Shown in pieces: positions 1-45,010 of a stretch of DNA of 45,010 nucleotides. Every line of letters starts with the position of its first letter. The stretch's first letter is position 1. The notes beneath the pieces were generated by a model. That model was not told the origin of the DNA, searched no databases, and saw only the letters and a program-made list of their open reading frames with translations. This DNA comes from Methylococcaceae bacterium (GTDB lineage Bacteria; Pseudomonadota; Gammaproteobacteria; Methylococcales; Methylomonadaceae). The translations under genes were made by a program, and so were the position numbers. The stretch is taken from assembly GCA_030626845.1 (NCBI GenBank), contig DAOUTG010000012.1:1-45010 (forward strand), read 5' to 3'.

Positions 1-2
1 AA

Positions 3-1142
3 GATAATGCAGTTAAACTTGCAGAAGCTAATATTAAAAACACTTTGCAAGAAGAGCTAGTAAAAAAGGACAAACAATTAACGGAATTAAAAATTAAAAG
101 TGATACTGAACTTGCTGAAAAATTAGCGAAGAAAGAGACAGAAATCGCTGAAATGAAATCCAAAATTCAGAGTGCAGAGACAGAGAAAAAACTAGAGGTT
201 TCAGAAGCAATTAAGAAAATAGAGAAAGAACGTAATGATCTCGCTAATGATTTAAGAGTTAAGGAGACAGAAAAAGAATCACTTGAAATATCAACTAAAG
301 AAAAATTTAGAAATAAGCTAGTTGTAAAAGATGAAACTATAAAAATGAAAGATGAAGAAATAGCTCGTTTAAAAGACTTTAAGCAGAAACTTTCAACAAA
401 AATGGTTGGTGAAACGTTGGAACAACACTGTGAAATCGAGTTCAACAAACTTCGTGCAACAGCTTTTCAAAATGCTTTTTTTGAAAAAGATAACGATTCA
501 AGAGAAGGAACTAAAGGCGATTATATTTATAAAGAGACTGATGATGAAATGGCTATTGAAATTATCTCCATTATGTTCGAAATGAAAAATGAAAATGATG
601 AAACGGCTACGAAAAAGAAAAATGAGGATTTTTTCGCTAAACTTGACAAAGATCGTAATGAAAAGAATTGTGAATATGCGGTTCTTGTTTCGCTTTTAGA
701 ACCTGAAAATGAACTCTTTAATACAGGAATAGTTGATGTATCTTATAAATTTAAAAAAATGTATGTAATACGACCTCAATTTTTTATTCCAATGATTACT
801 CTTCTTCGTAATGCAGCAGTTAATTCTCTTAAAGATAAAAAAGAATTAACTTTGATGAAAAATCAAAATATGGACATTACCAATTTTGAAGAAAAGATAG
901 ATGTATTTAAAACAGGGTTTGCTAAAAATTATGATTTAGCTAGCCGAAAATTTAAAACAGCTATTTCTGAAATTGATAAAACCATTATTCATCTTCAAAA
1001 GACAAAGGATGCTCTTTTATCATCGGAAAATAATTTACGTTTGGCTAATAATAAAGCAGATGAGTTAACAATTAGAAAATTAACTTATGGAAATTTAACA
1101 ATGAAAACAAAATTTAATGAGCTTAAAGATAAAAATGTATAA
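3..1142 (+). CDS. DUF2130-type coiled-coil protein with RmuC/PD-(D/E)XK-like core, 5' truncated by window edge
   Basis: Frame stays open upstream of the called TTG at 45 to the window edge. Long charged coiled coil, then GDYIYKE...[12 protein letters not shown]...[25 protein letters not shown], typical of DUF2130. Confidence 0.8.
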
Positions 1143-1152
1143 TTAGCCACCT

Positions 1153-1432
1153 AGGTTGGGTTACATGCTTTTCGTAACCCAACATTTATCCACGCTTAAT
1201 ATTATCTAATAAAGAAATAGGGTATCTACTTTAAATTTCAGGGTAAAATGAAATCCACAAAAAGTATTCATTTATTAATCAATAACTTAGAAACTGAAGG
1301 TTACGATTCTCCCTTGAATTTAAAGTAGATACGAAATAGGGTTATTTTCCTAAGGGAAAATTATTTTTTTTGAATATACCGATGAATGCTTCTTGTGAAA
1401 TGTTGGGTTACGAAAAGCATGTAACCCAACCT
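1153..1432. repeat. Nested inverted-repeat (MITE/REP-like) element
   Basis: AGGTTGGGTTACATGCTTTTCGTAACCCAACATTT at 1153-1187 is present inverted at 1398-1432, and each copy is itself a GTTGGGTTAC/GTAACCCAAC hairpin. Inner arms GTATCTACTTTAAATTTCAGGG (1222-1243) and CCCTTGAATTTAAAGTAGATAC (1311-1332). Confidence 0.75.
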
Positions 1433-1523
1433 ACGAAACTTTTAATGATTCAAAACCCTCATCGTATTCGTGGAAAAATGATTCGAGGTTGTAAAAAGAA
1501 ATAAAAAAGTAGCCAATAAAGTT

Positions 1524-3464
1524 TTAGGCCTTCTCTTTTTCCTGAAAAGCTTCTATCCGCATTTCTTTAACAATAAACGCCAGCTCTTTTCGTTGTTGTT
1601 TTAAAGGTTCAAGTTCAGACCTAAGATGGGCAATATTTTCAGAAACGCTTCCCTTAGAGTCATTGATTTTTTTCAACATCTGTAAACGGCTTTCAATTTG
1701 TTTTTTATGGTCTTTAATTTGGTGCATTAGAGGAACTAAAACCCCATTACTCCATGTTAATGCATCTTTATAAGCCTGTTTTAAAATATTTCTCGCTTTT
1801 GCAATTAAAGTACTATAAAGTTTATTAACAACAACGCTTTGTTCTGTCATCGTTGTTTTTGCACTACTTCTAAAAGCCTCCCCTTCTGCAAAAATAGTTT
1901 CCAAGTCATCTTGATATTGTTTAATTGAAAATAATTTAGGCTCAATTTCTTTAAAACCATACTCATCATGAAACTTTTTGTGAATAGCTTTGACTAAACG
2001 ACGAGTTTCATTAGTAATATCAATTGAGTCTTGTAATAAATCACGTAAATCATCAAAAAGTTTGCTAATACTCTTTTTCATTCCAAAAGTTGTTAAACTT
2101 TTACTCATTTCACCTTTGGTTTCATGAATAATAATTTCTATTTTTTCTTTTGCAAATGATTCAATTAAAATTTTTGCTTGTACCGTGAAAACACGACGAC
2201 TTGCTTGAAAATTCTCAACGTTTGAGGTATAAGCTTTTTGTCTGTCTCGGGTTTCAGACATTAACTTATCTGTCATGTCTTTATTTTCAAAATCAACCTT
2301 TCTAAATTCGTCTAACTGTTTAGTTGCATTAACTAATTTCGAATCGGTCAAACTTGAAGACTCATTAATTAAAAAGCCAATATCCTTGAGAATAGTTGCC
2401 ATTAAAATCTTTCTGCGTTGCTTCAAAATGTCATTAGAAAGATAATGTTCTAAACCTTTCAAGCGACTTCGTTCTAATAAAGCATTATCTTTTTTAACTT
2501 TGGCTAATAAAGCCTGTTTTGCAGAAACTGGAAAAATTAAACTTTCTTTAAGTTTTAAAATAGAAGCAGAACTGCTAATTTGTTTTTTTATTGAATTTTC
2601 ATAACCTGTCTCACCCGCAAGATCATCCCACATAGAATCAATCTTATTCATGACGACAGCAAGACCTTGCTTATTATTACGCGCACTACAAATATGGTTT
2701 CGCCACATTTCAAGATCACTTTTAGTCACACCAGTATCGGCTGCAAGCACAAAAATAATCGCTTGCGCACTAGGTAACATACTTAAGGTTAATTCCGGTT
2801 CTGTTCCCAAAGCATTAAGCCCTGGTGTATCTAAAATAGATAAACCCTCCTCTAATAAAGGATGAGGGAAACTAATTAACGCATGTCGCCAACAGGGAAC
2901 TTCGACCTCAGTCGCATTAGAAAGTCCTTGTTCAGCTGCTTCATTCTCATTCCATAAGCCCAATTTATCCGCCATATCAACAGGGACTGTTTTAACAGCA
3001 ACCAGATGTTTAAAAGCCTCCTGCATTTGTGTTGGACTCTTACCCTCTAAAGAAATATGTTTCCATTTCTTAGGCATTTGCTTGTATTCTATTAACGACA
3101 AATCTTCAAGACGGGTACTAATATCTAAAACTCGTATATACGCCCCTTCTTTTTTATCAAAAAATATTTCAGTCGGACACATTGTTGTCCGTCCTGGCGA
3201 TGAAGGTAATAATCTAATACCCGTTTCTGCAAAGAATAAGGAATTAATTAATTCGGTCTTTCCACGCGAAAACTCTGCTGCAAATGCAAGCGTAATTCTA
3301 TCATTGTCTAAACCACTAAGAATATTCAATAAAGTATCCGTACTATGAACATCACTCATGCCATAACGCCGCCGCCACTCCCGATACATTTCGATAGAAC
3401 GCGCCAATTGTCCGCGCCATTGCGCGTACTCATGCAACTGTTCTTTGAATTTCAAATTCCCCAT
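1524..3464 (-). CDS. Dynamin family GTPase
   Basis: 646 aa. P-loop AEFSRGKTELINSL, switch TT, LDTPGLNA (G3), NKID (G4), coiled-coil C-terminal half. Confidence 0.85.
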   Translation of the reverse strand: MGNLKFKEQLHEYAQWRGQLARSIEMYREWRRRYGMSDVHSTDTLLNILSGLDNDRITLAFAAEFSRGKTELINSLFFAETGIRLLPSSPGRTTMCPTEIFFDKKEGAYIRVLDISTRLEDLSLIEYKQMPKKWKHISLEGKSPTQMQEAFKHLVAVKTVPVDMADKLGLWNENEAAEQGLSNATEVEVPCWRHALISFPHPLLEEGLSILDTPGLNALGTEPELTLSMLPSAQAIIFVLAADTGVTKSDLEMWRNHICSARNNKQGLAVVMNKIDSMWDDLAGETGYENSIKKQISSSASILKLKESLIFPVSAKQALLAKVKKDNALLERSRLKGLEHYLSNDILKQRRKILMATILKDIGFLINESSSLTDSKLVNATKQLDEFRKVDFENKDMTDKLMSETRDRQKAYTSNVENFQASRRVFTVQAKILIESFAKEKIEIIIHETKGEMSKSLTTFGMKKSISKLFDDLRDLLQDSIDITNETRRLVKAIHKKFHDEYGFKEIEPKLFSIKQYQDDLETIFAEGEAFRSSAKTTMTEQSVVVNKLYSTLIAKARNILKQAYKDALTWSNGVLVPLMHQIKDHKKQIESRLQMLKKINDSKGSVSENIAHLRSELEPLKQQRKELAFIVKEMRIEAFQEKEKA

Positions 3465-3588
3465 GGCAAACCTTTTTTCCTAACTAGCACTATTTATATG
3501 AACAAAAGTGATTATTATAACAATCTATTGTAGACTAAAATATTAAAAGCTGTTTGAATATCAACCGTTTTATTGAAAAAGGTTGCCC

Positions 3589-4230
3589 TCAAACTCCATA
3601 TTGTTCTCGGTAGTTTTTAATGATTGCAAGTTGTTCATTATTCTCATCACTCATTTCTAAAAACTCAATAATATTAGCTAAACAGATGATTGCAACAACA
3701 GGAATTTTAAGACGCTGTTCAACTTCTCGCGTTGCAGAGTGTGTATTTTGCCCTTTTTCTTCTCTATCCAAAGCAATAAGTACGCCAGAAGGCACGGCAT
3801 TTGCTTGGGTAATAATTTCAACGGATTCTCGAACCGATGTGCCAGCGGTAATGACATCATCAACGATAACCACATTACCTTGCAAAGGACTTCCCACTAA
3901 AACCCCGCCTTCACCATGGTTTTTAACTTCTTTACGGTTAAATGCAAAGGGCATATCTTTCCCTTGGAGTCTTGCATAAGCTATTGACGTTGTACTCACT
4001 AAAGGAATCCCTTTGTAAGCAGGTCCATAGAGAATATCAACCTCAATAACTGATTTAATTAATGCTTGTGCATAAAAGTGACCTAGTTTGTCAAGTTTTG
4101 CCCCTGTATTGAACAATCCTGTATTAAAAAAATAAGGACTTATTCGCCCCGATTTTAATTGAAATGATCCAAACTTAAGTACACCACATTCAAGTGCATA
4201 TTCAATAAATTGTTTTTGATAATCCAGCAT
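3589..4230 (-). CDS. pyrE: Orotate phosphoribosyltransferase
   Basis: KSGRISPYFFNTG, YGPAYKGIPL, VVIVDDVITAGTSVRE PRPP motif. Confidence 0.96.
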   Translation of the reverse strand: MLDYQKQFIEYALECGVLKFGSFQLKSGRISPYFFNTGLFNTGAKLDKLGHFYAQALIKSVIEVDILYGPAYKGIPLVSTTSIAYARLQGKDMPFAFNRKEVKNHGEGGVLVGSPLQGNVVIVDDVITAGTSVRESVEIITQANAVPSGVLIALDREEKGQNTHSATREVEQRLKIPVVAIICLANIIEFLEMSDENNEQLAIIKNYREQYGV

Positions 4231-4275
4231 AATTGTTTATTTTGAAAAAAATTTATCCGTATTATAGCCGAAAAA

Positions 4276-5406
4276 TTAAGGAATAAACTTTTCTAAAACT
4301 GTATCAAGAAAATTCCAGCCTTTTTCTGTACAAAAATAGTGTTTTTGTCGCTCATATAGCAGTTTTTGACTAAGCGCAACAGTCAGTGCTGGCTCTAAAG
4401 TCATTTTTGATAAACCGGTCACTTTTTGATAGTTTTCAAGGGAAAATCCTTGTTTTAAACGCAATTGGTTCATCATAAATTCTAATGGCAATGCTTCTAC
4501 TAAAATGGGTTGTGTCATCGCCCTTATTTTTTCCAAATACAATTGAGGATTTTTTATTTTTGAGCTTCGGTAAATTCGGTTGGGTAATTGTTGACTAATT
4601 TTACCATGCGCCCCTGCACCAATCCCTAAATAATCACCAAATTGCCAATAATTAAGGTTGTGCTTACATTGAGAACCTTGTTGAGCATAAGCTGAAACCT
4701 CATATTGTTCAAAATTTTTCGTTGCGAGTATTTGCTGACAACTTTTTTGCATCGTGAAAATCAATTCATCTTGAGGTAATTTAGGCGGAAATTTATGAAA
4801 ATAAGTATTCGGTTCTAAAGTTAATTGATACAGTGATAAGTGGCTCGGTTCAAGAGCTATTGCCCTGTTAATATCCGCTATCGCTTCCTCTTCTGTTTGT
4901 TCTGGTAGCGCAAACATTAAATCTAAATTAAAATCATCAAATCCTGAAACTTTAGCAATTTCAGCGGCTCTCAATGCCTGTAGGCGATCATGTATTCGTC
5001 CTAATTTTTTTAAATGTACTTCATTAAAACTTTGTACACCAATAGAGAGTCGATTAATCCCAGCTTCTCTAAATGCTCGAAACTTTGCACTTTCAATACT
5101 ACCAGGATTTGCTTCTAAGGTAATTTCAGCATCTTCTTTGATAGAAACCAGCTTAGAAACCCCTTCTAACAAACGATAAATACTCTTAGCAGAAAATAAG
5201 CTAGGTGTTCCCCCGCCAATAAAAATACTTTCAATAGGTCGGGTTATTTCAAAGCGTTCAATATCTGCGGCTAAATCGGCTAATAAAATAGAAATATACG
5301 CTGATTCGGGTAATTCTGTATTAAAAGTATGAGAATTAAAATCACAATAAGGGCATTTTTGAATACACCAAGGAATATGAATGTATAAGCTTAATAGCGG
5401 CAACAT
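4276..5406 (-). CDS. hemW: HemW-like radical SAM protein (oxygen-independent coproporphyrinogen oxidase family)
   Basis: SLYIHIPWCIQKCPYCDFNSH CxxxCxxC motif, FIGGGTPSLF, RLSIGVQSF. Confidence 0.93.
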   Translation of the reverse strand: MLPLLSLYIHIPWCIQKCPYCDFNSHTFNTELPESAYISILLADLAADIERFEITRPIESIFIGGGTPSLFSAKSIYRLLEGVSKLVSIKEDAEITLEANPGSIESAKFRAFREAGINRLSIGVQSFNEVHLKKLGRIHDRLQALRAAEIAKVSGFDDFNLDLMFALPEQTEEEAIADINRAIALEPSHLSLYQLTLEPNTYFHKFPPKLPQDELIFTMQKSCQQILATKNFEQYEVSAYAQQGSQCKHNLNYWQFGDYLGIGAGAHGKISQQLPNRIYRSSKIKNPQLYLEKIRAMTQPILVEALPLEFMMNQLRLKQGFSLENYQKVTGLSKMTLEPALTVALSQKLLYERQKHYFCTEKGWNFLDTVLEKFIP

Positions 5407-5416
5407 GCAATGAGAG

Positions 5417-5725
5417 TTAAATTTTTTCTAATGCTTTAACAATCGCACAAATAATTAATTGACAGGTTTTAGCCCCTGCATCAATATAGCCCTGTGACCG
5501 TTCTGCCATAAAAGAAGCTCGTCCTTTGGTCGCAATCATATCACGAGTCGATTTCATACCTGTTACTGCGGTATCACAAATAATAATTAATATTTTTTCA
5601 AATGAAACGCTATCAACAATCACTTGTTGCAAAGATTTTTCAACAGGAATTAATACATCCAACATCGTTTTTTCACCCACATCCGCCTTACCTCGTTTTT
5701 TAACAACCGCTACAATTAATGCGGG
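5417..5725 (-). pseudogene. C-terminal remnant of a dihydroxyacetone kinase DhaL-type subunit
   Basis: Open frame reads PALIVAVVKKRGKADVGEKTMLDVLIPV...MIATKGRASFMAERSQGYIDAGAKTCQLI, matching the C-terminal half of DhaL. In-frame TGA at 5728-5726 and no N-terminal half upstream. Confidence 0.75.
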
Positions 5726-5886
5726 TCATAATTTCATGATAAATAATTATTATTTTCTAAGCCCTGAAATAGCTGATTATAACGTTAAGGATTATAATTA
5801 GCCACTTTATTCTATAGAGGAAAATATTACACTCTATTTCCTACTAAAATACTAGGTTATAATAACTTTTTTACTTAATTTTCATT

Positions 5887-6624
5887 ATGATACCTATCAG
5901 CCCCAAAATCATTCTTGTTGCTATTACTAAACATGGTGCAAACCAAGTTAAATCATTAGCCAATGAACTGCCTGATGCAACCGTGCTAGTTGCTGAAAAA
6001 TTTCTGCCTCTGATTCAAGATACAAGTAATCCCGTTCATCATTACACAGGTGCATTTCGTCATCAAATAGCCGCACTATTTTCTGAATATGATCAAGTCG
6101 TCTTTTTTGTTTCCTTAGGTGCGGTGGTTAGATTAATCTCCCCTCACCTAAAATCTAAAGATGAAGACCCAGGTATCATTGTCGTTGATGATGCAGGACA
6201 ATTTGTTATCCCTGTTTTATCAGGTCATGTAGGGGGTGCAAATGCTTATGCCGAAAAGATAGCCCACTTATTACAAGCAACCCCAGTTTTAACCACCGCT
6301 TCCGATGTGGGAAAAACCATTCCCGTTGACATTTTAGGTCGTGAATTAGGTTGGACGATTGAAGCCCCTAAAATTAATATTACTCGTGTTTCAGCCCATG
6401 TCGTTAATGAAGAGCTGATCGCTTTTGTACAAGAAACAGGGGAAAAAGACTGGTGGACACGCCCGACCCCATTACCAAAAACGATTCATCTTTTTAATCG
6501 CTTTGAAGCTGTAAACTTAGATAAATATAAAGCTATACTTTGGGTCACTGATCGTAAAATATCGGATAAACTGTGGCAATCACTAGAAGAGCGTTTAGTG
6601 GTTTATCGACCTAAGGAAAAATAA
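5887..6624 (+). CDS. cbiG: Cobalt-precorrin 5A hydrolase (CbiG, N-terminal and central regions)
   Basis: FFVSLGAVVRLISPHLKSKDEDPGIIVVDDAGQFVIPVLSGHVGGANAYAEKIA. Confidence 0.9.
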   Translation: MIPISPKIILVAITKHGANQVKSLANELPDATVLVAEKFLPLIQDTSNPVHHYTGAFRHQIAALFSEYDQVVFFVSLGAVVRLISPHLKSKDEDPGIIVVDDAGQFVIPVLSGHVGGANAYAEKIAHLLQATPVLTTASDVGKTIPVDILGRELGWTIEAPKINITRVSAHVVNEELIAFVQETGEKDWWTRPTPLPKTIHLFNRFEAVNLDKYKAILWVTDRKISDKLWQSLEERLVVYRPKEK

Positions 6625-6626
6625 TC

Positions 6627-7025
6627 ATGAAACTAGTATTAGGCTTAGGCTGTGATCGAGGAACAACGTTTGCAACCATCGACACGGCCATTAATAAAGC
6701 CTTACAATCCGTTAACTTATCTTCAGATGATATTATTCAATTTGCAACGATTGATAAAAAAAACGATGAGCAAGGATTACTAGAATGCGCGGAAAAATAT
6801 CAATGTCCTTTGAGTTTTTATTCAGCAATACAATTAGCAAAGGTTGATGTCCCTAATCCCTCAGCTATTGTTATGAAATACATGGGAACGCCCTCAGTAT
6901 CAGAAGCTGCCGCCCTTTTAGCTGCAGAAAAAACAAAAGAAAGCTTAGTTGTAGAAAAATTTAAAATGCGTGGCACAGATAATAAAAATGCCACGGTTTC
7001 AATCGTCATCAAACAAATAAAATAA
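6627..7025 (+). CDS. cobE: CobE / CbiG C-terminal domain protein
   Basis: LGLGCDRGTTFATIDTAINKAL...FATIDKKNDEQGLLECAEK...SVSEAAALLAAEK. Confidence 0.85.
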   Translation: MKLVLGLGCDRGTTFATIDTAINKALQSVNLSSDDIIQFATIDKKNDEQGLLECAEKYQCPLSFYSAIQLAKVDVPNPSAIVMKYMGTPSVSEAAALLAAEKTKESLVVEKFKMRGTDNKNATVSIVIKQIK

Positions 7026-7026
7026 A

Positions 7027-8352
7027 ATGAGTGGAAAAATATATTTAGTCGGTTTTGGTCCAGGTGCAGAAGAACACATGAGTTATCGCGCAAAATCTGC
7101 TATCAGTGATGCCGATATCGTCATTGGTTACACAACCTACATTAAACTAGTCAAAGATTTATTAGTGGATAAAGAAGTCATTAAAAAAGGCATGACTGAA
7201 GAAATTGATCGCTGCATTGAAGCCTATGAACATGCTAAATTAGGTAAAAAAGTTGCGTTAATTTCATCGGGAGATATTGGCGTTTATGGCATGGCAGGGC
7301 CTACTTATGAAGTTTTATTAAAATCAGGCTGGACACCTGACAGTGAGATTAGTGTAGAAGTTATTCCCGGAAGCACCGCCTTATCCGCCTGTGCCTCATT
7401 AGTCGGCGCACCTTTAACCCATGATTTCTGTTCAATCTCTTTATCTGATTTACTAACTCCCTGGCCTGTTATCTCAAGGCGATTAGAGGCGGCAGCAAAA
7501 GCGGACTTTGTGATTGCGCTTTATAATCCCAAAAGTGGTCGTAGAGTTCAACAAATTGTTGAAGCACAAAGAATATTATTAAACTATCGCAGTCCTGAAA
7601 CCCCCGTTGCCATTGTTAAATCCGCTTACCGGCGCCGTCAAATGATTCAATTAGTTCGTTTAGATCAAATGTCAGACTGTGATATTGGAATGCTAACGAC
7701 AGTTTTAATTGGTAACTCATCCACTTATGTTGAACAAGGATTAATGATAACCCCAAGAGGTTATGCTAATAAATATGAAACCTTAACAGGTGAAACCAAA
7801 GCAGGTGAACAAGCAGGGCGTTCCTTAACAATGGGTTTAGAAGGTTGGGAAAGTTGCTTAAGACGTTATTTAGCAGAAAACCCTGTAAAAACCCTAGAAA
7901 AAGTTGCTGATTATTTTGGGGTCTCATTAGGGGAAGTACTTGAAGCTGTTGCTGGTGGTGAGGCTGGTGATTATAAAGCGACGAGGATTACTGATGATAA
8001 AATAAATGAAGTTTTAAAACAAGCTAAAAATTGGGGAAAATTACGTGGCATTGTCCGTGCGGAAGCGGGAACAGTCACTGAACTATTTTTACAAGCCGAT
8101 GAATTTAAACATCGAGGGGAATGGTTAAATGTTGAAAATCCATATTTCCATTGTCATATTAATTGGGAAAATGTAAAAGCTGCCTATTTTTCTAGTCGAG
8201 AACAGCATAGTTACAGTGTGAATTTTATTGATTATTTGGGAAGGCTAGTCTTTCGAGTTTCATTAATAAAACAAGAAGGGCAGTTTAACCCAGAATTATT
8301 AGCGCATTACCATCATGCTTGGAATGATTTAAGCCAAAAAGGGAATCAATAA
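7027..8352 (+). CDS. cobJ: Precorrin-3B C17-methyltransferase with C-terminal HutX/ChuX-like domain
   Basis: N-terminal GKIYLVGFGPGAEEHMSYRAKSAI, ISSGDIGVYGMAGPTYE, VEVIPGSTALSACASLVGAPLTHDFCSISLSDLLTPW. The C-terminal ~175 aa resemble the HutX/ChuX haem-utilisation family. Confidence 0.92.
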   Translation: MSGKIYLVGFGPGAEEHMSYRAKSAISDADIVIGYTTYIKLVKDLLVDKEVIKKGMTEEIDRCIEAYEHAKLGKKVALISSGDIGVYGMAGPTYEVLLKSGWTPDSEISVEVIPGSTALSACASLVGAPLTHDFCSISLSDLLTPWPVISRRLEAAAKADFVIALYNPKSGRRVQQIVEAQRILLNYRSPETPVAIVKSAYRRRQMIQLVRLDQMSDCDIGMLTTVLIGNSSTYVEQGLMITPRGYANKYETLTGETKAGEQAGRSLTMGLEGWESCLRRYLAENPVKTLEKVADYFGVSLGEVLEAVAGGEAGDYKATRITDDKINEVLKQAKNWGKLRGIVRAEAGTVTELFLQADEFKHRGEWLNVENPYFHCHINWENVKAAYFSSREQHSYSVNFIDYLGRLVFRVSLIKQEGQFNPELLAHYHHAWNDLSQKGNQ

Positions 8353-8691
8353 ATGACTGAAATGATTAAACCTAAAATGATGGATTATCACCGTCAGATA
8401 TTAGTTTGCGTAGGTGATCGGTGTACAGAAAATAGTTCAGGACAAGCTCTTTATGATGAATTAAAAGATAAATTCAAAAAAGCAGGACTAGATCAGGGGA
8501 AATTAAGAGTAAAAAAAACGCGTGCAACCTGTTTTGGAACGTGTAAATCAGGGCCTTTAGTTTGCATACAACCTGATGGAATTTGGTATTACAATGTAAC
8601 CTCGGATAAATTAGATAGAATTATTAACGAACATTTATTAAATAATAAACCTATTTTGGAATGGGTTTATTATCAAAGAATGCACAACTAG
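8353..8691 (+). CDS. Thioredoxin-fold (2Fe-2S) ferredoxin
   Basis: RQILVCVGDRCTENSSGQALYDELK...KTRATCFGTCKSGPLVCIQPDGIWYYNV. Confidence 0.85.
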   Translation: MTEMIKPKMMDYHRQILVCVGDRCTENSSGQALYDELKDKFKKAGLDQGKLRVKKTRATCFGTCKSGPLVCIQPDGIWYYNVTSDKLDRIINEHLLNNKPILEWVYYQRMHN

Positions 8692-8704
8692 ATTTGTAGA
8701 TACG

Positions 8705-8728
8705 AGGCTGGGTAAAGATTCCCAGCCT
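8705..8728. terminator. Bidirectional hairpin terminator between convergent genes
   Basis: AGGCTGGG-taaagatt-CCCAGCCT between the + ferredoxin gene and - ilvD. Confidence 0.65.
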
Positions 8729-8740
8729 TATCCAGAGAAA

Positions 8741-10438
8741 CTAATCTAAATTATCGGTCACCGCGCCTTTAGAAGCTGAACTAACTAATTTAGCATATTT
8801 AGCTAAAACTCCACGGGTATAACGCGGGCTAGGTTGTTGCCATAACATTTTACGGCGGGAAATTTCTGCATCATTCACATGTAAGGTTAATTCTTTAGTT
8901 TCTGCATCAATGGTGATTTTATCACCATTTTTAATAATAGCGAGTGTACCACCAACGTAGGCTTCTGGGGTAATATGACCGACAACAAAGCCATGCGTTC
9001 CCCCTGAAAAACGCCCATCGGTAATTAAAGCCACATCATTACCTAATCCTTTACCCATGACGGCGGCTGTGGGTGATAACATTTCGCGCATTCCAGGTCC
9101 ACCTTGCGGCCCTTCATAACGAATAACAATCACATCCCCTTTAACAATTTCACCGTTTAAAATGCTGGTTAACGCTTGTTCTTCGGCTTCATAAACTTTA
9201 GCTGTGCCTGTAAAGACTAAACCTTCTTTTCCTGTAATTTTGGCGACACTGCCTTCTGTTGCAAGATTGCCATAAAGAATGGTTAAGTGACTGTCTTTTT
9301 TAATGGGATTATCAAAGGAGCGAATCATATCTTGTTGTTCAGGATAAGGTTTAACATCGGCTAAATTTTCAGCTAATGTTTTGCCTGTAACCGTTAAGCA
9401 ATCACCATGTAATAACCCTTTATCTAATAATTCTTTCATTAAGGGCTGAATCCCCCCAATTTCAATTAACTCTGCCATTTGATAACGGCCGCTAGGTTTT
9501 AAATCGGCAACCATCGGTACATTTGCGCCAATACGAGTAAAATCATCTAAGCTTAAATCAACCTCCGTGGCATTTGCCATGGCTAATAAATGCAAGACGG
9601 CATTGGTTGACCCGCCTAAAGCAATGACAATCGTAATTGCATTTTCAAAGGCTTCTTTGGTCATGATGTCGCGTGGCTTAATATCTTTTTTCAATAATGC
9701 TAAGACGGCTGCCCCTGCGTGTTCACAATCTAGGCGTTTATCTTCGGAGATTGCCGCTTGTGCTGAACTATTAGGTAAACTCATGCCTAAAGCTTCAATA
9801 GCAGAAGCCATTGTGTTTGCGGTATACATTCCGCCACAAGAACCCGCGCCTGGTATGGCTTTGGTTTCGATAGCTTTAAGTTCAGCATCATCAATCTTAT
9901 TATTAGCTCTTGCGCCTACTGCTTCAAATACGGAGACAACATCCAATTTTTTATTGTTATGACAACCTGGTAAAATCGTCCCCCCATAAACAAAAATACT
10001 GGGTCGATTTAAGCGTGATAAGGCCATTAAACAACCTGGCATGTTTTTGTCACAGCCACCAATCGCAACAATTCCATCAAATCCTTGACAGCCTACTACT
10101 GTTTCTATGGAATCTGCGATCACTTCACGTGAAACGAGGGAATATTTCATTCCTTCCGTTCCCATTGAAATACCATCAGAAATGGTAATGGTATTAAAAA
10201 TAACCGCTTTCCCCATTGCCTTATTAACCCCTTTAGCGGCATCATCGGCTAGTTTATTGATGTGCATGTTACAAGGTGTCACCATGCTCCATGTCGATGC
10301 AATCCCTATTTGGGGCTTTTTAAAATCATCTGGCTCAAAACCTACTGCATATAGCATGGCTCGACTAGGGGCGCGTTCCATACCATCAACGACTTGTGAT
10401 GAAAATTTACGAGTTTGTTTGTCCTTTGAATTAGCCAT
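8741..10438 (-). CDS. ilvD: Dihydroxy-acid dehydratase
   Basis: [71 protein letters not shown]. Confidence 0.97.
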
Positions 10439-10562
10439 AGGTTATTTCCTAAAAGATTTGAGATTTAAAGTAGGTACAAATAAAACATGTATTTTACGGT
10501 TCTTATATCGTATAAACTTAGTTTTTCTAATAGAGATTAGGCTTAATCTTTTAAACTAAAAT

Positions 10563-11225
10563 TTAATGCCAACTATTAGAACGTTTATTCCAGCCTAAAT
10601 TAGGTAATAAAAACCCAAGAATAATACTAAAAAAAACGGCCGTTCCCCCATATAAAAACCAATCTAATTTATTATTTGCTTTTAAGGTCTGGTTTTCTAA
10701 TTTGAGTTGCTCGAGATCTTTTTGAGTTTGAACGACTTCTTCTTGTAGTGTGTCACGTCGTTTTTTAATTTTAATAGCATTCGCTGCACTATACCGTATA
10801 TCTTCTAATTCTTGGGTTAATTTTTCGTGATCTATCGTTAATGCGTTTTTAGTGGTTTCAGCCGCTGTTGAATTACCTTTTTGCATTAAAAGCTCATTTT
10901 CTAATTCTTCATTTTCTTGTTTAAGCTTATCGCGCTCAGTAGTTATAGCTGCCAGAGATATTTTATCGGTAGGTTTATTAAGCGTATTTTTCGTCAAAAT
11001 AAAAGCATAACGTCCATTGGGCATCCGTACTTTGGAATAACTTGAACTTTTACGTTTAGACACATAAGTTAGTGGAGTCCCACTGGGAAGTATGGCAATA
11101 ACTTTACTTTTACTACTATCACCCGATCTAAGATTAATGTTTATATTATCAGTAATATAAATTGTTTTGGCATTAACCCAGCTACTGATTGTAAGTAATA
11201 AGAATATCAACGTTATTTTTTTCAC
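10563..11225 (-). CDS. TIGR04211-type SH3 domain protein
   Basis: Signal peptide VKKITLIFLLLTISSWVNA, SH3-like TIYITDNININLRSGDSSKSKVIAILPSGTPL, coiled coil, C-terminal TM. Called ORF reaches 11276; a GTG start at 11225 gives a cleaner signal peptide. Confidence 0.85.
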   Translation of the reverse strand: MKKITLIFLLLTISSWVNAKTIYITDNININLRSGDSSKSKVIAILPSGTPLTYVSKRKSSSYSKVRMPNGRYAFILTKNTLNKPTDKISLAAITTERDKLKQENEELENELLMQKGNSTAAETTKNALTIDHEKLTQELEDIRYSAANAIKIKKRRDTLQEEVVQTQKDLEQLKLENQTLKANNKLDWFLYGGTAVFFSIILGFLLPNLGWNKRSNSWH

Positions 11226-11266
11226 GAGGTTCTCTGTTATAAATTGAGGAGGTGATTTTAGCGAAT

Positions 11267-12169
11267 TTAACAACATATTAAAAATTCTAATAAGGCTTTT
11301 TGTGCATGAAGCCTATTTTCTGCTTCAATAAAAATCACACTTTGTTTACCATCTATGACTTCAGTCGCAACTTCTTCATTTCTATGTGCAGGTAAGCAGT
11401 GCATGAATAACGCATCCTTATTAGCCTGTGCCATTACTTTTGCATTGACCTGATAATTCTTAAAGGCTTGCTCACGCTTTTGTTGTTCTTGTTCTTGCCC
11501 CATACTAGCCCAAACATCAGTAACAATTAAATCAGCATTGTTTGCCGCTTCTTCAGGGGTATCAAATAATTGTATCCGTTCGTCTGCTGATTCTAAAATA
11601 GACCTAAGGGGTTGATAGTCTTTAGGCGTTGCAATATTAAGTTTAAAATCTAATAACATCGCTGCATTGATATAAGAATGGCACATATTATTGCCATCGC
11701 CTACCCAACAGACGGTTTTTTTTGCAATATCACCGCGTAATTCAAAATAAGTTTGCATATCAGCGAGTAGCTGGCAAGGATGTAACAAGTCGGTTAATGC
11801 GTTGATAATGGGAACACGTGAATGTTGTGCAAAGGTCGTTACGGTCGCATGGTCATAAGTGCGAATCATAATACAATCAACCATACTTGAAATAACTTTG
11901 GCACTATCAGCCAAAGGCTCTCCTCGTCCTAGTTGGGTATCTCTTGATGATAAAAATAAAGCACTTCCCCCTAATTGTGCCATGCCTGTCTCAAAGGAAA
12001 CACGAGTACGGGTTGATGATTTTTCAAAGATCATCGCTAATACTTTCCCTTTTAGCGGTTGAAAATCAGGATTACGATTATTTTTTAAGTCGATGGCTCT
12101 GGCAATTAATGCCCTAAATTCATCGCTGCTAAGGTCGTTCAAACTAATAAAGTGTCTTGGTTGAGTCAT
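11267..12169 (-). CDS. argF: Ornithine carbamoyltransferase
   Basis: [44 protein letters not shown]. Confidence 0.97.
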
Positions 12170-12171
12170 TA

Positions 12172-13344
12172 TTATTGCGTATATTCTTGAATTAGGGATG
12201 ATAATATTTCTACTAGAAGTTCTATTTGTTCATCATCTATCACTAAAGGTGGGAGTAGACGAATGGTTTTTTCATTGGTAACATTAATTAATAAGCTTTT
12301 TTGTAATGCCTGAGTCACTAACTCACTACAAGGAAATGTCAGGTCTAAACCAATCATTAACCCTTGATGGCGAATATGACTAACCTTTGTATTACCTTGT
12401 AATTTTTTTGTTAATAGCGAGGTGATTTTTTCACCTTTTTCTTGCGCTTTGGAGGCTAAATTTTCAGTGTCTAAGGTTTGTAAAACAGCAAGTGCTGCAC
12501 TGCAAGCTAAGGGATTACCGCCAAAAGTAGACCCGTGCATTCCTGCGGTTAATAGGGTTGCAGCTTTCCCTCGCGCTAAACATGCACCAATGGGAACGCC
12601 ATTTCCCAATCCTTTAGCTAAGGTACAAACATCGGGGAGAATATCGTTATGTTGATAAGATAAAAACCGCCCTGTTCGTCCAATACCTGTTTGGATTTCA
12701 TCGACCATCATTAATAATTGATGCTGATTACAAAGGTTACGGATATTATTTAAATAATTTGGTGACGGAATATGCACACCACCTTCCCCTTGTATCGGTT
12801 CAACTAATACAGCAATACACTCTTTATTTTTTGTAATCGCTTTTTTTAATGCAGAAGTATCATTAAATGGGATATGGATAAAGCCTTCAACTAAGGGTGT
12901 AAAACCTTGTTGTATTTTTGGGTTTCCTGTCGCACTTAAAGTCGCCATTGTTCGCCCATGGAAGCTTCTTTCCATGACGATAATCAATGGTTTTTCAATA
13001 CCTTGTTGATGTCCATAAACTCTGGCAATTTTAATAGCGGCTTCATTAGCTTCTGCGCCTGAATTACTGAAAAAAACATTCTCCATGCCACTTTTTTGGC
13101 ATAACTGCTTTGCCAATTGCTCTTGAGTCGCTATACCATATAAATTAGAGGTATGGATTAACGCTTCACTTTGTTTACAAATGGCTTTATGTACCGCAGG
13201 ATGTGCATGACCTAAGTTACAGACGGCAATTCCCGATAAGGCATCTAAATAACGTTTGCCTGCTTCATCCCAAAGCCACGCACCTTTACCGTGACTAAAG
13301 GTAACGGGTAAACGTCCATAGGTTGGCATAATATGACTACTCAT
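12172..13344 (-). CDS. argD: Acetylornithine aminotransferase
   Basis: [44 protein letters not shown]-lysine region. Confidence 0.95.
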
Positions 13345-13433
13345 GACATTCTATCCTGTGCTAAAACAAAAAAGGCAGCCTTAAGCTACCTGTCAAAAAA
13401 CCTTTAATTATAATTTTCTATTTCTTTTCTAGC

Positions 13434-13463
13434 AAGCCTTTGTTTTTAAATAAGGCTTTTTTT
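13434..13463 (+). terminator. Terminator-like hairpin plus T-tract upstream of grxD
   Basis: AAGCCTT ... AAGGCTT followed by TTTTTT, in the divergent argD/grxD intergenic region. Confidence 0.4.
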
Positions 13464-13509
13464 ATTATTCTATTCTTGATAGTATTACTGGGTTTTATTA
13501 TTTTTAAGA

Positions 13510-13839
13510 GTGAACCCTATGGATGTTATTGAAAAAATTAAAGAGCAACTCTCTAATTCTGTTGTTTTATACATGAAAGGCACACCTGATTTTCCACAGT
13601 GTGGTTTTTCAGGACAAGTAATACAAGCATTACAAGCTTGTGGTGCTAAATTTACTTATATCAATATTTTAGAAGATGCTGAATTAAGAGAAGAGTTAAA
13701 AACTTACTCAAACTGGCCAACCTACCCTCAGCTTTATATCAAAGGGGAATTAGTTGGCGGTTGTGATATTATTATGGATCTTCATGGTAAAAAGCAATTA
13801 GAGAAAATGATAACAGCGGCAAATGCTGAGATTAAGTAA
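13510..13839 (+). CDS. grxD: Grx4-type monothiol glutaredoxin
   Basis: VVLYMKGTPDFPQCGFSGQVIQAL CGFS motif, NWPTYPQLYIKGELVGGCDI. GTG (13510) or ATG (13519) start. Confidence 0.95.
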   Translation: MNPMDVIEKIKEQLSNSVVLYMKGTPDFPQCGFSGQVIQALQACGAKFTYINILEDAELREELKTYSNWPTYPQLYIKGELVGGCDIIMDLHGKKQLEKMITAANAEIK

Positions 13840-13853
13840 ATAGAACTAAGGTG

Positions 13854-13880
13854 AGCCATCTGGAAAGGATGGCTTTTCCT
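13854..13880 (+). terminator. Rho-independent-like terminator after grxD
   Basis: AGCCATC-tggaaag-GATGGCT followed by a T-rich stretch. Confidence 0.55.
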
Positions 13881-13913
13881 CTTTGTTTTCATTTTTAAAA
13901 TAATTTCATTTTT

Positions 13914-14522
13914 ATGTCAGCTATTATTCGCAATCAAGGTTTACAAGATTATCACTCTATTTGGCAAGCTATGTTACAGTTCACTCAAGAACGTACCGCT
14001 AATACTAGAGATGAAATATGGGTTGTTGAACATCCCTCTGTTTATACCTTTGGTTTGAATGTTAAAGCAGAACATTTGCTAGAGCGAGTGGATATTCCTA
14101 TTGTCAATTCAGATAGAGGAGGGCAAATTACTTATCATGCACCAGGGCAACTGATTATCTATACATTGCTTAACATTGAGCGTTTAAGATTGAATGTTCG
14201 TCAATTAGTGACTCTGTTAGAGCAGGTAATGATTAGTACATTAGCTCAATATGGTCTTAAAGCAACAGCAAAAGCAGAAGCCCCTGGGGTTTATATTAAT
14301 AATAAAAAAATTGGCTCGATTGGTTTAAGGATCAAAAAAGGCTGTAGTTATCATGGGTTAAGCCTTAATAATACACTAGATTTAACGCCTTTTGATTCTA
14401 TTAATACCTGTGGTTTTAAAGATTTAGAAGTGACTAAACTTCAAAATTTTAACATCAATATTAATAACCACGAATTAGCCATTTCTATTCTTCACGCCTT
14501 ATTTACGGCAATAACACTATGA
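13914..14522 (+). CDS. lipB: Octanoyltransferase
   Basis: [44 protein letters not shown]. Confidence 0.96.
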
Positions 14523-15493
14523 GTTTTAAAGCCCCATCACGTTTAACTCCCAGCTCTCATCAACGTAACAGCGAGAAATTAGCAAAAATTCCTATTAAAG
14601 TTCAACCAACAGATAAACCTTTACGAAAACCTGATTGGATCAGAGTTAAATTAGCGGGAAGTGAAAAGGTCCGTCAATTACAGCAGGTTTTGAGAAAGAA
14701 TAATTTACACACCGTTTGTGAAGAAGCAGCTTGCCCTAATATGGGAGAATGTTTTCATCAAGGGACGGCAACTTTTATGATAATGGGAGATTTGTGTACC
14801 CGCCGCTGTCCTTTTTGTGATGTCGCCCATGGAAAACCCTTGGCGTTAGATGCTCAAGAACCGATTATGTTAGCTGAAACAATTAAACAAATGGCTCTTA
14901 ATTATGTCGTCATTACTTCGGTTAATCGTGATGATTTACGTGATGCGGGGGCTGGACATTTTGCTAACTGTATTAATGAAATTCGTCAACTGAGTCCTAA
15001 AACTCGCATTGAAATTTTAGTGCCTGATTTTCGAGGGCGGGTTTTAAAAGCGTTAGACATTTTACAGCAAGCTGCCTGTGATGTTTTTAATCATAATCTT
15101 GAAACCGTTCCAAGACTCTATCCGCAAGCACGTCCAGGGGCAGATTATCACCTTTCGCTACAATTATTACAGCAATATAAACTAAGATTACCTCATGTAG
15201 CGACTAAATCAGGATTAATGCTGGGTTTAGGCGAATTACCCGAAGAAGTGATTCAGGTTATGAAAGATTTACTTGAGCATGGCTGTTCTATGTTAACTTT
15301 AGGACAATATTTACAACCGAGTAGAGATCATTTAGCGGTTAAAGAATATATTCCTCCTGAACAATTTAATGACTATGCAGAAATTGCAAAAGATTTAGGT
15401 TTTAAACAAGTAGCTAGTGCGCCTCTCGTGCGCTCGTCGTATCATGCAGATTTGCAAGCGCAAAATTTATTACTTGCCACGAGTAAAAACTAG
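14519..15493 (+). CDS. lipA: Lipoyl synthase
   Basis: [13 protein letters not shown] and [12 protein letters not shown] FeS motifs; ATGA overlap with lipB. Confidence 0.97.
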
Positions 15494-15636
15494 CGACTTT
15501 AAGTTCAAGTCTTTAGCGTTACTATGATGAGTCGGATGTAAGAAGCCTTTTAAACTTAACCCCTTTGAAAGATAGAAAAGTGATTATTTACTAATGAAAG
15601 TAATACTTAGTCATAAAATAGCATTAAACCCCGTTA

Positions 15637-16041
15637 TTAACCTTCACGATAACAAGCATTAGAACTAGCTGTTTCCCATAATACGACTTGATCAACATTA
15701 AAGCCTTGTTGTTTAACATATTGAAAAATCATTTGAGCCAAGACTTCTGCAGTAGGGTGTTCCTCTATTGCCATAAAACGTTCATTTTGTGCTTTGAGCA
15801 AAGGAATAATGGGATCATTTTTATGCAGTAAAAAATTATGATCTAAAATTTTATCTACATAGGATTCTACACACGCTTTAACATCAGAAAAATCACAAAC
15901 CATACTTTGCTCATTCAATTGTTGCTGTTTAATTGAAATTGAGGCTTTGACACTGTGTCCGTGTAAGTGGCGGCATTTACCTGAATGATTCATCAAACGG
16001 TGACCGTAACAAAAATAAACTTCTTTAGTAATAATAAACAT
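15637..16041 (-). CDS. 6-pyruvoyl-tetrahydropterin synthase / QueD family protein
   Basis: YFCYGHRLMNHSGKCRHLHGHSVKASI, LDHNFLLHKND, WETASSNACY. Confidence 0.88.
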   Translation of the reverse strand: MFIITKEVYFCYGHRLMNHSGKCRHLHGHSVKASISIKQQQLNEQSMVCDFSDVKACVESYVDKILDHNFLLHKNDPIIPLLKAQNERFMAIEEHPTAEVLAQMIFQYVKQQGFNVDQVVLWETASSNACYREG

Positions 16042-16058
16042 AATTTAAATAGCGACTA

Positions 16059-16361
16059 TTATTCAGGAGTTGAGGTTTCAAGGGTTGCCCCTATTTCAAA
16101 TTCACTATTGTCTAAAGCGACAATCCTAATCACGGTGGCTTTTCCTCTCATCGGTGGGGTTAGCGTTTGTTGAGGATTTATAATCACATCAAATAAGTCC
16201 CCAATATTTAAATTGTCGGTCGTAATAAAAGAAACCCCTGCACCACTCAATGTAGTACAACGACCCATATAAACATTTCCCTCCTGATTATCGTGTTTAC
16301 GATGAATTTCACAATCCACCTGCATTCTGAAAAATTCACGCTTTTCTTTAAAATCAGCCAT
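16059..16361 (-). CDS. PilZ domain protein
   Basis: KREFFRMQVDCEIHRKH...TTLSGAGVSFITTDNLNIGDLFDVII. Confidence 0.85.
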   Translation of the reverse strand: MADFKEKREFFRMQVDCEIHRKHDNQEGNVYMGRCTTLSGAGVSFITTDNLNIGDLFDVIINPQQTLTPPMRGKATVIRIVALDNSEFEIGATLETSTPE

Positions 16362-16608
16362 TTTAAAAAACCTTATACTAATAACTAAGATTAAATTTTA
16401 CTATAAAAATAGCTTAATAGGGTTTGATTTATAGAGAACACTGACTATTAGGCTAAATTTGTGTAAACTTTACCTTGTAATCGACAACTTATCCTAATAT
16501 AAATAGACAACCTAAAATATAGCCTGATATTTATCAAAAATAACATTTAAGTGTTTACACGGAAAGATGTTTAAGACCTTCCATTAATTTATAGCATCAG
16601 AGTCAATA

Positions 16609-17622
16609 ATGAACAAAAAAACCGTTCTTACAGGTATAACTACGACGGGAACACCGCATTTAGGTAATTATGTGGGGGCTATACGTCCTGCAATTGCTGC
16701 CAGTAAAAATGCAGAACTAACCCCCTTTTATTTTTTAGCCGATTATCACGCGTTGATTAAATGTCAACAACCCGAATTAGTCAAGCAATCCAGTTTGGAA
16801 ATTGCCGCGACATGGCTTGCTTTAGGGTTAGATACCTCTAATGCGGTTTTTTATCGCCAATCTGATGTGCCTGAAATTATGGAACTCACTTGGATGTTGA
16901 CTTGTGTTACCGCAAAAGGGTTAATGAACCGTTCTCATGCTTATAAAGCGGTGGTAGCAGAAAATGAGCAAGCTAAGGATCAAGACCCAGATAAAGGCAT
17001 AACAATGGGTTTATTTAGTTATCCTGTGTTAATGGCGGCGGATATCTTAATGTTTAACGCGCATCAAGTGCCTGTGGGTAAAGATCAAATTCAGCATATT
17101 GAAATGGCAAGAGATATTGCCAGTCGTTTTAATCATATTTATGGGGAACATTTCACCCTGCCCAAAGCTATTATTGATGACAATAGTGCAACCTTACTGG
17201 GTTTAGACGGGCGTAAAATGAGTAAAAGTTATAATAATACCATTCCTCTATTTGCCCCTGAAAAGAAACTTAAAAAATTAATTAATAAGATCAAAACCAA
17301 TTCTTTAGAACCTGGTGAGCCTAAAGAGCCTGATAATTGTACCTTGTTTAGTACCTATAAAGCTTTTGCAAGCACGAGTGAAGTTGAAAATGTACGCAAA
17401 CTTTATGCAGAAGGCATTGCTTGGGGAGAAATGAAAAAGCTATTATTTGAACATATTAATGAGCAAGTCGCCCCGGCAAGAGAACGCTATGATACTTTAT
17501 TAAAAGCTCCTAAACATATTGAAGAGGAATTATTGGAAGGGGCGAAAAAAGCCCGTGCTATTTCTAAGCCTTTTATTAAAGAATTACGCAAAGCGGTCGG
17601 TATTTCGACCATTTCCATTTAG
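16609..17622 (+). CDS. trpS: Tryptophan--tRNA ligase
   Basis: [20 protein letters not shown] (HIGH-like), [18 protein letters not shown] (KMSKS). Confidence 0.97.
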
Positions 17623-17646
17623 ATTATAACTTAACATTTTTTAATT

Positions 17647-17889
17647 ATGACGACAACTATTTCAAATAATGCTTTAATTTATGCGGTTCTCGCTTTAAAT
17701 AGCGAAATTTCTCTACAAAAAGAATACCTAGATTCTCCTGATATTTCAGTTGAAGAACGTGAAGAAGAACAAGAAATTCTTGATGATGTTGAACAAGCTT
17801 TTATGGAATTTATTGATTTATACAAAAAACGTTGCAAGATAGATTCACAATTACCTAAGATTGATGAATTATTAACTGACGAGTTATAA
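17647..17889 (+). CDS. Small acidic hypothetical protein
   Basis: 80 aa ORF, tightly spaced between trpS and the arsC-like gene. Confidence 0.7.
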   Translation: MTTTISNNALIYAVLALNSEISLQKEYLDSPDISVEEREEEQEILDDVEQAFMEFIDLYKKRCKIDSQLPKIDELLTDEL

Positions 17890-17891
17890 AC

Positions 17892-18233
17892 ATGTATACA
17901 CTTTATGGAATCACGAGTTGTAGTACGGTTACTAAAGCCCGCCGTTTTTTGGAAGAAAATAACTGTGATTATCAGTTTTATGATTTAAAAAAACAGCCTG
18001 TTACGATAAAGCTAATCAGTGAATTAGAAGCGCGAGTAGGTTGGGAGCTAATGCTTAATAAGCGCAGTACAACCTGGCGACAACTTGATGAAAATCAAAA
18101 AGAAGACGTGGATCAGCACAAGGCCATTACCTTAATGACTGAAAAACCCACTTTAATTAAACGTCCCTTATTGGATACGGGTGAAAATATATTACTCGGA
18201 TTTAAAACTGAAGCGTATCAAGAAATTTTATGA
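17892..18233 (+). CDS. ArsC/Spx-family reductase (YffB-like)
   Basis: YGITSCSTVTKARRFLEENN...LMLNKRSTTWRQL...PTLIKRPLLD; overlaps the dapE start, as in the yffB-dapE pair. Confidence 0.9.
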   Translation: MYTLYGITSCSTVTKARRFLEENNCDYQFYDLKKQPVTIKLISELEARVGWELMLNKRSTTWRQLDENQKEDVDQHKAITLMTEKPTLIKRPLLDTGENILLGFKTEAYQEIL

Positions 18234-19357
18234 GTGAAACATTAACTTTATTAGAAGATTTAATTAAACGTGAATCAGTTACTCCGCTTGATGCAGGTTG
18301 TCAGGCTGTATTAGTTCAACGTTTAAGTCAGTTTGGTTTTAAAGAAGAGCGTTTAGATTTTGGAGACACTCAAAATATTTGGCTTAGACGTGGAAAGGCG
18401 AAACCCTTATTTGTTTTTTTAGGACATACGGATGTTGTCCCTACGGGGGATTTAGACGCATGGGATTTTCCACCGTTTGAACCGACAATTAAAGAAGGTT
18501 TGCTTTACGGCCGTGGCACTGCGGATATGAAAGGGGGAATTGCTTGTTTTATCACTGCGGTAGAACGTTTTGTTCAACAATATCCCGATCATCAAGGCTC
18601 AATTGCATTAATGATTACTAGTGATGAAGAAGGGTGTGCAAAAAATGGCGTGGTTAAAGTTGTTGATGTTTTAGAGCAACGAGGTGAAAAAATTGATTGG
18701 TGTTTGGTCGGTGAGCCTTCAAGTGAAAAACAAGTGGGTGATGTGATTAAAGTAGGGCGGCGCGGATCTTTATGCGCGGTTTTAACCATTCATGGCATAC
18801 AAGGGCATGTTGCCTATCCTCATAAAGCGGATAATCCCATTCATAATTTTGCGCCTGCATTAAAAACATTAACCGAAGAAATTTGGGATCAGGGAAATCA
18901 ATTTTTTCCACCGACAAGCTTACAAGTTTCTAATATTAATAGCGGAACGGGCGCTGAAAATATTATTCCTGGTGATCTTGAAGTCCTGTTTAATCTACGT
19001 TTTTCGACAGAATTAAATGCTGATATTATCAAACAACGAGTTCATGCCATTTTAGATCAATATTCATTTGATTATGATTTAGACTGGCGATTATCTGGAA
19101 ATCCTTTTTTAACTTCCAGCGGCGCATTGATTGATGCAGCCCATGATGCGATTAAAAAAGTAACAGGACTTCAGACTTTAGATGATACAGGGGGGGGGAC
19201 TTCGGACGGGCGTTTTATTGCACCGACAGGGGCTGAGATTATTGAACTAGGACATCTAAATAGCACTATTCATAAAGTCAATGAAAATATAGCGGTGGCT
19301 GATTTAGAAGTTTTAAGTGAAATTTATCAGAGGATGTTAGAGGGTTTGTTGAATTAA
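18230..19357 (+). CDS. dapE: Succinyl-diaminopimelate desuccinylase
   Basis: FLGHTDVVPTGDLDAWDFPPFEP, GRGTADMKGGIACF, SDEEGCAKNG, DDTGGGTSDGRFI. Confidence 0.96.
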   Translation: MSETLTLLEDLIKRESVTPLDAGCQAVLVQRLSQFGFKEERLDFGDTQNIWLRRGKAKPLFVFLGHTDVVPTGDLDAWDFPPFEPTIKEGLLYGRGTADMKGGIACFITAVERFVQQYPDHQGSIALMITSDEEGCAKNGVVKVVDVLEQRGEKIDWCLVGEPSSEKQVGDVIKVGRRGSLCAVLTIHGIQGHVAYPHKADNPIHNFAPALKTLTEEIWDQGNQFFPPTSLQVSNINSGTGAENIIPGDLEVLFNLRFSTELNADIIKQRVHAILDQYSFDYDLDWRLSGNPFLTSSGALIDAAHDAIKKVTGLQTLDDTGGGTSDGRFIAPTGAEIIELGHLNSTIHKVNENIAVADLEVLSEIYQRMLEGLLN

Positions 19358-19417
19358 AATTTCTTAAATTTTTTCCTCATCCCACATGGTTTATGAGACA
19401 ATTTATTAAGAACTAAA

Positions 19418-19594
19418 GTAACTACTTAGGTTATTATTTACTAGGCTATAGAGAAACTTATAGAGAGTAGCCCATATGTAGCTTGCGAAATACGGGGTGT
19501 TTGGCAAAATGTTTTATGATATTTTTAACAAATGATTGTACCCCCTCCCATATTCCGCAAGCTACATACGGGCTACAACTACCTGAGTAGTTAC
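19418..19594. repeat. Nested imperfect inverted-repeat (MITE-like) element
   Basis: Outer arms GTAACTACTTAGGT (19418-19431) and ACCTGAGTAGTTAC (19581-19594). Inner arms TAGCCCATATGTAGCTTGCGAAATACGGGG (19468-19497) and CCCCCTCCCATATTCCGCAAGCTACATACGGGCTA (19541-19575). Confidence 0.7.
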
Positions 19595-19625
19595 GAATTA
19601 AACTATTAAAAATAATGAACTACAA

Positions 19626-19851
19626 ATGAAACGAACAAAAGTTAGAAACCTTACAGCAAATACGCTACCTGAGATTGTAGAAGTTTATCAACGAGGAAAT
19701 TTTAAGGAAAAATAGCCCATTAATATTTCTTTGAATCTAGTTGATATTAGTTTTGTGAAAGCAAAAGAACAGGAAATAATAATTTTTTCAGGAAATTATT
19801 GGAGCATTAGTGCATAATTATGCAGCAGGGAAAATTAAATTAGAAATTTAG
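19626..19851 (+). pseudogene. Degenerate short-ORF debris
   Basis: MKRTKVRNLTANTLPEIVEVYQRGNFKEK* then a shifted frame reading SLNLVDISFVKAKEQEII and QEIIGALVHNYAAGKIKLEI*; looks like a frameshifted small protein. Confidence 0.4.
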
Positions 19852-19904
19852 TAAAAAAAAGTGTTTTGAATATATTTAACTAGTTTACATATTGAGAGAA
19901 TAAA

Positions 19905-21149
19905 ATGACACAGGTTTTACAAAAAGGAGCAAATGCTTTATTAACGAATGGTAATGAAGTATTAATTAAAATAGAGTGGTTAAAAAAACAAGATAATGAA
20001 GTTGATCTTGATATTGACGCTAGTGCTTTTATGCTAACTAAAAATAATAAAATTAGACGTGATGAAGATTTCATTTTTTATAACCAATTAAAATCACTAG
20101 GCAGTTCTTTGGAGTTAATACCAGCAACAGAAACCTATACTCAAAACTTTAAAGTTTTACTTAATAAAATTGATTCGAGTATTGATAAAATTGCTTTTGT
20201 TTTAACGATTCATGAAGCGCAGGAGCGACAGCAAAACTTTGGGATACTTGATAAAATAATTATTAGAATACTCAATCCAGTTAGTAAAATTGAATTACTT
20301 AGCTACGTTTTAGATAATGCAATAAAAGAAACAGCTCTTATTTTAGGAGAAGTATATCGCTACAATAGTGAATGGAAATTTAAAGCTATTGGTCAAGGCT
20401 ATATTAATGGCTTAGATGTATTGGCTAATAATTTTGGTGTAAATATTGGTGACTCAAACCCAAACTCAGATAAGCCCTCAGCACCGAAAAATCCCATTAT
20501 TATTAAGTATATTGAAGCAATAAAGCCTAACATATCAAAATTTGCCACGAAAGCTAAAAGAGCAAAGCGTGACAGATTAAATGAGTCAGGCACACGTATA
20601 ATTATTGATAGTATTTTGCAAGATATTTTAGGTTATAAATTACAACACATTAAAACAGAGCATAGAATCCCTAATCGACGCTTACGAATAGATTATTTAA
20701 TTTCAATTAATGAGAAGCCAATTATAGCCGTTGAAGCAAAGCATATTAATCAGAATTTAGGCGAAAGGCATATTTCACAAGCAACTTCTTATGCTTATTA
20801 CATGAAATTAAACTTTGCTTTATTAACTAATGGAATTGAATGGCAACTCTATTATGTTATTCCAAAACGATTAAAAAAATATGAATATCATCATGTTTTC
20901 ACGCTTGATCTTTTAAATTTTAATCACACAGTGGGGGAACAATTATTTAAAATTTCTAGGTTTGGTTTTTTAGAACAAAGTTTAGAAACTATTAAAAATA
21001 AAATGGATACTTTAAATAGGATTGATGATGTTCTTTTAATGGAAGATATTTTAGAAAAAATCACCAATACGGTTAATCAAAAAGGTTCACAAGGGAACGT
21101 AACTTCTATTGAAGTTCGTGATTTTATAGAAAATAATATTTTACAATAA
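19905..21149 (+). CDS. TerD-domain / type I restriction HsdR_N-like nuclease fusion
   Basis: N-terminus VLQKGANALL...VDLDIDASAFMLTKNNKIRRDEDFIFYNQLKS...YRYNSEWKFKAIGQGY (TerD). C-terminus RRLRIDYLISINEKPIIAVEAKHINQNLGERHISQATSYAYYMKLNFALLTNGIEWQLYYV (HSDR_N, D...ExK). Confidence 0.88.
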   Translation: MTQVLQKGANALLTNGNEVLIKIEWLKKQDNEVDLDIDASAFMLTKNNKIRRDEDFIFYNQLKSLGSSLELIPATETYTQNFKVLLNKIDSSIDKIAFVLTIHEAQERQQNFGILDKIIIRILNPVSKIELLSYVLDNAIKETALILGEVYRYNSEWKFKAIGQGYINGLDVLANNFGVNIGDSNPNSDKPSAPKNPIIIKYIEAIKPNISKFATKAKRAKRDRLNESGTRIIIDSILQDILGYKLQHIKTEHRIPNRRLRIDYLISINEKPIIAVEAKHINQNLGERHISQATSYAYYMKLNFALLTNGIEWQLYYVIPKRLKKYEYHHVFTLDLLNFNHTVGEQLFKISRFGFLEQSLETIKNKMDTLNRIDDVLLMEDILEKITNTVNQKGSQGNVTSIEVRDFIENNILQ

Positions 21150-21269
21150 TACGCGCTAAATAATTTTTCAAATACCCTTGGTGTATGACGCTTCGCTTAT
21201 GCACCTTACAATTTATCAAATATGAACTTGCTTTAATTCTTAAAATCACTTATCCCAATAAGGCTAAAA

Positions 21270-22655
21270 ATGTCCAACACATTAACTTTTTCCAATCTTC
21301 CTTTATCGCCACAATTACTTGATAACCTGACTTCTTTAGGTTATTTGAATATGACAGCTATTCAGGCACAAGGTTTACCTCATGTTTTAGCAGGTAAAGA
21401 TTTAATTGCAAAGGCAAAAACAGGCAGTGGCAAAACAGCTACATTTGGATTAGGTTTACTGCAACAAATCAACCCGCGTTTTTTTGGCATACAAGCGATG
21501 ATACTCTGTCCTACGCGTGAATTAGCAGACCAAGTAGGTAAAGAATTGCGACGACTCGCGCGTGCGATTCCAAATATAAAAGTCGTAATGCTTACGGGGG
21601 GCAAGCCTTTTCATCCTCAAAAAAGTTCCCTTGAATACGGCGCGCATATAGTCGTTGGCACGCCAGGTCGAATACAAGACCATCTCAGTAAACAAACTTT
21701 AGAGTTGAAAGATTTACAAACTTTAGTGCTTGACGAGGCAGATAGAATGCTAGACATGGGCTTTAGTCAAGAAATTAATCATATCATTTCTCAAACACCT
21801 AAAACTAGACAAACTTTATTATTTTCAGCAACTTATCCAGACTCTATTAATCAAATGAGTCATGCTATTTTAAAAGATCCTATTACTATTCATGTGGAAG
21901 CCGAACACCATAATGAGGTGATTGAACAGATTTTCTATCAGACTAATCAAAAAGAACGTCAAAAAGACCTTCTAAATTTATTTCAACATTACCAGCCTGA
22001 GAATAGTTTAGTCTTTTGTCACACTAAAATACAATGTAATGAAATTGCCCAAAGCTTACGTCAAAATAATATTCAAGCCTTAGCACTTCATGGTGATTTG
22101 GAACAACGTGAACGAGATCAAATATTATTAAGATTTACTAATCATAGTTGTGCCGTTCTCGTTGCAACGGATGTCGCTGCCCGAGGTTTAGATATTAAAT
22201 CCTTACAAGCGGTGATTAACTATGAATTGCCTCATGACCCTGAAATTTATATCCATCGTATTGGACGTACAGGCCGAGCGGGTGAAAAAGGGATTGCCCT
22301 GAGTTTATTTACGTCCTCTGAAAAATTAAGATTAGAAAGTATTACTACTTTTCAAAATAAAGAAGCAAAAATAGGTCAATTGAAAAATCTTAATCAACAA
22401 AAAGAATTTTCATTACACGCCCCTATGGTTACTATTCAATTTGATGCAGGACGAAAAGCTAAAATTAGAGCGGGTGATATCTTAGGGGCATTAACAGGTG
22501 ATGCAGGTTTATCAAATTCTCAAATTGGTAAAATTGATATTTTTGATATTGTTAGTCATGTTGCGGTTGAAAAACAAGCCTTGCCCACGGTTTTAAACTA
22601 TTTTGCTAATGGCAAAATTAAAGGGCGATTCGTCAAAGCACGTAAAATGGGTTAA
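21270..22655 (+). CDS. dbpA: ATP-dependent RNA helicase DbpA
   Basis: AKTGSGKT, VLDEADRMLDMGF, SATYP, HRIGRTGRAGEKG; C-terminal RNA-binding domain AKIRAGDILGALTGDAGLSNSQIGKIDIFD. Confidence 0.95.
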   Translation: MSNTLTFSNLPLSPQLLDNLTSLGYLNMTAIQAQGLPHVLAGKDLIAKAKTGSGKTATFGLGLLQQINPRFFGIQAMILCPTRELADQVGKELRRLARAIPNIKVVMLTGGKPFHPQKSSLEYGAHIVVGTPGRIQDHLSKQTLELKDLQTLVLDEADRMLDMGFSQEINHIISQTPKTRQTLLFSATYPDSINQMSHAILKDPITIHVEAEHHNEVIEQIFYQTNQKERQKDLLNLFQHYQPENSLVFCHTKIQCNEIAQSLRQNNIQALALHGDLEQRERDQILLRFTNHSCAVLVATDVAARGLDIKSLQAVINYELPHDPEIYIHRIGRTGRAGEKGIALSLFTSSEKLRLESITTFQNKEAKIGQLKNLNQQKEFSLHAPMVTIQFDAGRKAKIRAGDILGALTGDAGLSNSQIGKIDIFDIVSHVAVEKQALPTVLNYFANGKIKGRFVKARKMG

Positions 22656-22669
22656 AAACTAAGCACAGT

Positions 22670-22699
22670 AAGCTGGGTTGGAGTTTACGGAAACCTAGC
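22670..22699. repeat. REP-like imperfect palindrome
   Basis: AGCTGGGTTggagtttacggAAACCTAGCT in the dbpA-hypF intergenic region. Confidence 0.45.
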
Positions 22700-22744
22700 T
22701 TCTCAAGGTTCTCTGCTGGGTTTCACTATCGCGCCATCCATCCT

Positions 22745-24994
22745 TTGAGTTATCAAATGATTACAAAAAAACAGCGATTAATCAAACTTCAAGGCTTACT
22801 ACAAGGATTAGGTTTTCGCCCCTTCGTTTACCGTTTAGCAAAGCAATATCAACAAAATGGCTGGATTGCTAATACGAGTGAAGGAATTACGCTTGTTATT
22901 GAAGGCGATACGGTTCAACAGGATATTTTTTTAAAGACATTACAAACTCAATTACCTCCCTTTGCAGAGATACATACGTTATCTATTCAAAAACAACCCT
23001 GCTCTTATTTTAAAGACTTTCAAATAAAATCTAGCGCCATTACAGCACAAAAATCGGCTTTTGTGCTGCCTGATATAAGTCCATGCCCTGAATGTATTAA
23101 AGAGATATTAAACCCACAAAGTCGTTTTTATCGTTATGCTTTTACCAGTTGTTGTTATTGTGGTTCTCGATATAGCATTATGCAGCAACAGCCCTATGAT
23201 CGGGTTCGTACGAGTATGGCGAATTTTATCGCTTGTTCTCGTTGTGAAGCTGAATATAAAGAGCCTGATAATAGACGCTTTCATTCACAAACTATTGCGT
23301 GTCCTGATTGTGGCCCTCAGCTAACTCAGATAGGGTGGGCATTGCCCAGCCTACGCATGACTATTAATTACTTAAAACAAGGTAAAATTATTGCTTTGAA
23401 AGGCGTGGGGGGATTTCAATTAATGGTTGATGCCACTAATCATGAAGCCGTTGAACGATTACGCTTAAGAAAGAAACGACCTCATAAACCCTTTGCGTTA
23501 TTAGTTGAAACACTGGCTGAGGCTCAATCATTGTGTCAGATAAATGCCATAGAACAACAAGCACTAAAATCTCATCAAAGCCCTATTGTGTTATTAAAGC
23601 GTTTAGAAAGCTGTAATCTTCCTAAGTCTGTTGCAGGAGATAGCCATTTATTAGGTATTATGCTACCTGCCTCTCCCTTACATTATTTATTAGCCCATGA
23701 TTTTAAACGTCCTTTAATTGTTACCAGTGGTAATAGATCCAATGAGCCGATTTGTATTAATGATAAGCAAGCATTAGAGCGATTAACTGATATTGCAGAT
23801 TATTTTCTAAGCCATGATCGAGAAATTATAAGACCTTTAGATGATTCGGTTGTTCGCGTTATTAATAATCAGCCCATGGTTTTACGTCGTGCGCGGGGTT
23901 ATACTCCTTTCCCGATTACGATTTCTCAACCTATCAAAGAAGGTCTAGCAGTTGGCGGGCATTTAAAAAATACGCTGGCAATAAGTTTAGGTAAACAACT
24001 TATTTTAAGTCAACATCTTGGGGATTTGAACGCTATTGAATCACAACAGTTATTTCAACAAACATTGACAGATTTACAATCTTTTTATTCGCTTAAACCT
24101 ACTTTTATTAACCACGATTTACATCCCGATTATCATAGCACTCGAATTATTCAACAACTCCCTCAGAAAAAACAAGCCATACAACATCATTATGCTCATA
24201 TTTTATCTTGCATGGCAGAACATAATTTACAAAAAACCGTTCTAGGTTTTGCTTGGGATGGGACGGGATTGGGAACAGATCATACAATATGGGGCAGTGA
24301 ATGTTTATTAGCAACACGAAATGAATTTCAACGGTTTGCTCATTTTAGAGAGTTTTCTTTAGTGGGCGGTGATAAGGTGGCTAATGAACCTCGACGTTCT
24401 GCTTTAGGATTACTTTATGACATTTATGCTGATGAATTATTTAAGCAAAATTTTGAGTTTCTATCGGCTTTTTCAGAACAAGAATTAAAATTATTACAAC
24501 AGAGTTTAAATAAGCAATTCAATACCCCAAAAACCTCCAGCATGGGGAGAATCTTTGATGCCGTATCAAGTTTGTTAGGTTTGTGTCATTTGAATCAATT
24601 TGAAGGACAAGCCGCCATGCGATTGGAACAATTAGCTGAAACGAGTGAAATTAAAGATAAATACCCTGTTAAATTTTTAGGAAATAATCCTATTGTGATT
24701 GATTGGCATGGTTTATTTATAGCGTTAGTTCGTGATTTGAATCAAATAGGTAAAGCAGATATTGCCGCAAAATTTCATCATACGCTGGCAAAAATGATGT
24801 TACAAATAGCTCATCATTCGCAACAACCATTGATTGTATTAACGGGAGGCTGCTTTCAAAATAAATTACTCACTGAAATTTGTGTGAATGAATTAGAGCA
24901 AGCAGGATTTTCTGTTTATACACATCAAAAAATTCCACCCAATGATGGCGGATTGGCATTAGGTCAATTGTATGCTTTAGATCATGAACCATAA
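22745..24994 (+). CDS. hypF: Carbamoyltransferase HypF
   Basis: Acylphosphatase-like GLLQGLGFRPFVYRLA, paired Zn fingers CPECIKE/CCYCGSRYS and CSRCEAEY/CPDCGPQ, YrdC-like KGVGGFQLMVDATN, Kae1-like HHYAHILSCMAEH. Confidence 0.95.
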   Translation: MSYQMITKKQRLIKLQGLLQGLGFRPFVYRLAKQYQQNGWIANTSEGITLVIEGDTVQQDIFLKTLQTQLPPFAEIHTLSIQKQPCSYFKDFQIKSSAITAQKSAFVLPDISPCPECIKEILNPQSRFYRYAFTSCCYCGSRYSIMQQQPYDRVRTSMANFIACSRCEAEYKEPDNRRFHSQTIACPDCGPQLTQIGWALPSLRMTINYLKQGKIIALKGVGGFQLMVDATNHEAVERLRLRKKRPHKPFALLVETLAEAQSLCQINAIEQQALKSHQSPIVLLKRLESCNLPKSVAGDSHLLGIMLPASPLHYLLAHDFKRPLIVTSGNRSNEPICINDKQALERLTDIADYFLSHDREIIRPLDDSVVRVINNQPMVLRRARGYTPFPITISQPIKEGLAVGGHLKNTLAISLGKQLILSQHLGDLNAIESQQLFQQTLTDLQSFYSLKPTFINHDLHPDYHSTRIIQQLPQKKQAIQHHYAHILSCMAEHNLQKTVLGFAWDGTGLGTDHTIWGSECLLATRNEFQRFAHFREFSLVGGDKVANEPRRSALGLLYDIYADELFKQNFEFLSAFSEQELKLLQQSLNKQFNTPKTSSMGRIFDAVSSLLGLCHLNQFEGQAAMRLEQLAETSEIKDKYPVKFLGNNPIVIDWHGLFIALVRDLNQIGKADIAAKFHHTLAKMMLQIAHHSQQPLIVLTGGCFQNKLLTEICVNELEQAGFSVYTHQKIPPNDGGLALGQLYALDHEP
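23331..23353. repeat. REP-like palindrome inside the hypF reading frame
   Basis: TAGGGTGGGCA t TGCCCAGCCTA; 10 of 11 arm positions complementary. Confidence 0.6.
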
Positions 24995-25057
24995 GCGATG
25001 TATCGTTAAAACCTGAATCCGCGTACAATGATAATTTTTATTTTCAACGTTTTATAA

Positions 25058-26002
25058 ATGCGTGTAATTAGAGGATTAACTCATATAAAACCTTTGGCAG
25101 CGGGTTGCGTACTGACCATTGGTAATTTCGATGGGCTACATTTGGGTCATCAAGCGGTCATAGATAAACTGGTTAAACAAGGCTTGCAATTGGGATTACC
25201 TGTGGTAATTCTTATTTTTGAACCCCAACCTTTAGAATATTTTTTAGGCAATAATGCGCCTTCACGCTTAATGCGCTTACGTGAAAAAGTGATTCAATTT
25301 TCACACTTATCTGTTGATGATTTATTAATATTACCCTTTAATCGTACGATGGCAGATTATGATGCCAATGCTTTTATTAAAAAATTATTAGTTGAAACAT
25401 TAAATGTAAAATATTTGGTCATTGGTGATGATTTTCATTTTGGTAAAGCGCGTGAGGGAAATTTTTCTTTACTGAAAGAAAAAGGGCGACAATTGGGCTT
25501 TGAAGTTAACAATAGTCAATCTTATTTGCAACAAGGAATGCGTATTAGTAGCACCCTAATTAGGGATGCCTTAGGGGGGGGGGAGCTGAAACGAGCGAGG
25601 CAAATGCTAGGGCGTGATTATTCAATTTGTGGACGTATTTCTCATGGGGATAAACGCGGAAGAACATTAGGATTTCCCACCGCTAATATTCAAATGTTTA
25701 GACGCAATACCCCCATTAGAGGCGTATTTGCAATCACCATGACGGGTATTGACCAGCGTGAAATTCAGGGCATTGCTAATGTCGGTATTCGGCCTACTTT
25801 TAGTGGCGGTTCTAAAGTTATTTTAGAAACCCACTTATTTGAGTTTAATCAGGAAATTTACGGAGCTTACGTGGAAGTACATTTTAAAGATAAAATTAGA
25901 AATGAAATGCGCTTTGAAAGTTTTGAGCAGCTAAAATCACAGATAAAAGAAGATGTTACCCGGGTTAAACAGTTTTTTATCGACACTAAAGCTAATGATT
26001 AA
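25058..26002 (+). CDS. ribF: Bifunctional riboflavin kinase/FAD synthetase
   Basis: LTIGNFDGLHLGHQAVI, GDDFHFGKAREGNF, HGDKRGRTLGFPTANI. Confidence 0.96.
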   Translation: MRVIRGLTHIKPLAAGCVLTIGNFDGLHLGHQAVIDKLVKQGLQLGLPVVILIFEPQPLEYFLGNNAPSRLMRLREKVIQFSHLSVDDLLILPFNRTMADYDANAFIKKLLVETLNVKYLVIGDDFHFGKAREGNFSLLKEKGRQLGFEVNNSQSYLQQGMRISSTLIRDALGGGELKRARQMLGRDYSICGRISHGDKRGRTLGFPTANIQMFRRNTPIRGVFAITMTGIDQREIQGIANVGIRPTFSGGSKVILETHLFEFNQEIYGAYVEVHFKDKIRNEMRFESFEQLKSQIKEDVTRVKQFFIDTKAND

Positions 26003-26369
26003 GTTACTTGATTTTATTGCACTTATTACTTACTGTGGACTTATCTATTGGTTATCAGATCAACCCGCGCTTCCTGTACCGATGTTATTTCCTCATCAAG
26101 ATAAATTACATCATGCCATTGCCTATTTTATTATGGCAATTTTAGCATGGCGTAATTTTCAGCATATTACCCAACGTTCTTATGGTCTTATTTTATTCAG
26201 TGTATTTTTTTGCAGTTTTTATGGGTTCACCGATGAATGGCATCAATCCTTTGTTAAAGGTCGTCAAGCGGATATTTTTGATTGGTTGGCAGATACCGTC
26301 GGCGCTTTACTAGCCATACTCATGTTGTATAGTTTTTTTAGTTTTTACTTTAAGAAAATAAAGAAATAA
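25995..26369 (+). CDS. VanZ family membrane protein
   Basis: MIKLLDFIALITYCGLIYWLSDQP...DKLHHAIAYFIMAIL...TDEWHQSFVKGRQADIFDWLADTVGALL; ATG at 25995 overlaps the ribF stop. Confidence 0.88.
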   Translation: MIKLLDFIALITYCGLIYWLSDQPALPVPMLFPHQDKLHHAIAYFIMAILAWRNFQHITQRSYGLILFSVFFCSFYGFTDEWHQSFVKGRQADIFDWLADTVGALLAILMLYSFFSFYFKKIKK

Positions 26370-26482
26370 AAGTTAGCTCTCTTTCATTTTCCCTAAAAAC
26401 TAGTTGACACATTATTTCTGAAACTCGCCAATAGCTAAAACTATTGAAGGTCTATTTAAATACCAATAAAGGGAACATTCAC

Positions 26483-27058
26483 GTGAAAAAAATTCTTAAT
26501 TATTTCTTAATCGGAATACTTGCTTTTATTCCTATTGTCGTTATCGCTCAAATTGTTTTGTTCGTTAAGGAGGTTATGGGAGAAACTTTTAAAATTGTTT
26601 ATGATTATGCCGATAATTATTTAATTACCTGCATTTTATTAGTGGCTAGTTTTGTAATATTTACTTATGTGGGCTATCGAGTTGCCGAAGGACGTTCTTT
26701 AATTATTTCAGGCATAGATGCGGTTATAGATAGAATCCCCTTATTAAATACGGTTTATAGAGTCACTAAAAAAATTGTTAATATGTTTTCAGGGCATGAA
26801 CAACATACAGCACGGGAAGTGGTTTATATTGAATACCCAAAAGAGGGTTTATGGGTACCCGCTTATGTCACTAATAAAGCAGGGAGTAAATATATTTTAT
26901 TTGTTCCAACATCACCCAATCCCACCTCAGGTTTTACCATTATTGTGGATGAAGCGCGTGTAGTTAAATCTGAAATGGATATTGAAGAGGCCACGAGCTT
27001 TATTATTAGTGTCGGTGTTGATTTTAATAAACCCGAAGAAGCAGAAAGGCTGAATTAA
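26483..27058 (+). CDS. DUF502 family membrane protein
   Basis: FLIGILAFIPIVVIAQI, IPLLNTVYRVTKKIVNMFSG, YIEYPKEGLWVPAYVT. GTG start at 26483 preferred over the called 26444. Confidence 0.88.
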   Translation: MKKILNYFLIGILAFIPIVVIAQIVLFVKEVMGETFKIVYDYADNYLITCILLVASFVIFTYVGYRVAEGRSLIISGIDAVIDRIPLLNTVYRVTKKIVNMFSGHEQHTAREVVYIEYPKEGLWVPAYVTNKAGSKYILFVPTSPNPTSGFTIIVDEARVVKSEMDIEEATSFIISVGVDFNKPEEAERLN

Positions 27059-27059
27059 A

Positions 27060-28406
27060 ATGGAGGCATTTGAAACTATTCTAAAAGATTTAAGTGCTTT
27101 GATTTGGGGACCTGTTACCCTTGTTTTATTGTTAGGCATTGGTATTTATTTAACCTTAGGTTTAAAGTTATTTACTTGGCGTGAAACGATTCCTGCGATA
27201 AAAATGCTTTGGCAGGGGCGAACATCAAAAAAACAAGGGGATATTACTCCTTTTCAAGCATTAATGACGGCATTATCTGCAACGATTGGCACAGGTAATA
27301 TTGCAGGGGTTGCTACCGCGATTTTTTTAGGCGGTCCTGGCGCTATTTTTTGGATGTGGATTACCGCCCTTTTTGGGATGGCAACTAAATATGGTGAAGC
27401 AGTACTCGCCGTTGAGTATCGAGAAATAGATGAGCAAGGCCGCTATGTGGGTGGACCTATGTATTATATTAAAAATGGTCTACAAACGCATTGGAAATGG
27501 CTGGCGTGGTTATTTGCTTTTTTTGGCACACTGGCCTCGTTTGGTATCGGTAATATGGTGCAAGCAAATTCTGTCGCGGATGCAGTCAATAGTCTTTTCA
27601 ATGTCCCTAGTTGGCAAACAGCAATTGTATTAACTGTTCTCTCAGGCATGGTGATTATTGGCGGTATTGGTCGTATTGCAGAAGTTGCCGCTAAATTAGT
27701 GCCTATTATGGCCATTGCTTATATTGGCTGTGCTTTATTTGTTATTTTTTCTCATATCACTGAAATCCCACAAGCCTTTGCTTTAATTTTTGAAAGTGCT
27801 TTTACGAAAACTGCAGCTATCGGTGGCTTTACAGGAGCTGCGGTTTGGGCTGCGATTCGTTTTGGTGTGGCGCGTGGGATTTTCTCAAATGAAGCGGGTT
27901 TAGGCAGTGCGCCCATTGCTCATGCGGCAGCGAAAACGAATAGTCCTGTACAACAAGGGATGATCGCGATGTTGGGAACATTTATAGATACACTACTTAT
28001 TTGTACGATGACCGCTTTAGTGATTATTTTAACAGGGGCATGGACGAGTGGTGAAACGGGGGCGGCTTTATCTACGCTTGCTTTTAACACGGGATTTCCT
28101 GAAATAGGAGGTTATGTCATTGTTTTTGGGCTGGTTATTTTTGCTTTTACCACAATTTTAGGCTGGAGTTACTATGGGGAACGCTGTGCTGAATATTTAT
28201 TGGGTTCAAAAGTGATTTGGCCTTATAGACTCCTTTGGTTATGTGCCATTCCAGCAGGAGCGATGGGTAAATTAGCGACCATTTGGGTTATTGCAGATGT
28301 GATGAATGGTCTGATGGCTTTACCCAATTTAATTGCCTTGGCATTATTAAGTCCGGTTATTTTTAAATTAACTTTACGCTATCGAAATCAACAATTAGGA
28401 AGATAA
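27060..28406 (+). CDS. Alanine/glycine:cation symporter (AGCS) family protein
   Basis: TALSATIGTGNIAGVATAIFLGGPGAIFWMWITALFGMATKYGE, GGPMYYIKNG, FSNEAGLGSAPIAHAAA. Confidence 0.94.
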   Translation: MEAFETILKDLSALIWGPVTLVLLLGIGIYLTLGLKLFTWRETIPAIKMLWQGRTSKKQGDITPFQALMTALSATIGTGNIAGVATAIFLGGPGAIFWMWITALFGMATKYGEAVLAVEYREIDEQGRYVGGPMYYIKNGLQTHWKWLAWLFAFFGTLASFGIGNMVQANSVADAVNSLFNVPSWQTAIVLTVLSGMVIIGGIGRIAEVAAKLVPIMAIAYIGCALFVIFSHITEIPQAFALIFESAFTKTAAIGGFTGAAVWAAIRFGVARGIFSNEAGLGSAPIAHAAAKTNSPVQQGMIAMLGTFIDTLLICTMTALVIILTGAWTSGETGAALSTLAFNTGFPEIGGYVIVFGLVIFAFTTILGWSYYGERCAEYLLGSKVIWPYRLLWLCAIPAGAMGKLATIWVIADVMNGLMALPNLIALALLSPVIFKLTLRYRNQQLGR

Positions 28407-28482
28407 TAATAATATTTCTTGCTAACTACTGAGTATTCTGTTAAAAATGCGCAGTTTTTTAATTATGCTTAGGAGCTAATGG

Positions 28483-28914
28483 ATGACCGAGTCTAAAAAG
28501 ATAACAACCCCTTTTAGTTTTAAACCTTATGGTGAAAAAGAAGGTGAAGAATATATGAATGATGAGCAACAGGCTCATTTTAATAAAATTCTTGAAAACT
28601 GGAAAAATGAGTTAAGAGTAGAAGTTGATCGTACAGTACATCATATGCAAGATGATGCCGCTAATTTTCCCGACCCTAATGATAGGGCAACCCAAGAATC
28701 TGAATTTAGTCTAGAATTAAGAACGCGTGATAGAGAACGTCAATTAATAAAAAAAATTGATGAGGCGCTGGAAACGATTGAATCAGGAGATTATGGTTAT
28801 TGTGAATCTTGTGGAGTTGAAATTGGTGTACGTCGTCTTGAAGCAAGACCTACTGCTTCTTTGTGTATAGATTGTAAAACCTTAGACGAAATACGTGAAA
28901 AGCAAATGGGATAA
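28483..28914 (+). CDS. dksA: RNA polymerase-binding protein DksA
   Basis: [61 protein letters not shown] zinc finger. Confidence 0.95.
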
Positions 28915-28934
28915 CTCAGAAAATACTCAATCCT

Positions 28935-29801
28935 ATCACTTATCGAGGGCGATTTGCGCCCTCGCCCACAGGTTGCCTACATTTAGGCTCGCTCTGTACC
29001 GCGATGGCAAGTTTTTTAGAAGCACGGGCAAAACAAGGACAATGGTTGCTTAGAATTGATGACCTTGATACACCTCGTAATGTTATCGGGGCTGCTGATG
29101 AAATCCTAAGGACGCTAGATATTTTTGGTTTGCATTGGGATGAGCCAGTTTTTTATCAAAGTCAACATCACAATGATTATCAGTTGTTTATAGACAGATT
29201 GCAGCAACAAAAATCTATTTATCCTTGTATTTGTAGTCGTAAAACTTTAGCTAATTATCAAGGTATCTATCCACAATTTTGTCGTCATAAAATAATTTCT
29301 ACCGATAAAATTCACGCCTTACGGGTTAAAACGAGACCGTATCAAATTCAATTCCAAGATAAATTACAAGGTCATATGAATCGAGACATTGGTTTCAATG
29401 GTGACTTTATTATTAAGCGTAAAGATAATATTATTGCCTATCAATTAGCTGTGGTTATTGATGATGAGCTGCAACAGGTAAATCATGTTGTTCGGGGTTT
29501 AGATTTACTAAATTCAACCCCGAGACAATTATATTTACAACAATTGTTTAAATTTAATTCGCCTAATTATTTACATATTCCGATTATTATTGATGAAACG
29601 GGTCATAAACTAAGTAAACAAACATTAGCTAAAGCCGTTGATAGAGAACACCCTGGAAAAAGCTTATATTTTGTTCTTAAGATTTTGAGGCAACAACCGC
29701 CAACTGAATTAGAAAAAGTTTCTGTCAGTGAAATTTTAGACTGGGCTATTTCCCATTGGCAAATTAATCGTCTAAAAAATATTAAAACAATCATGACTTG
29801 A
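28935..29801 (+). CDS. gluQ: Glutamyl-Q tRNA(Asp) synthetase, start codon unresolved
   Basis: Frame upstream of the called ATG (29004) encodes TYRGRFAPSPTGCLHLGSLCTAMASFLEARA, the catalytic HIGH-type motif. No in-frame ATG/GTG/TTG after the TGA at 28896. 28935 (ATC) is a provisional start only. Confidence 0.75.
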   Translation: MTYRGRFAPSPTGCLHLGSLCTAMASFLEARAKQGQWLLRIDDLDTPRNVIGAADEILRTLDIFGLHWDEPVFYQSQHHNDYQLFIDRLQQQKSIYPCICSRKTLANYQGIYPQFCRHKIISTDKIHALRVKTRPYQIQFQDKLQGHMNRDIGFNGDFIIKRKDNIIAYQLAVVIDDELQQVNHVVRGLDLLNSTPRQLYLQQLFKFNSPNYLHIPIIIDETGHKLSKQTLAKAVDREHPGKSLYFVLKILRQQPPTELEKVSVSEILDWAISHWQINRLKNIKTIMT

Positions 29802-29809
29802 AAGCGATA

Positions 29810-30370
29810 TTATAAAAGCTTTTTAATAGGCGAAAAAGATTTTCTGTGCAAATCAGTAACCCCTAGTTGTTGTAATTTTTGCAAATGCAACTTAGTTGAA
29901 TAGCCTTTATGCTTAGAAAATTCATACCCTGGGTATAATTGCTCTAAAACCTGCATTTCATCATCACGATGAACTTTAGCGATAATTGATGCCGCTGAAA
30001 TTTCAGCAACCGTTAAATCGCCTTTAACAATGGTTTCACCTGCACAAGTTATCGGGGGATATTGATTACCATCGACTTTAACCCAATCTGGTTGAATACT
30101 TAGCGCATTAAAAGCCCGTTGCATGGCTAATAATGACGCTTGTAATATATTGATACGATCAATTTCACTCGGCTCGGCTCGTCCAATGCTCCAAGCTAAC
30201 GCATCACGTTTAATTATTGTTGCTAAAGCTTTGCGACGTTTTTCAGTTAATTTTTTAGAATCAGTCAAACCTTCAATAGGAATATTAGGATCTAAAATAA
30301 CTGCTGCGGCAACGACTGCACCGACTAAACAGCCCCGTCCAACTTCATCAATACCTGCTATAATCTGCAT
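29810..30370 (-). CDS. rnhB: Ribonuclease HII
   Basis: [48 protein letters not shown]. Confidence 0.96.
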
Positions 30371-30372
30371 CT

Positions 30373-31143
30373 TTATCGAAGTAAACCACGGGTAACATTG
30401 CGTAAAAAGCTGACCATCATTGAAATTTCATCGCTTTCTCCCGCTAGGTCTTCAATTTCTTCAATGGCATCTTCTAGGCGGAAATTACTTTTATAAAGAA
30501 GTTTATAAGCTTTGCGGATTTTTCTAATCACTTCAGGAGAAACACCGTTACGCTCCATGCCGACAGAATTAATCCCATGTGGACGTGTAGGACGACCGCC
30601 TACCATAACAAAGGGGGGAATATCTTGAGTCACAGCACTTCCCATGGCCGAAAAACTATATTCTCCAATTTGGGTAAATTGATGTACTAAGGTAAAACCA
30701 CCGAGTATGGCATGACTCCCTAAATGTACATGACCGGCTAAGGAAGCCCCATTTGCCATAATAACTTGATTACCCACGACACAATCATGAGCAACATGCG
30801 TATAAGCCATAAATAAATTATCATTGCCTATTTTAGTCAGGCTATGATCTTGTAATGTTCCTCTATGCAGGGTACTAAATTCACGAACGGTATTTCTATC
30901 ACCAATTTGAAGCTGAGTCACTTCATTGGCATATTTTCTATCTTGTGGGTCTTCGCCTATCGAAGAAAATTGATAAATTTTATTATCTTTACCTATCTTA
31001 GTCGACCCTTTGATGACGACATGCGAACCAATAACTGTTCCACTATCAATTTGCACATCGCCTTCAATAACAGAAAAAGGACCAATGTGTACGTTATCGG
31101 CTATTTCAGCATTAATATCAATCACGGCTTTAGAATCAATCAA
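30373..31143 (-). CDS. lpxA: Acyl-ACP--UDP-N-acetylglucosamine O-acyltransferase
   Basis: Hexapeptide repeats, [42 protein letters not shown]. Called ORF reaches 31167; TTG at 31143 gives MIDSKAVID, the usual LpxA N-terminus. Confidence 0.95.
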
Positions 31144-31145
31144 AA

Positions 31146-31592
31146 TCAGTTCACCGATGCCGCACACATAATATTTGCACTGGCAATAAATTCTCCATCA
31201 ACCTCAGCACGACAAGCAAACGACCAAATGTTACGTTTATTTTTAAGATAGATAATTTCTAGCATTAACTGATCCCCAGGTGTTACAGGTCGTTTAAAAC
31301 GTGCTTTATCAATACCGACTAAATAATAAGTCACCCCTTTACCCAATTCTTCAGGCTCAGTTGCTGAGGCTAATAACCCCGTTCCTTGTGCTAAAGCTTC
31401 CAAAATCAATACGCCAGGCATAATGGGTTCTTTGGGGAAATGTCCTTGGAAGAAAGGTTCGTTAAAGGTAACATTTTTTAACCCTAATAATTTTACCCCA
31501 GGTTCACACTCAAGAACGCGATCTATTAATAGAAAAGGGTAGCGATGGGGTAAAAACTCTTGAATTTCTAAGGTATTTAACTGTCCAGCCAT
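31146..31592 (-). CDS. fabZ: 3-hydroxyacyl-ACP dehydratase FabZ
   Basis: [41 protein letters not shown]. Confidence 0.96.
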
Positions 31593-31792
31593 ATTGTATT
31601 ATTGATTGATATTGATTGAAACTTAAATGAATATTCACTAAAGAATGGAATTTTAATAACTTAAAGTTAAGAATAAAAAACTTTCGCTTTTTTGAAATTA
31701 AGCCAATAGCTAAAAAAGCTATAAAAGTATTTATACAATGCAAAAAACACGATTACAGTGCTTTATAACTTAATTGATTTATTGTAACCTTC

Positions 31793-31818
31793 GGAGTCCA
31801 AAACATATTTTGGACTCC
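31793..31818. repeat. 26-nt palindromic repeat, copy 1
   Basis: GGAGTCCAAAACATATTTTGGACTCC; one base different from the copy at 44474-44499. Confidence 0.8.
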
Positions 31819-31912
31819 AAATGAGCAATGCTATCACAGACCCTGAAGCTATTGATTGGCTACGAACTTAAGGATATTACATAAATTATTTCTATATAAT
31901 ATAAATCAACCA

Positions 31913-32407
31913 TTAAAATTTTGAAAGTTTTTCTTGTACCCGTGCTGTGACATCAATTTCAGGTTTAGCATGAATTACACCATCAGTAAGTAATAAATCA
32001 TAATCGTCTTCTTTGGCGATTTCTTTAACGGCTTCAATAATACGTTTTTGTAATTTACCTAACTCTTCGTTACGACGTAGACTAAAGTCTTCACTAAATT
32101 CTTGTTGAGCACGTCGCGCTTCACGTTTTTTGGTAATAATATCTTTTTCAAGATCTCTTTTTTTAGAATCACTCATTACACTAGCATCTTTGGAGAAAGT
32201 CTCTTCCAGTTTTTTAATATCTTGTATTTGTGAGGCTAATTGTTTATCACGGGGTGAAAATTCAGTTTCTAAACGTTTTTTAGCTTGTTCTGCTTGAGGC
32301 ACTTTTTCTAGAACTTTAGCAACATTAACAAAACCTATTTTCAATTCTGCATAGCTGACATTTAAGGTAAACATTAAAGCTAAAAACAAGGCTATTTTAT
32401 TTTTCAT
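31913..32407 (-). CDS. skp: OmpH/Skp family periplasmic chaperone
   Basis: Signal peptide, ELKIGFVNVAKVLEKVPQAEQAKKRLETEF, C-terminal DYDLLLTDGVIHA; next to bamA. Confidence 0.9.
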   Translation of the reverse strand: MKNKIALFLALMFTLNVSYAELKIGFVNVAKVLEKVPQAEQAKKRLETEFSPRDKQLASQIQDIKKLEETFSKDASVMSDSKKRDLEKDIITKKREARRAQQEFSEDFSLRRNEELGKLQKRIIEAVKEIAKEDDYDLLLTDGVIHAKPEIDVTARVQEKLSKF

Positions 32408-32504
32408 GATTAAATCTATCTCCAGTATTTTTTAAAAGTGCAATTTTGTAAGGGATTTTAAGTTAATTATAGGGGAAAAGTTAAGGGAACTAAAAGGGAT
32501 TATT

Positions 32505-34781
32505 TTAAAAGCCTGAACCAAAAGAAAATTGAAACATTTGCTCTTCATCTTGATCACCTGCATTTAAGGGTTTAGCGACACTCACAGATAATGCACCAAA
32601 AGGTGACAACCATTCGCCTGATAGACCGACAGAGTAGCGCATATCACCAATATCAAAACCATTAGTCACTGTTCCTGCATCAAAAAAAGCCCCTAATCTT
32701 ACTGAGTGAAGATCGGCAAAGAAAGGCACAGGAAATAAAAGTTCAGCATTTCCGATAATTTTTCCAGACCCTCCAAAAGGATCATCTCTTGAATCTCTAG
32801 GACCTAAAGTATTGTCATCAAATCCCCGTATAGAACGAACCCCGCCTGCAAAGAAATGTTCAAAGAAAGGGAGTGCATCTGTATCGCCATAACCATCGCC
32901 ATAAGCTAAATCTGCATTAAGTCTTAAAGTAAAATCTTTAGAAAGGGGGAAAAAATGTTGATGCTTATAACTTAATTTATAATACTCTAAGTCACTACCA
33001 GGGACAGTAGCTAATGCCGAAAGACGTTGTTGCCCCCCCTTAGTTGGAAAAATGGCGCGATTTAATGTGTCATGTGTCCAACCAACAGAAAAAGAAAGGG
33101 TTAAATATTTATTGCCATTTTTCTCAATAAAATCTAGAATTTCTGTGGAGGAAAAATCAGAAGTATTCAATTTAGTATGACGTAAATCAACATTAAAGCG
33201 TAGACGATCACTTTCATTTAAAGGCAGTCCAAAATTAAAACCACTATTAATAACATCAGTCGAATAACGAGAAATATTAGCTTCTTCTGCATCACGCGCT
33301 CTGTAACCTAAATCATAACCCATACTTACCCCATCTAAAGTAAAATAGGGGTCATAATAGCCAAAGCGATATTGTGTGCTGATGTCACTATTATTGAAGG
33401 CAACATTAATACGTTTACCAGAGCCAAAAATATTATCTTGAGAAACATTGGCATTAAAAATAAGTCCACTGGTTTGTGAAAAACCAATCCCCGCTGATAA
33501 ATTTCCTGAGGCCTTTTCAACCACACTATAATTTATATCAATTTGATCGGCAGTTCCTACAACAGGGGGTGTTTCAACATCAACAGTTTCAAAATAGCCT
33601 AAACGATTTAAGCGGGCTTTAGAACGCTCAATTTGTTTGGTTGATGCCCAGCTTGACTCCATTTGTCGCATTTCTCGACGTATTACTTCATCACGGGTTT
33701 TATCGTTACCGCTAACATTAATATTACGAACATAAATACGTTTTCCAGGATCAACAAAAAAAGTCATATCAATTGTTTTTAGCGTATCATTAATTTCAGG
33801 CACCATGTTGACATTAGCAAAAATATAACCTTCATCACCCAATCTATCAGAGATATTTTTAGACGTTATCGTGGCATTTTTGCGTGAAAAAACTTCTCCA
33901 GGACCGACTTTTACTAAATCAATTAATTTTTCAGGGGCAACAATTAAATTACCTGCTAACTTAACTTTTTCAAGCGTAAAAACATCCCCTTCCTTAATAT
34001 TAACCGTGACATACATTTCTTTTTTATTGGGTGTCATCGAAATTTGTGACGACTCAATAGCAAAATGAATATACCCTCTATCTAAATAATAAGAGGTTAA
34101 GCGTTCTAAGTCAGCGGATAATTTTTGCTTGGCATATTGGTCATCTTTAGTATAAAAAGATAATAAGTTAGTGGTACTCAATTCAAAGTTTTTTAGTAAA
34201 ATATCTGTTCCAAAATTATGATTACCCACAATATTTATTTGTTTTATTTTTGCAGCTTGCCCTTCAGAAATTTCAATATGAACCCCAACCCGATTACGCG
34301 TTAGTTTGGAGACGCTCGTATCAATTTTCACCCCATATTTACCCTGGCTAAAATATTGTCGTCTTAATTCTTGTTCTGTTTTATCTAATATTTGAGGGTT
34401 AAAAACCTTACCTTCTGATAATCCCACAGATTGTAACGCTTTGGTCAATTCTTCAGTTTTTAAATCCTCGTTACCTTCAAAAATAATTTTAGCAATAGAC
34501 GGGTGTTCTTTAACTCTAACAATTAGGGTTGAAGCTTCTCTTTCTAATTGAACATCTTTAAAAAATCCTGTTTTAAATAAGGCTCGAATTGCAGCGCCTA
34601 CCTTATCCAAAGAAAATTCTTCACCCACTTTAACTGGCAAGTAGTTATAAACCGTTCCCACAGGGGTTCTTTGTAAACCTTTAACTTGTATGTTTTCAAC
34701 GATAAAACTTTCTGCTGCATAAATAGTGGGTGAGACCATCAATGTAGTCAGTAATAAGGGGGAAATTATAGAATGTTTCAC
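32505..34781 (-). CDS. bamA: Outer membrane assembly factor BamA
   Basis: POTRA repeats, FFAGGVRSIRGFDDNTLGPRD, C-terminal MFQFSFGSGF. Confidence 0.96.
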   Translation of the reverse strand: MKHSIISPLLLTTLMVSPTIYAAESFIVENIQVKGLQRTPVGTVYNYLPVKVGEEFSLDKVGAAIRALFKTGFFKDVQLEREASTLIVRVKEHPSIAKIIFEGNEDLKTEELTKALQSVGLSEGKVFNPQILDKTEQELRRQYFSQGKYGVKIDTSVSKLTRNRVGVHIEISEGQAAKIKQINIVGNHNFGTDILLKNFELSTTNLLSFYTKDDQYAKQKLSADLERLTSYYLDRGYIHFAIESSQISMTPNKKEMYVTVNIKEGDVFTLEKVKLAGNLIVAPEKLIDLVKVGPGEVFSRKNATITSKNISDRLGDEGYIFANVNMVPEINDTLKTIDMTFFVDPGKRIYVRNINVSGNDKTRDEVIRREMRQMESSWASTKQIERSKARLNRLGYFETVDVETPPVVGTADQIDINYSVVEKASGNLSAGIGFSQTSGLIFNANVSQDNIFGSGKRINVAFNNSDISTQYRFGYYDPYFTLDGVSMGYDLGYRARDAEEANISRYSTDVINSGFNFGLPLNESDRLRFNVDLRHTKLNTSDFSSTEILDFIEKNGNKYLTLSFSVGWTHDTLNRAIFPTKGGQQRLSALATVPGSDLEYYKLSYKHQHFFPLSKDFTLRLNADLAYGDGYGDTDALPFFEHFFAGGVRSIRGFDDNTLGPRDSRDDPFGGSGKIIGNAELLFPVPFFADLHSVRLGAFFDAGTVTNGFDIGDMRYSVGLSGEWLSPFGALSVSVAKPLNAGDQDEEQMFQFSFGSGF

Positions 34782-34918
34782 GAAATTACCAAAGTGGGAA
34801 GAACAAGCACAGTTTAGATTATATCACGGTCTTTATTTTAGCAAACACTCTGTAATGATTCGCTTAAAAGTCTGTAAACGTATTTTATACTTCCGTTGAG
34901 TTATGCTTCCACAGCCTC

Positions 34919-35902
34919 TTAAGCTCTATCAAGAGGAAAAGCTAATACATCATCAATGGCAACGTTTGCGGTCGATAGCATAAGTAAACGATCTAATCCG
35001 ATGGCAACCCCGCAGCAATCTGGTAATCCTGCTTTTAATGCCGCTAGAAAGCGACAATCTTTACTAACGAGTGGACGATTATTTGTTTTTCTAAAGGCAA
35101 TTTCTTGTTCAAAACGTAAGGTTTGTTCTGCCTCGTCTGCCAATTCAAAAAAACCGTTACCTAGTTCTATGCCGTTGACAAAGACTTCAAATCTATCGGC
35201 AATAGCGGGGTCATCGGCATTAATTCGTGCTAATGAAGCTTGTGAGGCAAGATAACTATGGACTAGATAAATTTGTTCACCTATTAAAGTAGGTTGAATA
35301 TGATGACTAAAAATAAAATCTAACCATAGATCATGGTTATGTTCACAAAGCGAAATCGCCTCTGGAATAGCATGGGATAATGCGTATTTTTTGTACAAAT
35401 GGGGTTTATATTCTAGTGGATTTAAGCCTGTTTTTTGAAAAAATAATGTAGCGTAGGTTATTTTTATTACTTTTTTGATTACCAGCTTAGGTTCTAAAAG
35501 AGTGCAAATTAATGAGGCCACTTCATCCATTAATTGATTTAAATTAAATTCGATACGATACCATTCTAACAAGGTAAACTCAGGATTATGAAAACGCCCT
35601 TGTTCCCCATTTCTAAAGGCTTTACAAATTTGATAAATTGAACCACTGCCTGCGGCTAATAATCGCTTCATCGCAAATTCTGGCGAGGTTTGTAAAAATA
35701 ACTTTTTTTCAAACGGGGATTGTTGATAAGTGCTAGTAAAAAAATCCAGTTGCGGATCTGTCCCTGTTGCCTGGCATAAAAGCGGGGTTTCAACTTCGAG
35801 AACATTGTTTTTTGCAAAAAAATCACGTATTAACGCCAACATTTGCGCTCGTTTTTGTAATTCTTTTATCGTGCAACTAGGTTGCCATGAATGCTTAGAC
35901 AC
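34919..35902 (-). CDS. epmA: EF-P lysine aminoacylase EpmA
   Basis: Truncated class II LysRS-like: FLQTSPEFAMKRLLAAGSGSIYQICKAFRNGEQGRFHNPEFTLLEWYR, GVAIGLDRLLML. Confidence 0.94.
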   Translation of the reverse strand: MSKHSWQPSCTIKELQKRAQMLALIRDFFAKNNVLEVETPLLCQATGTDPQLDFFTSTYQQSPFEKKLFLQTSPEFAMKRLLAAGSGSIYQICKAFRNGEQGRFHNPEFTLLEWYRIEFNLNQLMDEVASLICTLLEPKLVIKKVIKITYATLFFQKTGLNPLEYKPHLYKKYALSHAIPEAISLCEHNHDLWLDFIFSHHIQPTLIGEQIYLVHSYLASQASLARINADDPAIADRFEVFVNGIELGNGFFELADEAEQTLRFEQEIAFRKTNNRPLVSKDCRFLAALKAGLPDCCGVAIGLDRLLMLSTANVAIDDVLAFPLDRA

Positions 35903-36471
35903 TAGCTTTTAACACGTCCTACATAGTCACCACTACGGGTATCAACTTTAATGACTTCACCAATTTGAACAAATAAAGGAACACGCACAACCGCCCCTGT
36001 TTCTAAAGTTGCAGGTTTGCCGCCACCCCCTGAAGTATCGCCTTTTAAACCAGGGTCAGTTTCTGTAATAGATAATTCAACAAAATTAGGGGGAATAATT
36101 GATAAAGGCACATCATTCCATAAGGTCATGGTGCAAATATCTTGATCTTTGAGCCATTTCATTGCTTCGATCACCGCATTTTTATCCGCTTGATATTGTT
36201 CATAAGTATCAGGTACCATAAAATGCCAAAACTCACCATCGGTGTATAAATATTGCATTTCTATATCAATAACATCTGCCCCTTCAACCGACTCACCTGA
36301 TTTATAGGTACGCTCAATAACGCGTCCTGTTTTTAAGTTTCTAATTTTAACACGGCTAAATGCTTGACCTTTTCCAGGTTTTACAAATTCATTTTCTATG
36401 ATTGCACAAGGATCTGCATCAATCATAATTTTTAAACCTGCTTTAAATTCATTGGTACTATAAGTCGCCAT
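35902..36471 (-). CDS. efp: Elongation factor P
   Basis: [43 protein letters not shown]. Confidence 0.96.
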
Positions 36472-36600
36472 TTTTTTCTCATAAAATCAAACAAAATTTT
36501 CAGTCGCCCATTATAATAGAGCCGACTAATGAGATAAACTAAAATAGGTGTTTATCTTTATTTTTTATATCAATTTAAGTTTAAATCAAAGAGGTGTCTT

Positions 36601-37311
36601 ATGAAAATTATTTTATTATTGGTACTTTTTTTCCCATTGTCATTATTTGCAAATGATTATGATGATGCGAATAAAGTATTTGAATTTGCTGAGAAAAATT
36701 ATTCAGAATTTTTTCGTTCTTTCAATACGGGTACATATCGTTTTGAAGATTATTGGTTGCGTTATTATTCAGAGACTGAAAATTATATTGGGACTAAAAA
36801 TGGAGATATTTATGTTTATGGGGATGTTTTTAATGGGTTGCTTAAAGTAGGTAAAATAGCAGATTATATTGATGTAACACCAGAAAAAAACGTAAATACG
36901 CCTGTTGATAATAGTTCAGATGATACGCCTACCACTAATGATACGCCTGATACCTCAGTTAATAACAACAATGAAGATGCGTTATTAGCTAATTTATTTA
37001 ATACATCTCAAAGTAATGTACAAGTTCAAGGATCAGGAAAGGTTATTAATGTTTTAGCGGATGATTTAAACGGTGATCGTCATCAGCGGTTTATTCTTAA
37101 ATTAGCATCAGGACAAACTCTATTGATGGCTCATAATATTGACTTAGCCCCTAAAATTTTAAATTTATCGGTTAATGATTCTATTGATTTTTTGGGTGAA
37201 TATGAATGGAATGATAAAGGCGGCGTTATTCATTGGACACATGATGACCCTGCTGGCGTTCATGAGGACGGTTGGTTATTGCATCAAGGGGTTTATTATC
37301 CATCACAATAA
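36601..37311 (+). CDS. Secreted DUF3465-type protein with extra N-terminal module
   Basis: Signal peptide; VQGSGKVINVLADDLNGDRHQRFILKLASGQTLLMAHNIDLAPKI...GEYEWNDKGGVIHWTHDDPAGVHEDGW (DUF3465); Asn/Asp/Thr-rich linker. Confidence 0.8.
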   Translation: MKIILLLVLFFPLSLFANDYDDANKVFEFAEKNYSEFFRSFNTGTYRFEDYWLRYYSETENYIGTKNGDIYVYGDVFNGLLKVGKIADYIDVTPEKNVNTPVDNSSDDTPTTNDTPDTSVNNNNEDALLANLFNTSQSNVQVQGSGKVINVLADDLNGDRHQRFILKLASGQTLLMAHNIDLAPKILNLSVNDSIDFLGEYEWNDKGGVIHWTHDDPAGVHEDGWLLHQGVYYPSQ

Positions 37312-37324
37312 TATCAAATTTTAA

Positions 37325-38113
37325 TTGATGTATTATCTTTTAAAATCTATTTATGAATCCTTATTAATGGCATTAGGACTGTTATATTGGGCGGTAGTTG
37401 GGCTTATAATTACCTTATTAGGAATAATACTTTATGCCATTTTACCTAAAAAACAATCTCGACCCTATGGACGTTTCCTTTTACAAAAAGCATTTTTAAT
37501 TTTCATTGCCTATTTAAAATCAACACGTCTTATGATTCTTGACAATAGTGCGCTGGATAGTTTGAACACTTATCACACGGGTATAATTATTGCGCCTAAT
37601 CATATTGCTTTATGGGATGCGGTATTTATTATTGCTAAAATACCTAAAACCATTTGTATTATGAAGGGGTCTATTTTAAGAAACCCTTTTTTGGGCGGTG
37701 GTGCGCGTTTAGCAGGTTATATTGCTAATGATTCTGCACTTCAAATGTTACGTGAGAGTTCTAAACAATTATTAGCAGGCGAGATGCTTTTGGTTTTTCC
37801 AGAAGGTACACGGACTAAAAATCAAGCACAATGGCTAAATCCTTTTCAGGGCGCAATTACATTAATGGCAAAAAATGCTAAAGTTCCTATTGTTCCTGTT
37901 TATATCCGTAGTGATAATCGTTTGTTTGAAAAAGGCTCATCATTATTTAAAAAGCCAAAATTTCCTCTACGACTTAGTTTTGAAGTCGGTGAGGCAGTCT
38001 ATTTTTCAGGTGATGAAAAGGTTCAAGAATTTACCCAAAAATTACAACAAGATTATATAAAAATATTAAGTAAACCCCATCCTTTACGCAGAAAAAAATC
38101 TACTGGCTTATAA
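37325..38113 (+). CDS. PlsC-like acyltransferase
   Basis: IIAPNHIALWDAVFI (NHxxxxD), FPEGTRTKNQAQWLNPFQGAI. Confidence 0.88.
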   Translation: MMYYLLKSIYESLLMALGLLYWAVVGLIITLLGIILYAILPKKQSRPYGRFLLQKAFLIFIAYLKSTRLMILDNSALDSLNTYHTGIIIAPNHIALWDAVFIIAKIPKTICIMKGSILRNPFLGGGARLAGYIANDSALQMLRESSKQLLAGEMLLVFPEGTRTKNQAQWLNPFQGAITLMAKNAKVPIVPVYIRSDNRLFEKGSSLFKKPKFPLRLSFEVGEAVYFSGDEKVQEFTQKLQQDYIKILSKPHPLRRKKSTGL

Positions 38114-38161
38114 TAGTGATTTTAAAAAATACTCCCTTAAAATAGAGATAGAGGCAAAAAA

Positions 38162-39565
38162 GTGAAAACAGAAGTTTTAATCTTAGGTGGCGGTCCTGGT
38201 GGCTATAGTGCAGCATTTAGAGCCGCAGATTTAGGAAAGCAAGTCACTTTAGTTGAACGCTATCCCGTATTAGGCGGTGTGTGCTTGAATGTGGGATGTA
38301 TTCCCTCAAAAACCTTATTGCACGCCGCAGCGGTTATTAATGAAGCGAAAGAAGTTTCAAGTTATGGCATTAGTTTTAACCCCCCTAAAATAGATTTAAA
38401 AAAACTCAAGGCAACTAAAGAAAAGGTCAGTAAACAATTAAATACAGGATTAGCAGGGCTTGCTAAACAGCGTAATGTAACGATTATTCAAGGTTTGGGT
38501 GAGTTTTCATCTTCTAATTCCATGGTCGTTAAAAATGGAGATACGCGTGAAGAGATTGAATTTGAACAGGCGATTATCGCGGTGGGTTCGCAAGCCGTTA
38601 AAATCCCTCCTTTTCCCAATGATGACCCTCGGTTAATGGATTCAACCGATGCTTTAGCTTTAGAAGATGTGCCAGAAAAATTATTAATTATTGGCGGGGG
38701 GATTATCGGTTTAGAAATGGCAACGGTTTATCATGCCTTAGGGAGTAAAATTAGCGTTGTTGAAATGCAAAATCAGATTATTCCAGGTTGTGATAAAGAT
38801 TTAGTCCGCCCTTTAATGCAAAAAATAAAAAAATCTTATGATAAAATTTTACTTTCAACGGCCGTTGAAAGTATTGAAGCTTTAGATGAAGGTTTAAAAG
38901 TGAGCTTTTCAGGTGATAAACAACCCCCTGAGATTTTTGATAAAGTTTTAGTTGCCGTGGGTCGTCGTCCCAATGGACATTTAATTGCGGCTGATAAAGC
39001 AGGTATTAATGTTGATGAGCGAGGGTTTATTCAGGTTGATAAGCAACAGCGCACTAATATAGATAATATCTATGCGATTGGTGATGTAGTGGGAAACCCA
39101 ATGTTAGCGCATAAAGCCGTTCATGAAGGTAAAATTGCCGCAGAAGTGATTGCAGGACATCAATCTCAATGGCAAGCATTAACTATTCCTTCTGTCGCTT
39201 ATACTGATCCTGAAATTGCATGGATGGGATTGACTGAAAATGAAGCTAAAGAACAAGGGATTGATTATGAAAAAGGCGCGTTCCCGTGGGCGGCAAGTGG
39301 TCGTTCATTAAGTATGGGTCGTAAAGAAGGACTAACAAAAATTTTGAGTGATAAGGAAACAGGTCGAATTTTAGGGGCGGGAATGACAGGGACAAATGCG
39401 GGCGAATTGATTGCAGAAGCCGTTCTTGCGTTAGAAATGGGGGCTTGTGTTGATGATATTGCATTGACGGTACATGCTCATCCTACCTTAGCTGAAACTT
39501 TTGCTTTTGCCGCTGAAATGATTGAAGGGACAATCACTGATTTAATGCCTCCGAAGAAAAGATGA
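38162..39565 (+). CDS. lpdA: Dihydrolipoyl dehydrogenase
   Basis: GGGPGGYSAAFRAADLG, GGVCLNVGCIPSKTLLH redox motif, AHPTLAETFAFAAE. GTG start. Confidence 0.95.
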   Translation: MKTEVLILGGGPGGYSAAFRAADLGKQVTLVERYPVLGGVCLNVGCIPSKTLLHAAAVINEAKEVSSYGISFNPPKIDLKKLKATKEKVSKQLNTGLAGLAKQRNVTIIQGLGEFSSSNSMVVKNGDTREEIEFEQAIIAVGSQAVKIPPFPNDDPRLMDSTDALALEDVPEKLLIIGGGIIGLEMATVYHALGSKISVVEMQNQIIPGCDKDLVRPLMQKIKKSYDKILLSTAVESIEALDEGLKVSFSGDKQPPEIFDKVLVAVGRRPNGHLIAADKAGINVDERGFIQVDKQQRTNIDNIYAIGDVVGNPMLAHKAVHEGKIAAEVIAGHQSQWQALTIPSVAYTDPEIAWMGLTENEAKEQGIDYEKGAFPWAASGRSLSMGRKEGLTKILSDKETGRILGAGMTGTNAGELIAEAVLALEMGACVDDIALTVHAHPTLAETFAFAAEMIEGTITDLMPPKKR

Positions 39566-40281
39566 AAAATATATTAACCAATAAAAGCTTCGTTACTAAT
39601 TTAATTGCTTTTTTAATTATTATTATTGCCTATTTATTAGACGCTGATATTTTAAAATCAATCGGTTTTTTTGCTCTATCTGGAGCAATGACCAATTGGT
39701 TAGCAATTCACATGTTATTTGAAAAAGTGCCTTTTCTTTATGGTTCAGGCGTTATTCCACAACGCTTTGAAGAATTTAAAGCCTCCATAAAAAATTTAAT
39801 GATGGAACAGTTTTTTACGGTTGAAAATATTCAGCAATTTATTGAAACTGAAGAGCAGCAAGGAGATAAGGTATTAAACCTTGATCCTCTACTAGAAGTG
39901 GTTGATTACGATAAAATTTATGAAGGTTTGGTTGCCGCTATCATGGAGTCTTCTTTTGGAAGTATGTTACAAATGATGGGAGGGGAAGAAGCATTAGCAC
40001 CCATTAAAGAACCCTTTACTTTAAAAATGCAGCAAACTTTAGCTGAAATGGTTGCCTCTGATAATTTTAAGGCGGCGTTGCAACAAGGTTTAGATGCACA
40101 TAAAATTGGCGAAGATATTAAAGGAAAAATTGAAACAGTCATTAATAAACGGTTGAGTGAGTTAACCCCTGAAATGGTAAAAGAAATGGTACAGGCTATT
40201 ATTCGTGAACATTTAGGTTGGTTAGTTGTTTGGGGAGGTATTTTTGGCGGATTATTGGGCGCAATATTTAGCTTTGCTTAA
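39562..40281 (+). CDS. DUF445 family membrane protein
   Basis: ALSGAMTNWLAIHMLFEKVPFLYGSGVIPQRFEEFKASIKNLMMEQFF; C-terminal TM WGGIFGGLLGAIF. Confidence 0.88.
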   Translation: MKNILTNKSFVTNLIAFLIIIIAYLLDADILKSIGFFALSGAMTNWLAIHMLFEKVPFLYGSGVIPQRFEEFKASIKNLMMEQFFTVENIQQFIETEEQQGDKVLNLDPLLEVVDYDKIYEGLVAAIMESSFGSMLQMMGGEEALAPIKEPFTLKMQQTLAEMVASDNFKAALQQGLDAHKIGEDIKGKIETVINKRLSELTPEMVKEMVQAIIREHLGWLVVWGGIFGGLLGAIFSFA

Positions 40282-40348
40282 GTTTATATTTGAGGAGGGG
40301 CTTGACTCCTCTCACAGCATACATCATTAAAGAATAGGTTTAAAAATT

Positions 40349-40666
40349 ATGAGTCACCAATTAGATCCAAAGGAAGCGTATCTTTATGGGGTTTTGTTAG
40401 AATTGACAAAAAAGCAGGTTAGTGCGATACAAAAGGAATTATCAGGTAGTTTAGGTATTTGGGGGAAATCTAGGCTTAATTCAAGAACGAAAGAAATTGA
40501 AAAAATAATTTTTCATATTTTTAAAAAAAAAGAGTGTTCAAGTAAAGAGATAGTGACAAAAATCTTAGCAGATTTTAATTATATTGAAGCAAATACAGGA
40601 ATATGGGCAGATACAACCATTGAAGAAATAGATTATTTACGAAAAATAGTCACACAACTTGCCTAA
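40349..40666 (+). CDS. Hypothetical protein (105 aa)
   Basis: Intact ORF with intergenic spacing on both sides; no family recognised. Confidence 0.6.
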   Translation: MSHQLDPKEAYLYGVLLELTKKQVSAIQKELSGSLGIWGKSRLNSRTKEIEKIIFHIFKKKECSSKEIVTKILADFNYIEANTGIWADTTIEEIDYLRKIVTQLA

Positions 40667-40805
40667 TTTTTTAGTGTTTTAGGCTATATTTACAATAGCT
40701 GTTAATAATATGAACAAATAGCGCATAAACTTGTAACAGTCGGTATTTTTCGGCATAATCAAACACATTCTAATTTTAAAGATAAAACAACAGGGGACAA
40801 ATAAA

Positions 40806-41999
40806 ATGAGTCATGTCATTAGAAGTGGCGAAACTTTGGGTGAAATTGCTCAACGTTATAATGTTACCGTTGCACAAATATTAGCTGCAAATCCAAGAGT
40901 TCGTAATGCTAATCGGATTAGAATTGGTCAAGTTATTAAAATTCCTGGTCGTAGAATAAGGTATTCCAATACACCAAGGTCTGTAAGAAGCTCAAAAAAC
41001 CCAAAAAAAACAATAATACCTGATGAAAATACATCAAAAACCTCGGAAACCACTGAAGTTGAAAATGTGTATGCGGTAAGACGCGGAGATAGTTTAGATA
41101 AAATAGCTAGAAGATATAATGTCACTGTTGAAAAGATTTTAAAAGCAAATCCTTCAATAAAAAATGCTAATCGGATTCGTATTGGTCAAAAGATCATTAT
41201 TCCTTCTGATACTTTTTTTACCCAAGTTAAAAATTTTTTCACCTTCAAATGGCTGAGTGAATCTGAAAATAAATATGTTGAAATCAATCCTTATGATGTT
41301 GCCGATGAAAATGAGGTTAGTCCCGCAGAAGTTATTTTAGATAAAGATGGGTCAATTATTCCAGATGGTACGGAGATAACCGAAAATGAGCAATTTAATC
41401 GTAAAAAGTTTTTTACCGCTTATCGAGAAGTTTTTGGCTCTTTAAAACAACATCAAGTCAATGGGCTAGGGTCTTTGTTAATGTCTTTTGAACAGGATGA
41501 AGACATTACTAATCTTCAATATATGGCTTATATGTTAGCAACAATTAAACATGAAACTGCAAATAGGTTTCAACCGATTACAGAATATGGGGGGCGTTCG
41601 TATTTTAATAAATACGATCCTTCATTAGCGAATACTTCACGTCGCAGGGCGCGTGCTAAACGTAATGGAAATACTCGGCGTGGCGATGGTTATAAATATC
41701 GTGGGCGTGGTTTTGTACAAATTACTTGGAAAAATAATTATCAAAAATTAGGGGATGCTTTAGGTCATGATTTAGTTAATCATCCCGAGAAAGCATTAGA
41801 CCCTGTGATCGCTTATAAAATCATGTCTTATGGAATGCGTAAAGGTGTTTTTACAGGGAGACGTTTAAGTCATTATATTTCAGCAGATCATACCGATTAT
41901 AAAAATGCACGAAAAATTATAAATGGCTTGGATAAAGCGCGTTTAGTTCAGCGTCATGCTGAAAATTTTGAAAAAATACTTAGAAAATCTGCCGCTTAA
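40806..41999 (+). CDS. Two-LysM, GH19 chitinase/lysozyme-like protein
   Basis: LysM copies VIRSGETLGEIAQRYNVTVAQILAANPRVRNANRIRIGQVIKIP and AVRRGDSLDKIARRYNVTVEKILKANPSIKNANRIRIGQKIIIP; GH19-like IKHETANRFQPITEYGGRSYFNKYDP...YRGRGFVQITWKNNYQKLGDAL. Confidence 0.87.
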   Translation: MSHVIRSGETLGEIAQRYNVTVAQILAANPRVRNANRIRIGQVIKIPGRRIRYSNTPRSVRSSKNPKKTIIPDENTSKTSETTEVENVYAVRRGDSLDKIARRYNVTVEKILKANPSIKNANRIRIGQKIIIPSDTFFTQVKNFFTFKWLSESENKYVEINPYDVADENEVSPAEVILDKDGSIIPDGTEITENEQFNRKKFFTAYREVFGSLKQHQVNGLGSLLMSFEQDEDITNLQYMAYMLATIKHETANRFQPITEYGGRSYFNKYDPSLANTSRRRARAKRNGNTRRGDGYKYRGRGFVQITWKNNYQKLGDALGHDLVNHPEKALDPVIAYKIMSYGMRKGVFTGRRLSHYISADHTDYKNARKIINGLDKARLVQRHAENFEKILRKSAA

Positions 42000-42120
42000 T
42001 CTTTAAATCATGTACAAAATAAAAAGGCTTCTTGTCGGCTAATTATCAAAAATAATTTATTGTCGTTTTTCTTATTTGAATTTACGGTAGTTTTCCTTAA
42101 TTAATATTCTTCAATTCTCT

Positions 42121-43029
42121 ATGTGGTTTAAAAATCTTTCTCTCTTTCGTTTTACCGAAGCTTTCACACTTTCTGCAACTGATTTAGCACAAAAACTAGA
42201 ACAAATGCCTTTTCGTCCCTGTGGGAAACATGAAGAATCAAGCTTTGGTTGGACAGCCCCTTTAGGACGTGATTCTGAATTATTGGTTCACCAAGCCAAT
42301 GGTTTTATAATGATTTGTGCTAAAAAGGAAGAAAAAGTTTTACCAACCGTCGTGGTTAATGAAATCGTACAAGAAAGAGTTTTAGAGCTTGAAACTGAAC
42401 AAGGCTCAAAGCTGTCAAGAAAAGAACGTACTTCACTCAAAGATGAAATAATTTTTGAATTATTACCCAAAGCCTTTTCTTTTTCACGTAAAACTTATGC
42501 TTATATAGACCCAAAAGGAGGCTGGGTTGTTGTTGATGCCGCTTCCGCTAAAAAGGCTGAAGACTTATTAAGTAGTTTGCGTCGCTGTTTAGGCTCTTTA
42601 CCTGTGACCCCTATTAATACAGTAGATAGCCCCAGTATGGTGATGACACATTGGTTAATGGAACATGAAGCGCCCACAGGTATTAATATTGAAGATGAAT
42701 GTGAGTTGCGTTCGCCTGAAGATCAGGGTGGCATTGTACGTTGTAAAAACCATGATTTAGCCTTACCTGAAATTAAAAATCATCTCAAAAGTGGTAAATT
42801 AGCGATAAAATTAGCCTTGAATTGGGAGGATAGAATTTCCTTTATTTTGGATGAAGAATTAGCGGTTAAACGTTTGCGTATTTTGGATGTTATTGAAGAT
42901 CAAATAGCCGATATCAATGCTGAAACCGATGCTGAACATTTCGATGCTGATTTTTCGATTATGACTTTGGAGTTGGCTAATTTTTTACCTAAACTACTTG
43001 AACTTTTCGGCGGGGAAATTAAAAACTAA
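42121..43029 (+). CDS. rdgC: Recombination-associated protein RdgC
   Basis: MWFKNLSLFRFTEAF...FRPCGKHEESSFGWTAPLG...ELLPKAFSFSRKTYAYIDPKGGWVVVDAASAKKAEDLLSSLR. Confidence 0.95.
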   Translation: MWFKNLSLFRFTEAFTLSATDLAQKLEQMPFRPCGKHEESSFGWTAPLGRDSELLVHQANGFIMICAKKEEKVLPTVVVNEIVQERVLELETEQGSKLSRKERTSLKDEIIFELLPKAFSFSRKTYAYIDPKGGWVVVDAASAKKAEDLLSSLRRCLGSLPVTPINTVDSPSMVMTHWLMEHEAPTGINIEDECELRSPEDQGGIVRCKNHDLALPEIKNHLKSGKLAIKLALNWEDRISFILDEELAVKRLRILDVIEDQIADINAETDAEHFDADFSIMTLELANFLPKLLELFGGEIKN

Positions 43030-44465
43030 TGCTTAAATTACCCATTAAAAAAAATAACTTAACCGCCCTAATATTATTAGTATTAGCGCATGATGTTAGT
43101 GCAACGGCTTTTCTTTTACCTGCAAATAATGAGGGCTTACTAGGGACTGTTGGTCGAAAGGTTTATGTAAAGGCTGATAAACATGAAACTTTACTTGATA
43201 TTGCTAGAAAACATAATTTAGGACAAAACCAAATTGTAAAAGCGAATAAAAGTGTTGATCGTTGGATGCCTAGTAAATCTGTAGAAAAAAAGATCAATGA
43301 CAAAGAAGGTAATCAGTTTTCGAGTTTAGGTGCAGGTAAAGATATTCATATTCCAGGTAGTTATCTCTTACCTAGTGTTCCTCGTAGAGGTATTGTTTTA
43401 AATTTACCTGAATATAGATTGTATTATTATCGAAATGGTCAAGTGCTTACTCATCCAATTAGTATTGGGCGTGTTGATTGGAATACCCCTTTAGGAAAAA
43501 CTAGCATCATTGCTAAAAAGAAAAATCCAACTTGGACACCCCCTGCATCTATTCGTAGAGAACATGCCGCAAAAGGGGATATATTACCCGCTGTTTTCCC
43601 AGCAGGACCCAATAATCCTTTAGGTTTATTTGCGATGCGTTTGGGGCGTGCAGGTTATTTAATTCATAGTACAAATAAACCGCTAGGCGTTGGAATGCGA
43701 GTTAGTCATGGCTGTATTCGGATGTATCCTGAAGATATAGAGCGGATTTTTCCATCCGTTGCTGTGGGTACTTCGGTGATGATTGTTAATGAACCCATTA
43801 AAGTCGGTTGGTCTCATAATGCGTTGTACATAGAAGTTCATCCTGATTTAGAGGACAAACAACGTAGTTATCAGCAAAGGTTAAGCTCGGCGTTATCTTT
43901 AATTGAAAAAGTGAAAGGGGATACTTTTATTAATGTAAGTGGCAATGTATTAAAGAAAGCTTTAATAGATAACGATGGAATTCCTGTTGCTATTTATCAA
44001 GCAGCAGCACCATTAAATACGCCAATGACTGTTGTTCAACCTCAAGAGCGGGTAATTCAGCCTATAATTTTACCTGTTCAAAAACAGGAAGTAGCTCCAA
44101 TAGTCTCTCCTATTGTTAATCAACAAAAACCAGCAAAAATTCCACCGCCCCCTCGCTTGAATACGCCAGCCCCTGTGGTTGAGAGAAGCTATATACCGCC
44201 ACAACCTCGTGTGCAACAACCGCGTACAGACTATAATAATACGGGAAGCACGACAATAGTCAGACCACAACCGCCAATACCCCCCCCTGTTTTAAATAAT
44301 GTAGCGGATGATAAGCCAGTGATAATAAATACACTGCCGCCTCACCCAGTATTTAAAATTTTGCCGTCTTCAGCACCCAAACTCAAAGTTTTACCAAAAC
44401 CCCCGCCGCCTCGTTTAGAAGAACCTGAGTATTCAATCTTGAAGAGTGCCGTTCCTCCAAAGTAA
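43029..44465 (+). CDS. L,D-transpeptidase (YkuD/ErfK) with LysM-like N-terminus and Pro-rich C-terminal tail
   Basis: GIVLNLPEYRLYYYRNGQVLTHPISIGR, LIHSTNKPLGVGMRVSHGCIRMYPEDIE catalytic motif, ~140 aa Pro-rich tail. Confidence 0.92.
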   Translation: MLKLPIKKNNLTALILLVLAHDVSATAFLLPANNEGLLGTVGRKVYVKADKHETLLDIARKHNLGQNQIVKANKSVDRWMPSKSVEKKINDKEGNQFSSLGAGKDIHIPGSYLLPSVPRRGIVLNLPEYRLYYYRNGQVLTHPISIGRVDWNTPLGKTSIIAKKKNPTWTPPASIRREHAAKGDILPAVFPAGPNNPLGLFAMRLGRAGYLIHSTNKPLGVGMRVSHGCIRMYPEDIERIFPSVAVGTSVMIVNEPIKVGWSHNALYIEVHPDLEDKQRSYQQRLSSALSLIEKVKGDTFINVSGNVLKKALIDNDGIPVAIYQAAAPLNTPMTVVQPQERVIQPIILPVQKQEVAPIVSPIVNQQKPAKIPPPPRLNTPAPVVERSYIPPQPRVQQPRTDYNNTGSTTIVRPQPPIPPPVLNNVADDKPVIINTLPPHPVFKILPSSAPKLKVLPKPPPPRLEEPEYSILKSAVPPK

Positions 44466-44473
44466 AATTTGTT

Positions 44474-44499
44474 GGAGTCCAAAACATGTTTTGGACTCC
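44474..44499. repeat. 26-nt perfect palindromic repeat, copy 2
   Basis: GGAGTCCAAAACATGTTTTGGACTCC equals its own reverse complement. Confidence 0.85.
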
Positions 44500-44533
44500 C
44501 GCGCTTTAATTACGCTTTTGAGTTACCAACTAT

Positions 44534-44573
44534 TATGTCTCGTTCCCAAGCTCCAGCTTGGGAACGAGACATA
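44534..44573. repeat. 19-bp perfect-stem palindromic repeat
   Basis: TATGTCTCGTTCCCAAGCT-cc-AGCTTGGGAACGAGACATA. Confidence 0.85.
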
Positions 44574-44642
44574 TAAATGCCTTTGAGTTTTTATTGACAC
44601 CACTAATCAAAACAGGTAATCTAACGCCAGCTTCAAAAAACT

Positions 44643-44843
44643 TTGAAGTTACTCGACCAGATTGTCGATACTGATTTAGAACTTCAGTTTAGCAAGGGTG
44701 CATGTAGGCGCACCATTCGGTTACGCGCTTTTTTTATGCCCAAAATTTACCATTGTTATGGTGGGTTGTGTTGGAGACCTTTGGGTCGCCGATTCCTTTG
44801 CTTCGGTAGTTCTAATCTAATTCAACCTACCACCCGTATTTAG
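44643..44843 (+). other. P4-type Ash/Icd-like locus; coding status uncertain
   Basis: FSKGACRRTIRLRAFFMPKIYHCYGGLCWRPLGRRFLCFGSSNLIQPTTRI resembles, from memory, the Ash/Icd-like region of P4-type satellites and enterobacterial prophages. Confidence 0.55.
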
Positions 44844-44886
44844 AACTTATGGGGGTAGCTTATAATTTAGCAAAGGGAACGTCATC

Positions 44887-45010
44887 ATGAGCTTCAAAGC
44901 CGTAAGCTGGGCATTCAATCAAAGCCCGAATAAAGCAATTCAAAAACACCTTCTTTTCATCCTCGCTTATCGCGCAGACGATAACTATCAATGCTACCCA
45001 TCAATAACAT
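44887..45010 (+). CDS. Helix-turn-helix / phage replication (O-like) protein, 3' truncated by window edge
   Basis: ATG then MSFKAVSWAFNQSPNKAIQKHLLFILAYRADDNYQCYPSIT, resembling the N-terminus of HTH replication proteins of phages and satellites. Confidence 0.6.
   Translation, partial: MSFKAVSWAFNQSPNKAIQKHLLFILAYRADDNYQCYPSIT

Follow-up and report, generated by a model that had tools for sequence, protein, structure and literature searches.

A gene joining TerD to a PD-(D/E)XK nuclease domain in Methylomonadaceae: a candidate TerD-controlled effector

Results

One open reading frame joins a TerD domain to an HsdR_N-type module

The window, by which we mean the whole 45,010 nt stretch of DNA that was analysed, contains an uninterrupted open reading frame with an ATG start that lies between a dapE-like gene (18230-19357) and a DEAD-box helicase gene (21270-22655). 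The features of this locus are as follows.

19467..19576, unstranded: 30-nt inverted repeats, 50 nt spacing, upstream of the fusion gene; copies at other genomic sites are partial
19905..21149, + strand: TerD-PD-(D/E)XK (HSDR_N_2) fusion gene, 414 aa (ORF, Pfam, full-length homologues)
19905..20435, + strand: TerD domain, residues 1-177; DIDASAF retained, without the canonical acidic Ca2+ loop (Pfam PF02342, loop comparison)
20436..20492, + strand: variable linker, residues 178-196, low-confidence in the model (alignment; pLDDT <50 over 165-195)
20493..20858, + strand: nuclease core, residues 197-318, with the HSDR_N_2 match at 231-318 (Pfam, AlphaFold2, Foldseek)
20691..20741, + strand: catalytic motif, D263 (20691-20693), E277 (20733-20735) and K279 (20739-20741)
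20778..20780, + strand: Q292, in a QxxxY motif typical of HsdR/RecB-type nucleases (alignments)
20922..21146, + strand: C-terminal helical part, residues 340-414, common to standalone relatives (alignments, secondary structure)

An earlier note on this DNA, made from the letters alone, had described a single 414-aa ORF joining TerD to a PD-(D/E)XK HsdR_N-type module. Pfam bears this out, with both matches above cut-off: TerD (E 4.5e-52; 176.7 bits against a cut-off of 25.3) and HSDR_N_2 (PF13588; E 5.6e-10; 39.7 bits against a cut-off of 25). There is a further match to HSDR_N (PF04313) at residues 257-316 (E 1.2e-6), and the accession for TerD is PF02342 rather than the PF02325 given in the note. 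The best PDB sequence matches of the fusion are the TerD structures 2kxt (E 6e-38) and 3ibz (E 2e-33), with a weak match to HsdR 3h1t. As the note had also read, Pfam finds no motor domain in the protein, and no HsdM, HsdS or ter gene adjoins the fusion in the window.

We considered mobility by way of the upstream inverted repeat; since the other copies in this genome are partial, this gave no firm link to the fusion. The same window also encodes a dynamin-family GTPase of 646 aa (1524-3464(-); Dynamin_N E 6.8e-14).

The C-terminal half has the motif and predicted fold of a restriction-type nuclease

Residues 192-414 were modelled with high confidence by AlphaFold2 (pLDDT 91.3, pTM 0.82). The top solved Foldseek matches of this half are HsdR 3h1t (prob 1.00, E 1.7e-3) and Cas4 4r5q (prob 0.99, E 0.01), the E-values being modest, and among viral models it comes closest to an HsdR-N protein from a phage (E 7e-9). 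D263, E277 and K279 are unchanged in all six complete fusions, so that the D...ExK residues by which the earlier note would have its proposal judged are retained; across 24 aligned nuclease modules, E277 and K279 never vary, and D263 and Q292 hardly do. Relatives that stand alone, 250-300 aa in length, are widespread, being found in Planctomycetota, Elusimicrobiota, Verrucomicrobiota and Gammaproteobacteria; they match nearly the entire C-terminal half of the fusion, and TerD is absent from all those checked. Thermus phage Riverbug encodes a protein that is related to the nuclease half (26% identical) and annotated as a restriction endonuclease (PQ109080.1, 31112-31780). By profile, motif and modelled fold, the C-terminal half is an HSDR_N_2-type PD-(D/E)XK nuclease, for which cleavage is predicted.

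The TerD half has lost most of the known Ca2+ ligands

By profile and modelled fold, the N-terminal half is a member of the TerD family: it resembles 2kxt and 3ibz (Foldseek prob 1.00) in a part of the model that is only moderately confident. Together with the match of the other half to 3h1t, this is the fold that the earlier note had anticipated, TerD-like N-terminally and HsdR-like C-terminally. Its description of the TerD domain as full is right for the extent of the PF02342 match and wrong for the acidic GDNxTGxGxGDDE loop of canonical TerD, which is missing from the fusion. Of 47 short TerD ORFs, 44 have this loop; all 32 long ones lack it.

In KP-TerD the Ca2+ ligands are residues 40, 41, 42, 78, 79 and 89, and 29, 82, 84 and 88 (PMC8779313), a set that is a trait of canonical TerD and not of every member of the PF02342 profile family. 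In our alignment, positions 29 and 40-42 are retained in the fusion as W25, D36, I37 and D38, whereas positions 78, 79, 88 and 89 are A, T, T and Q, and positions 82 and 84 are deleted. Because most ligand positions and the acidic loop are lost, KP-TerD-like Ca2+ binding is not expected, and the Ca2+ gating suggested by the earlier note is disfavoured. The fusion head may have metal sites of another kind, and with the loss of the acidic loop it may no longer sense the cue of canonical TerD.

The fusion is rare, found in one family and under purifying selection

The earlier note had asked for further proteins of the same architecture, and we found the fusion in six other genomes, five times complete (34-80% identical) and once cut by a contig end; this recurrence rules out an assembly artefact or a chance join. 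Clade A comprises the window's protein and those of a genome of the same genus (80% identical), Crenothrix sp. D3 (58%), a Methylococcales MAG (56%) and G480 (58%). The divergent clade B is represented by a complete copy in G519 (34% identical) and by one that runs off its contig in G583; for a fragment in G541, only the nuclease part is visible. A single clade of TerD-HSDR fusions was not rejected for either the nuclease half (p 0.33) or the TerD half (p 0.23), and the fusion may have arisen once or twice.

Confirmed fusions occur in 7 of 237 genomes, all of them Methylomonadaceae. Outside the family there were none in a non-exhaustive sample of the class (369 genomes, judged on fetched loci) or in a likewise non-exhaustive sample of the phylum (399 genomes), and none was carried by the viral contigs, phage records or plasmids searched. 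The neighbours of the fusion vary by genome, and the site is different in each. The defence-island setting that the earlier note had led us to look for did not appear, with no convincing PADLOC match among the ten flanking genes of four homologues. The Crenothrix fusion has a leucine-rich-repeat gene and an apparent truncated transposase as neighbours (L025:8224-8952(-) and 11350-11901(+)).

Comparison with the sister genome gave a dN/dS of 0.18 in the TerD half and 0.09 in the nuclease half; with the more distant copies it is 0.16-0.29, a rough estimate with dS near saturation. Judged by these substitution rates, the fusion protein is maintained as a unit under purifying selection on both halves. 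We found no paper describing a TerD-HSDR_N_2 fusion, in a literature search that ran without the key 2012 Ter survey, and to that extent the fusion is uncharacterised, as had been supposed.

TerD heads are also joined to other effector-like domains

Four genomes of this family, G030, G026, G051 and G004, encode TerD joined to a Card1-type nuclease (PF09002); the Card1 domain is above the Pfam cut-off in G026 and G051 and just below it in G030 and G004. G026 and G051 each carry both the TerD-HSDR and the TerD-Card1 type. In the G026 protein, the PADLOC match to CARF4-PDDEXK is confined to the nuclease half (residues 223-353 of 364, E 5e-13). From the sequence, TerD seems to occupy the usual position of the CARF sensor in these proteins. 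TerD was found joined to these nucleases and to other domains at the following loci.

L028:5894-7438(+), L029:2619-3959(-), L027:6438-7919(-), L126:2157-3872(-): TerD and Card1-type nuclease; one in the window's genus
L081:1785-5120(-): TerD and dynamin-like GTPase, about 1100 aa
L143:303-2048(-), L144:665-2362(-), L146:1542-3329(+): TerD and FtsK/SpoIIIE motor; three genomes from other classes of this phylum
L147:10-2265(-): TerD and TerC in one 752-aa ORF
L089:2825-3976(+): TerD, then a hydrophobic, apparently transmembrane region

Joins of TerD to vWA were found as well. Clade A heads and three of the Card1-type heads fall into one group with support of 99/99, which covers the group and not its internal order; the Card1-type head of G030 and the HSDR-type head of G480, which belong to one genus, are both short branches within it. 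Nucleases have thus been exchanged under related TerD heads, which argues for the head as a control domain open to reuse. The joins suggest a modular role for TerD, as a switch that can be plugged into various effectors, possibly anti-phage ones.

Ter enzymes are encoded elsewhere in the genome

Comparative work has put forward a nucleoside or nucleotide derivative, the product of Ter-associated enzymes, as the signal sensed by TerD and TerB (PMC7824862); TerD also appears in a published list of proteins that bind nucleotide derivatives (PMC7159879). The window's genome encodes a PRTase_2-TRSP protein and a StiP-PELOTA_1 homologue, which lie on contigs other than that of the fusion (C17 and C7, respectively), with TerB and further TerD genes elsewhere. 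Both Ter enzymes are present in every clade A genome, the PRTase_2 match being weaker in G001, a distribution consistent with a signal made in trans. In the window's genome, the PRTase_2-TRSP gene (L121:7070-8824(+)) has no TerD gene nearby and adjoins an apparent Uma2-type nuclease gene.

Discussion

We propose as the likeliest reading, at about even odds, that the fusion may be a TerD-controlled PD-(D/E)XK nuclease effector that is complete in a single protein and acts by analogy with Card1/Can2. What we infer for it, namely nuclease activity, gating, a cue and a defence outcome, would run as follows. In an unstressed cell the nuclease would be kept inactive under the TerD head; once the head had bound its cue, the nuclease would cut DNA, either incoming or the cell's own, and the spread of a phage or plasmid would be stopped or the cell arrested. 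A candidate for the cue is the product of the Ter biosynthetic genes, whose enzymes are encoded elsewhere in the genome, or another Ter protein. The idea of sensor plus effector is made stronger by the presence of related heads on a Card1-type nuclease and of TerD on dynamin, FtsK and TerC. Several observations count against this reading: the fusion is rare; no ter or defence genes lie beside it in any genome viewed; PADLOC does not recognise it, giving two weak sub-matches to nuclease models only; contact between head and nuclease is not readable from the whole-protein model (pTM 0.52); and neither Ter enzyme is present in the draft genomes with the clade B pieces, G583 and G541.

An unlikely though credible alternative is that the TerD head tethers rather than gates, docking the nuclease on a membrane-linked Ter assembly where entering DNA would be cut with no ligand switch. 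Components at and beneath the membrane have been described for Ter systems (PMC7824862). Some TerD domains are fused to partners that are themselves in or linked to the membrane (TerC in L147, dynamin in L081 and the hydrophobic region in L089), and the variable linker would suit a tether. Against tethering, ter genes are absent beside the fusion, and related heads are found on a nuclease of the Card1 type, which in its known form is ligand-gated. Rather improbable, in our judgement, is a nuclease for DNA repair or processing after metal or oxidative damage, with no role in defence. The link of TerD proteins to oxidative, metal and UV stress (PMC8123226) and the housekeeping genes next to the fusion would fit such a role; its rare and patchy occurrence in the family, at a site that differs per genome, and the restriction-type fold of its nuclease half do not. 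That the gene is the remnant of a type I restriction subunit, or a decayed one, that happened to become joined to TerD is hardly credible, even though HSDR_N-type profiles are the sole nuclease matches above the Pfam cut-off, and we reject it because the fusion lacks a motor domain and HsdM/HsdS, its closest relatives are standalone 250-300 aa nucleases and not HsdR subunits, it is under purifying selection and its catalytic residues are intact.

The idea of a TerD-controlled effector can be widened, doubtfully, to TerD as an all-purpose sensor head in the manner of CARF or SAVED, which would be mounted on nucleases, dynamins, FtsK motors and TerC and would read a nucleoside-like messenger from the Ter enzymes; Ter systems would then be a separate second-messenger immune pathway with nucleases as direct effectors. 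What cue TerD senses, and how Ter systems act on phages, colicins and tellurite, is a long-standing question. A TerD head wired to a nuclease would offer a simple read-out, in that finding the activator of the nuclease would mean finding the ligand of TerD.

Relation to known systems

With the Ter-dependent stress and anti-phage systems, as papers citing Anantharaman et al. (2012) describe them, the fusion shares TerD, and PRTase_2-TRSP and StiP-PELOTA are encoded in its genome; it differs in that these components lie on other contigs and the fusion stands alone. With TerD, TerE and TerZ (PF02342) it has in common a clear family match, the fold and the DIDASAF motif, but it has a nuclease, and neither a ter operon nor the acidic Ca2+ loop. 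TerF (TerD plus vWA) likewise has an N-terminal TerD head followed by a different C-terminal domain and has also lost the acidic loop; there, vWA takes the place of the nuclease, and ter clusters include some genes of the TerF type (L082) but not the fusion.

The fold and motif are those of the N-terminal nuclease of HsdR (HSDR_N/HSDR_N_2), with 3h1t as the best solved match. The fusion is far shorter than HsdR and, lacking the SF2 helicase motor and adjacent HsdM/HsdS, it does not count as the R subunit of a type I restriction system. The standalone HSDR_N_2 nucleases of Phycisphaerae, Elusimicrobia, Verrucomicrobia, Gammaproteobacteria and a Thermus phage align with nearly the whole C-terminal half and share its catalytic residues, but they are about 20-32% identical and have no TerD. 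Lastly, a PADLOC scan found no CARF family in the fusion, the N-terminus being TerD by Pfam, and because it has no CARF the fusion falls outside the Card1/Can2 family, with TerD in place of CARF and a nuclease of the HSDR_N_2 rather than the Card1 type. It nonetheless resembles Card1/Can2 in combining a sensor domain and a PD-(D/E)XK nuclease in one protein, and the same bacteria encode a sibling fusion of TerD with the Card1-type nuclease itself (PF09002).
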